DNA of 64,000 nt from Citrus sinensis (lineage: Eukaryota; Streptophyta; Magnoliopsida; Sapindales; Rutaceae): the NCBI RefSeq assembly GCF_022201045.2, contig NC_068563.1, positions 25,393,001-25,457,000 on the forward strand, given 5' to 3'. This document shows positions 1-64,000 of the stretch, one piece after another. The notes below the pieces were generated by a model. The model did not search any database, was not told where the DNA came from, and worked only from the letters and a program-made list of their open reading frames with translations. The translations under genes were made by a program, and so were the position numbers. Every line of letters begins with the position of its first letter. The first letter of the stretch is position 1.

Positions 1-189
1 ATATAGATATTAAGCGGGTTATTGGATAACCCGATTATTTTTCCGTATCGGGTTTAGGTCTCAATATTTTGACACAATTATTAAATAGGTCGGGTTTGGG
101 TCGACCTAAATTTGACACTACATGAAACTAACACGACATGAAACTAACACGACACGAACACGATCTGATGACCTATTTTACCAGCTCTG
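1..189. mobile_element. hAT-type element, one terminus only (cut by window edge)
   Basis: The sequence ends in ttttaccagctct, the same terminal inverted repeat that closes the large hAT element at 36974-46124. Bases 1-189 are close to the reverse complement of about 36974-37145, including the GC-rich blocks with gggtcgacc and the aacccgattattttt stretch. The other end lies left of the window, so size and target duplication cannot be read. A short direct repeat (catgaaactaacacga) occurs near 122-150. No coding sequence is visible, so it is probably non-autonomous. Confidence 0.75.
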
Positions 190-195
190 AATTCA

Positions 196-944
196 GTAAT
201 GATACATCATTACGCTATCAACATTCTGAAAATAGCCATCATTCATTAAATCTTTGTTGCAGGTCATAAATTGGTCGATGATATTCATGGTTATATGTTC
301 TAGATATTAAGGATTGTAAATTGGTCGACAATGTGTAAATGTTTTGCTGGCATGTTGTATTCTTCTTTAATAAAAATTATTAGATTGTAATGTTTGAAAT
401 AAAAATTATTGGGTTGTTAATATTTGGAATCTCCATTTGATTATTGAAAATCAAAATTTGCTTTCAAAGGCTACAAGAGAAGGATATTTATATTAGTAGT
501 AAATATCCTAAACCATGAACAAAAAGGAAAATAAAGTTATAAACTAAAAAAAAAATAAAAATCCTAAACCTTAATTAATAAGGAAATTAATCCTAAAATA
601 ATATAAATTCCTACTCTACATTAGATATCAACACTTAGCTTTAAGTTCAGTCACAAGATCCTTCACAAAAACACCAATAAACTTGTCGGTTGGTATAATG
701 TGAACAAATTTAGCAAAGATGAGGCGAGCCCATTCATCCAAACTTTCTTGTTTTTCCTCTGAATCGTGTTTCTTCGCTAGTTGAGCCATTGGTAATTCCA
801 ATCATAATTTCAAATGCAATAATGATACACCCAATCATTATGCTATCAACAGTCTCAAAATAGCCATCATTCATTAAATCTTTGTTAAAGGACATAAATC
901 AGTCGAAGATATTCATGATTACATGTTCAAAATACGGAGGATAA
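196..944. repeat. Diverged direct repeat of about 120 bp (196-318 and 817-944)
   Basis: Both copies share atagccatcattcattaaat followed by ctttgtt, then a diverged stretch containing gatattcatg and a related 3' part. Identity by eye is roughly 80-85%. The copies are in the same orientation, about 620 bp apart. The right copy runs into the antisense of the small ORF at 628-789, so the pair may be remnants of a duplicated gene fragment. Confidence 0.6.
628..789 (-). pseudogene. Short decayed ORF, unknown function
   Basis: A 53-codon minus-strand ORF starts with ATG at 789 and ends with TGA at 628-630. It encodes a hydrophilic start (MAQLAKKHDSEEK) and a more regular tail containing DEWARLIFAKFVHIIPTDKF. 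Upstream, in another frame, further codons look protein-like (around 790-900), which suggests a frameshifted relic of a longer protein. I do not recognise the family. It could also be chance coding. Confidence 0.3.
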
Positions 945-1862
945 AGTACATCCTCTAAAAGCTCTTATACACAAATCTAACCGTCAAACCGATACTAATC
1001 TAACAATCTACTATTTCCCACACTATTTTAATTCCCTTCAATATTTCAATAAATACATCCTCAAACATTAAAATGTAGATCTCGATAATGAGCATGGCCG
1101 GCTATTTAGAGGTTTTCCAAAAAATTATGAAGAAGAAAAAAAATGGAATAGAAAAAATAATAATCTTCGCCCACCCAAAACTATGGCATGCAATACGTGA
1201 CCTAGTATATTTATAACAAAAAATCATCTCTCACAGACACAGCATTCATGATAATTGCACTAGCAGGTTGGTTGAGCTTGTCAAAAGCACAAACGTAAAT
1301 ATTATTATTATTTTTGTTGCCAATGATAATTTTTACATAGCAAGACAAAGGAGAAAAAATGGAAAGAAAAAAACATATAAACCCAACAGATTATATTCAC
1401 AAAGGGTGGGAATATTTTCACCTCACGAATTGTGTGAATCCACCATTTTCTAAAAATTATTATTTACAAAAAATTAATATTATTTAGAAAAGAAAAATTT
1501 TAAACAATTAATTAATTTAATCTTTCTCAGGATTAACTCTTCGCTTACACAACTTTGCCAAGACCCCATTATTTATTAAGGGCCTCAAATTTATGTTAAA
1601 CATGTTGTTTTATATTTTAAAATATGTAAATGCCTATAATATAGCTATCTCTATTGAACATTATAATTAATGGATTTGGATTTAGTGATCAGTAGATTTT
1701 TTTACTAACTTCTTAAAAAGATACAATTAGTAATTATTTAATAAGAAACATAAAACTAAATAAATCTTAATCATACATTGCTATACATACATGTGTGACA
1801 AAAAATATATAAAGAGTTGAATACTGATCAATTGATTATTGAATCCAAATCCTTAATTAATA

Positions 1863-2658
1863 GGGAAATTATCATTGCACCATCTTTATTTTGCTTTATG
1901 TTCATCCAACCACTATAAAATTTTAACACGTACTTTACACCATCTTTCTTTTCACATTTGTATCAACTAACTACTTTTGCATTAACACTATTAAATAATT
2001 TTAATAAAATGATAATTTTACCCCCAAATAAATTAAAATACTATTTTATCTTATAAAAACTTTTAAAATTAAAATTATAATCATAAAAAAATCCCTAAAT
2101 TTAATAAAAAATAAATCCCAAATAGAGGTGCTCAATTGATTTTTACTAAATTTAGATTTTACAAAATTTTAATAATTATTTTTATTAAAAATTATAATTT
2201 TACAAAATTTTAATAAAAATAAATGAATTTATTTATTAAAAAATTATAATTTTGTAAAATTTTATTAAAATAACTGAATTTATTTCTTAAAACAATAAAT
2301 CCTAAAATTTTAATAATTTAGGGGATTTTTATTAAATCTCAAAATTTTGCAATTATTTTTATAATTATAATTTTATATTAAAAATAAAAATTCTAATTTT
2401 GGGATTTATTTTTATTAAATTTAGGGATATTTTTATTATTATATTATTTATTTTTTAAAATTTTTTATAAAATAAAAAGGTCTTTTAATTTATTTAGAGA
2501 TAAAATTATCATTTTATTAAAATTATTTAATATTGTTAATGTAAAAGTGGCTAGTTAATACAAATGTGAAAAAAAATATGGTACAAAATACATATTAAAA
2601 TTTTATAATAATTAGATGAACAGATGGCAAAATAAAAGTGGTGTAATGATAATTCTCC
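1863..2658. mobile_element. Foldback / long-TIR MITE (possibly MULE-like)
   Basis: The left arm starts gggaaattatcattgcacca and the right arm, read in reverse complement, starts ggagaattatcattacacca. The match continues with indels for well over 150 bp (for example taaataattttaataaaatg occurs on the left and inverted on the right). The centre is A/T-rich with runs of aaaattttaat. No ORF is present. The target duplication is not clear: the flanks are ttaattaata and taaaattaat, so a 9-bp MULE-type duplication is possible but not shown. Confidence 0.7.
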
Positions 2659-3066
2659 TAAAATTAATGAAAAGAGAAGTAGGCCGGTTAAGCAATAATA
2701 CCGAAGCTCTTGTTAACGTTCATATTAAAGATTATTTTATTCCTAGAACTGTTTCAATTGTTGGCTTTTGCTCTCTATTTACATATTGATTAAATTCAAA
2801 AGAGAGTAGAAAAACAAATCAAAATAAAGGACAATGGACAAGGAAATCAATTTGGGATTTTAATTAGTGTTTAAATTATCAATTATTTATTTAGGGTTTA
2901 GAGTTGTAGAAATAACAAAATTGCCCCTTTGTCAGGAGATTTATTACCATTGAATATTGATTATTTGATTTTGATTCAAAAGAATCAAAACACAAAATTT
3001 AGATGCCAGAACAATTAAATCGCTGGCCACCTCTGACTGCTAGGGAGAAGGAGAGAGAAAATTAAG
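2659..3066. promoter_or_regulatory. Upstream region of the tRNA isopentenyltransferase gene
   Basis: This 408-bp stretch must hold the promoter and 5' leader of the gene that starts at 3067. It becomes less AT-rich near the start codon (ggctagggagaaggagagag type sequence). No convincing TATA box was seen, which would fit a housekeeping gene. Confidence 0.4.
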
Positions 3067-6000
3067 ATGGAAAATGGCGGATGCAAACAGAGAGCCCTAA
3101 ATAAGCCAAATCTAGTCATAATAATGGGTCCCACGGGTTCGGGCAAATCGAAGCTAGCCGTTGACTTGGCGTCTCACTTCCCAATCGAAATCATCAACGC
3201 TGACTCTATGCAAGTCTATCAGGGCCTTGATGTTCTCACCAACAAAGTCTCCCTTCAAGACCAAAAGGGTTTGTCCCCATTTTCTTTCTCTGTTTATGTT
3301 CTTCAATGTTCATTTTTGTGGATTGTGATGTTCAGTTGTGTTTTTGGTTTAAATGGGTTCTGTTTGTCATGTGATTTTGTAGGAGTGCCACACCATCTTC
3401 TAGGGACCGTGAGCCCCAACGTGGAATTTACTGCTAAAGAGTTTCGAGATTCTGCTGTTCCTGTGAGTTTATTTCATCATACTCTTCTGTTACTGCAATT
3501 GTTCTTAAGCAAGTTTAATTCGCGTGATGTTGATGTATTACTCGAAGTGTAAAATTTGGTTATGGTGTGTCTCTTTGTGTGTTTCTATGATTATTTCTCT
3601 GGCTTGTGTAGCTAGATGTAGTTGATTCCACATAAATGAGCATTACACTTGGTTTGTATGATTTCTGTGACTGTTTTATTTAGTTGAGGTGCGTGGAATA
3701 TAGTGCTTTGATGGCCTACATCGCTTACACTCTCATTCCTGGTGATCTCCAAATCTTAGTTTCTAAATAATTGAATACTTGATTTTCAGCTTATCAGTGA
3801 GATATTATCACGTGATCACATACCATTCATTGTTGGGGGTACAAACTACTATATTCAGGTATGGAAATTTTTTATCTTCCAACTTCATAAAGTTTACCGA
3901 TTTTACATTCTATCCTGCTGTTTTACGCATGGCAAATTTATTTTTAGAGGAGCATGTTGGTAGTTAAGTAGAATCTTCTTTTGTTAGGGTGAAACTTTGT
4001 TGATGTTCTTCTCTGCTTTCAGGCTCTTGTGAGTCCATTTCTTCTAGATGATTCAGCAGAAGATATGGATGAAAGCTGCTTTGGCAGCCTTTCTGGTATA
4101 AAGCAACTCTTTTACTTTACCTGTATCTGTACTTTGAATACTGTTTTATATCGTTTATTTTTCGCAGGGGATGAGCCGGTTGGTCCTGACTCTGACTTAG
4201 CAAGAGACAGTTCTAGCTACAGTTATGACCTCCTCAAAGACCTTGACCCAGTTGCAGCAAACAGAATTCATCCAAATAACTATAGAAAAGTAGGGGCTTC
4301 AATAAGTGAGCTCTTCAGTTTTAGATGTTGTAGTTTTTTCTCTTGCCAGATTGAATCCTAATATTCTTCTCCTTCTGACCTCTTTAGATTCTTTTGCATG
4401 ATTTTGCAGATCAAACAATACCTTAGCTTGTATGCACGCACTGGAGTTCTCCCTAGCAAACTTTATCAAGGAAAAGCCACTGAGGTTGGTTTTCCTTTCT
4501 CATAATAATTGGTTGTCTCCACAAATTTGTGCATTCCTCTATTTTCTAGACCTTAATCTTTGAAGCTGTTATGAAATAGGAGATATGAATTGTATCATGG
4601 GATGATTTAATTTATTGTTTTTTGAATTACCTTTGCCCTAGAACTTAGTTTTGGGGCTGCAGGCCATGTTGATGATGTTCCAGCTTCTCAAGTAATTTTT
4701 CTACTTAATCAGATTGGTCTAGTGCAGCATTTTGCAGTTTATCCTCTCATTTGGCTTTTGTCTTTTTTATTCTTTTGTTTTGCATTTTCTTTCTTTGATG
4801 GTACCCTGATGGTCTTTTGCAACCTAATGATTTTTGAATCATAAGTTATTTTAACTTGAAGGTGCTTCCAACTTATGTTTCTAAATGGAGTTAATATGCC
4901 TGACTTTCCATTTGATTCTGAAATTTGGAGTAGAACTAGTGAGCACTGAAATCAAGCTGAGTATTATCTGGGAATTGTAGTTGAATCTGATTTGACGGAC
5001 ATGCTTTTAAATATGTTGCATGTGGCAGGGCAGAACTGGGGCCAAGTAGACAATTTTAGATTCAATTGCTGCTTTATATGTGTTGACGCCGCAAATCCTG
5101 TGCTGGACCGATATGTGGAACAAAGAGTTGACTGCATGATAGATGCTGGATTGCTTGATGAGGTGTATGACATTTACAATGCGAATGCTGATTATACCAG
5201 AGGTCTGCGGCAGGCCATAGGTGTTCGGGAGTTTGAGGATTTTCTGAGCATTTACCATTCTGCGGACAGAGATAACAAGACAAGTGGACCTACTAATGCA
5301 ACTCTGAATTCTAGAAACAAGGATGACAAGACATTGAAAGACTGTATGAGAGCAATACTTAAGTCATCCGCTGATGATCAACTAAAAGTACTTTTAGAAG
5401 AGGCCATTGATCGAGTAAAATTAAACACCAGAAGACTTGTTCGATGTCAAGTAAGCATATACAATCTGATATCCATCTCCGCTTTTTCAACAGATTTTTT
5501 TCCCAAACAAATTTATTTCACAATTGGATCATATCTTTTCTTCTTTTTTTTTTTAAATGGATCATATCTTATTTGATATTGGTCATGTATGTGAAAATAT
5601 TGCGACTTTGCCTTTATGTTTTTGGTTTTTTCAGGAATCAACAAAAGAAACATACTAGATAAAAATACAAATGAGCAAACAAGATTCTCCCAAAAATTAT
5701 GAATTCCTCGTTAAATTCATAATTCTGAAATGAAGAAAACCTTGTTTTTCTTCCAATCCTCCTCTTCATATGATAAGTTTTCGGTTTTCTCAGAGTTCTA
5801 TGGCTTTTCTTTTTCTTTTTTCTGGCGCTCTTTTACAAGTTTTTGGTGAAGTATTCACCAAGTGAATATTAAAGGAAAAATTATTTTTAAATAAGCGCAT
5901 ATTCAAGGAGAGAAAACTGTTTGCTCTATACCAATTGTCACATAACAGATTTGTTTTTCGTGATCTGCAGTCAAATTTTTTGTGGCATTCATTTACCTCT

Positions 6001-6726
6001 AGTGTGAAGCAGTATGTCAATCTGAAAGCACTAGTAATAAACTGTCTTTTGCAGAAGAGGAGGCTCAATCGACTTCAAACTTTGTTTGGATGGGACATTC
6101 ATTATGTTGATTCAACAGAATCCATTTCATGTATGCCTTCTGGATTCTTCTATGTTTCTTTTAAAAAAAAATTTCTTTTGCATGTAAAGATACTAACTAG
6201 TCTGTATAACGATAATCATTATATATTCCAGGCAAATCAGATGAAGTGTGGACTGCACAAGTGGTTGGACCTGCTGTGAAAACTATTAGAGCTTTCCTTA
6301 GTGAAGATGAAAGATTGATGCCTAATTTGGCGGGTATGATTGGCACATCGGTGAATTCAACTGAAAGAGATTTGTGGACTCAATATGTATGCAAGGTATG
6401 CAATTCTATACCTCGAAAATGCATCTGTTTCTTGGGGGTGTGTGTTCCTTACTATCTATCAGTGAGGACATGGTCTTCAGATGAAAACCTATTGACAATA
6501 ATTCAAATTCTTGTGCTTGCGACATGTTGGTTCATAGGCTTGTGGAGACAAGGTTCTTAGAGGTGCATACGAGTGGGAGCAGCACAAACAGGGTCGCAGG
6601 CATCGAAAACGAATTTATAATCTTAGGAAGTCCCAGAGATTCAGCTCAGCAGGTCAGCAGCATCAACAGCAAAACACCTCTGTAGCTACAGAGCAATCTT
6701 CAATGTCATGCCAGGTTCAGATATAG
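3067..6726 (+). CDS. IPT2: tRNA dimethylallyltransferase (tRNA isopentenyltransferase, AtIPT2-like)
   Basis: Adds a dimethylallyl group to N6 of adenosine 37 in tRNAs that read UNN codons; breakdown of such tRNA yields cis-zeatin cytokinins. My exon model, all with GT-AG borders and consistent phase, is 3067-3268, 3383-3462, 3790-3858, 4023-4095, 4168-4289, 4410-4484, 5034-5450, 6055-6130, 6232-6395 and 6538-6726, giving 488 residues. The P-loop GPTGSGKS is at residues 21-28, followed by INADSMQVY (substrate/DSMQ motif) and VGGTNYYIQA. A tRNA-binding part has DPVAANRIHPNN and YTRGLRQAIGVREF. The C-terminal part carries a matrin-type C2H2 zinc finger (CKACGDK, then HKQGRRH), which marks the eukaryotic tRNA type rather than the adenylate IPTs that make free cytokinin. 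No stop or frameshift breaks the model, so it looks functional. The start is the first ATG of the ORF, just before the P-loop region. Exon 7 uses the second of two nearby AG acceptors. Confidence 0.93.
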
Positions 6727-7077
6727 AACTTGAATGTTGTCATTCTCGTCATTTGACTCCCTCAGTCCTATAAATATATTCTTCATTCTCATTGTTTCAC
6801 TCTCTCAATCCTGTAAGTATATTCTTTTTTGTTTGTTACGATCAATAGTTTAGCAGTTAGGTCATTACATTTAGCAAAAACATTAAATCAACCAAACTAG
6901 GTACTCCAAAAAATTTAATCTATAAAAGAAAGCAATTGGACTTAAATTAATCTTCAAAAAACTATTGACAATATTTTATTACTACTTTTTCATTTCAATT
7001 TATTTGATACATATCTATATTGTCTTTTCACGTATTACATATAGAACACGATGCTTAGTACATAAACATATACTGCT
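6727..7077. other. Convergent intergenic spacer
   Basis: This 351-bp A/T-rich spacer lies between the 3' ends of the + strand isopentenyltransferase gene and the - strand heat shock gene. It should hold both 3' UTRs. A pair of similar short phrases (tcctataaatatattctt and tcctgtaagtatattctt, about 50 bp apart) is visible at 6766-6825. No ORF of note. Confidence 0.5.
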
Positions 7078-7548
7078 TCAACCAGAGATTTCAATGGCCT
7101 TGAGTTCAGGTTTTTTCACTTCTTCCTTAGGAACTGTAACAGTAAGAACTCCGTCCTCAATAGAAGCCCTAACCTGATCAATCTTCCCATTCTCCGGCAA
7201 CCTGAACCTCCTCAAGAACTTGCCTCTGCTGCGCTCTACACGATGCCATGTCTCATTCTTGTCTTCCCTCTCAACATTCCTGTCTGCTGTTATCTGAAGC
7301 ACCCTGTCGTCTTCAATCTGGAGCTTCACGTCCTCTTTCGTAAGACCTGCAAGATCCACCTTGAATACGTGAGCTTCTGGGGTTTCCTTCCAGTCCATGC
7401 GAGTGTTAACAATAGCTGAGGTTTCTCGAGGGAATCGAGAGGAAAGTGAGGGGAAAGCAAAGTCCTTGAACGGGTTCCAAACATCGAAAGAGAAGGGATC
7501 CAAAATGCTGTCATGCTGGCTACCGAAGAAGCTTGGAATCATCGCCAT
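7078..7548 (-). CDS. Class I cytosolic small heat shock protein (HSP17-18 type)
   Basis: ATP-independent chaperone that assembles into oligomers in the cytosol and holds unfolding proteins during heat. The 156-residue ORF has no intron, as usual for the family. The N-terminal arm ([19 protein letters not shown]) is typical of class I. The alpha-crystallin domain spans about residues 48-140, with [18 protein letters not shown] at its start and the consensus [11 protein letters not shown] near its end. The C-terminal tail holds the I-x-I motif (IEI) that docks onto neighbouring subunits. All hallmark parts are present, so it should be functional. Upstream lie a TATA box and a perfect heat shock element, listed separately, consistent with control by heat stress transcription factors. 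Confidence 0.95.
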
Positions 7549-7650
7549 TTTTTCTTGATAAATGCTTACAGAATGTGAGGTTTTGATACTAGATTGGTTG
7601 CTGTGTATTGTGTATTGCTGCTTGTTATTGATTGCTATGCAAGTGCCGGG

Positions 7651-7658
7651 TATTTATA
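7651..7658 (-). promoter_or_regulatory. TATA box of the small heat shock gene
   Basis: On the minus strand this reads TATAAATA, about 100 bp upstream of the ATG at 7548. That leaves a 5' leader of roughly 70 bases, normal for plant small heat shock genes. Confidence 0.75.
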
Positions 7659-7769
7659 ATAAGCATTGGAGGTTCTCTGGTACTTTAGCGCCCAACTATT
7701 AAATCTGTTCATAGCTACATAAACGACGCTTCTTGTAAAATCTCGAATGATAAAAGAGTTACTTGGGCT

Positions 7770-7787
7770 TTCTAGAATTTTCTGGAC
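7770..7787 (-). promoter_or_regulatory. Heat shock element (alternating TTC/GAA units)
   Basis: The + strand reads TTCtaGAAttTTCtgGAc: three exact 5-bp-spaced units plus a fourth near-match. This is the binding pattern for trimeric heat stress transcription factors. It lies about 112 bp upstream of the TATA box and 222 bp upstream of the start codon. Weaker partial units (TCTCGAATG near 7741, GGTTCTCTGG near 7671) may extend it. Confidence 0.8.
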
Positions 7788-8156
7788 TTGCCCAACTATG
7801 AATCAGTCCAATAATTTTAATTTTTAAATAAAAAATGAAAGCACTGAGAAGGCTTAACTAGGACATCAGTATGTTTGACCAACGACGTGCAAATGCAACT
7901 AATCCAACCCTCCAAAATCCGTATCTTTAATCATTTTGTCGCCATCTACGGCTTTTCATTGCTCTAAACACTTTTAAATGACATGTGCTGATATTCTTTG
8001 AATCGGTCTTCCAATACAAAAAAAAAACCAATAATAATTCTTTGGACCCTACAACAATTTAGACACTAATCAATGTGAAGCCAGTTGGCCTCTGAATCTT
8101 GAATATGAGAATTGACTTTACTTTAAAATACCTCATCGCAAGCCAGTCGATATTAG
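7788..8156. other. Divergent intergenic region between heat shock gene and DUF247 gene
   Basis: A/T-rich, no ORF of note. It should hold distal promoter parts of the minus-strand heat shock gene and the promoter of the + strand DUF247 gene. I saw no clear TATA box close to 8157. Confidence 0.4.
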
Positions 8157-9569
8157 ATGATGCTGCATCTTCCCGGAAACTCACCAATGGAAAGGGAAAT
8201 GAGTATCCTCCGCAATCAATACAGACATGAAAACAGAGGAAGCTCTCATCATGTTATCAGAGTCATGGAGGAAGAGAGGGATTGGTTGGCTTCAATGGAA
8301 GCGAAAATCAACACGAGTCCTAAGTTTCTGAACAAATCAGCCGGCAAGGAGACTTGTTGCATCTTCAGGGTTCCCGAAAGCCTGGTCGAAATCAACGAGA
8401 AAGCCTACCAACCTCACATAGTGTCCATGGGACCTTACCACCATGGCAAAGATCATCTCAAGGTGATACAAGAGCACAAGTGGCGATACCTCAGATCCCT
8501 CCTTTTTCGAATAAAGCCCTGCGGTGTCGATTTGAAGGACTTGTTTGCAGCCATAGCGTCGATGGAGGATAAGATCAGGGAGTGTTACTCGGAGACTATT
8601 GAGTTCAGCAGCCGCGAACTCGTTGAGATGATGGTTCTTGACGGATGCTTTGTCATTGAGCTATTCTGCATTGTTGGGAGACTAGTACCCGGTGATCTTG
8701 ATGATCCGATCTTCAGCATGGCGTGGGTTTTCCCGTTTCTTACTCGCGATCTTCTGAGGCTAGAGAACCAAATTCCTTACTTTGTTCTTCAGACTTTGTT
8801 TGAGCTTACGGTATTGTCTTCAAGAAGAGAACAAAATCCTCCCATTTTAGCCAAACTGGCACTGGAATTTTTCAACTATATGGTCCAAAGAGATGTTAAA
8901 GTCCTGGAAGGATACTACAATCTTCAACGGAAGCATTTGCTCGATTTGTTTCGATTAAGCTTCATCCCTTGTTCCCAAGAAAAGACAAGAGAGGCCAATC
9001 AATTTCTTCATTTGATCCCCTCCGCTAAGAAGCTTCATCTAGCCGGAATCAACTTCAAGCCAAGGAAAGCCACCAGTTTCTTGGACGTCAGGTTCCGAAA
9101 TGGAGTCCTCGAAATCCCCACATTCACGATAGACGATTTCACAAGCTCTCTGTTCCTCAACTTTGTTGCATACGAGCAATGCTACCGCCATTGCTCGAAG
9201 CACATCACGACCTATGCTACCCTAATGGGTTGCCTGATCAACACCCCAGCCGATGCAGGGTTCTTGAGTGACCACAAAGTCATCGAGAATTACTTTGGGA
9301 CAGATGAGGAAGTTGCAAGATTCTTTAACGTTGTGGGGAAGGACGTTGCGTTTGATATACACAATAATTATTTGTCGGAGTTGTTTGAGGGTGTGAATGA
9401 GTATTACAGAAATGATTGGCACGTTCGATGGGCAGGTTTCAAATACACTTATTTTGACTCTCCATGGTCGTTCTTGTCAGCAATGGCCGCTCTTATTCTC
9501 CTCTTTCTCACCATGATACAGGCATTTTTTGCTGGCTATGGCTATATCCGTCCTCCCCACAGTAATTGA
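8157..9569 (+). CDS. DUF247 (UPF0481) membrane-anchored plant protein
   Basis: The 470-residue intronless ORF has the DUF247 hallmarks: an N-terminal CCIFRVPESL then YQPHIVSMGPYHHG, the central MMVLDGCFVIELF, DLLRLENQIPYFVLQTLF, and a C-terminal region ending in a hydrophobic helix at about residues 440-463 (SFLSAMAALILLFLTMIQAF) with a short tail. Length is normal for the family (about 400-550). DUF247 proteins are abundant in plants, often tandem; some act in grass self-incompatibility, but most have no known role. The start is the first of several in-frame ATGs (others at residues 2, 11, 15 and 37), so the true N-terminus may be shorter. No break is seen, so it is probably functional. Confidence 0.93.
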   Translation: MMLHLPGNSPMEREMSILRNQYRHENRGSSHHVIRVMEEERDWLASMEAKINTSPKFLNKSAGKETCCIFRVPESLVEINEKAYQPHIVSMGPYHHGKDHLKVIQEHKWRYLRSLLFRIKPCGVDLKDLFAAIASMEDKIRECYSETIEFSSRELVEMMVLDGCFVIELFCIVGRLVPGDLDDPIFSMAWVFPFLTRDLLRLENQIPYFVLQTLFELTVLSSRREQNPPILAKLALEFFNYMVQRDVKVLEGYYNLQRKHLLDLFRLSFIPCSQEKTREANQFLHLIPSAKKLHLAGINFKPRKATSFLDVRFRNGVLEIPTFTIDDFTSSLFLNFVAYEQCYRHCSKHITTYATLMGCLINTPADAGFLSDHKVIENYFGTDEEVARFFNVVGKDVAFDIHNNYLSELFEGVNEYYRNDWHVRWAGFKYTYFDSPWSFLSAMAALILLFLTMIQAFFAGYGYIRPPHSN

Positions 9570-10305
9570 TCGATGTACAATGCGATTAATTAGAATGAAA
9601 TGTTGAGAAACTTTTTGGATATGTAATAACAGAGTTTCTACTTACTATTTATAACTTTTTTCGTTTTAAAAAAAGTTTAAAGGGTTAAACTAACGCTAGA
9701 GTGTGACATAGCCCCTGCAGAGTGCAGGGTTTGATTTTTTTTTTTTTTTTGGGGGAGCTTCTGCTACATAAATTATTGCTTTGGATATTGATGTTACAGC
9801 GATGTATGATAAGATAGGTATAAATCTGCTCATGTATTCTTCATCCATAACTTCTAGGACAATGCTTTGATGTATATTACATGTAATATACATCAATGCA
9901 AGTGTTGGATCCAATAAGTTCTAAGTATTATTTGATTGTAAAATTATTTTGTGTTGCTGGGTGTAAGTTTTGCTTGTAAAGTATAAACTAACTTTTATTT
10001 ATTACGTAAAACAGAAGTGAAAATACGTGACATACATTTTACTGAATATAAAACAGAAAACAATTTGCTTGAGGCAGTTTTCTCTCAATCTCCCCCAAAT
10101 GTCTACAATTGTGGTGGTCTCTATGTAATTTTTTTGTTTAATTTTTGATTGCCTCATTGCTTTAAGGTTTGAAATTTGTATGAGTAGGGGCTATTTAAGA
10201 GTAGAAATTTGAGATTTAATGGTAAATTTAATTTGAAAGGCATAAACAAAAGAAATGTTACTAAGCATAAAGTTAGTAAATGGTTTGAACAAAATAACTA
10301 ATTTA
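9570..10305. other. Intergenic region, no gene seen
   Basis: Holds the 3' UTR of the DUF247 gene and A/T-rich sequence. A T-run of about 18 bases is at 9733-9750. An inverted repeat (gtatattacatgtaatatac) sits near 9872-9891. No supported ORF. Confidence 0.5.
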
Positions 10306-10760
10306 TAGTAAAACTTTTATAAAATAATATTGTTGGGACCTGAAAAAAATATTATTTTAACAAGGTTATTTATTTATCGATAAATGAATAATTTATTAAT
10401 TTATTGATAAATGAATATTTATTAATTTATGAAGAGTTTTCTTGGTATGTATATAAAAGAAGTGTGTAAAAAGAAACAAATAATAATAATAATAATAATA
10501 ATAATAATTGCTATGATTATAAAATATGCTAAACTTGGTATAGAATATGCTTTGTATACTCGGTGTAAGGGAAGAAATGGAGTAATGAGCCCAATCAAGA
10601 AGGGATATGGTTAACAAATAATTCTTGAGATTTGGCTTTAATAGCTACAAGATTTGTGTGATACCGTTGTTATTTTACACATAGTACATAGAACATAGAA
10701 CACAAACTCTATAAATACATAATTCATTATTTTTAATTTTAGAATCAAATCATTAGAATC

Positions 10761-11046
10761 ATGGCTTCTCATTTGAAAGGAGTTAAAAAATCTACATTGA
10801 TTGATCAAATGAGGAAAGCACTGTGCAAATATTAAAATGAGCATCCCTCCTCAAGTTAAAAAGATTTGCAACAATGGGTTCATAAAAAATTTCACATCTC
10901 CATAAGCTAGTCAACAATATCAAATACTCTTAAAAGATCAGTTGAATATTTGTTAAATGAGATGAAGAATAAGAATGTGAAGAGGCACAAACCAGCAAAA
11001 TATCCCGAGTTGGAAAAAATATTGTATGAATGGTTTCTCCACTATC
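10761..11046 (+). pseudogene. pogo/Tigger transposase, 5' part (DNA-binding region), decayed
   Basis: Reading from the ATG at 10761, codons give MASHLKGVKKSTLIDQMRKA and later ISNTLKRSVEYLL and KRHKPAKYPELEKILYEWF, typical of CENP-B-like helix-turn-helix domains of pogo transposases (centromere-protein/Tc5 type). At least three in-frame stops occur between 10833 and 10905. The frame is cut at 11047 by the Athila-like insertion and resumes at about 24859. Confidence 0.75.
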
Positions 11047-11051
11047 AAGAG

Positions 11052-12360
11052 TGTTGAGTGTTAGAAAATGTATATTTATAAAGGAGAAAATCGTTATTTT
11101 ACATTTCAAGTTTTACTAACAACCCTTACTTTTATGTATTTAAGGTTCTTGTAATTTAATTATATGTGTTTTATTTTAATTAAGTATTTTGTGTATTTTA
11201 GAGGCATCATAGTCATTTAACAATAAATGAGAGATCAAACGGCAAAACAAACATTACTTTTGAACTCAGAACGGTCGAAAACCTTAGGAGGAGCATAAAA
11301 GGAAAAATGACACTGTTCACATGTACGGTACTGTCTACGTTACTGTTCACGACACTGTTCATATAGACGGATCGATGATGTGGCATTGACCGATGATGTG
11401 GCATTGACTGATGAGGTGTTATGATCCTGTTGGTCTAAAATTCTTACGAACTGTTGATGGTGACGTGGCAGCATATTAGTGGACCAAAACTTGCGCGTAC
11501 GGTACATGCATTACACATAATTATTTTCAACCAAACCGCGTTACTGTTTAAAGCCGGGTCAAACCGTGTTACTGTTCACCCGCGTGGTCAAACCGCGTAC
11601 TGTTGACTGATGACGTGGCGCAATCCTGAGCGTCCAAATTGTTTTTAATCCGATGGCCACGATTTACTCAATGTATCTATAAAAAGGGGGCCTCCCCCCC
11701 TAATTTGATATCTCTGAATCCATTTTTGGGATCCATTTTCTGTAATTCCTTCTCCATCTTGTATTTTCTACGTATTTTAATAAATTCTCATTTTGCCCCT
11801 AGTTCAATTATGAGTGACTAATTTTCTTTCAAGCTTGGGTCGAAGGTGAAGTCTCAACATATGACATGGGCTTTATTTGGTAAATTTACTTTTTCTTTCC
11901 CTCTAGTTTTTGTGGATGTTTTGACTTCTCGTCGACAAATAATAATAATCTTGTCTAGATACCGCCTTGGTTACACCGGCTCTCTAGTGCAAGGTTATTA
12001 TTATTTGGCACGATAAGCCCTTAGCACCATATTGATTAGAGTGTGGTTCATGAGGTGTGGATTCCCCCCTCATGATTTAATTGGTATTAATAAGGAATAT
12101 TTAGCCCATGATGCATGTTGATACGGATCCAGATACCCAAGTACGTCATTTTAATAGATTTCTATTCAATTTATTCTCGCCATTTAAATTCTAATTTTAG
12201 GATAATCCAAATCATTTTCACCACAAATCCAACCACTTATTTACAAAATTAATTCTACACACAATTCAAATCCACCTCCTCGTGGGATCGACACTCGTCA
12301 CCATTGATCTATTATACAATAGATTCGTGCACTTGCGAGTTTAATAAAATTTGCACAATA
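11052..12360 (+). repeat. 5' LTR of the Athila-like element
   Basis: 1309 bp. A TATA-like ctataaaaaggggg is at about 11677-11690, followed by a leader and an aataaa polyadenylation signal near 11778. The last two bases are TA instead of the usual CA (the 3' LTR has CA). Short gacactgttca type repeats mark the upstream part. Confidence 0.92.
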
Positions 12361-12366
12361 AGTTTT

Positions 12367-12384
12367 TGGCGCCGTTGCCGGGGA
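12367..12384 (+). other. Primer binding site, tRNA-Asp type
   Basis: TGGCGCCGTTGCCGGGGA matches the 3' end of plant tRNA-Asp(GTC) in complement. It starts 7 bases after the LTR end. tRNA-Asp priming is usual for the Athila/Tat lineage. Confidence 0.88.
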
Positions 12385-12715
12385 GGTAAGTTATTTTAAT
12401 TTGTAAAATTAATTTTTGTGAATAATTTCTTTTATTTGTTTTCTTGTATTTTTTTTCTTATTAAAAAAAAGAAAAAAAAAGTGAATCTGCATTTAAAGGT
12501 TAGTATTTCTTTTCTTTTTCTCTTCTTTAAAATTCTGTAATTTAATTTTCAAGTTTTTTTTTCCTTGTAATTTTTTTTAGTTAATTTATTTCACGTATTT
12601 GTTTTAATGTGTTTTTATAGTAAGGTTGTAATAGCGCAATAAGGTTAGTATCAAAATTTCTCCTTCTTCTTTATTTTTATTTTGTTTTGTTCCCATTTAT
12701 TTTTCTGTTTCTTGC

Positions 12716-14470
12716 ATGCATGGTCGTAGGTCATTATTACCTAATCTTGAACCTATAGACCTTGAACTAGAAAAATCACTTCGCACACACAAACAAGTTA
12801 AAAATAAAATAGATTTGCAACTACAAGAGAGGCCATTTAAGGACTATTTTAGTCCCTTAGATAATTTGAGCACATCGTGCATAAGATACCCAAATGTAGC
12901 TGCTAGGAGTTTTGAATTAAAACCTAGTGTGCTAAATTGTCTCCCAACATTCTATGGCCTAGAAAATGAGGACTCATATAATCATCTGAATGATTTTCAT
13001 GTTATTTGTCAAACATTTAAATGAGAATTTTTCAGACGATGATGTTAAACTCAGATTATTCCCATTTTCTTTAAAGGATAGAGCTCGTTCATGGTTAAAT
13101 ACTTTGCCTGCTAATAGCATTACATCATGGGAACAAAATTTTTGAATAAATATTTGCCAGTGCATAAAACCAATGTTATTCGCAGGGAAATTTCAGAGTT
13201 TACACAGAGAGAAGACGAGCAATTTTTCAAAACATGGAAGCGATTCAATGAGCTACTCTTGAAGTGTCCACATCATGGGTACGAGAAATGGCACCAATGT
13301 CAATACTTTTTGGAGGGATTATTGCCGAATGTGCAAGAATGACTAATGGCAACAAGTGGAGGAAAGCTAATGTCAAAAAGTGCATCAGAGATTTAGGAAT
13401 TCTTCCAGCGACAAGTGGATAATTCCCAACAACGGAGTCGATCACTCAGGAATACTAGAAGAATTAAGGGAGTGAATGAGGTTCATATTGGCGAGTCAAC
13501 TTCGGGAATCAAAGAAATCAAGGAGATGGTTGAAGGTCTCGCTCGACAAATAGCATCGTTATCGACTGCTAAATCAACAGAACCACATGACCATGACTCA
13601 TACTCAGATCAAGCCAATGTTATAAGTGTAATGAGAAAACAATCTAATTACAACCCATACTCTAACACATATAACCCTGGATGGAGAGACCACCCCAATT
13701 TTTCATAATCTCAAGGATTCCAACAGAATGGACTAGCAGCTTTAGCTCTACCAATGCAACAAATTCCTCAAGTTCCTCAAGCCTCTCAGCCACCATTTAG
13801 ACCATACAATCAAAACCAGAACTACTCTCAACCCAGACCATGGGAGGATGCATTCCAGAATTTCAAGAATGTTACTCACTCCACGATTGAGCAACAGAAC
13901 CGCACCATTGATGGACTATGAAATGAGTTGAGAGCGGGCTTCAACTCACAAGCTCAATCAGTTTCAAGCCTCGAAAAGATGGTGGGACAGCTTGCTTCTT
14001 CAGTTCAGACATTGACAATGACTGTTGAGAAATACAAGTTTCCAAGTCAACGAGTGCCTAATCCTAAAAGGAGTACATGAAGCAAGTACCAGTTCATAAC
14101 AACAGCATGGAGAGGTCAAACCAGTCATGACCTTACGAAAAGGAAAAGAAGTCGACAACAAAGTGGAGATGCCGGTGACAAAAGAAAATTAAATTGTACC
14201 TGTGAATGTTGAGGACTCACCATCAGAAGAGAAAGAAGAAAATCAATATGTTCCGAAAGCTCCATTTCCTCAGAGGTTAGTGAAAGGAAAGAAAGGAAAA
14301 TTCACAGGTGAGATTCTCGAAATCTTCAAACAGGTAAGTGTTAACATCCCTTTACTTGATGCTATAAAGCAAGTTTCATCTTATGCCAAGTTTCATCTTA
14401 TGCCAAGTTTCTTAAAGACATTTGTACTAAAAAGAGAAACATCCATGCTTAAAAGAAGGCATTTTTAACA
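12716..14470 (+). pseudogene. gag of the Athila-like element, decayed
   Basis: Gag forms the capsid that packages the retrotransposon RNA. The start MHGRRSLLPNLEP leads to ARSFELKPSVLNCLPTFYGL and NHLNDFHVICQTF, then RARSWLNTLPANSITSW and RREISEFTQREDEQFF with LLLKCPHHGYEKW, all Athila-type capsid motifs. The frame breaks near 13022, near 13135 and at 13340-13342, with further in-frame stops near 13707, 13919 and 14080. The tail is rich in Q, N and P and then acidic (NVEDSPSEEKEENQYVPKAP). No CCHC zinc knuckle was seen, as is common in Athila. Confidence 0.85.
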
Positions 14471-14519
14471 GAAAACGTTAGTTATATCCTCCAACATAAA
14501 ATTCCTCTAAAATGCAAAG

Positions 14520-17500
14520 ACCCAGGCTCCCCCACTATCTCATGTAGTATAGAGAACCACACAATTGAGAATGCTTTGTTGGATTTAGGAGCTAGTGTAA
14601 ATTTATTGCTTTACTCAGTATTTTTGAAACTTGGACTTAGAGAATTACACCCAACTCCAGTGGTGTTACAGCTTGCAGATCGGTCCACGAAAATACCTCG
14701 TGGTATTGTGGAGGACATGCTTATCCAGGTAGACAAGTTTTATTTTCCTGTTGATTTCATTGTAATTGACACTCAACCAATACATTATTCAAGGAAGCAC
14801 ATCCTCATTATTTTAAGCCGACCTTTCTTAGCAACTGCGGATGCTCATATTCAATGCAGGACTGGAAATATGCAGTTGTCCTTCGGCAACATGACAATGG
14901 AGCTAAACATTTTCAACATTGCCAAACAACCTCACAATGCAGATGATGGAGTTGTTGATGTGGATTTAATAGAAACAATAGTTAATAATATTTTTCTTTC
15001 AAACCTTAGTGATGATCCTTTACAAACATGTTTAACTCACTTTGGTTTGGATTTTGATATTGACAGATCGGTTGATAAGGTCAACGCCCTACTTGACTCA
15101 GCACCATCCATTGATACCAATAAATGGAAGTTAAGAGTTGAACAACTAGCACCATCAGAGAAGAAACTCATCCCATCATCAGAATCATCACCGAAACTCG
15201 AGCTTAATCCATTACCCTACACTTTGGAATATGCATTTTTTGGAGGAAAAAGTACTCTACCAGTAATCATCTCATCATTCTTAAATGACAAACAAAATGG
15301 TAAGTTGTTGGATGTTTTAAAAGAGCATAAAGGAGCATTAGGATGGACCATAGCAGACATAAAATGTATAAACTCAGTAGACTGCATGCATTACATTCAC
15401 CTTGATGAAAATACTAAACCTACTAGGGAAATGCAACGTCGGTTAAATCCTAACATGAAAGAAGTTGTTAGAACTGAAGTCCTTAAGCTATTAGACGCAG
15501 GTATCATTTACCCAATTTCTGATAGTTCATGGGTTAGTCATATACAAGTTGTCCCTAAAAAGTCATGAGTCACAGTAGTTACGAATGTCGATAATGAATT
15601 GATACCCACTAGAGTGACTACAAGTTGTCATATACAAGTTGTCCCTAAAAAGTCATGAGTCACAGTAGTTACGAATGTCGATAATGAATTGATACCCACT
15701 AGAGTGACTACAAGATGGCGTGTATGCATTAATTATAGAAAGTTGAATTCTGTCACACGTAAAGACCATTTTCCTTTACCATTTATCGAACAAATGCTTG
15801 ATAGATTAGCAGGCCATGAATTTTATTGCTTTTTAGATGGCTACTCAAGATACAATCAGATCCTCATAGCACCAAAAGATCAAGAGAAAACTACTTTCAC
15901 TTGCCCTTTTGGCACTTTTGCATATAGGAGAATGCCATTTGGATTATGTAATGCACCTGCTACATTTCAACAATGCATGTTAAGCATTTTTTCTGATATG
16001 GTTGAACGATTCCTTGAAGTCTTTATGGATGACTTTTCTGTTTTTGGTGACTCATTTGATCAATGTTTACATCATCTAACACTAGTTCTGCAGAGATGTA
16101 TAAAAAAAAACTTGGTCTTAAATTGGGAGAAGTGTCATTTTATCGTAAAACAAGGTATTGTTCTCGGTCACATCATTTCGAGCAAAGGTATTGAGGTTGA
16201 CAAAGCCAAGATGGATCTCATTTCTAATTTTCCTCCACCCAAAACAGTCAGAGAAGTAAGATCTTTCCTTGGACATGCTGGTTTCTATAGATGTTCCATT
16301 AAAGATTTTAGCAAAGTTTCTAGACCCTTTATGCAATTTACTTGCTAAGGATGTACCTTTTATCTTTAATGAATGATTCATGTCTTGTGGCTTTTGAAAA
16401 ATTAAAGCAATTGTTGACATCATCACCCATCATCCAGCCCCCAAATTGGAGCTTACCATTCGATATCATGTGTGATGCATCTGATTATGCAGTAGGAGCA
16501 GTATTAGGACAAAGAGTTGATCGAATTCCTCATGTTATTTATTATGCTAGTATGACATTCAATGATGCACAGTTGAATTATTCAACTACTGAAAAAGAAA
16601 TACTAGCAGTAGTGTTTACATTAGAGAAATTTCGATCTTATCTCATTGGTTGTAAAATAATTGGGTTCACTGATCATGCTGCTCTTAAATATCTTCTCAC
16701 AAAGAAAGATGCAAAAGCTAGACTAATTCGTTGGGTGCTACTTTTGCAGGAATTCGACTTGGAATTTAAAGATAAGAAAAGCACAAAAAATGTTATGGCA
16801 GACCATCTTTCTCGTCTCCATTTTGACACAATTATAGAGCCATTAACATTGAATGAGTCATTTCCAGATGAACAATTGATGAGTGTGGAAGTATTATCAT
16901 GGTATGCTGACATCGTGAATTATCTTGTTACAGGTCAACTTCCAGAGCATTGGACCAAGCAAGACAAGGCTAATTTTTTTGCAGAAATAAAGAATTTCTT
17001 TTGGGATAACCTGTATTTGTTCAAGTATTTTGCAGACCAAATTGTTAGACGATGTGTCCCAGAAAGGGAAATTCATAATATCCTTTCATTATGCCATGAA
17101 CAAGCTTGTGGAGGCCATTTCAGTGCTAAGAAAACAGCAACTAAAGTTTTACAATGTGGTTTCTATTGGCCAACTATATTTCGAGACACTTACACTTTCT
17201 ATTCTTCATGTGATAGGTGTCAACAAATGGGGAGCATTACACGAAGGAACATGATGCCACTAAATCCAATTTTAGTGGTTGAGATTTTTGACGTATGGGG
17301 TATCGACTTCACGGGACCATTTCCCCCTTCTTTTGGCCATCAATACATATTGGTTGTTGTTGACTACGTATCGAAATGGGTAGAAGCAATTCCATGTAGG
17401 ACCAATGATCACAAGGTGGTGATAATATTTTTGAAAAGGAATATTATTTCACGATTTGGATTCCCTCGAGCAATAATCAGTGATGGTGGTGCCCACTTTT

Positions 17501-18195
17501 GTAACAAAGCATTCAAAACTCGTTTGACAAAGTATTCAATCACTCACAAAGTGGTGATCCCATATCATCCGCAAACCAATGGTTAAGTTGAGATCTCCAA
17601 TCGAGAAATAAAGCACATATTAGAAAAGACGGTGAGGCCGGACAGAAAAGATTGGTCATTAAGACTTGATAATGCATTATGGGCATATAGAACGGCTTGC
17701 AAGACCCCGATTGGGATGTCACCTTACAGGCTAGTGTATGGAAAAGCTTGCCACCTACCTGTGGAACTCGAGCATCATGCATATTAGGCCATCAAGAAAT
17801 TCAACTTTGACATGCAGCAAGCTAGCTTAGAAAGAAGATTACAACTGGTAGAACTTAAAGAAATTCGCAATGATGCATACGAAAATGCCAAGATTTACAA
17901 GCAACGAATGAAAGTCTTCCATGACAAACAAATTATGAGAAAATCGTTCACTCCATGTCAGAAAGTGCTTTTATTCAATTCTCGCTTGCACCTATTTCCA
18001 GGTAAGTTACGCTCTCGTTGGTCTGGTCCCTTTATTGTTCATATTGTTTTTCCACATGGGGTAATTGAAATTAAGGACCCAAAGAATTGTGTCACATTTA
18101 AAGTTAATGGTCAAAGATTAAAGTCATATCTAGAATACCAACCACATGGAAAAGACACCGAAATAAATTTGAGTGACCCACCAGATTTGAATTGA
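14520..18195 (+). pseudogene. pol of the Athila-like element (protease, RT, RNase H, integrase), decayed
   Basis: Order of domains: aspartic protease with ALLDLGASVNLL near 14570; reverse transcriptase from about 15420, with the catalytic box VFMDDFSVFG near 16020; RNase H with [14 protein letters not shown] near 16470; integrase with a zinc part ([14 protein letters not shown]) near 17090-17225 and a core with WGIDFTGPF and IISDGGAHF; and a chromo-less C-terminal part ending [11 protein letters not shown]. Breaks: TGA at 15566-15568 (repeated in the duplicated copy at 15656-15658), a frameshift near 16340, TAA at 17584-17586 and TAG near 17786. Order RNase H before integrase marks Ty3/gypsy. 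Confidence 0.92.
15537..15714 (+). repeat. Perfect 90-bp tandem duplication inside the RT region
   Basis: The stretch from gtcatatacaagttgtcccta to gagtgactacaag occurs at 15537-15626 and again at 15627-15714, period 90, with no differences seen. Because 90 is a multiple of three it keeps frame, but both copies carry the same TGA stop. Perfect identity implies a recent event, after the stop arose. Confidence 0.95.
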
Positions 18196-18379
18196 TTTTT
18201 TTCTTTTCGGTGGTTTGATTTTTCTTTCTTTCTTTTTATTATTTTTTTATTAGTATTAAAAATTGTTTAATTATCAAGCGATAATATGTTATTTTATGCT
18301 TATGTTATAATTTATATTTGTGTTTATGTAATATATTATGAATTATTAATTATGTTTTAATTATATTTAATTTTATGTA
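18196..18379 (+). other. Spacer after pol in the Athila-like element
   Basis: Very A/T-rich spacer with long T runs. No ORF. Confidence 0.5.
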
Positions 18380-19686
18380 TTTTTATTAGGAAAAATATTA
18401 ATTTCACGTACTTCGAGGCTCCAAACAGATAAATAGAGGTCAAATTTGGATTCCGGAGGTCTGAAAACCTTAAAATCAGTCAAGATCAGCTTAAAATTGG
18501 GCTTGTGTAAAAACAAATTGACTTTTCCTGTTGACCGAGCACTGATTGAATGATGAAATGAGCTTACAATAGATATGAGTGCATGGGATAGCTGGCAATC
18601 TTGACCAAATCTCAACTGTTCATAATTCAATGGCCATGATTGTGCCATGTGGCAATGGTTGGTGAAGCAAGTTGAAGGATTCGAATATTTGTATTCGGGT
18701 CGACCCGATCCACCCATTAACCCGCCAAATCTCAACCGTTCTTTGGGCAAATCGGACGAGTCAAATGATGCCATGTGTGATGTTGACTTTTGAAGTTTGA
18801 CAGCCATTGGATCTTGATCTAAGGGTTGTGAGGAGCACATGCATGAAACCTATGATGAACCGCAAAGCACTGGATTATGAATTTATTTTTCTATAAATAG
18901 AGCCTAATTTTTATGTTTTAATCATCTCTCTACAACTCTCTTCTTCTCAAATTCTCTCCATCTCCTTGTAATCTTGATTTCCAGGTGTGTTTTTAATATT
19001 TTGTATAATTATTTTCATTAATAAAATTAGTTTTATTTCCCATTTTAGTTGTTTTTATTTCTTTTAATTATAAGTAATTCAATTTTACTACTTCTTTTTA
19101 TTTTAATTATGCTTAACTAAATAATATTAGTTAGAGGAAGGTGAAACTATTAAGAAATAAATATGATTTAATCAAATTCTATGTTTAATTTTATAAATTA
19201 AATTATTTTCTATTTAATTTTATACATGTTTTATATTTTGAAATTTTGATTTATTGTAGACAAACAAATGAATTTGGCACAATAAATTCTTAAGATCTTA
19301 ATATAAGGCATGGTGAAATGGTATTTTAACTTATTGTAGACAAATTAAATTTTGACACAATAAATACTTAACCCATCATAAATTTAAAGGGAAAATAATA
19401 ATAATTTTTATAATTAATCTTTTGGGTAATAAATCTAAAACAAATTGGCAAAAAGAATTTATTAAGTTTTATTTATTTCTAAGAGTGGATCCATAACCCT
19501 AACTAGTTCAATTCTATAGTTTCATTTAAATTAAGTTGTTTATATTCAAGTTTTAATTTCAATTTTTAGATAAAATAAAATAAACTAATTAAATCTTTTC
19601 TCTGTGGATCGACCTCGGACTCACCGAGTTATAATACAACAAGACACTCTTATACTTGGGAGTTAAAATTTACTTTTAAGTTGTGT
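18380..19686 (+). repeat. Diverged internal LTR-like segment with TATA box
   Basis: The landmarks of the element's own LTR recur here in the same order but strongly diverged: ctataaatagag (18891-18902, TATA), a leader with ctccatctccttgtaatctt, an aataaaattagttttatttc polyadenylation-like stretch, aggaaggtgaaact, tttggcacaataa, gtggatccataaccc, and the end block gtggatcgacctcggactca with gggagttaaaattt, closing near gttgtgtca. The true LTR has the same series (gtcgaaggtgaagt, ttggcacgataa, acggatccagataccc, gggatcgacactcg, gcgagtttaataaaattt). No primer site follows. It looks like an LTR of a related but different family captured between pol and the extra ORFs, where it could serve as their promoter. 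Exact limits are approximate. Confidence 0.6.
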
Positions 19687-19762
19687 CATTTTTGCTAATT
19701 GAAATTATTTTTGCATAAGTGTGTTTGTTTTACCATTAAGCTTTCTCTTATCATTGTTAATC

Positions 19763-19969
19763 ATGAGTACCATACTTAGACCGTTCCTCCTAAATATTCT
19801 TAAACCACTTCAACGTGTTAAAACTCATCTCAAAACGCAGATTTAATTTTGTAAAACACATCGTATTTGGGCTCTGCAACCACCAGAGTTAGTATCTTAT
19901 GTTGAGGGTTTAGAAAGCCAACTCAGAGACATTGAGAGAAGTGTTTATGACATCTAGTTGGAGCTTGAG
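19763..19969 (+). pseudogene. Extra ORF 1 of the Athila-like element, unknown, decayed
   Basis: From the ATG at 19763 the frame reads MSTILRPFLLNILKPLQRVK, then after one TAA (19844-19846) it continues with a coherent stretch holding PPELVSYVEGLESQLRDIER and, after a TAG, LELE before a possible splice donor (gtaaat at 19970). Two in-frame stops in 69 codons. It resembles no family I know; the second half could form an amphipathic helix. It lies just 3' of the internal LTR-like segment. Confidence 0.4.
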
Positions 19970-20137
19970 GTAAATTCAATAAGATGATGATTTTGATTTT
20001 CTTTGTGTGTTTTAATTTATTTTTCTGTTGGTGTACTTTAGTTTGTTACCCCGGTGAAGTGGCGGATAACGGTACTCCGTGACAATCAAGTCAGTTACTT
20101 CAGTTTCCCATAATAACTGATATTCTAAGGCGAAGGT

Positions 20138-20698
20138 ATGGACAGAACCGAGATTCTAGCGAAGTTTCACAAGCGATTCCCTTCACTTCCTCAGAATGCT
20201 CTCCTTACAATCTATAAAGCTCGGTCCGAACGCATGCGATTGCTCATGAGGAATAACATACCTGCGAACATCCGTTGGTTAATCGAGGCTAAAGTACGAT
20301 TGGCATGTGAGTTACCTCCAAAATTTATTGCATACATGCCTGGTTGTGGTAAAGGAAATTATGCAAGAAAACGACGAGCTCGAAGAATTTCTGTTGCTTG
20401 CCATAAGTGTGCCAGAATGAGTTGCGATAAAAAACCCATGTTCTTTAGGAATAGTATCTGATAACAGGGAAGATAAGATTCAATTCATTATGGATGGCTT
20501 GAATAAAGAGCCATTGGATGATATCCTTTTGTCTCTTGAAACGCATCCTAGTGTATATGTGCAAGGAGCGATTCTCCAGTTATGGCCATTATTCCAGAAA
20601 GAGCATGCACGATATAGTCTCGGGAATCTGACTATAAACGACCTTGTTTGCCAGTTTATAAGAAAACTGGATGGGAAGCCCATCCTCGACCCATAGAG
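20138..20698 (+). pseudogene. Extra ORF 2 of the Athila-like element, unknown, one frameshift
   Basis: The first part (20138-20461, 107 codons) starts MDRTEILAKFHKRFPSLPQN, is very basic in the middle (KGNYARKRRARRISV) and has two closely spaced cysteine pairs (CHKC, then C). A frameshift near 20440-20455 leads to a second part ending at 20696, with DKIQFIMDGLNKEPLDDILL and NDLVCQFIRKLDGKP. Together about 185 residues. I do not recognise it. The basic stretch and Cys/His residues could bind nucleic acid, but that is only a guess. It is not similar to the env-like ORFs I remember from Athila or Calypso elements, and no membrane segment is visible. Confidence 0.5.
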
Positions 20699-21015
20699 GG
20701 CGTTCAAGCCGTTTCTGGACGTAAAACCAGAGGAAGATGTGAGCCACAGTCACAACTACTTGTAAATATCATTTTACTTCACTGTTATTTTATTTCACTG
20801 TTATTTTATCTTTTTCATTATTGGAATTAATAATTTTATTTTATCATTATTTCTTTTTCTTTTTACTGTTTCTTTTTTGACTCGCGAGCCATGTGCTTTA
20901 CGCGTTATTTGACACTAACATGCCACCTCATACACAGTTGTGACCCACTGTCACCAAGATTTTTAAATATGACTTTTTGTTAAGCACTCAAAAATTATTT
21001 TTGAGAAATATTCCA

Positions 21016-21684
21016 ATGGCAGCTACTCCTAATAAACAATTCAATAACATTTATGTGCTTTCTGAATTTACCTATGGCAAACATAAAGAGTTCATTGATG
21101 CAGCCATAGATCTTGGTCGAAGCATAGCATAGAGAAAATTACACTTGGTGTATGGAGGAGGTAACCGAGGGTTATCCAAATTGGTCTTAGAAGCTGCTTT
21201 TGTCAGAGGAAGCCAAGTGTTAGGCATCATCCCAAGAGTCCTAAAACCTTTGGGCAGTTTGTCTGACTCATCGACTGGAGAAGAGTTAGTCGTCTCAGGT
21301 ATGCAAGAAAGAATAACTGAAATGCTTAATAATGCTGATGCTTTTATTTTTCTTCCAGGAGATCTTGCAACACTAGAGGCACTTATCACACTAGCATCTT
21401 GGGCCCATCTGCACATTCACCAGAAACCCATCGGTTTGTTAAATGTCAATAACTTTTATGATGGCTTCATCGTATTTCTTAACCATGCAATAAAAAATTA
21501 CTTCATTCCTTCCAATGCGAAAAAACTTTTTATTTGTGCTCACACTGCTAATGAGCTACTTGATATGTTACAAGCTTATAAACCGGAGCCAAACCCATGG
21601 ATCTTTGTGTTGGAGCGTCCAAATAATGACGGTAACAGTAGCCGCAGTAAGAAGTACAAATTAGATTTACCTCTCCGCCTGTAA
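21016..21684 (+). pseudogene. LOG-like (LONELY GUY) ORF carried by the retrotransposon
   Basis: LOG enzymes cut ribose 5'-phosphate from cytokinin nucleotides to give active cytokinin bases. The 222-codon frame covers the full fold: start MAATPNKQFNNIYVLSEFTY (where LOG has its first strand), IDAAIDLGRSIA, LVYGGGNRGLSKLVLEAAF, VLGIIPRVL, GMQERITEMLNNADAFIFLPG, WAHLHIHQKPIGLLNVNNFY and ANELLDMLQAY. Plant LOGs are about 210-230 residues, so length fits. It is intronless, whereas plant LOG genes have several introns, so capture through spliced RNA is likely. One TAG stop lies at 21130-21132 (residue 39); the frame is otherwise open for 183 codons. The catalytic motif PGGxGTxxE reads PGDLATLEA here: a Gly, the second Gly and the final Glu are replaced, while the Arg (in QERI) is kept. 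LOG activity is therefore unlikely even without the stop. The C-terminal tail (RPNNDGNSSRSKKYKLD) is not typical of LOG. Confidence 0.8.
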
Positions 21685-23512
21685 ATATTTTCTTTTGTGT
21701 TGCACCACCCAGGTGATGTCTTCTAAACTCTACTTCTTTCCTTTACAACATTGAGGACAATGTTTCATTCTGATTGGGGGAAGGGAATAGTCGACAATTG
21801 TGGAATCTTGGTTAAGTTTTTACTAATTTTTTGTTGTAGAAACTAACTGTTGATAACTTTTTATGTTGAAGATAGCTGAATATGGAGTGTAGTGACTCTA
21901 GAAACGCATCTTCATCGTTTAAAAAAAAAATAAAAAAATTTAAAAAATTCAGATATTTTCTTTTTCTTTATTAAGTTTTGATGTTCATTTTTCTTCTTCT
22001 TTTTTAATTTCTCCTTTATAAATATATATTTTTAATCGAAGATGGCTGAATATGGAGTGCAGTGCCTTTAGAAACGCATCTTCTTAGTTAAAAAAAAAAT
22101 TTATTTTTCTATCATTTTAAATGTAACTTTTTTAATTAATTTTTTCTACATCATTTTCACATTTCTGCATACATATTTTTCTTTCATGTTTAGAATAGGT
22201 TGGGGGGTAGAATGTTGTTTAAAAAAAAATTGTGTGATTTGTTTTAACATTGGATGACATGATTCATTTCGAATTTTAGTACTTGTATTATCTTTGGTCT
22301 TAAGTGATGTTGCACTATATTTGCTACTCTACATGTTGATGTCGGAGAAAAATATGAGTTGCTTGAAGGAATGAACATGTTATAATAAGTACCAAGTGAG
22401 TTTTTGAGCTTATTATTTTTCTTGGAGAGTAACCATTTTGCCCATTCTTTATACAGCTTAGCAGTTTTATACACGATCTTTAGATTTCTTTTGAGTTAAC
22501 CCTAAAAAATATATATATAATTAAAAAAAAGAGAGAAAAAAAAGTGTGTTGCTAGATTTGAAGGCCCATCTAACTAGTAGATATAGAAGATTATTTAGAG
22601 CCCTAAAAGATGATGGAAAGGCCATCCTTGATCCGTTTGAGCCTTTCTAGCCATCTCTTTTGTGAAATATCTATAGTTAACCCTTTTGAGCCTTAAAAAA
22701 AAAAAAAACTTTTCTTTGTCAAACTTATCATCTTAACCCACTCAGATTTGGAGTATTTCCCAATATCTTACAAGTTCCATCACCTATTTATGTTTGAGAA
22801 AAATGTAAATAAATATTTTGTATAGTGAAGTTATGCCCAACAAAAGCAACAAAAAAAAATAATAATAACAATAATAGGTGAAATCCACCTTGCAACTTTC
22901 AAAACAAAAAATTCTCTGCATTTTTCTCAAACATACACTTTATTTTCCTTATTTCCCTTCTTTATTAGTCATGTCCCTAGCCTACGTTACATCCTAATAA
23001 AAGTCCTTCTTGATTTTAGGGAACTATAGTCTGAAGTAGAAGCTAGTTATATGGGCTAAAAAGATGTAGTGGTGCATAAAAAAAATAAATAAATAAATAT
23101 ATTTAGTTGACTAACATTTTTATTTGACTTGAGATCGTATTATTTCTAAGCTAAGGGCACATTTCTTTCATCTTGGTGAGAGCATGTGATATCACTTCTT
23201 TATTATTTTCTCTCTCAAGTACCATTCATTGGAGTGACTATTTTTATTGGGTTTAATTTCTTTGTGAAAATGTCACTACTTCCAGTGAGATTTTGGGGTT
23301 TAACATGTCATTGTTGAAAGTAGCTATAACAATCTACTAGGCTGATTCATGTGGATGGTTGATGTGGGTGTGATGTTGCTTTAGACTGGAGATAATGCTT
23401 ATATTTTTATTTGATTGCTATCATTAGTCTGATTGAATAAACAAGATTGTTTAAAAAAAAAATTGTGCTTGAATTTTGTTTTTGCTTTATTTGCTAGGGA
23501 CTAGCAATAAGC
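21685..23512 (+). other. 3' noncoding part of the Athila-like element
   Basis: No supported ORF. Contains the palindromic phrase acattgaggacaatgt (about 21747-21762) followed by attgggggaaggg, a pattern I associate with the 3' end of plant gypsy elements. A 70-bp imperfect direct repeat, gctgaatatggagtg then agtg and agaaacgcatcttc, occurs at about 21869-21950 and 22036-22103. A second ggttggggggtag tract is at 22198-22210. Many A runs. Confidence 0.6.
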
Positions 23513-23525
23513 TGGTTGGGGGGTG
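23513..23525 (+). other. Polypurine tract before the 3' LTR
   Basis: ggttggggggtg directly precedes the first base of the 3' LTR. It is the expected primer position for plus-strand synthesis, though it includes some T. Confidence 0.7.
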
Positions 23526-24853
23526 TGTTGAGTGTTAGAAAATGTATATTTATAAAGGAGAAAATCGTCATTTTACATTTCAAATCTTACTAACAACCCT
23601 TACTTTTATGTATTTAAGGTTCTTGTAATTTAATTATGTGTGTTTTATTTTAATTAAGTATTTTGTGTATTTTAGGGGCATCATAGTCATTTAACAATAA
23701 ATGAGAGATCAAACGGTAAAACGGACATCACTTTTGAACTCAGGACGGTCGAAAACCTTAGGAGGAGCATAAAAGGAAAAATGACATTGTTCACATGTAC
23801 GGTACTATTTACATGTACGGTATTGTCTACGTTACTGTTCACGACACTGTTTACATAGACGGATCGATGATGTGGCATTGACCGATGATGTGGCATTGAC
23901 TGATGAGGTGTCATGATCCTGTTGGTCTAAAATTCTTATGAACTGTTGATGATGACGTGGCAGCATATTAGTGGACCAAAACTTGCGCGTACGGTACATG
24001 CATTACATAGGATTATTTTTAACCAAACCGCATTACTGTTCAAAGCCAGGTCAAACCGTGTTACTATTTACCTGCGTGGTCAAACCGCGTACTGTTGACT
24101 GATGACGTGGCGCAATCCTGAGCGCCCAAACTGTTTTTAATCTGATGGCCATGATTTACTCAATGTATCTATAAAAAGGGGGCCTCCCCCCCTTAATTTG
24201 ATATCTCTGAATCTATTTTTGGGATCCATTTTCTGTAATTCCTTCTCCATCTTGTATTTTCTACGTATTTTAATAAATTCTCATTTTGCCCCTAGTTCAA
24301 TTATAAGTGGCTAATTTTCTTTCAAACTTGGGTTGAAGGTGAAGTCTCAACATGTGTCATGGGCTTTATTTGGTAAATTTACTTTCTCTTCCCCTCTAGT
24401 TTTTGTGAATGTTTTGACTTCTCGTCAACAAATAATAATAATCTTGTCTAGATACCGCCTTGGTTACACCGGCTCTCTAGTGCAAGGTTATTATTATTTG
24501 GCACGATAAGCCCTTAGCACCATATTAATTAGAGTGTGGTTCATGAGGTGTGGATTCCCCCCTCATGATTTAATTGGTATTAATAAGGAATATTTAGCCC
24601 ATGATGCATGTTGATACGGATCCAGATACCCAAGTACGTCATTTTAATAGATTTCTATTCAATTTATTCTCGCCATTTAAATTCTAATTTTAGGATAATC
24701 CAAATCATTTTCACCACAAATCCAACCACTCATTTACAAAATTAATTCTACACACAATTAAAATCTACCTGCTCATAGGATCGACACTTGTCACCATTGA
24801 TCTATTCTACAATAGATTCGTGCTCTTGGGAGTTCAATAAAATTTGCACAACA
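23526..24853 (+). repeat. 3' LTR of the Athila-like element
   Basis: 1328 bp, starts tgttgagtgttag and ends ttgcacaaca. It is longer than the 5' LTR mainly through an extra copy of a short unit (acatgtacggta) near 23800-23825. Differences from the 5' LTR are a few percent by eye and mostly C/T or G/A. Confidence 0.92.
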
Positions 24854-24858
24854 AAGAG

Positions 24859-25882
24859 AAAGTGGACATGATTGTAGAAATAATCCAAACCAAAGAAAAA
24901 TAGTTTTTGCAGAAAATGTATAACAACTCTAATCCATAATTTAACTTCTCACGTGGTAGGCTCAAACAGTTTTAGGCAACACATCAAATTAAATCTTATT
25001 GAAGGTTTGGTGAAAGTGGTTCAGTAGCTATGGAGAATATTAAAGCTGCTTTACCAATTATAAAAGCTAAACTAAACCAATTTCAATGGAAGGATATCTA
25101 CAATATGGATGAAACTGGTTTATTCTATCGTTCGGAAGCAAATCATACACTTGCTACAAAGCCATTAAAAGAACGGAAGAATGACAAGGAGAGAATTACT
25201 ATTGTTGTTTATTGCAATGGTGATGGTTCTGACAAAGTACTACTTTGGATTATTGGTACGTATGCTAATCCTAAATGCTTTAAAAATGTAAACATTAGCA
25301 ATCTTAATTGTCATTATCGAGCTAACAAAGAAGCATGAATGACTAGATTACTTTTTGAAGAATTTGTTTATTGGTTTGATGAGAGAATGAATGGCAAAAA
25401 AATTTTACTTTTGGTAGATAATTGTCCTGCCCATCCAAAGGTTATTGAAGGCTTGAGTAATGTTGAATTATTTTTCTTGCCTCCAAATACAACCACAAAT
25501 ATTCAACCATGTGATGTTGGGATTATTAGTAAATCCATTATCGATGTCGTTTTTTTTTTCTAGTGTCTTGAAAGGCTACAAGATAGGAGCAACAAATCCA
25601 AAAAAAATTAACGTATTGAATGCTATCAATTTTATTAATGCGGCTTGGAACATTGGTGTGAAGAATACAACCAATGCAAATTGTTTTCAACATTGTAAAA
25701 TTCGATTAGATGAAGGTGTGGCTACCGAACAACAAGTTGGTGAAGATGAAGGCATCCATGGACTACAAGGAGTTATTTCTGGTCTACACTATAGAAATGA
25801 CATGGATATTAAGCATCTTTTGAATTATTCTTGTGAAAATGATGCAGCAATGGAATCTCCTACTGATGAAGAGATTATTTAA
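24859..25882 (+). pseudogene. pogo/Tigger transposase, 3' part (DDE domain), decayed
   Basis: Catalytic domain of the transposon split by the Athila-like element. The first Asp is in IYNMDETGLFYR (near 25100), the second in LLVDNCPAHP (near 25415), and the third in NIQPCDVGII (near 25510), the DDD pattern of pogo-type DDE_1 domains. A TGA stop at 25336-25338 is followed at once by an in-frame ATG. A T run at about 25549-25559 shifts the frame; the C-terminal part continues in another frame to 25882. Stops also precede 25030. Confidence 0.85.
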
Positions 25883-26381
25883 GGAGTAATGAGTACATCC
25901 GCTAATGATGATCATGATCTAGATGATAATTATAGTTTACCAAATGTTTCCACAAATGAGGTTTTTCAAGCAATAGTAACTTTAAATACCTACTTTCTAC
26001 AATAAATAAAAAAATATATGTCGTATGTAGTGCATACTTTTCAAAAAAGTAAGGATGAGGCTGAGTTTAATTTTAGGAATAATGAAAAACAAACTTTAGA
26101 TGCATATTTTGGAAAAGATTTGAATTGAGAAATGTAAGTTATCAAGAAAAAAATTATTAATAATATGAATTTTATATGCTGTTTGTTGTTAATATATTTT
26201 TATTTTAATCAATTATTAATTTATATTTTCATTGGACTTTAAAGGATTTAAAAATCATTATTAGCTTATGCATTTAGCAGAATTGTTATTTTAGTACATT
26301 AGCCCAAGTCAGGACCGGAAGAATTTATTATTTAAGCTAGGTTATTAATTTATTGAACATTCATTTATCGAGGTTTTACTG

Positions 26382-27891
26382 TATTGAGAACTGAGTTTAG
26401 AGTACATAGTTTTTTTTTAAGTTTAAAATAAGAATAGAACTAAATTACTTTAATTGTTAGCCCCCTAGTCAAAGCACCGCCGCACGAAGTTAGCTGTTGT
26501 TGAATTTTAAACTTAATCCAAATAGAGGCCAAATTTGTGCTAGAAGTGTTAGATAAAATTTGTGGTGGTAAGTTTAGTTAGGCAAAATTTGTAGCGTTCA
26601 TAGATGAGTAAATTTGGGTAGTTAAAATGTATGGTGATTGAATGGGTGTGATTAGTTTGCTTCATCTATAAATACCCCTTCTCCCATTTGATTTAAGCAA
26701 CAAGCAATAGAAACAAAAGCTTCTCTAGTGTAATAAGCAAAAGTGTGTAATAAGTGTTGAGTTATATGAATAAAATAGTTGCTTAATTATTAAAATTAGG
26801 ATTTGCAAAACTCCCTAAATTCCAACTAAAATTCAGATCCCTGCCTATTCAGTACGAGATTCAGGATAAAATTTTATCCTAATTTACTATTCGGATCGAG
26901 ATTCAGGATGTTTGAAAATCCAAAATAGGATCTCGAGTGTTTCAAAATCTAGATTTCTAGAAATATATGACAAGTCAATTTAAAGAATTATATAAGCATG
27001 ACATGTTAGTCAATATCCATCACAAGTCATTTCTATTCATAATATTAATATGACATGTTGATCTCAGGCATATGATATGTTGGTTGTTGTATGACATGTC
27101 ATTTGTGACAAAATTTACAGTATATGACAAAAAATTCATGTCATTCGAGACAATTAGAGACCTCGATCAAGATTTGGATCCCAATCAGGACGAGATTGGA
27201 AGACTTTTTTCTCCAAATTTATTATTCGGAATAGGATCAGGATTGACAAATTCGATTTGTCCCATCCCATTACTAACCCTAGTTAAAATCCTTCAGCAAC
27301 CCCACCACAACATTGTTGCCTCCTGCATTGAGAATCGCCTCATTTCACAAAAATTACAATATTTGTTATACCATTCTCAAAATTTCATAATAAAAGTAGT
27401 ACTTTTAGTATTCGTTCTTTGGTCATGGAAATTGAACGGTCTATTGAATTTTTTTTTTTTCCAAGTAGAAGTTAAAAATGCATAATTCCTTCAAAATGTT
27501 TTCAAAAAAAGGCAAAGCTAATCAGTTTGATAAGTAAATGACTAGTTTATCCCTATGACATGCGTATACACTAACGGACATTAAAGAAAAAATGGCTGAT
27601 AGTTTCCCTAATTTATGCAGTTTACACATTAGCTGTCTATCAAGACTTTAGTAGATAACAAACCAACAAAAACTTGGGGATGAACGAATAGTACTGTTAA
27701 GTGGAACAAGACAAATAATTTAAGTCCAAATAAAGTGATCAAATTCTCCGTCCTAATATCAATGCTCCAAACATTGACATTTTAAGAAGCTAGCTTGGAT
27801 GCATTTCGACAAGTTTGCTGCAATCTGCTATAAAATTTGAGCGCATTTGAGATATAAGCTCAAAAGGAGATCGAAGGTAGACCAAATTAGA
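26382..27891. other. Intergenic region with degraded repeat-like sequence
   Basis: No supported gene. At 26660-26780 a TATA-like ataaatacccctt, then aagcaatagaaacaaaagc and aataaaatag resemble the end of a Copia-type LTR, but no partner was found. Between about 26810 and 27290 cgagattcaggat occurs twice and related gatc-rich phrases occur in inverted form to the right, ending gtcccatcccattactaacc, which may be an old hAT-type MITE. The 137-codon ORF at 27072 is not convincing. Confidence 0.35.
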
Positions 27892-28256
27892 ATGTCTGAC
27901 TACCAAAACCAGGATGCATCAGCTATGAAGAAGCAAGCAGCTGCAGTGACAGCATTTCGCACTTTGAGTCACTGTGACTTTGCATCTTGCTCTTTAGCTC
28001 GGAAAAACTTGTTTCAAACAGCTTTAAGGACGTTCAAGAAAGTACCAAGTTGTGATCATCACCAGCAACAACATCTGAGAAGAGACATAATTCATGCTAA
28101 TTATAGAACTCAAAATGAAAGAATCAAGAAAAACAATATTCTAGAGGCTTTCCTAGTAAGAAGTTTAGGTAAGTGTTTCAAGACGCTTTCATTATGTGAA
28201 ATAGAAATTACAACAATAAAAGTTCTGCAAAATGAAAAATCTGTTGTGTTTGATTA

Positions 28257-28290
<34 letters not shown>

Positions 28291-28457
28291 ACTCTCCTTG
28301 TACATGTGTATCAGGAAAGTCTTATGACACAACCCTAAAGAATGAGTTGTTCAAGATCAAGACTTTAGATTTAAGAGGAGGAGCTGAAGGAGGCGGCCGA
28401 CAAGGCGGCGGCGGAGGAGGATTAAATGGACAAGGCGAAAAGGGAACATCAAAATGA
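27892..28457 (+). CDS. Small two-exon protein of unknown function
   Basis: Model: exon 1 at 27892-28168, intron 28169-28314 (GT-AG, with an AT microsatellite at 28259-28289), exon 2 at 28315-28457, phase consistent, 139 residues. The start is the ATG giving MSDYQNQDASAMKKQAAAV. The middle is basic and Cys/His-bearing (CDFASCSLARKNLF, CDHHQQQHLRRD). Exon 2 holds LFKIKTLDLRGGAEGGG and a Gly/Gln-rich tail ending GEKGTSK. No domain is recognised; there is no signal peptide or membrane segment. The phrase KxKTxDLRGG recurs in a relic 600 bp downstream, which suggests that it is a real and once duplicated exon. Confidence 0.55.
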
Positions 28458-29493
28458 TATTAAAGGATATCAATTGATGGTGTTAATGTTGACAGATTTT
28501 GACGCCTCCTCATTGCTCATCACCAGCTCTAACGCTTGCTTTATGCATATCGTTGCTGTATATTTTATTTCCTCAGATAAAATGGTTCTTAAGCGTATAT
28601 AAAAGTACATTTATTGTACAATATTTTTCATCAGAATGATTTACAAACTTTCTTTTACTTTCAAATGCATTAAAAAATATAAAATAAAATAAAAACAGCG
28701 GGAGCTTACATTGATATGTACTTACAATTAAAAGAAAAACTCAAACATAGATTTAATGCCATGGAACTTAATCAAATACCAAAGAGCTGCCTCAAAGGCT
28801 ACAACAAACCTATAATTATATATCAATTTACACTCCCGCTTTATCAATTATTTCAAATGGTGTTATATTCATCAATTTGGTTGTGATATAATACAATTAA
28901 TTCATTTAAGTCTTGTAAAAAAATTACCAACCACTCAATAAATTAATGATACATCATTTGGAATGAAATTTAAATAAAAAATTTGAGATATCAATATTAA
29001 GTGGTTGAAGAAAGAGGGTGAAGAATCGGTTTGAAGCTTGAGCCCTTCAAAATGAAAACAATTGATTTGAGGGGAGGAGCATGTTAATGGTAACAACAGC
29101 AATAATGGCTAAGGTTCAATTATATCGACTGATACATCAAGAACGCTCTTTGTAATTTTGTAACACATTCATGAATCTTTTAGTTTTAATTCTTTTTTTC
29201 AAATTACGAAATGGACTTACGGTCCGTTCATAAGTATAAGGAAAATCTCATCTATTGAGTTAACTTTTATTGTCAATTGATTGATCCAATTAGTATAATG
29301 TGTTATAATTTTCAACGATTCATTAGAATTCTATTCATATTAGAATTAGAAATTTATGGAAATTACTGTACACTAATTTAAAGTTTGTAACTTTATCGTT
29401 ATTTATATATATTTAATAATAATAGTAGGGATTGAATCACTCAACTAATAGGTAGTTCTCTATAATTTAATATGATTGAATTGTGCCCTTTTA
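28458..29493. other. Intergenic region with one exon relic
   Basis: A/T-rich. At 29032-29087 lies a relic similar to exon 2 of the gene at 27892, listed separately. Nothing else supported. Confidence 0.5.
29032..29087 (+). pseudogene. Relic of the second exon of the 27892 gene family
   Basis: Codons read KLEPFKMKTIDLRGGAC then stop, against NELFKIKTLDLRGGAEG in the gene at 27892. DNA identity is clear over about 45 bp with third-position changes, so it looks like an old tandem copy under past protein constraint. Confidence 0.45.
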
Positions 29494-29530
29494 TATTATA
29501 TTATATATATATTATTAAAGAAGGGCTACA

Positions 29531-32500
29531 CTAACCAAGAGTGTACAATCTCATAAGTATCATTACAAAGTAAACCAAAATAGCAAGGGGAGGAGAAAGA
29601 AGAACATGCAAGCCTATGGGTGTAGTTAGGCTATAGGAAGTAAGGAAGTCCGCATCACTATTTGCCTCTTTGTACACATGCTCCATGTGGACGATCCAGT
29701 CACGTGCTAATAATTCCTGAATAACTTTGACAAGAATTGCATTTTCGTTGGCTGAAGGATGAGCCCTTTCCAAAAGATGCACTATGCTCTTATTATCCAC
29801 TCCCACTTGAAGACGTCTAAAGCCATGATCCCAAGCCACTCTCAAGCCATGCAAAAGACCCCAAAGCCCAGCCGAGAGAACTGAACACATTCCAAGGTTA
29901 ACAGTGAATCCCATGAGCCAATTTCCATTGAAGTCTCGAATCAATCCACTAGCCCCAGCATGTCCAGACCCCTTTCTGGCACCATCCGTATTTAAACTAA
30001 TACACAGCCTAGTAGGAGCTTTCCCCCTTATCATTGTCTCCACTCGCTGTTGTTTCCCAAGCAAAGGTTGGTGACTATAGCGTAAAATCTCATGCGTTCG
30101 AACCTTTATGTATGTGGCAATAAAGCCACTCTCCCATGAGCCATGATTAAAGAGAACGTCATTCCTCCAAAACCATAATCTCCACACTGCTACTCCAAAA
30201 CATACTCTCTAATACTCCTGACTTGTGTCATTTGTATTTCTCATCAAATTAATCTGCAGCCAATCAGTAAGAGAGCAAAGAAAAAAGCTAGGGGGATGAT
30301 GGGTAGGCAAGAGATAAGAACATACCCTCCTAGCCGTAACACAGTCACGGAGAGTATGAAGAATATCCTCAACCAGCCCTCCACATCTATCATATTGAGT
30401 AGAAACAACCAAATGTCTCTTATGAAGCTCCTTCCTCGTTTTCAATCGACCATGCAAGAGGAGCCAAAGAAAAACACAGATGCTCTGGGGGCCCTTCCAG
30501 CTCCAAGCCAAATGCCAAAAATTACGATCTCCATTGCCAATAGGATCATTTAAAAGCTCATAAGCAGATTTTACAAAGAAAATTCCATTAAAGGAAACTC
30601 CTCAAAAGTAATTGTCAACTCTGTGAGAACCTTTAAGAGGATGAACTGAAGCGATCTTTAAAAGTATGTTATTAGGCACCAAGTCGCTAAACAAACACCA
30701 ATTCCAATTTCTAGTTTCCAGTTTCATCAATAAAATCAACTACCCGCTTGCTAAGTAATGTATTCAAAATTGGTTGTGTCACACAGTCCGCCAAAGGGCT
30801 CGAAGTTGTCACCCAACAATCCCACCAAAACCTAACATTTTTCCCATCACCAATGTTCCACTGCATTCCCACTCGAGTTTTCTCCCAAATGTTTCCCATT
30901 GTTTTCCACAAATGAGACCCATATCGAGTAGACAGGCTTGTAGGAACCTCATCCAATTGAACGCCATACTTAGTTAACAGTACTTGATTACTAAGCTTCG
31001 TTGGTTCAGTGATTAACTGCCAAGTGTTCTTCATAAGGAGGGCATGATTCATGATATTCTGCTTCTTAAAACCGAGACCCCATTTGCATTTTGGAGTGCA
31101 AATCATATCCCAATTAACCAAACTCATTTTTTAATACTCAGCTGAACCACTCCAAATAAAGCGCCGACATAACTGATCAATCTTCATTTTTATACTTCTT
31201 GGCAGGTTTGTGGTTTGCATTACGTATACAAGAATAGCTTGTAAAACTGATTGCGCCAACGTGATGCGTCCCGCTAAGGTCAGGTGTGAAGCATTCCACC
31301 CAGAAAGCCGTTGATCAACTTTATCAATAATACTTTGGTAGGTTTGCTTCGACATCCGATTATGGCATAAAGGGACCCCCAAATACTTCCCCAAATTGTC
31401 AGTGACTGAATAACCCAGATCAGAGCCAATTCTGGAAGCCTCCATGGCTGATATATTAGTAGAAAAATAAACCAAGGTTTTGGATTTATTAACCTTGGCT
31501 CCCGAGCTAGCAAAAAAATAATCTATAAGCTTATTAATAATTATAGCCTGCTGGCTAGAGGCCTCTGATAGCAACAAAAGATCATCTGCAAAAAATAAAT
31601 GACTCAAAGGGGTTCTCATTCTTGCTAATCGAATTGGCTTCCAATGACCCTGTTGGATAGATCTAGAAATCCCATGGCTGAGGCGTTCGATACAAAGCAC
31701 AAAGATATACAGTGAAAGTGGATCACCTTGTCGAACACCCCTTTCTGAACGAAATTCAGAAGTAAGTTCACCATTCCAGAGCACATTCATCGTGGCTATA
31801 GTGATGCACTCCGTGATGAGATTAATAAGCATAGTCGGAAAGTTCAACTCCTGAAGAGTTTCGTGAATAAAAGACCAGCTCAGCCTATCATATAATTTCT
31901 CTAAATCCACTTTTATTGCCATAAAACCTTTACGCCTTTTTTTCCTTCGCATGGAATGGATAATCTCCCGTGCAACTATAATATTTTCAGTGATATGGCG
32001 GCCAGGTACAAAGATGGTTTGATGGGATCCAATCAGATCAGGGAGCAACTCCTGCAATCTATTAGTTATAATCTTTGTGATTGTTTTATACGTCACCGTA
32101 AAGAGGCTGATAGGACGATACATCCTAAGAGAAATTGGTTGCTCCATCTTTAGAATGAGAACCAACACGGTTCTGTTAACCTTAGCAGGAATAGATTGAG
32201 TTTGAAAAGCCTCATTAATTGCCTTACAGAATGACTCACCCATAATATGCCATTGAGTCTGATAAAAAATCGCATGCAGACCACCTACTCCTGGCATCTT
32301 AAGTGGGCTCATATTGAAAAATGCATGCCGAATTTCTTTTTCCTCAATCTCAGTAGCTAGGGATTCCAATCTAGGGTCATCAATTCGCGGAAAAGCACCA
32401 CAAACTTGATAAGGCATATATACCCCTTGCTTCGAAGTGTAAAGGTTAGAGAAAAAGTTGGTAGCCTGTTGTTTGATAGCATCCATGTCATAAAGCCACT

Positions 32501-33633
32501 GACCATCCTCTGCCTTAATTACATCTATCTTGTTATGGCGTCGTCTAGTAATTGTTTTTTTTTATGGAAATATGCAATATTTCGATCACCAAACAAAATT
32601 TAATCCCTTCTCGACTTCTGTAACCACAACAACTCCTCCTGCATCAAAATCTCCTCCAGCTCTCTTTTAAGCTTAGCCTCAAGGCAGTATAAACTTCGGA
32701 GAGGTCACCGTTCTAGAGCTCTTTGAACTCCTCCAATCCTTACCAGCAAAACCTTCTTCCTTTGGAAAATATTCCCAAAGCTATTTTTATTCCAGTGCTG
32801 CACCTGTTGGATAAACTCTGAAGCCACCCGATAATAAGGCATTTCATTATTCCAATGAGTCTTCATAAAGTCTGTAAATCTCGAATTTGTCAACCAAGTA
32901 GCCATGAAACGAAACAGCTTTGGAGATTTATTATTTCGGGAACTTTGATCAAATCTAATTAGGACAGGGCGATGATCGGATGCCACTTTTGGCAAATGTA
33001 AAACCGAGGCATTAGGATTCTGTAAAAACCAAGCCTTATTACAAACAACTCGATCAAGGCGCTTTGAAAGGGAGCCACGCGACCATGTATATCTGGGGCC
33101 CTTAAACTGCAAGTCATGAAGCCTATTTTTATGAAACCAATTGCTGAAATTTTTGCAAACACCGCTTGCCGTAGAAGACCCCCAATCTTTTCTCCTTGAA
33201 ATATGATCGAGTTAAAATCACCTCCAACAATCCAAAGATCATTGGTGATAGTAGCCAGGTGATTAAGGTGATCCCATAGCTCACGGCGGATAATCGGAAC
33301 TGGACTAGCATACAACGTAGTAATCCAGGATATCAACACATTGTTACGCTGCAGCTTAAGGTGAATAAATTGCTTGTGATTAAAAGTAATCTCTACATCA
33401 AACTGATCCCTCCATAGCAGCCATATTCTACACGAAAAAACTATTGCTTCCACTCTATGAGATCGAGCAAAACCACTCGCCTTAATGAAGTTGTCTGCTT
33501 TCCGCCCACTAATTTGCGGTTCCATAACCACCACCATAGCCTGCTTATACCTTTGAATAATGGTCTTAAAAGTTTGTCTAAAAGAATGGGAAGTCGCTCC
33601 CTGAACATTCCAAAACAATACTGACATCATCAT
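29531..33633 (-). pseudogene. LINE ORF2: endonuclease, reverse transcriptase, RNase H, decayed
   Basis: Starts MMMSVLFWNVQGATSH, the apurinic/apyrimidinic-type endonuclease that nicks the target; IVGGDFNSI is its later motif. A frameshift near 33115 is followed by KVASDHRPVLIRF. The reverse transcriptase (31131-32486) has GVRQGDPLSLYIFVLCIERL and the catalytic LFFADDLLLLS. A stop at 31131-31133 and others follow; then a zf-RVT part (CVFLWLLLHGRL, HTLRDC) at 30209-30511 and an RNase H domain (ISLNTDGARKGSGHAGASG, then ADFLTSYSL) at 29531-30187. Several stops and frameshifts make it inactive. RNase H at the C-terminus is seen in some plant L1 lineages. Confidence 0.88.
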
Positions 33634-34214
33634 AATTAAATATATACATAGAGGTAAATGATCTTTATATCTACTGCCCATGAACCTGTTGTATGCATGC
33701 TCCGGGCATTTCCTCCACCATTGACTCTTCACCTTCAGACATGGCTTCTTTAATTACATCAGCTTCTGTCATTTCGATTAGGATAGTGTGGATTTTGAAT
33801 TTCTTGTAGTTCATTATCCACCAAAGTGTTATTAGCAAATGTATGGTATACAGGTGTACTCAGCTGAGGTGAGCAAAACACCACAGTATGCCTGGTTGGG
33901 TCTAAGGTGGTTGGAACGGTAGTTGTAACATGGCCAGTGGACCTGCCATGGGTAAAAAGACAATGGATGAGGCTAGGGTTTGCATGGGTTATATTGTTTA
34001 CATCGTTTTTATGGCTAGTCGATGGTACATGGGAGATATCAGCTGTTTGGAAGGGTTTGGTTGATGGGAAAGCCTCGGGTATATTTTGTATAACAATTGC
34101 AGCTTTTTTCTTTTGCTTTCTTTGGAGAGCACTTTTGGAGGGCTTAGCTTTGGTTGGTATTGTCTCATGGTTAGCTTTCCTGGTGGTAGCTTAGAATTGT
34201 AGATATGTGTCGAG

Positions 34215-35360
34215 CTAATCATTAAGTTCTGGGATTGCACGATTAAGATTCTGCTCATGAAGTTGTTCTAATACTTGAAATCTTGATACAGTATTTCCTT
34301 GGATCGATCTATTCTGATTTGGCTCCCCTACAGTTTCCTTACCACTAGCTATTTTACGACCCCTCCTGGAGGCAACCATCCAAGGTCCAAAAGGTTCAAA
34401 GTGGGTATCCTTAGACCTGCCATCCTCCTGTGCAGCGTGCACATCTCTTCGTTGGCTATCTTTTCTGTAAGTCTCTTCTCCTCCAAATTGCCCATCGTTA
34501 ATGTTCTCACTACAATCCCCATTGTTGTGACCATATCTGCCACACTTAAAACAAATGATTGGTAACCCTTCATATTCAATCTTTTAAACCCTTCCATTCA
34601 ATTCAACTTCAGAGACTAGAGGTTTTGCAAGAGAAATCCTAACAGCAATTCTTGCGAATTTACCTCTTGTCGACAATTCTGTATTATCATTAAGTTTGAT
34701 AACTTCTCCAACTAATTGGCCAATTTTAGAAAGGGTTTTCTGGTGGTATAAGTATATGGCTAAGCTTGGTAATCGAATCCAGACATTGACATATTCAAAG
34801 TTCATAACTTTGCTATCGAAATCAGGCGTCCATTGCTGCACAGTTAGATAATGGCCTAAAATGATCCATGGACCTCTCGTCAAAGCATCCAAGGCGTCCC
34901 CTACATTGCGAAATCGTACCAAGAAATAGTTATTTTCCAAATCAATCACCGAATAACTCATAGAAGGTTTCCACATGTTAGCCAGTCGAGCACAAAGAGC
35001 CTTATAACCAATATTCCTTCCTAACAGCTTTACCACAACCGAGTTCTTCCATGGTTGAATGAGTTTCTCTTGTATCCTGGCCGAGAAACTTATAGATGGC
35101 ATTACTCCATCATGATTCTCAATCACATCACCCTCTTCAAACTCCCAGTCTGCTTCACTTCCGCCAATCCCAGCCACCCTATATTGTGAATCGCCCACTA
35201 GGGTTTCCTTGTAAGTCACCAGCGGCGGATTGTCCTCATCTGTGCCTTCTTCCCTCATCCGAGCTTTTTTGGTTGAACGCGTCGCCTGTAACGGCGGTGA
35301 AAAAACCCTCGCGAAACTAGGGTTTTTGCCTCTTCCGATGTTGTCGGAGCTTCCTAACAT
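34215..35360 (-). pseudogene. LINE ORF1 (DUF4283 and zinc knuckle), one in-frame stop
   Basis: RNA-binding protein of the LINE. The likely start is the ATG at 35360 (MLGSSDNIGRGKNPSFARVF). A DUF4283 domain follows, with NYFLVRFRNVGDALDALTRG and PWIILGHYLTVQQWTPDF. A TAA at 34584-34586 interrupts the frame just before the CCHC knuckle CFKCGRYGHNNGDC. The tail (FGPWMVASRRGRKIAS) is typical of this family and ends at 34215. Confidence 0.85.
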
Positions 35361-35478
35361 TTCGAAGCCAAATAATTGATATTTTAATCTATATATATAT
35401 ATTTTAATTTCATACGATTGAATTGTTACCATTTTAACACACATCAAAATTATGGCAATATTTAACTACATTTGTTTT

Positions 35479-35688
35479 TCAACTAACAAGTCTTGCTTCA
35501 CCAGCACTATAGCTGAGCCTGACTAACTGAGACAAAGCCGGCTTCAAAATATTCTGGATGACAGAAGGCATATCACTCAGCAAATCGTATTTAGCAAGTC
35601 TAAATAAGGTATCGCCAGAAGAGAAATTAAAATTAATCATATTGTTGACAATTTGCTGTGTCATATGTCTTGGGGGAGATGCGTCCAA
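35479..35688 (-). CDS. Short ORF of unknown function, possibly an exon fragment
   Basis: 69 codons starting MDASPPRHMTQQIVNNMINF and holding GDTLFRLAKYDLLSDMPSVI, a regular amphipathic composition unlike random ORFs here. Protein-like codons (TGWIL) precede the ATG, so this may be an internal exon or a gene relic. No family recognised and no second exon found. Confidence 0.3.
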   Translation of the reverse strand: MDASPPRHMTQQIVNNMINFNFSSGDTLFRLAKYDLLSDMPSVIQNILKPALSQLVRLSYSAGEARLVS

Positions 35689-36036
35689 AATCCAGCCAGT
35701 GTATTCTTGTCATATTTCCTGCTCTGTGACTGTGGCCTCAATATAAACGCAGATAATCTATAAGTAATTGTTTTACTAATAAAATATGTAATATTTTAAT
35801 TAACTACATTTCCTTATATCTAGAATAATGGGGGACAAGAATTCAATGTCGAGTTCAGTTTTTATTAAGCATTAAATCAATGGTTGTTAGATAAGAAAAA
35901 TAAAAATAAATAAAAACTCAAAATAAATCTTGATTATTGATTCAGTACTTAAAAAAAAAAAAGTTAAGCACTGAATCTTAATCCATAATGGGGTAGTGTA
36001 GACGTTTCCCTGAGGCGCACACAATGGCAAAATGCA

Positions 36037-36357
36037 ATGATGATGGATGCCGAAGGCATAACTGAGACCCTCAAATTCAATGAGGTCAGTAAAAAGCATG
36101 CATCATCATCACGGCACAAAAGGCTCAAGAGGATGTTTCGAACAATCTCTGTCCTTAGGCAAGCGAAGCTGATTAAAGAACAGAAATGATCATCAATTTG
36201 AATCAAGAAATCTGCAGGTGAAATGAGTGAGGAAGATTACAGGCAAAGATATTTCCTCAAGTTGCTCAATAAAATTCCTTATGATTGCAGGAGGTTTTTT
36301 GTGAGTAAACTGCATGGAACTCAACTCGCCTTTAAGAAGCTACCAGTGAATATTTGA
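36037..36357 (+). pseudogene. Degenerate small ORF related to the 47.1-kb ORF
   Basis: One frame of 107 codons runs from MMMDAEGITETLKFNEV through a basic part (RHKRLKRMFRTISVLRQAK) to MSEEDYRQRYFLKLLNKIP and a stop at 36355-36357. In-frame TGA codons lie at 36187-36189 and 36199-36201. The EEDYR..F.KLL..IP part matches EEDYRLKSFFKLLGEIP at 47.2 kb in protein and DNA (gaggaagattacaggc, tcaagttgctc). Family not recognised. Confidence 0.4.
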
Positions 36358-37882
36358 AATCTTGTCATGAGACGCGAGCTGCAGATGGTGAAGAACTATT
36401 GTTTGAAGAAATGGAATAAAAGATAGAGAAATATAAGTTTTTGAAAGTCTGAAATTTTATTAATTAAATAATATGAATTTACAAGAACTTTTTGTTGTAG
36501 TGATGAAATTAAAGAAATTATTTTTAAAAGAAAATATAAGGAGAAAAATGTTGTTTCAATATAAAGACAATAATTAGGTTTTCAATCTTTTAACTTTAAA
36601 TATTTATTGTAGTTTAAAGGAGGATGAAAAAGATTGGAGTTATATAGGTGCTTCAATTGGATTGACAAACCAACTATTGTTACTAGAGTTTAGAAGCTAT
36701 CGACATATGATTTGTCAGTAAATGGACAATTACATATGAAACACTCAAGTTAAGACTCTATCTCGTGAAAATCACAAGCTTAAGGCGGGAGGGATGTTAG
36801 AGACTTTATTCAAGATAAACTATGGTCACTTTTAAAGCTTTTGGAAGTTGTTTGAAACACCCAATTACAAAACGGATGACAGGTCATCTAAAGGTTAAAG
36901 ACATGAATGACATGTCGCTCAATTGTAAAATATAAATGAGTAGTCATCCATATGATGCACCAGCCCATACACCTAGAGCTGGCAAAACGGGTCATCGGGT
37001 CGTGTTCGTGTCGTGTCAGTTTCGTGTCGTGTCAAATTTAGGTCGACCCAAATCCGACCCATTTAATAATCGTGTCAAAATATTGAGACCCAAATCCGAC
37101 ACGGAAAAATAATCGGGTTACCCAATAACCCGTTTAATATCTATATATTGAATAAAAGTTACATCAAATATTTACATACTATCATACATACGTATGTACA
37201 TACATACATACATACATAATTTATTGATATTATAAAATATACATATCTACCAATATATTACACATTTACACTATTGAGGTTTTAATTATATATATATATA
37301 TATATTATATATCTTTCTTTTAATTATATATGATACCAGAAGGAAATAGGATCGAAGGATGGATGTGCTTTCGTTGGATATCAATATTAAAAACTCAAAT
37401 TAAACAATTAATGGATCGGCTTTTCCAAATTTTAAAATAAATTACCAGCTTTGATTATGGAGTTCTTTGTATCATACAGTGATCAAACAAATTTGAACGC
37501 GGTTGGTCAAATTTTAATAACTAATTGGTACGTGGCGTTGTTAAACCAGATCGATGCTACACAAAGTGAAGCCTTTGGACCCAGATCTGACTTAGAACAG
37601 ATCAATAGTCCGCACGTTCGGGTTTCCAGCCGATATACCAACTCAGTTTTATTTTACCAAATAAAGTTAAGTTGCTTTAAACGTGGTTGATTCTTTTTAT
37701 TGGGCTATTATCAGATATAGATTAGGTTCTTTTAAAGGTTTGGGTACATACACAGTACCAGATCTGGATCCCGGAAATGGTGCTCTGAAGGAATGGAGGA
37801 AGAAGAGAAGATTTACAACTGAGGATCGAGATCCGGTCTCTTTGCCTCAGAGGAACGTACAGTTTATATGGCAGATCTGATA

Positions 37883-38070
37883 GAGATCAGTCTGCAAGCA
37901 TGCTTTGTAAAATAAAATGCTTTGAAATTAAATTGCAGAAATTTAAATTACATAAAGTAAATTGCAGAAAAGTAAATGCTTTAAAGTAAATTGCTTTAAA
38001 GTAAATTGCGAGAATTTAAATTACATTAAACTTTAAAAATTTAAAGAACTGAAATTTAAACATACATCTT
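37883..38070 (-). repeat. Short repeats in the viral leader region
   Basis: On the + strand the motifs taaagtaaattgc and aatttaaattaca occur several times in tandem-like order, together with tgctttgaaa. The segment lies between the viral promoter and the primer site, that is, in the transcribed leader of the circular genome. Confidence 0.6.
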
Positions 38071-38223
38071 TGCTTTGGTTGGCTTTTACAAATTTTCAAA
38101 TCTTTCCAGAAGGGAAGATTGAAAGACGGGAAGATTGAAGATAAAGAACTAGTCTGATCACCCAAAGCTCTGTGATAGAACTATTGTGTAAACCGAAAAT
38201 TTCTTTGAACTCTTCGGACTTTA

Positions 38224-38313
38224 GAGAGAGAGAGAGAGAGTTTTTAGAGAGAATGAAGAGAAGAAGAGAAATGAAAAACCTGAGGAGTCTAAGTCTTCCT
38301 CTCGGTTTATATA
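38224..38313 (-). promoter_or_regulatory. Probable pregenomic promoter of the viral insert
   Basis: On the minus strand a TATA box (TATATAAA, complement of 38306-38313) is followed about 65 bases on by a (CT)n tract (38224-38241 region). Just upstream, at 38325-38400, cagtgaacagt and gttactgtgca are each repeated. Caulimovirids have their pregenomic promoter upstream of the primer site; here it lies beyond both ORFs because the genome is opened at that site. Confidence 0.55.
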
Positions 38314-38520
38314 CAAAAATCTTTAAACTGTTCACTGTAGGGGGACTTTAAGTGCACAGTAACATCTGGAACTCTGCACTGTTCACTGCACAGTAACAAT
38401 TGGATCGTATCTTTGAATAGTAGATGCTTTGTATAAATACGAAAATACAGGCTGACGAACAATACGGGTGAAGAGACATGTGCGCTCTCACTTGTGTCCA
38501 GGGGACCACCCGAAAAATAA

Positions 38521-39939
38521 TTATTTACAATGCTTTATCGGAGAGAAAATGCCGAAACAGTCATCTTCATTATCATCTCCGAGAGAAATGAAAGGCTCTT
38601 CATCATCATTAACATCTTCATCTTTATCTTCAGAGGAATCTGCAGCTGAGGACTTTGATCGTGAGGCGAGGAGCTGTTCCATGGCTTTGAAATACTTATC
38701 TTCAGTTTTGGCGCTTGCCAAAAGAGACTGGGCTTTGGATTTTTGGGTTAGGAAGGTCTGTTGGGCTTTAGAGGCTTTCAGGGTTGGTTGTAGGAGGCTT
38801 TTAGAGGAGAGCCAATCTTTGATCATGCTAACAGTCAATTTGGACTGTTCATCAAATTTTGACCACCATTTGACTCTAAAGGTTCTTTGAAGGATGACTT
38901 GGGAATCTTGGGTGTGGAAACGGAGGTTCCATGAACAGACCCAAGGCAGAAAGAAATTTGCACAAAAGCAAAGAAAAGGGGAAAATCTTTTTTCTGAGTC
39001 AGAAGGTAAATAATGGGCTTTGAAAAGGTTTAGGCAATTTGTAGCGTTTGGCGATAGGATTTGTGGAATTGGGCCAAAAAGATTCCACCAATGATGAAAC
39101 CAATTTGGGAGACTTTGAACGGTTATCTTTGTGTTGAAGAAAAATAACCATGAGTGAGATTTTTAGGGTTTTGGATAAAAAAAGGTGTTATACCATGCTT
39201 GTTGGTAATCCCAATAGGAAAAAGTCCGACAATGTGGTAAACGGGTCTCAAAATTTAAAGGGAAGGTTTTGAAACTGTGGAGTAGGTCACCCCACTGGTT
39301 AGGGCTCAATACCTTTAGGATTGTGGCCGTGGAATAAGCCGGTTCTGGATGGGCTTTGTCAAGAAAGAAATGTTTGAATTTAACTGATTCAGTTATTTCC
39401 AAAATGCTTTGATAGTAAGACTGGGGTTTTGTCAAATCCCATGGTTTGAAAAACCAGCCTTTGGGAAAAAACTTTGAAATACTTTGAAAAGGATCAGAAT
39501 GGTAAAATCCATCTTCCATAGAAAGAATGTTTTGAAAATGGGTTTTATCAAACCAATCGGAGGTTTTCTTTGAAGGTGTTGGCTGAGAAAGCACAATTTG
39601 GGAAGATGAGCTTTCAGCAGAGACAACAACATTTTGGGAAGAGGGTTTTGTAATTTCAATTTCCTTTTGAGGAGAAATTTGGCTTTGAGAAAGGTTTTGA
39701 AGGGCGAGCATGAGCTCAGGAGATTTTGTAATGGAACTCATCCATTGCTTTACTTGGTCATCAGAAGAAATAGATTTGTATTGGGAGCCATGTTCTTCAA
39801 CCAGTTCAATCCAGGATTTGATGGGTAAGGCTGAAGAAAGTAATTTTTCTTTGGAAGGGGTTGAAAGGGATTCTTTGGAAGGTTCTTGGGAACCAGTGTC
39901 TTTGAGAACTGCTTTACCTTTATTCTTCTTTGGCGGCAT
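38521..39939 (-). pseudogene. Viral ORF2 of unknown function, one in-frame stop
   Basis: The ATG at 39937-39939 shares a base with the polyprotein stop (TAATG overlap), suggesting coupled reinitiation. About 472 codons with one TAA at 39163-39165. It starts with Lys-rich MPPKKNKGKAVL, has a Trp/Phe-rich middle (for example WGDLLHSFKTFPLNF) and an acidic Ser-rich end (ADSSEDKDEDVNDDEEPF). The Florendovirus second ORF has no known function. No known motif was found. Confidence 0.75.
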
Positions 39940-42254
39940 TATCTGTTTTGAAGAAATTCTCTGGTTAGAAAATCAGGAACAGAATTTTTATCACCTTTAA
40001 TAAACTCGATATCAAAATCAAAAACACTTAAAATAGCTTGCCATCGTGCAAAAATCTGTTTTGATGCAATGTTTTGAACATCCTTTTCTAAAACATGTTT
40101 TGCAGCTTTGCAATCAATTCTAAGTAAAAATTTTTGGTTTAATAAATCACTTTGGAATTTTGATATGCATAAAACGATAGAAAGAATCTCTTTTTTGATA
40201 GTAGAATAATTTCTCTGGCAATCATTCCAATGAGCAGAAACATATTGTACTATCTGTTCTTTATCATTTTCTTTTTATTTCAATATACCTCCATAACCTA
40301 TGTCAGATGCATCAGTTTCAACAATTTTAGGTAATGCAGGATTTGCAAGAAATAAACAAGGAATATTTTTTACAGACTGCTTTATTAATTTAACAACTTT
40401 AGTATGCTCTTCTGACCAAGCAACAGGATTCTTTTTCAATCTATCATGCAAAGGTTTAGACATCCTATTGATATTAGGGCAAAAATCAAGAACATAATTT
40501 AAACTTCCAAGAAATCTTTGTAATTGGGTTTTGTCAAGAATTTTGTCTGGGAATTTATCCGCAAACAAAAGTGATCTCTCAATAGGGGTAATAGTGCCTT
40601 TGGAAATATGGTGACCAAGGAACCTGACTTTTGTTTGAAATAATGAAATCTTTGTACTTGAAAGGGCCAGGCCAGCTTTTTTTGTAACAAGATGAAAAGT
40701 CTTTAAATGTTTGAAGTGTTGATCAATACTTTGAGAAAAAATCAACACATCATCAATATAAATTATACAAAACTCGGAGTAGGGATTATAAATGTCATTC
40801 ATGATTCTTTGAAATTCCGAGGGTGCATTTTTCAAACCAAAGGGCATTACTGTCCATTCGTATTGTCCAAAGGGAACAGTAAAAGCTGTTTTGTAACGAT
40901 CTTTAAGATGGATTTGTATTTGCCAAAAACCAGACTTCATATCAAATTTTGAAAAAATGAAAGCTGAACAAAGTTTTTGGAGCAAATCTTTTTTATTAGG
41001 TATTGGGTACCTAATCCATTTTAAAGCTTTATTCAAAGGTTTGTAATTTATCACAAGTCTAGGAACGCCTCTTTCAATTTCAGAATTTTTGTTGACATAA
41101 AAAGCGGCACAAGACCAAGGTGATCTGGATTTTACAATAAGTCCTTTATTTTCAAGATCATTAATCTCATCTTTACAATGTTGTTCCAACTCCATGTTCA
41201 TTTGGATTGGACGTGCTTTGGTGGGTATTTGTTTTTCATCAAAAGAATTTTCATAAGGCAAATCCACCAAATGTTGTTTCCTATTCCAAAAAGCAGATGG
41301 TAAATCAGCACATATTTCTTTTTCAATAAGGCTTTTGAAATCGAGGATTTTTCTTTGTATAAAATCACTTTGTAGTTGACTTTCAACTCTTTGGAAATTT
41401 AAATCCTTTTGTAAACAAAATAAATCATCTTGTTTGGATTTAAGAATGGCATTGATTTTGTTTTGGTAAACAGAACAAGCTTTGACAATGTTTAGATTCC
41501 TAGTTTTTGGCTTTTCAATAAACGAGAAAACAAGGTCTTTGGATTTTGCTTTGAAATATATACCATCATAATTGACAGCATAAGGGGTTATAAGATTTAT
41601 AAAAGGGGTTCCTAAAATGATAGCATGGTGTATATCATTTGTAAGAACAAAAGAAGTTTTAAATTCAATTTTATTATTATAAACCGAGGCTTCAACTTTG
41701 GAACTAACATTCAATTTTGAATTGTTAGCGGCAGAAAGTCTTTCTTTTGTTTTTTCATGAAATCTTTTGGGGACGATCTCTTCTCTGATGCAATTTAAAT
41801 CGGCGCCAGTATCAAAAAGGGCAATGGCGTCCATTGCAAAATCATCAGAAAAGATTAAAGTGACTTTAATCAAATACTTTCTTGTGGTGATTTGTTTTAA
41901 AACAAATAAGAAATCATTGGGTACAGACTCAATGTTTTCCACTTTAATTTCATCACCATCATCAGGATTAGATTCATTATCTGACTTATCCTGCAATTGT
42001 TTTTGTAAAAGAAGTTGGATAGTCTCAGAATCACTTTTTTGTTTTTCCTTTAAATCACGGATTTCACATTTGATTTCTTTTATCTCTTTCTGAAGATCTT
42101 GGATATTAGGAACCATCTTTTTTGTTTTCTTTTTATCCAAAATTTGAGTAAGATCATAAGAATTCTTTTTGATAATTGGAACCTTAGAAATCTCAGCTGA
42201 GGTTCCGGCTTTGTCTGAATCCATAGTTTTCAAAAGTTTATCAAGATAATCCTT
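39939..42254 (-). pseudogene. Viral polyprotein, protease / reverse transcriptase / RNase H part, broken
   Basis: Third segment of the single polyprotein frame. The aspartic protease motif ALFDTGADLNC lies near 41810, the reverse transcriptase box IYIDDVLIF near 40760, and the start of RNase H (VETDASDIGYGG) near 40310. A TAA at 40275-40277 cuts RNase H; the same frame stays open beyond it to the stop at 39939-39941. This segment is separated from the coat protein part by a TAA at 42255-42257. Confidence 0.88.
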
Positions 42255-43313
42255 TTAAAGATTTGGATCTGAAATATGCTTTACAAGTTCAAGAAAAATC
42301 TCTTGGTCTTTAGTCAAAACATTGATTTTCTTTAAATAGGAGTCTGAATCAGAATCGCTGCTGCTAGATGCAGAGGTGTCTGAATCTAATAACTCATCTA
42401 CTTGGAGGGGGTCACTATCTCCCGACATGGAAGACTCAGAGTCTGAAGACTCTATAAGGAGGGGGGCTATTTTGGAAAGGATGTCCTCATTGAGGTCAAG
42501 TTCTTGGAGTCTTTTGTTCATTCTGCAGAACTTTGCAGTATGACATTTCATGCCACATTTAAAACATGTAGCATCTTTGAAATTGAATGGGGTTTTAGGT
42601 TTGGCTTTAAACTCTTTCTTTTTAGAGAAACTATGTTTCTTATAAGGCCTTGAAGGTTTCTTATAAGGAAGTTTCCTAAAATCATGAAAGGGTTTCCTAT
42701 GGCTCTTAGACTTGTAATGTTTCTTGTAAGATTTCGAAGAACACTTACCATTACAGTCTTTGGAAGTAGAAGCTTTAAAGGGGTCATAGTTGAATTGCTT
42801 ACAGAAACTGCCTAATTCTTGCTTAGATCTCCTAAGCTCCTGCTTCAGACGTTTCTGTAATTTCAAATCTTGACAGATCTTTAAACCTTTTTTATTGACA
42901 AAACTGACTAGTTCACCATAAGTGAGCTCGTCATAAGGAATACGATTGTCATAGAGAGCTTTGATGGAATTCCTAACCTTTTCTCCCAATAGGGTGGGTA
43001 AACCTGCAAGGAATTTTTCCTTCCAAGTTACATGATTTGCATCATCCCTGAGGAAGAGTCTAGTAAAGAAAGTGGTTTTATACTCTTGGAAATCACTGAG
43101 TTTTCTACACCTTAAGTTGTGTAATAACTCGGCGTTTTTGTCCCTAAGGTGAGAAGGGTCACCTATGAAGTGAAGGGAAATGGTCAAAATCAGGGTGGCA
43201 ACAGCATCCTGAATTGGGTTATTGAATTCGTCAAGAATGGGAGCGCCATTCTCATCAGTTTGGATGACATTAAAGATGTCTAATTGCTGCAATTTAGTGA
43301 GAAGATGATCCCA
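42255..43313 (-). pseudogene. Viral polyprotein, coat protein part, broken at both ends by stops
   Basis: Middle segment of the frame, bounded by TAG at 43314-43316 and TAA at 42255-42257. It contains a Lys/Arg-rich stretch, the zinc knuckle CFKCGMKCHTAKFC (C-x2-C-x4-H-x4-C) near 42550, and an acidic Ser/Asp-rich tail, the usual order in caulimovirid coat proteins. Confidence 0.85.
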
Positions 43314-45542
43314 CTATCCTTTAAGTTGACCAGTAAAACCCGCAATTAGGATTTCTGCAATGGCCTTGTCAGAAGTTTCTGATTGGGTTTTATAGGCATT
43401 GGCTGCCATGGTCATTTGCTGCAATACACCTAGGATGTTGTATTCAGACATTCCATCTATATTCCACTCATAGACAGAGGATGAATTATAACGAGCTTGA
43501 TTTAATGCACTAGGCCTGTTGTCTATAGTCAAATCAGGTGGAGATTTGGAAGTAGGGATTGCAAGTTCCCAATGGATTTTATTGGCTTTAGAAACAGGTT
43601 CTTCGGTAAAGGCTTCTAAGTCAAAAGAGGCAATAGAAGTTTGGTCATCTTTTTCTAATACTCCAATCTTGCTAGATTGAGGAGTATCAGGGGCTATCTG
43701 AACTTTGCTAGATGAGGAAGAAGCAGCTTCTATCCTATCTAATTGTTCTCTAATGGCTTTGGCAAAATCCGATTTTGATTCATGGACAAGCTTTTGGCTA
43801 GTTTTCGAAACCTGAAAGAGTTTGAAAATAGGTTCCTTAAGCTTTTTATCAGAATCTGACTTTGAAGGAATAGGCTTTTGACTAGGAGAAACAGATATGG
43901 TTGACTGTTGAAATTGGTTTTCTATTCTAGTCAACTGTTTTCCTATAGTATTTAAGTTAGTATTACAGAAATTATTCTGTTGAATAATACTACTTAAATT
44001 ACTATCAGTATCATTTGGTTTGTGGATTTTGTAAGGTGAAGCTCTGATTTCTATAGGAGGTTCGCCGTGGTCAACGGTTACGCTCCGGAGGGGTGGATGC
44101 TCAGAATCGACAGTTCTATTACTTTCGGAGAGTTTCCATTCAGTAGTTTTCTTCCTAATAGTAATAGGGTTTGACTCTTTGAAGGGGTAAGAGATGTTGT
44201 TATTAGAAGAATATATTTCGAACCAATCAAAAAACAATATATGAACTTGATGAAGATTTACAAATTCATAATAAGTTTGTTGGATTTCTTTTCTTTGATT
44301 TAAAAAGTGTTTGAAAAACCAAAGTCTTTTTTCTTTATTTAAATCAGAATAAAAGTCTTTATGCAGAAAACCTTTATCCAAATCAAATTCCTTTTTAATG
44401 ACATTAATAATATTTTCTGTAACAGCAGAAAACGTAGGGGAAGTTGGAGGAGAAGGTTCCTTCTCTTCCTGTCTTTGTTCATGTTGATTACTAGTGTAGA
44501 TAGGGTGAGGAACACTAGTGGCATAGTCAACAGATCGTATAGAAGTGCTAGGTATATCTGATGTTGAAAACCTAGGTTGACTTTGAAAAGGAAGATTTAT
44601 AACAGAAGGGATTTTTGTAAATTTCCTTTCTAATGAAGGAATACTTGAGCATGACTCTTTATCAGAAAATCTAGTTGAAGCAGATCTTCTAAATGACAAT
44701 TTGACTTTTCCATCTGAATACTGAGTCACATTTTGCAACTCTGTATTGGGCTCAAGTTGTTTTGGAATCGCTGGTGGAGCGGCTCCTTCAAGAATCCATT
44801 CTTCTGGAAGATGGACATCTTTCCATTGAATAGGTTTTGGAATGACAGTGTTGGCTCTAGACAAATCAGTCTGCAAGAGAAGAGTCTCATCTCTTTTTGA
44901 CTGGAATTTATGTTGTGTACTGAATGCAGTGATCATTGCCTTATACGAGATTTTAAAAATTAAGGCAACTGGGATGGATCCTTCAATCATATTATAATTA
45001 TGAGTTTTGATTTGTAAAATCATGCTTTTCAAAATATTTTTGTCTTTAAGTGAAATTGTTATGTTTGGATAACAATCAAATGAGATTGGACCTTTACAGA
45101 GACTGGATTCGATGCTACTTAGCAAAGAATCATCAAAAGAGATGAATCGTCCATCTCTTAGGACAGCAAGGATGGAAGTATCCAAGCCTTCTTTGGTTAA
45201 GGGTTTTATTCCGACTTGAATAAGACCGATGTGAACATAATTGAAATTATTTTCTCTTAATTTCTTTAAAGAATGCTCAGAAAACAAGTGAATTGTTTCA
45301 AAAGGATTTGAAAGAGTTATATCACATTCTTCAGTTTTTATGATATAATCATTCTTTAAAAAATCAAGCTTTTTTGTTTTGTAAATCTTTTCTTTAGAAA
45401 TTTTTGGAAGTTCCCAACAATCAATTGCTTTATCAAAGTTCTCAATAAAGAATTCTTCTGAACTCACAACATGCTTTGAATCACTAGTCTTCCCGGAAGA
45501 AGAGCTAGAAAAGGATGATGTTCTACAGTGTATAGGGTCCAT
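43314..45542 (-). pseudogene. Viral polyprotein, movement protein and coat protein N-terminal part
   Basis: 742 codons open from the ATG at 45542. Residues of about 30-260 resemble the 30K movement protein superfamily, which enlarges plasmodesmata for cell-to-cell spread (hydrophobic beta-strand pattern with VHIGLIQVGIKPL and the ALIFKISYKAM part). A long low-complexity Ser/Pro/Gln linker follows, then the start of the coat protein region. Ends at TAG 43314-43316, after which the same frame continues. Movement proteins are found in caulimovirids and not in ordinary retrotransposons. Confidence 0.8.
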
Positions 45543-45734
45543 GGGTAAAAACCTATGGTCTATCTATGGTTTTGTCAGAATGGCTACAGGTATGGTTTTA
45601 CAGCCCTAAACGGATGACCTTATCCTAAGACGGGACTTACTACCAGTAAAAATTCACCACACAACAAAACTTCAAAATAAAACACAAGTCTTTAAACACA
45701 TAACTATAAACTGCTTTACACTATCCTCCCCTTG

Positions 45735-45746
45735 GCTCTGATACCA
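45735..45746 (-). other. tRNA-Met primer binding site of the viral insert
   Basis: On the minus strand TGGTATCAGAGC, the 12-base complement of the 3' end of plant initiator tRNA-Met used by caulimovirids. The first eight bases (TGGTATCA) recur at the other end of the insert (37331-37338), placing the genome break exactly at the start of minus-strand DNA. Confidence 0.9.
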
Positions 45747-46132
45747 GAAGGAAATATTATAAGATATATATGTCTATCAATTTTTACACATTTACACTAT
45801 TGAAGCTCTAAATGTATTTAAAATTTTATAAATAAAATATTATGTTTATATTTACCTTTTTAAAGAATAAAAAAAGGAAAATCATCTCTAATATTTGAGT
45901 TTTAATGATAAGAATATGTAAATTATTTTAAAATAAAAAATATAATCGGGTCATTGATCGGATAAATGGATCAAGAATTTTAACCCAAACCCAATACGGA
46001 AAAAAATCGTGTTGACCCGGACCCAACCCATTTAATAATCGTGTTAAATTTGGTGACCCATACCTATTTATTTATGTCGTGTTTGTGTCGAGTAATCGGG
46101 TCGTGTCAAATTTTACCAGCTCTACATACACC

Positions 46133-46471
46133 TTATGATTGAAAATTATAATAGATGAGAATGAGATGCCGTACTTTCATTTTAAAAAAAAATGAATGAC
46201 TTGTCATCTTAAAATAACAAGATAAACAAACTTCACGCTTGCAGTGGAACTTCATGTAATCCATCTGTTTGGTGGGTAGATGTCCCATCGTTTACTAAAA
46301 GAATGATAAACAACGCATCTCAAATCAACAAGGCAGCTGTAACAACAGCAACGACAATAATGATCCTAATCTCGATCCTTGTGTCGAAACCCAGCCGGTA
46401 TTTACACCTGGTAAGAGGCAGCTGCTCAATGCATCCAACAAAGCATCTGTTTGTTGCCGCCACATCGAAGA
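46133..46471. other. Spacer between two hAT-type elements
   Basis: A 339-bp stretch with a 61-codon ORF (46303-46488) that runs into the MITE at 46472. Its reading frame does not join the ORF on the other side of that MITE, so I do not call a gene. Confidence 0.4.
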
Positions 46472-47103
46472 TAGGTGCATTGAATTAAATTAAAAATTTA
46501 AAAATTTACATTTAATAAATTAAATATTTAGTAAAAATTTGTGATCTATAAAAAAATAAAAATATTTATTTAATAAAAAATAAAACTTGTAAATATAGTA
46601 TCATACTCACTAATAAATAAATAAATTAAAATATGATTATATTAACATCATATTATATTTTATCTGATAATAATATAAAATAAAAATAATTATATAAAAA
46701 AATATGGCTTCCTAAGCAGTTAATTTTCATGTAATGATATAAATAAATGAGATTTTTTTTTATTTAATGTGTTATATTTTGAAATTTTGAATTTATTTTC
46801 TGACTTTATTTAAACAACTAATTTATTTAAATCTTATTTAATTTTAAATTTGATTGCTAGTAAAATTATTTTTATATTAATTTTTTTTATTTAGTTAGTT
46901 TGTGGTTATAACATAATTAAAAAATTTTAGTCCGCAAACCAATCTATAAAATGGTGAATTGGATTTGAATTAGGTCAAATTCTCATCCGATCTGCAGATA
47001 TATAGATTAAATTTGAATTGACTTTCATCAATGAATTAAAAATTTATAATCCGTAAAATCGTGGATCGGATATAGATGGACATTCAATCCGCGAACATCC
47101 CTA
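46472..47103. mobile_element. hAT-type MITE, copy 1 (opposite orientation to copy 2)
   Basis: About 632 bp, left end taggtgcattgaatt, right end cgcgaacatcccta. The flanks atcgaaga (46464-46471) and atcgagga (47104-47111) match at 7 of 8 bases, an 8-bp hAT duplication. The interior is the diverged reverse complement of the element at 48093-48829 (shared blocks such as aacttgtaaatat and aaatcgtg). Confidence 0.75.
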
Positions 47104-47349
47104 ATCGAGGACAAGAATGCAAAGCACTCATCTTTCAAAAGCTTGTCACTAAGCATCAAGAGAAGCGGGAAAGAACTCGGTGGTGAGGTTACAGAAAGCA
47201 TCTCGTTCGAGAAGCTACCTAGCGAGACCGCGGAGGAAGATTACAGGCTAAAATCTTTCTTCAAGTTGCTCGGAGAAATTCCTTCAAGGGCAAACTGTGT
47301 CGAAATTATTTTGGTTCACTACATAAAGCAGCTTCAGGTCCGGTCTTAA
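47104..47349 (+). pseudogene. Degenerate ORF related to the 36.0-kb relic, interrupted upstream by a MITE
   Basis: The frame is open from the MITE border: KNAKHSSFKSLSLSIKRSGK, then SFEKLPSETAEEDYRLKSFF and KLLGEIPSRANCVEI, stop at 47347-47349. EEDYR..F.KLL..IP matches the relic at 36037-36357. Further on, 47398-47440 reads LELFKLKTLDLWKG in another frame, like exon 2 of the 27892 gene. No family is recognised and the start is lost. Confidence 0.4.
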
Positions 47350-48084
47350 AGCGAGAGAAGATGATGATGAAGAAGAAGGGTAATCATCAGTCCCAAAGCT
47401 GGAGCTGTTCAAGTTGAAAACCCTAGATTTGTGGAAGGGGTTGCGAAAGATGGGGATGATGGCCGTGTTTGAGTTTCGATTATTATACATGCATGTTCAT
47501 ATGACCAGTTTTGTTAATTGGGCAAGGTGTGTATACATAATATAATTATGTATCATTGGACTTAATCAGGGGAAAAATAAGCCATAATTAAAATAAAATC
47601 AGAGTCCATTTAATGTTTTTCAGTGAGAGGAATTTGAACTCTAACTATTGACTGAAAGAATCTAAACAACTTATTTATCCCCTTGAAATAAATGATAGTA
47701 AAAATTTCTTCTTTTTCCTCATTGAATCAATTAAGTGGACAAATGCAAGAAAATTGTTTCGAACAAATCTGTCATCAAAACCGTTCATTTATGCGCTTTG
47801 GCAATTTGCATTTATATCGTTATTTTTTTCCTCTTACTCATAACATTTTCATAAAAATTAGGAATAATTTCTACGTGAACAACGTACTGTGATTTTCATC
47901 ACCGTTTAGCGGTGCCGCGGTGGACTAAACTAAACCAATCAAAACCAGCAAAACATTTTTTTTCTGTTTTTAGGGATTTGATTGGGTAGCTTTCAAGCAA
48001 CTTTATTAAGATAGCTATTCGAATTCAAATCTTATGAGAGATAAAATAATAATAATAATAATAATAAATGAATTTAAATTAGAA
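47350..48084. other. Intergenic region with a possible SINE tail
   Basis: No gene. Around 47975-48067 the sequence gggtagctttcaagca, then tattcgaattcaaatctta and an (aat)n run at 48045-48067 resembles a tRNA-derived SINE (A box, B box, simple-repeat tail), but strongly degraded. Confidence 0.35.
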
Positions 48085-48092
48085 CCAACCAA

Positions 48093-48829
48093 TAGGGGTG
48101 TTTGCAGATCGGATTTTACGGATTGGAAATCAATTTATATCTGATTCACGATTTTGTGGATTATAATTTTCAATCCAATCCAATTCACAGATTGATGATA
48201 TTTAATTCAAATCTAATCCAGACATCTACGGATCGAACACATATTTGACCCAATGCATTTCCAATCCACCATTTTACAGACTGAAAATTTTTATTTATGT
48301 CCAATCCACAAACTAACTAAATAAAAAAATTAATATAAAAATAATTTTACTATCGATCGAATTTAAAATTAAATAAGATTTAAATAAATTAATTATTTAA
48401 ATAAAGTTAGAAAATACATATAAAGTTTCAAAATATAACATACCAAAACGAAAAAAAAAATCTCCTTCGTTTAGATCAGTACATGAAAATTAACTATTTA
48501 AAAAGTTATATTTGTTTATTTAATTATTTTTTATTTTATATTATTATCGAATAAGATATAATGTAATGTTAATGTAATTATATTTTAACTTATTTATTCA
48601 CTAATAAGTACTAATACCATATTTACAAGTTTAATTTTTTAATTAAATAAATACTTTTTAATTTTTTTGCGGATTCATAGAGTTTTGCAGATTTACAAAA
48701 GTAGATCCATATCCAATCTACCAATTGTGGATTACCAAAATTTTAATTCAATTTAATCCATTAATTCACGGATTGAATTTCTACGAATCATATGAATTGA
48801 GCGGATCGGATTGGATTTTGAACACCCTA
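48093..48829. mobile_element. hAT-type MITE, copy 2
   Basis: 737 bp. Left end taggggtgtttgcagatcgg and right end in reverse complement tagggtgttcaaaatccaat form the inverted termini. The 8-bp flanks ccaaccaa (48085-48092) and ccaactaa (48830-48837) match at 7 of 8. No ORF. Subterminal parts are rich in atccaatcc / ggattgga repeats. Confidence 0.85.
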
Positions 48830-48837
48830 CCAACTAA

Positions 48838-50476
48838 TGTCTTATGAACTGGCCGGGCCTTAGATAATTTGGCCCAATTCACCGAATAATCCAAACTATT
48901 AAATCCTAGTATTTAAAAAAAAGGTATGATAATAACAGTACCATTAGGGTTGAATCTAAGTCAAAAGCAGGAGTGTGTATAGTAGAGAGTGAATTGATGG
49001 AGCCTGCAGGCTTTGAATATTTGACTCTGCCGCTAGCTATAGCCCAATCAGCTATGTTATTTTGTTGTTGAATGTTTAGCTGTTTGGTCTTTAGTACTCA
49101 GACCATTATTACTACCAGACGAGTAGACGTGAACTCAAATATTATTCCTCGCACAAGGCGATTGCCCAATTGCCCATCCTGTCGGCAACCCTGTGAAAAA
49201 AATTTAAAAGAAAAATTCATCAAAAATTTAACAATTAATATGAGAGTGAATATACATGTACAAGAATTATACGTCGAAAACAATTATGATTTTTTTCTTC
49301 CCTAATTTACCTAACTGGTTAATTATTGGAAAATCTTTAAAGTTAAATTACATTAATGGTCTCAATTTGTATGATTCATTTGTTTCGTTTGCAAGGAGAA
49401 ATCTTAGCAAATCTTTAGGGTAGACCATACCCAAGATCTGCTAAAAGCTATACGACAAAACTCAAACGAAATTCCAGTCATAAAAGTTGGCAGATTGATC
49501 AATAATCATGCACTATAATGTACAAGGGAACCAGGCTGATTAATCTTATATCAATATTTTAATTGATTTAACATGTAACCTAACTACTTTTCTTCAAATT
49601 TTTCATCTTCCTCTAAAAACAATCAAGAAAGGGAAAAGAAAAAGCTCTCTGATTACGATTCCTTCAAAACGAGTGGTCGTGGTAATTGATTTAACGTATA
49701 ACATTGGAGCACCCTGGAGGACATGGACCGACAAGGGGGAAACAAGTTCAGCAATAATTAAATAACTTTTTAATTTTCTGAATTTCACGGGGGGAACAAA
49801 TAATAAAGTAATCCATTACTGCAAAAAAAGGTCTATTCATTTCCTGCGCCACACGAAAAGAGGGAAGAAAAAAAAAATCTTAAAATCTCAAATCTCAAAA
49901 GAAATGTCACTAACTACTACTATTAGGTTTATAGCCAAATGACAGAACTGGTGTTATCAACAGTTTCAGAATTTTTTGCTCTTATTGCAAAATACGGAAC
50001 GGGAGTAAATTTATGCTCCGGCTGCATTATACTCAATAAATCTCTGAATTAAACTGCAAATGTGTACCCAAATAGGAAACTTTTATTGCAATATATCGTA
50101 AAGAATGGTAACAATTCAAAAAAGTGAAAATAATATCACTATGGACCACAATCTTGTGGTAAAGTAGAGATATATAGGACAATGATGTTAGACAATTTCA
50201 CTGTGCGGCCCATGCAACAGCACTGTGCATTTTCCATAATAGTGTGCTGCAGATGCTGTCCAATAAAGGAGAGACTGTAAGTCTTTCCTGATGATTACTA
50301 TTTCACATGAGGAGGGGGGTGAATTGGGTCGTGACTACTCGTGTGTGACAGTAGACACTATAGAGATAGGCTACTGTGAAAGTTGACACACAAATAATTT
50401 AACGCGGTTCCGTGTGTATAAAAACAAGGCAAACGTGAGTCTTTCACTTTAGGGTTTCAAAGAATCAAGAGCATAT
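48838..50476. other. Intergenic region, upstream of the A/B-barrel gene
   Basis: No supported ORF; the short ORFs at 49072-49305 are not convincing. Near the right end lies the promoter of the next gene, with TATAAAA at 50417-50423, about 54 bp before the start codon. Confidence 0.5.
50417..50423 (+). promoter_or_regulatory. Probable TATA box of the A/B-barrel gene
   Basis: tataaaa followed by a short leader to the ATG at 50477; position fits a compact 5' UTR of roughly 25-30 bases. Confidence 0.55.
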
Positions 50477-51431
50477 ATGGGTGAGGGTGAAGAGGCAGCA
50501 ATGGGAGAGTTCAAGCACTTGGTGATTGTTAAGTTCAAGGAAGGTGTGGTTGTGGAGGATATTGTCAAAGGGATGAAAAAGCTAGTTTCAGAGATTGATG
50601 CTGTCAAATCTTTTGAATGGTGAGTCCTTGTTTAGTACTTTTAATATAACCTTCTTTTATCTTGGAGTTCAAAAAACCATTTAACGTTTTAATAATCATA
50701 AGATATTCTTTAGTGTTAGACAATAAGGAAATAGTTTTTTTGCTTGTAAGAAGAGATTATATCTTTCGAGATAGCAGCAAAAGAGGTCTCGGAGTTGAAT
50801 CCTGCTCACGTCAGAGTTTAAGAGAGATGTTATTTATATTCATGAAAAATGAATCCGATCCATTATAAGATGCTTGAATTTTACTAGGTTTATTCTTTGT
50901 AAGTAAACATAAGCAATACCCTAATATCTCATTTTGCTTACTACAAGCTGTTACATTTTTTTTTTTCTTATATTCATGAAAAATGAATCTGATCAATAAT
51001 CAAATGCTTGAATTTTACTAGTTTTATTTCTTGTAAGTAAACATAACCAATATCTTAATATCCCCTTTTTGCTTACTAGAAGATGTTACATTTTTTCGAG
51101 ATAGTACAAGAGGTCTGAGAATCGAATCATGCTCGCATCAGAGTTCAAGAAAGAGAGATTTGTTTTTTTTTTTAATTTCCTCCAAAAAGAAAAATCCATA
51201 ACCTTCAAAAAGAAATTTTAATATGACAGGGGCCAAGATGTAGAAGGGCAGGAGATGCTTAGGCAAGGCTTCACACATGCATTCTTGATGACATTCAACA
51301 AGAAGGAAGACTATACAACCTTTGCAAGCCATCCCAGCCACGTCGAATTCTCGGCTACATTTTCAGCTGCTATTGAGAAGATTGTCCTGCTTGATTTCCC
51401 TACCGTGCTTGGCAAAGCACCAGCAGCATGA
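50477..51431 (+). CDS. Stress-response A/B barrel (Dabb) protein, HS1-like
   Basis: Exon 1 at 50477-50619, exon 2 at 51230-51431 (GT-AG, phase consistent), 114 residues. The protein reads FKHLVIVKFKEGVVVEDIVK, then a helix with MKKLVSEIDAVKSFEWGQDV, GFTHAFLMTFNKKEDYTTFA, SHPSHVEF and a final strand IVLLDFPTVL. This is the single-domain dimeric alpha/beta barrel of the Arabidopsis HS1 (At3g17210) type, reported to have antimicrobial activity; the biochemical role is otherwise unclear. Length and all core elements fit. The first of two close ATGs (residue 1 and 9) is taken. The intron carries an imperfect repeat, listed separately. Confidence 0.9.
50766..51156. repeat. Nested duplication in the intron of the A/B-barrel gene (A-B-B'-A')
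   Basis: Unit B, ttatattcatgaaaaatgaa onward to gttacatttttt, about 135 bp, is present twice in tandem (about 50831-50965 and 50968-51092). The outer units A (cgagatagcagcaaaagagg, 50766-50830) and A' (cgagatagtacaagaggt, 51096-51156) are also similar and in the same orientation. A and A' contain gttgaatcctgctcac / atcgaatcatgctcgc, like the B box of tRNA-derived SINEs. Confidence 0.7.
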
Positions 51432-52299
51432 CACTCCAAAATTCTAGGCGATAATAATTAAGTGAGATTAGTATTAATCTGCTATATGCGTGTGTATGTT
51501 TGGTTTGCTTATCTCTATGAGTTAATATTATTATTTGCCAGTATCAGTAACTATTTGGTTTGTCACAATATATAGCCTTATTATAAGTTCTTTAATTCTG
51601 CAATTTCAACCAGCTGTATTATGGACACATATGTTGTATGCATGTAGCTTGATTGTGGAATTTGGTAAATGCTAGAGCCTAGAAATCACTTTTCCTCCCT
51701 TCAATGATCATGGAAAGGACTCTTTGACTTTGTTTCTCTACCGAATCTATTGTAATTTATATGATAGCAACTCTGTCTACCACAAACATCATTCACACTC
51801 CAATCAGACACCAAGAGACCAAAATTCAAGGTACAAGTATAATTAAGCATTTTTTGCTTTATGTTTGCTAATGTGAACTAGAAATAACACTTGCGAAAAT
51901 TCAAAAACAGACACAATGATAGGTTTCATGTGAAGTGATGAGTTTTCAGCAATCTCAAGAAATTAAAAAAAAAAAAAAAAAAGAGGTGGGGGGAACAGGC
52001 AGAATCTAAAACAAAGGATGTGGAAAAAGCAAAGATTCTAATGTAAAAGGGCACTTGCAAAAGGTGCAATAAAATTCCTTTATTGCACATCCCAAGTTAT
52101 CACTAATAATAAAAAGATGAGGATAAATGAGAATATGAGAGTAGCCAGTTCAAAAGAAGGAGCCCGAGCGGAAAGTAACATCAATTCATTATTTAAGAGA
52201 TAAAAAGTAAATTCCCTTATACTTTCGATCTTTTCAATACAAAAGATCAATATATTCGTTCTCATTGTTTGAAATCCAAAACCATCAAAGCGAGAAAAT
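51432..52299. other. Intergenic region
   Basis: Holds the 3' UTR of the A/B-barrel gene and the promoter of the next gene. An A run is at 51964-51982. No gene seen. Confidence 0.5.
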
Positions 52300-52853
52300 A
52301 TGCAGAACATTTTTCATCAGCTGCTTCTCATATTCAGTCTCCTAATAATCAACACCTCTATAGCACAATCGGTTCCCGCAAGCTTTTGTGGGAAAATTGA
52401 AAATAGAGAACCTTTCTTAAACCAAAACACAACTAAAACACTAACCATCCCTCACTACAAGAGGGCGTACAGAAGATTTTTGGGTGACGATGATGTCGAA
52501 TCCAAAGAAGAAGTTGGGTTGGGGACAAGAATTTCATTTGACGAAATTCCTGACCATCTACCAGATGTTTGTAAAGAGTGTGAGAAGCCTAATGGCAACT
52601 GTGGTGTTGGCTTGAAGTGCATTTGCCATCCAAAAGAATGCAGTAAGTCTGTATTCTTGTTAAGTATTATTTCTATCAAGTTTGTAAATTTTGGTTTTGA
52701 TGTTAGATATAATTAATTAGTTTGCATGCTGTTTCTTAATTTGCAGAAGATAAGGTCATTTCTAATTTGAGTGGAACCTTGAATCCTGCTGGTAATATTC
52801 TCTTTCCAGTGCTTTCTTTCACGGTGTTAATGATCTTTTGGAACCATTGTTAA
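52300..52853 (+). CDS. Small secreted Cys-rich protein with hydrophobic C-terminus
   Basis: Exon 1 at 52300-52642, intron 52643-52746 (GT-AG), exon 2 at 52747-52853, 149 residues. An N-terminal signal peptide (MQNIFHQLLLIFSLLIINTS) is followed by a hydrophilic middle with an N-glycosylation site (NTT), then a Cys cluster CKECEKPNGNCGVGLKCIC with a further C (C-x2-C-x6-C-x5-C-x-C-x4-C), and a hydrophobic end (ILFPVLSFTVLMIFW) that could be a GPI-anchor signal or a membrane helix. It is likely cell-surface. I know similar uncharacterised plant proteins but no function. The hydrophobic tail in exon 2 assumes no third exon: a GT lies at its start, so an alternative splice there is possible. Confidence 0.7.
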
Positions 52854-53826
52854 CGCAAGGAGAGATTAGAATAATGTTAATTAAGACTTATAGTTGCTAA
52901 GATTAAGCACCTTGATTATTTATGTACATACGTATGCATGTATGTTCATATAATCATATCTAGAAAGCTCGGACAATTAATGGAGTTGTGTTTGGATTGA
53001 TTTAAAGTTTTGTTTAATATTGTGGTGTTGTTAGTACCCCACCTCTGTTAAGTATAATTTTTTTTTTAATGGAAAAAATAATTGTAAATTTTTATGATAG
53101 TAGAATCCACAATTAGTGAAAAAGAGAGAAGCATATAACTCGGGTGGCTAAAATCCAAATTCAGGAAAAGGCCTTGAAAAATGAAAATGATGGGAAGATT
53201 TGAGATGTCTCCCATTTGACTCTGATTAGGCCAAAAAAAAAAAAAGTTAATAATAAATAAAAATAAAACCTCCTCAATTCCAAATTCTTTGATGGAAAGA
53301 ATTGACTTCAATCGAATTGACCTCACTATAAGATTGTTTACTAATTCTTCTTTTTTTTTTTTTGTCTAAAATAATGATCAGAAAACAAAATATAAATATA
53401 ATAAAGCTGAACAGCAATGGTGTTTGAGCAAATCAATAATTGAAGCACATTCTGTAAATTTTCAGTCTATAAACAAATAATTGTAGGCATAAAGAGAATG
53501 TTGAATTGGAAGGCTCCAATGTAATAATAATAATTCAATTAAAAAGCTGAGCACAGCTCGCAGCGCACCTGTGTACCATTATTTTATGACTTCACGTGTA
53601 CAATATTTGCCTTCTTTTTCTTCAGCTGCCTGACAAGCGGCAACTTGTGGACCTAAAAACGTTTACCTTGGAATTTTTGTTTTTCAAGGTTGTGACCATG
53701 TAATTTTTGGGTTTCGTGTCCTCCAATTTAGGCAATAGGCACTATCAAGTGATTATATTTTATTAACTTTTGTTGATTTTTTCTTTTTTAATTACCTAAC
53801 GGTGTTCAAAATGTGAGGTACATTTT

Positions 53827-53944
53827 AATATATATAGTAGGATAGGCATAGTTAAGCGTGTTTCAGTCATCACTTACATTTATTATAAGATTTACGCGTC
53901 TATGATAGATGCCAATATATATATAGTAGGATAGGCATAGTTAA
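53827..53944 (+). repeat. 29-bp direct repeat, two copies 87 bp apart
   Basis: tagtaggataggcatagtta preceded by an (AT)n stretch occurs at 53827-53855 and 53914-53944, exact apart from AT number. Confidence 0.85.
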
Positions 53945-53988
53945 AAATCACTTTTTTTTATAGACTTAGATTTCAAATTTTAATTTTA

Positions 53989-54045
53989 AAAGCCGGCTGA
54001 GTGGTTAGGGCTGTTGTCCTCTAAATTGAAGGGTAGCAGTTTAAA
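53989..54045 (+). repeat. Possible tRNA-derived (SINE) fragment
   Basis: ccggctgagtggttagggct resembles the A box of a tRNA-Leu/Ser-like promoter, and gggtagcagtttaaaa, about 30 bp on, resembles a decayed B box. No tail or target duplication was found. It is not a functional tRNA: the stems do not pair. Confidence 0.3.
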
Positions 54046-57000
54046 AATATATTTAATTGGTCTAAGTAATAATCTAATTTGTAAATATCAGTTATAGTCT
54101 CGTGTAATATGTGTTGTAATTTGAGAATTTCAAATTCGAACACATAGGATTGGGGAGGAAAAACTTAGGAAAAAAAATACTTGAATCTTTTTCAGAAAAA
54201 AAAATTATTTAAAAAATTTATGAATCGGAGGTTCTCAGAAATACATGGGGTGTGTTTAGTAGCAACGAATGTCCGAAGTCGGAACTCGCAATACTAGTTT
54301 ACACAACTGACAAGCCCACTTACATACTTGTAGGCTTTTGGTCCTGAATCATGGCCCAAATTCAGTGGAAGGCTTTGCTTTCTGAAAATGTCCGGTGTTC
54401 TTTCATGTACAAATTATTCAGAGGAAGACTTGCTGCCTTTTCCCCCACAGTTTTTATCACTTTTTTTCTTTTTTCGTTTTTTAACAATTTTTATAATAAT
54501 TCTTTTATCTCTTGTTGTAAAAAAAAAATGACTTTTTTGTGACTGGAATGAATTTTTCAATCAAAGATCTAATATGGGACAGATAAGGGAGTATTATGAA
54601 AAATTGCAGAAACATAGGTACTAAAAATTAAAAACTGTTGAACGTCAAACTATTACATAATTTAATTGTTAAAAAATTACTTATTCAATTAAATGATTGC
54701 TACCGAAAAAGCACAGGTTTACCAATGAAGACATTAATTTTCAAAAAGTTATGGAAAATTATCTACACATTGTGAGACATAAATTATCAAATAAAATGGC
54801 CTAAAGACAATGAATCATGTTTTAAGTCAAACACTATGTGATATTTTATTTTATTTTATTTTGGTATTGGGTATGATTTTTGTCAACTTCTTGAGAGTTG
54901 GTAAGCTTCCACTATGGAGGAAAATTTTGGAGTGGATGGTACAAGAGATGTACCAATTTGATGTGAAGGGGAGCAAGAAAATCAATTGTTAGTTCAAGAT
55001 CAATTTTGATGACCTAGAAATTTTCGTAAAGGTTGAGATAACAAAGGGGAACAAACATTGAAAAGCAAGGTTGAAAAGATTGATCAAAGGATTATCACCA
55101 TAATCACAAGATTAATGAATCATTCTCTTAAGTGTCAAGTAATTCAAAAGTTAGATAATAAATCATGACAAATATTCACTCAATTGGCAAGATGAACGGC
55201 ATAGTGTAGAAAGAATGCATGTTTAGATTACTAGACAAAATCCACTAATTAGTAATTATATCTTCTTAGCTTCGTAATACTACTTCCTTTCATTTTTGTT
55301 TTTATTTGTCAACTTTTTATTCTCTTTTTCTTTAAGTTATTGTCTCATTCTGTAACGTGGTCTTTTTTGGCGGTGGCAACAGGGGTTACTGGTTAGGGAC
55401 TTACTTGTTACTAAAGGAAAATTTAGATCACTTATTGACAAATTATTAGAATTAAGGGATACAAATGTTTTCACCCCCACGATATTAAAATTGACAATAA
55501 TGCAGGCATACCCGAAAGGAAATTAGGTGTCACAAGATAAAAGGCAAGAGAAACTATTGGCTACTTTGAAGGAAGGGAGGATAAGTGGTCCTGACGTGAA
55601 AATTAAAGATGGGTGACCCTTGACTTGAAGTCAATGACTTCCCTCAACTTAGGATGCAAGGCAGAGTAACCCACAAGGCAATTTAGAAGAAAGCCCAAAT
55701 GGGAGATTCAAAGGTTGCACAACTCTCGCTTTTCTAATTCTTATCAAAGGGGCAAAAAAAACCCATCAATCAATTGTAAGAGCAAATGAATTGACAGATC
55801 GAAAAGTTGATATCATGAGTCCCCAAGCAAGAATCAAAGTCAATACTTAATTAAAGAAATTTATACCCTATCACTTTTGATTTTTGTGGTTGGTTACCCA
55901 AAACTTGTGTATTATTCCTCTTCAGGTAGTGCAACAAAGAAAAATTTGGAATTCTACAGTTCATGATGATGCTATTGCAATTAAATTTCTCTTCTTTTAA
56001 TGTTCATAAGCACCATATTTCTGGGCTTGTGAGAGTTAAGGCTGTAGTGAAAGCAGCAATTGAACTTGCTTTCAATTTGGGATAATTGATGGAGACATGG
56101 TCCAGAGATAGAGCCTAGAACATAAATCTGCTCCACAGATTAATGGAACTCAAAATAAAATGGGAAGATTTTAATAAATGTGGCAGCAATTGCTGGGCAC
56201 CCAACATCCACCCAACCACTCACACATCCTGCAAGCATGCCAATCCATTTTATAATTGTGGACGCTTGCATTAAAAAGTTAATTTCTGATGGTTTTATTT
56301 GAGTCAAGCAATCAATGATGTGCTTCTTCGGGAGATGACAACTCATACTGCCTTACCTTTCACGGTGCATTCCAGGACCTGAAAGTGAGTACTTGATGCC
56401 TAAAACTTTGTTTGCAAACTGTGAGTTTTGTACTAACATTCAACACTCAAGCTTCCTTTTGTTGGGGACCAAATTTCGAATGGAAAGAGCAGGGGACCAT
56501 GGACATGGTCCGAACACAGAAGATGCAACGTTTGTGTCAGTAGAGGTGTCAATTGAGTCGAGCCAATCATTCAATAATTCAAGCATTGGTTGGATAATGA
56601 AATGAACTAATCAAATGAATTAGCCTTGGCCCTGCTCTAAGCTTTCAAGCTAGCCTACTGTGCTCTGATTTTTCATTTATGGCCAAGCTTGAGCATATCA
56701 TGCAAATTAGCTTAGTTGAACAAAAAGTACCGAGTCATAATGACATATTAATGGAGAAAAAGATTTCATTAACCTTGCAAAACACACAACAAAATAACAA
56801 AATAGGAAATTATATGGTCAAAATTTACTGATCATTATCAGGAGATTCTCAACTTTATTTTTTTCCCTTTTAAGACCAAAAAGCAATCTTGATTGATAGC
56901 TCTCAATATCTTCAAGTACCCTTTTAGCAAATCTTCATTGATACACTTAAAAAACCATCAAAAGCTTGTTTGGGTATCTTTTTCTTTTGCCTTTTTCCTA

Positions 57001-57340
57001 ATGTGACTCTGAACCTCAATAACAAGCACTATTCACAATTTTAATAACCCTCAAGATCAAACATCTTTGGTGCATAGAAAGAATGAGAAAAAAGAAATCA
57101 ATATACAAAAAAGTCCATCAAATGCGGTATCTCAAATTCACATTTCTGCATCTTGGAAACTAAAACTTTCACTGCCAAGTGATTTTCCTATTCTCATATG
57201 ATCATCAAAAGAATTAGATTATATTTATTCCTTTCAAGAACAAAGGAAGTATATGCCTAAAAAAAAGAGAGAACTTAAAAACCAAAAAAAAAAAGAAAGA
57301 AAGAAAAAGAAAAAGAAAAGTAAGAACAAACAAGAACAAG

Positions 57341-58255
57341 TCAGTTTCTTAAGGGGCTCTTACAGGCATAGATCGACAAAGAGAACTCAACACTCTCTTG
57401 CTCTTTCTGCATCAACTTCTCCTCCAGCCATAGCCTGCTATCCAAGCCACTTCTTGTTCTGAACATGAAGACGGCGTATCCAGAAGCAGGATTAAAGAAC
57501 CAATCATGCACATCCCACATCAGATCAACAAGCAATCCGTCAACAAAAATTGTCTGATTCCCTCTAAAGTTCCACAGCAGCCTCTTAACACGAATCACCG
57601 TCTTCTTGTCTATACAAACAGATAAAACTGGATGCTTTAGCCCTTCATTTTCACCCCCACATCTGATCAAAATGTCATGTGCAATGCCAGTGTCACAAAA
57701 TTGAGCCTTCGTTGAATAAAGGGCATTGCCTGAACAATGCTCTCGCCGCGAAACGAGTGACACTTTTGCAGCAGAGCTGCTATTTTTCAACTTCTTGGTG
57801 ACAATATCTTCATTCAAGTTGCCTAATATGAGGCCTATTTCTGAATCAACCATGACAAGAACATAAAACCCTTCAACAGGTTCGGGCCCTGAGTCATATC
57901 TAGCATTGGAAAGATCCCAAAACACTTCAATCTTTGAAGGCATAGTGGACTCAATCACTCTGCTGCCCTTCTTCTTCCTGAACAAGCCCGAATTGGTGTT
58001 GAGTTTGAATGATGCAGAGGCGTCATCACCAAAGTTTATGTTTAGGCCTTGCCCTGTAGCGGGGTTCTTGCACCAAGTGACAGTTACAAAGAGTTGGTTT
58101 TTGTTGGAGAAGATGATTCTGTAAAGACAAGTGACAGCATTTTGAACTGAAGGCAATAAACTTGGAGATATGCAAGCATTGCTTGAATAACTAGAACAAG
58201 AAGAATGAGAAACATTTACAGCATTTTCATTAAAACAAGAAACTAAGTCTCTCAT
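57341..58255 (-). CDS. DUF868 family protein
   Basis: 304-residue intronless ORF. Characteristic stretches: NAVTCLYRIIFSNKNQLFVT and VTWCKNPATGQGLNINFG near the start, KIEVFWDLSNARYDSGPEPV, VSRREHCSGNALYSTKAQF, RVKRLLWNFRGNQTIFVDGL and WDVHDWFFNPASGYAVFMFR. This is the plant DUF868 family, whose length is about 280-330; function unknown. The N-terminus is Ser/Asn-rich. A GA-rich stretch (agagagagagctagagag) lies upstream, likely in the 5' leader. No break seen. Confidence 0.93.
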   Translation of the reverse strand: MRDLVSCFNENAVNVSHSSCSSYSSNACISPSLLPSVQNAVTCLYRIIFSNKNQLFVTVTWCKNPATGQGLNINFGDDASASFKLNTNSGLFRKKKGSRVIESTMPSKIEVFWDLSNARYDSGPEPVEGFYVLVMVDSEIGLILGNLNEDIVTKKLKNSSSAAKVSLVSRREHCSGNALYSTKAQFCDTGIAHDILIRCGGENEGLKHPVLSVCIDKKTVIRVKRLLWNFRGNQTIFVDGLLVDLMWDVHDWFFNPASGYAVFMFRTRSGLDSRLWLEEKLMQKEQESVEFSLSIYACKSPLRN

Positions 58256-61200
58256 TGTAATGAAGTGAAGGATGATGAAAAATTTACAGAAGAGAGAGAG
58301 CTAGAGAGATCTATGAGCTTGGAGAAATGAAATGAATTAATAATTTAGCTTATACTGCTAATATTAAGAGGAAATGAATAGCTGGACAAGGTAGGTGCTT
58401 TTGAACTGTCTTTAATTTCTTTAAAGGGAAATTTCATTCATTCATAAGGCAAAAGAAATCCAAGTTTCTGACAAACTTCATCTGAATAAAAAATGATTCT
58501 CTCTCACCTTAAAATCAGCATCTTACAAGAATAGATGATTGAGGCAGAAACTTTGAAGTTTTTTTTATAAAAAAAAATCAACTTTGCCAGTTTATGACAT
58601 GTAACATTTAACTAAATTCAAAAGAAATAAAAAAGTTGGACTTGGTCTGAGTACAGCACTTGTTGTGACATGATCGTGGTTATTACCTTGGCTTTGTGGA
58701 TCAATTTTTAATATAATAAGATTTAGAAGCAATTAAGACTTTTTAATGGGTTTCTTTGGGGGAAAAAAAGGTATTTTTTTAAGTTTAGAAAGTGGGTTGA
58801 TGGGAATGGTAAGAGTTAAAAAAAAAAAGTTTGTAAGAACAGTCAAAGGAAGAAATATGTAAAGAAATCTTGGTAATATGTGATGATGAAATCAAATTTT
58901 GCGGAGTGATTTTCCAATAAAAATGATGATTTTATGTTTATGATAGTGAACGTTGGCCCCACAAAAAATAAATTTAGCCTCAAGACCACCAACTGCTGCT
59001 CCCAACACACCTACGATTAAAAGCAAGCAAGGCATATACATAAAGAGAGGGAGAGACATTATCTTGTCCCCTTTTTATCCCTTTTATAACCCTAAATTGA
59101 AGTATGAATGTAACACAATATCAAATAAATGCATCAATAATAAAGTAGTGTGACTATTTTAATTAGAGCTGGTCTACTTGCTACATCCTTCAATACTTAA
59201 TATCATGTGGTTGCAGTTGGGAAGAAGGAACATTAAAAATCAAATGCCAGCCCCATGAACCCCTTAAGTTTGGTCAATTAGTCCCTACCCTCCCTCCATC
59301 CCAAAGTCCAAGCCGCCCCCCCAAACACCGGGCCAAATGATTGCGGGGCTGGGGGGGAATTATTCCTCCTAAATGAATTAAATGCCCACAACAAAACCCT
59401 AGATTAGTAACAGAATACAAGACCTTAGAAGTAAATCTCTTATATGTATATTGTCCACGTTTTACATATATGCCATAGATTGAATCAGATTTTCTTTTAA
59501 TTATTGAATTAGAATCTCGTGTTTGAGATTAGGTTGGTTAGGAGTGAAGCAAAGAGTAAAAGACTACTAATTCGGATTAAAGTTGCTTAATGAGGAAGAC
59601 AAGATTAGTGATTAAGCATGCATGAAGGAATTATATTATCATTGGATGTTAATAAGACATAATTATGACTGTTTTGAGAAAGCCGAAAAATTGAAGGTAA
59701 TATATATAGTCATAATTATGACACCTTTATTTTTTTTCATAATATATATAATTATTTTTTAGTGCAAGTACCTTTTTCTTTTTCATACATTCATGTTTTT
59801 AATTTATGGAATTAATAGAGTCAATTTTTAATACTATTAAATTACACGACTTGATAACATATCCGTATTGAAAAAGACAAAAGTATCTATACCTAAGGAT
59901 CACGACTTGATAACATATCCGTATTGAAAAAGACAAAAGTATCTATACCTAAGGATGATTATATATATATATACACACATACATTGATACATATAGGTGG
60001 ACTAAGGAATGAATGGCGATGGGGGAATCTGTCATAGGAATTAGAAAACATAAAACAAAAACAACTTGTTGCATTATGATTTCCCTTTGGGTACAAGTGA
60101 GGGGGCATACTTTTGTGTTATGGACCCCAGAGAGGTCTAGGGCATGTTCCCCCATTATGGCCCCAAAGTTGATAGTCTTGATCACCATCAATGAATGAAT
60201 CTACTCATGAAAAATGCAGAGAATTGTAAGATTGATTAGCTGCAATAGTGCAACCACTTGATTTGACATGATTTTGATTCTACTTTGAAGTAATTCAAAA
60301 GATAGGAGAAATTGCCTTGCTGCAGTTGTATGTTTCGATGACCTTATCTCTTGATTCTAGCATTCAGTTTCTGGTTAAAGCATATATAATTACTTTTATG
60401 GTCTTATGGCTTGAATCTTTGATATGAGATGTATGACGTAAACTTTCAGAAGTGTAACAAATAAGGTCAGAAATGTAATGAAAATTTTGTGAAATTATAA
60501 CATACAACTATGGTGAGACGGACAACTTTAAAAAAAAATTAAAATTAAAATTTAGAATTTCCCTCATATTAAATGGGAAAATATTTTTCATACAAATACG
60601 TAGGAGTAAAAAATTTTAGCTACCAACATATTGATTTGATCTGGCAATTATTAACTGATAATCCATGGGCAAATAAATGATCTTTTCATCTTCTAAGGAT
60701 AATTCAAGTTCAAGATACAAGCTTATTCCTCGTTTGGTTGCTGAGAAAGTGGATTCCCGAACTTTTCCTTTCTTATTCTATTGTTATCATGTTCAGTAAA
60801 AGACTTACAAGAATAAAGAGAGAGTTTTGTGTATAAATCAAAAGGGCAACCGTCAAGTACTTAAACGTGGGGTGAAATGAAACAACTGAAAAGAGAATAG
60901 GAATCCCACCAGAATGGAATTCTTTTCTCTTTAGGCTTTACATAATACCGAGAAATTCTTAGCCACCCAGAGAAGCATCTTTCAATTTCATTAACCCAAA
61001 ATATAAAAAATAATCTACAAATGCATGTTGTGTATGTTTGTCACCGTTATCAGTTGCCCACCATGGACTTAAAAGTGCTTTTGAAACCTCACTGAAGCCA
61101 GCTCATGAACTGGCTTTCAATTATCTATAATTTTTTGGAGAATGAATCTATGCTTTGTTCAGAACACAGAATTATGTAGTGCATGTTGCATCTTGCGAGT

Positions 61201-63730
61201 CAGAGTAACCCTCACAGCCAACTGTTTCTCTGTTGACAAATATATATTGCAAGCCGACATAAATTTGAAAATAAATAAATGAACAAGATAAAAGAGAAAC
61301 AGAAGAACTTTAAAAAAAAAAAGTGCCTCTATTTGCTTATATGTCCAACAATTGCTGAGCTCAATGGATGTCGTAAGGTATCAACTTCAATCATAACAGA
61401 GAAATTTTGCAGAAAGTAATAAAACACTCCAGAAAAATAATAAGGTGTGTTCATACAATGACTACACTTTGCACAGAAAACTTTCGATGCAAGGTTGTCG
61501 TGTATGCTAAACAGCGCTATCAGATCAGGGAAGAGAAATATAGTCCTGGGTAATATGATATCATCCGATACCTGAACCAACAAAATGTCTACGGAACTGT
61601 GGTTCGATCTTAGAATTTCAACTCAAGAACTAGCTTTGGCTCTAATGCTAAACAATTTTATAATATCTCTAAGGGGCACAGAGATTTTTGGTTGTTTGGT
61701 TGTTAGGAAAGCTAAACACGTTTTCTAAGATAATCCCAAAGAGAGAGAGAGAGAGTTTCATTAAAATAAGAAATAAAAAAAATGGAGTCAGAGCTAAGCT
61801 AACAATCATCTAGTTCACAGTAAGACAACTGGTAAGTACTAATTGATTCTCCGTTTTGTTAGACAGTACTGCTCAACACAAAACAATTCCCTAAAATTAA
61901 GGGTAAAATGCTGGAATATTAAGGCTGACTTGTACGAAATTTCACTTAATGATCATGACAAGAAGCTACTATAACATTAAAAATGGGATATGGAATCGTA
62001 CTCAGCAATTAAATTAATTCTCCCTGCAGAGTCTTCTTGACACCCCCAGTACCTACACTGATTATATTTTTCAGGTAAAACGATTAATCAAATGTAATAT
62101 GACATCTCAACTACTAATAGCATGTGCAATTCTAGTTTTCCAAGCTAATCTTTAATTAAGATGAACCAATATAATAATGCAATGACCTACGTAACCATAA
62201 TTAATTCTAACAAGTCAAAGATATCTTATATAATGCAGCAAACTGAGAGTCAGATAGCTATTGTTGCTTCTAGGAAGTTGTCCAGAGTTTGACAGAAATT
62301 CACAAATTAATTAAGGAAAGCAACGCCATAAATTCCGTGTTTGTCTCTTGCTTCAGATTCTTATATCATACTTCCCTAGCTTACCCATCACATGTTACTA
62401 AGAAAATATGTATATTCACTAGTTCTCAGATATTTCCAACACACTCTAAATTCTTACCTTTAGATGTACCATAGAAATGGTGAGTTGAACCTTGGTCGAA
62501 GGTCCAAACATCAGCCACAAAAATGTCCGGTAAAGACTGTTAAAAGGTCATTCTTAAATTATACTTTCAGCTCCATGTTTTCACCTACTTCTCCAAGTTT
62601 CTCAAGATCTAGGGTTATCTCAAAACACAAGCACTCTGAACAGTAAAATGCAAACATCAAACAACGATACAAGCAGCAAAAGAGAAAAACCAAGAGGGAG
62701 GGGGGAGGGGGAGAGAGTTTATACGCCTTCTTCCATTTACTGAATTTAATCAATTTGCCAAAGATAGATAGTAATGGTCACCTAGCTACCCTTACAAATT
62801 GTACAAACTGAAGATTGAAATCCACCCAATATTAGGAGACAAAACTAGTCAATAGCTCCCTCTCAACAACATCATATGACTTTCGTATTTACAAATATAA
62901 TTGCAACACAACAGCTAATCACCAACTTCAAGCGAAATGCCACCATAAATGTAAAATTTTCCGATTAGCTTCACAGCCTTCTTGTCCTCCTCCCCCATGC
63001 AACTATCCACAATGAGATACATCAAGCATTTCAAGTATACACAAATTTTCATAGCAAGTACCAAATTCTATGGCTAACTGATTCTGTCAAGTAGAGACCT
63101 CTGATTCCTTGAAACCTCTTAGTTACCAATTGCAATTAGGATATTTTGATGCAAAGAGACAAAATTTATTACAACGAACTCTATTTACAAGGAATCTACC
63201 ATTCACAACATTCAGATATCCATATCATAAAATCATAACTGCTAGAATTACATAAATGTACTAGCTCCATAGTTTACAACCATTACAATCTCTAGTTGCC
63301 AGGTTTTACAAGATCAATTTGATGGGTCGCTGCATAATAAGAGTAAATTCAAATGCAACCGAGAACAAGGCATTTTGATGATTCAAAACAACATGAACAT
63401 TATATTACAATGCTAATAAGCTTTAAAACTTCTATCATGGATTAAAAGTTTAAGCTGAGCCTGTGCAAAAATATAACCCAACACCCCCGCATTCTCCGAA
63501 ACCAATCCAAAACACTGGAATGAAAATTTGACACGTTCCAGCATTTGGTCTTGTTTTCCAAATTCCATGTTTTATGTAACAGTATAAAGAATGATGAATC
63601 AAACAAAATTTAATATTCCTGTATGATCTTCGGACAAACTATTAGGCTCCAAAAAAGTTGATGGGCTATCTTTATTTGCTCAGATCTTATAAATCCAACA
63701 TTAGCCAACTCTACAGAGATTTGCATTTAA
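58256..63730. other. Long intergenic region without a supported gene
   Basis: About 5.5 kb. Short ORFs (58953, 59949, 61329, 62289, 62464, 62559) have no recognisable family. Contains a perfect 56-bp tandem repeat (listed), a (GA)n run at 61741-61756 and a purine-rich stretch at 62694-62717. The right half may include 3' UTR of the minus-strand gene at the window edge. Confidence 0.45.
59845..59956. repeat. Perfect 56-bp tandem duplication
   Basis: The unit from cacgacttgataacatatcc to acctaaggat is present twice (59845-59900 and 59901-59956) with no difference, directly followed by an (AT)n/(AC)n stretch. Perfect identity implies a recent slippage or repair event, or an assembly artefact. 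Confidence 0.95.
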
Positions 63731-63978
63731 TTATGCTAACACGTCTACCAAAAATAGCATCTGATTCCTAAAAGGATTTACCACGAATAATTTCTCTAAC
63801 ACATTCAGGATTTTGGGATCAGTTTGTAATACTGAAACTGCAGTAGCAGCAGACACGCCGTTATTCCATAATGGACTTATTTGTGTACAATCATAAACAA
63901 AACCCAGAATCATTCTTTCTCCCGATTGAGCCTGATTCTCTAATGATTCAAATGATATTTCTGGAAACTTGTTTACTA
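63731..63978 (-). CDS. Possible 3'-terminal exon of a gene continuing beyond the window
   Basis: The minus-strand frame is open from about 63978 to a stop at 63731-63733: FPEISFESLENQAQSGERMI, then CTQISPLWNNGVSAATAV and ILNVLEKLFVVNPFRNQMLF. The composition is protein-like with amphipathic helices, and a splice acceptor-like ag lies at its 5' border on the minus strand (near 63979). Family not recognised; helical-repeat proteins are possible. It could also be a chance ORF. Confidence 0.4.
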
Positions 63979-64000
63979 ATCAAATATTGACAGAAAACAA

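Follow-up and report, generated by a model that had tools for sequence, protein, structure and literature searches.

Cargo of the LOG type is already known in retrotransposons of this genus, because Alvarado-Marchena et al. (2022; PMC9289625), in the sections of that article available to us, report that Gypsy consensuses from Citrus sinensis and C. clementina contain a YgdH (LOG) domain. The same sections show this domain in Populus trichocarpa when the count filter of the screen is not applied, and cite Steinbauerova et al. (2011). The published Citrus elements carry the same LOG-type domain as the one analyzed below and are probably the same elements. As far as the available sections go, the published result is one of detection, to which we add here the site changes, the selection, the element families, the relics, a companion frame (ORFb) and a conserved 119-nt block. 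We found no published account of the altered site, of the selection or of the ORFb companion, about which Steinbauerova et al. (2011) may say more, and the accessible portions of PMC7264820, PMC11963269, PMC7145672 and PMC6466647 held no LOG cargo. Gypsy elements of orchids likewise carry a host-type enzyme domain, in this case an AlkB-type m6A demethylase; the orchid enzyme is active in vitro according to the available text (PMC9289625), whereas the catalytic site of the element LOG is altered, as known from its sequence.

The window (the whole 64,000-nucleotide stretch of C. sinensis DNA that was analyzed) contains an Athila-like element of 13.8 kb, flanked at both ends by a 5-bp duplication, AAGAG, which was read from the sequence at 11047–11051 and 24854–24858. 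Comparison of the LTRs placed the 5' copy (TG..., ends set by eye) at 11052–12360 and the 3' copy at 23526–24853, both on the plus strand, as are all element features given below unless otherwise stated. The primer binding site TGGCGCCGTTGCCGGGGA (12367–12384) is what we take to be the complement of the tRNA-Asp 3' end, as in Athila. Pfam profiles located a pol piece with aspartic-protease likeness at 14453–15565 (PF13650, 24.2 bits with a cut-off of 24.3), a reverse transcriptase piece at 15659–16345 (PF00078) and an RNase H plus integrase piece at 16324–17583 (PF17917, PF17921, PF00665). Two broken gag fragments, at 12635–13024 and 13397–13705, had no Pfam match, ATHILA ORF-1 included. Between pol and the LOG-like frame (21016–21684) lie an ORFa remnant found by eye (19763–19987), interrupted in the window copy and 75 aa long in other copies, and ORFb (20138–20693), frameshifted in the window copy and 184–185 aa long elsewhere, in which a basic stretch is followed by the motif C-X2-C-X4-C-X4-C. 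With the LTRs, the pol pieces and the duplication all located, the LOG frame does sit between pol and the 3' LTR, as an earlier note on this DNA had stated. That note had also called the element an Athila-like retrotransposon. The Gypsy part of the description holds by the order RT–RNase H–integrase, which is that of Gypsy elements in general; we regard the element as Ty3/Gypsy and as putatively of the Athila type, by likeness.

The two LTRs are 94.6% identical (K2P 0.042; 46 transitions and 7 transversions over 1308 sites), and at 5.62e-9, the Citrus substitution rate used in PMC6466647, this divergence corresponds to an insertion age of about 3.7 million years. With 1.31–1.33 kb they are also similar in length to the Citrus Athila solo LTRs, for which the available part of PMC6466647 gives a mean of 1302 bp. 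Within pol, a 90-nt tandem duplication with 99% identity was observed at 15537–15716, and an antisense open frame of 158 codons without a Pfam match lies between pol and ORFa (18376–18849, minus strand). Outside the element, the window holds a DDE_1 transposase fragment just beyond the 3' end (25003–25335) and a LINE-like element on the minus strand (31134–35465; RVT_1, E 3.3e-33; DUF4283, E 1.4e-30). A piece of a host gene with homology to IPP transferases, enzymes of cytokinin-pathway type, was found at 4950–5573 (PF01715, E 9.3e-13), about 5.5 kb from the 5' LTR; exon-like frames start at 3037, and that at 3037–3552 resembles, by eye, the first exon of the PF01715 gene. The nearness of this gene to a LOG-bearing element is probably a coincidence.

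The LOG-like frame reads from ATG to TAA through 222 codons plus the stop, with codon 39 as the single internal stop. Its open part (21133–21681) scored far above the cut-off against Pfam PF03641 (E 2.5e-27; 96.1 bits, cut-off 27), which bears out the earlier description of an intronless LOG-like frame with one stop, and reached 100.9 bits against TIGR00730 (cut-off 96.35); the Arabidopsis LOG structures 2a33 and 1ydh matched it at 4.5e-34 and 2e-31, respectively. Full-length copies of the three element families defined below (A, B and C) also exceeded the TIGR00730 cut-off, with 126.8, 122.3 and 119.2 bits. Against the NCBIfam equivalog NF058542 (cut-off 300), the A, B and C copies scored 92.0, 78.4 and 82.0 and the fragments of AtLOG3 and AtLOG8 133.9 and 116.9; this model does not discriminate, because the two Arabidopsis fragments also miss its cut-off, and as true plant LOG fragments fail too, its score was dropped as an argument against an enzyme. 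An AlphaFold model (m9da9bc605bb2) of the family A copy L007, based on an alignment in which 15 of 19 sequences were bacterial LOGs, had a pLDDT of 80.9 and found its best PDB match in LOG3 (2a33; TM 0.91 by target length, 1.7 Å). The element protein is predicted to have the LOG Rossmann fold, in common with the plant LOGs AtLOG3 (2a33) and AtLOG8 (1ydh), to which the element LOGs are 42–45% and 39–42% identical. Unlike these plant LOGs, the element frames lack introns and do not keep PGGxGTxxE, His97, Lys100, Glu122 and Glu125. A Foldseek search of the LOG model against viral proteins gave three matches at E ≤ 0.001, the best being a cyanophage LOG family protein, with no plant-virus LOG among the 50 matches listed.

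The genome searched comprised 299.7 Mb in 11 contigs. A first-look search returned 2018 candidates, of which the 150 that were scored are 92–100% identical to the window LOG, and the loop pattern PG-D-L-[A/V]-T-x-E-A, which demands Ala at the catalytic Glu position, occurs at 855 places (438 + 417; control 0). The frame is thus not confined to this locus, and a lone chance insertion is ruled out by the at least 150 close matches and the 855 motif places. We assembled 76 distinct element loci, a non-random set in that 40 came from the motif list of contig C1 and the rest were top protein-search matches: 66 hold a single full-length frame (49 stop-free, 17 with stops), and ten were left out as frameshifted or partial. 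By best identity, the 66 copies divide into family A, that of the window (44), family B (19) and family C (3); one copy counted in family B, L082, shares no more than 69% identity with that family and might belong to a further one. Many family B frames of 228 aa are near-identical at scattered sites on several contigs (L030, L034–L042 and others), which suggests recent amplification. In 20 long copies on C1, selected by an intact LOG motif, stop-free full-length frames numbered 12 for LOG, 13 for ORFb, 15 for ORFa and 11 for the integrase piece. The idea that LOG has been preserved better than its neighbors, through longer retention or later acquisition than gag and pol, finds no support here: LOG is no more intact than the integrase or ORFb, and three families share the frame.

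The copies were examined at the residues that matter in the Corynebacterium glutamicum LOG, the numbering of which coincides with that of L007 when matched by motif. In the available text of PMC4979012, adenine is contacted by Met96, Lys100 and Glu121, ribose by Arg99, phosphate by residues 116–119 together with Ser19, and the prenyl group by Met96, His97, Lys100, Glu125 and Trp129; Arg99 and Glu122 are the proposed catalysts, and replacement of site residues by alanine, Ser19 excepted, almost abolished activity. In 66 of 66 readable element copies the LOG signature PGGxGTxxE has become PGDxxTxE[A/P/V], and five residues are replaced throughout (Lys100 by Ile, Gly116 by Asp, Gly118 by Ala/Val, Glu122 by Ala/Pro/Val and Glu125 by Thr/Ile), while His97 is replaced by Gln in 64 of the 66, two being unreadable. 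Retained are Met96 (64/66), Arg99 (63/66), Thr119 (66/66), Glu121 (66/66) and Trp129 (65/66). PGGxGTxxE in combination with the catalytic Arg and Glu was not found, the Arg being present in 63, the motif Glu in none and both loop glycines in none of the 66. Half of the copies (33) were chosen by a pattern that demands Asp116, Ala/Val118 and Ala122; the 33 that came from protein searches, one of them run with a canonical plant LOG piece as query, are independent of the motif, and all 33 are replaced at positions 100, 116, 118, 122 and 125. Of 80 bacterial LOG loci, 31 were compared; one was unreadable, and the other 30 all keep the last Glu of the motif. In the PDB, the AMP complex 5zbk has Ala at the catalytic Glu position, which we infer to be engineered, and 5zbj has Glu. 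A wider pattern with Glu at this position matched eight places in the genome (control 1): two relics, one host gene, two others and three places that combine the altered Asp-Leu-Ala loop with the catalytic Glu. Because residues reported as necessary for LOG activity are replaced in the readable copies of all three families, a catalytically altered and probably inactive LOG appears a better reading than the hormone-activation enzyme proposed in the earlier note, which becomes doubtful with the signature, Lys100 and Glu125 replaced in 66/66, catalysis being judged here from sequence.

The host genome also contains LOG genes of its own, and their structure agrees with the statement that plant LOG genes have introns: one on contig C5 is interrupted by introns that follow approximately residues 32, 64, 108 and 132 of the LOG3 fragment, and two on contig C7 have the same arrangement minus the last intron. 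The element frames are free of introns. A tree of 40 sequences places the element LOGs within the plant LOGs (UFBoot 94), adjoining LOG8 at 80. Two decayed intronless copies (C5:21026466 and C1:8962762), here called relic lineage D, retain PGGLGTLEE; a third such relic was not found among the best 150 scored matches. Adding the relics gave a tree of 41 sequences that joins them to A, B and C as a sister group (aLRT 99.1, UFBoot 100), and this whole assemblage is in turn sister to the plant LOGs (82.6/84). On that tree, the loop would have changed after the relics had split from A, B and C. A bacterial source of the frame is unlikely, as the trees place the element LOGs with plant LOGs (UFBoot 94 and 84). 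An initial pass over bacterial genomes with a single query gave no match. The proposed capture of a spliced transcript is in part sustained, since an intronless frame fits it, but the grouping with plant LOGs is only moderate in the second tree.

Between families, 12 representatives of LOG gave a dS of 0.56–0.93 and a dN of 0.12–0.19, with dN/dS of 0.16–0.30; within families most pairs give a higher dN/dS (maximum 1.39), as is usual for copies once they have inserted. Among 41 equal-length copies of family A, N/S was 2.57 for singletons and 0.73 for variants shared by at least three copies (p = 1.5e-4), and among 11 distinct copies of family B it was 3.71 against 0.40 for shared variants (p = 0.017); these and the following p values are a guide, as related copies are not independent. 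In family A, ORFb (26 copies) gave 3.25 for singletons against 0.60 (p = 9e-4) and the integrase (17 copies) 1.87 against 0.18 (p = 2e-8). No constraint was seen in ORFa of family A (24 distinct copies; 2.00 against 2.25, p = 1.0), for which dN/dS between A and B was 0.31–0.36. The LOG frame is selected, because its between-family dN/dS is low and amino-acid changes are depleted among shared variants; the suggestion that it was kept by selection thus withstood the comparison between element families. Judged by these variants, LOG and ORFb are constrained, less so than the integrase. The integrase dS is saturated for the A–B comparison, and the frames are therefore not comparable by dN alone.

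The start pattern of ORFb occurs at 977 places (472 + 505; control 1). On C1, an ORFb motif precedes 55 of the 86 LOG motifs by 1.1–1.2 kb on the same strand, and LOG follows 55 of the 87 ORFb motifs, a pairing matched by no more than one of 200 random placements. Elements with ORFb and without LOG were considered and discarded, as all four fetched ORFb places lacking the LOG motif carry a divergent or decayed LOG. The five ORFb copies compared (families A and B) all match Carla_C4 (E 3.9e-4 to 0.0089; best 20.8, cut-off 20.9) and Viral_NABP (E 5.8e-4 to 0.095; best 20.3, cut-off 23), with scores below the Pfam cut-offs; the window fragment matches Carla_C4 at E 7.2e-4, and one of the five copies also matched a C2H2 finger model (E 0.048). 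None of eight reversed or locally shuffled strings of one ORFb copy matched Carla_C4 or Viral_NABP. The four Cys are invariant in five of five aligned copies, and their spacing is that of a zinc knuckle with Cys in place of His, which makes convergence with nucleocapsid-type proteins a fair rival to a viral relationship. ORFb had no match in the PDB and, in PHROGs, only one at E 0.039 to a family of unknown function; its AlphaFold model (pLDDT 43) was not used. The protein probably binds nucleic acid. Plant-virus cysteine-rich and NABP proteins, such as the mandarivirus CRPs of citrus, resemble it in carrying a four-Cys motif after a basic stretch, and the available text on these proteins states that viral cysteine-rich proteins suppress silencing and that the one of chrysanthemum virus B induces hyperplasia (PMC12172455). 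The motif given for potato virus H, C-X2-C-X9-C-X4-C, differs from that of ORFb in its spacing (PMC3689765, accessible part). Titles and abstracts yielded nothing relevant linking retrotransposons with carlavirus-type proteins.

Over the end of ORFb and the spacer that follows lies the 119-nt block (20652–20770, matching L001:1020–1138), which in 60-base windows shows 93–95% identity when a family A copy is aligned with a family B copy, against a median of 67% over the 6.1 kb compared. Of 37 distinct pattern matches, 36 have a block of this same length and one is a chance match at the host locus L016; in several copies a second reading frame stays open through the block beyond the stop of ORFb. 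The block may be an RNA element, an overlapping exon or a recombination patch. It ends in GTAAATATC, which resembles a splice donor. A conserved spliced leader for LOG was rejected, the last CACAG before LOG not being common to most of the six family A copies in the alignment.

We favor, with a probability of roughly 0.6, the reading that LOG was captured by an Athila-like lineage and selected after its site had changed, with cytokinin release lost and a binding role in its place. Before families A, B and C diverged, an old Athila-like Ty3/Gypsy lineage would have acquired an intronless LOG coding sequence, the most likely source being a spliced LOG transcript of a plant; the nucleotide loop and the catalytic Glu would also have changed before that divergence, and purifying selection would have kept the LOG fold during the spread of the element. 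The release of cytokinin from its riboside monophosphate would have been lost, and the protein would act by binding, preferably by pairing with itself or with host LOG subunits and thereby either altering cytokinin activation or sensing an adenine nucleotide in element-expressing cells. A heterodimer with host LOG is our first guess in view of the LOG pocket, to which both subunits contribute according to the available text of PMC4979012. ORFb, selected too, would bind nucleic acid. Against this reading stand the weaker depletion among shared variants in LOG (0.73) than in the integrase (0.18), the three places that join the altered loop to a catalytic Glu, the demand for Ala at that position in the pattern behind the count of 855, and the retention of Arg99, Thr119, Glu121 and Trp129 in most copies, which would allow residual catalysis or a different substrate. 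A more speculative extension, which we hold only tentatively, is that LOG and ORFb form a two-gene host-manipulation set under joint selection, a dead LOG that interferes with cytokinin nucleotides or senses them beside a nucleic-acid binder related to viral CRPs; if true, the retrotransposon would act on hormone state and silencing, much like a plant virus.

A role of the re-used LOG fold in the life cycle of the element itself, in particle assembly or in RNA or nucleotide handling and with no cytokinin link, is possible at rather low odds: LOG is selected together with ORFb, the two are paired along C1 (55/86) beyond random placement, and the pocket has been rebuilt, but Glu121 and Arg99 on the adenine side are still mostly kept, and we know of no retroelement function of the LOG fold. 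Somewhat less likely still is a working cytokinin-activating LOG, which would raise cytokinin and favor dividing or meristem cells with heritable insertions. The LOG family match and predicted fold, the purifying selection on the frame and the PGGLGTLEE of relic lineage D are in keeping with such an enzyme, as is the presence of Arg99, Thr119, Glu121 and Trp129 in most copies; however, Glu122, both loop glycines, Lys100 and Glu125 are replaced in every one of the 66 copies, and alanine at site residues almost abolished the activity of the bacterial LOG (PMC4979012, available text). A passive passenger, copied by chance and in neutral decay, might explain the many broken copies (10/76 loci dropped, 17/66 kept ones with stops), yet it is contradicted by the between-family dN/dS of 0.16–0.30 and the shared-variant p of 1.5e-4 and is very improbable.

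The published screen (PMC9289625), in its available sections, catalogs domains captured by plant LTR retrotransposons. Together, the present observations make one captured hormone enzyme traceable across three families plus two relics, and they suggest a protein that was kept by selection after its catalytic site had changed. For annotators, this means that hundreds of element frames should not count as LOG genes. For the biology of the element, it raises the question of what a transposon gains from a LOG-like protein that perhaps does not make hormone.
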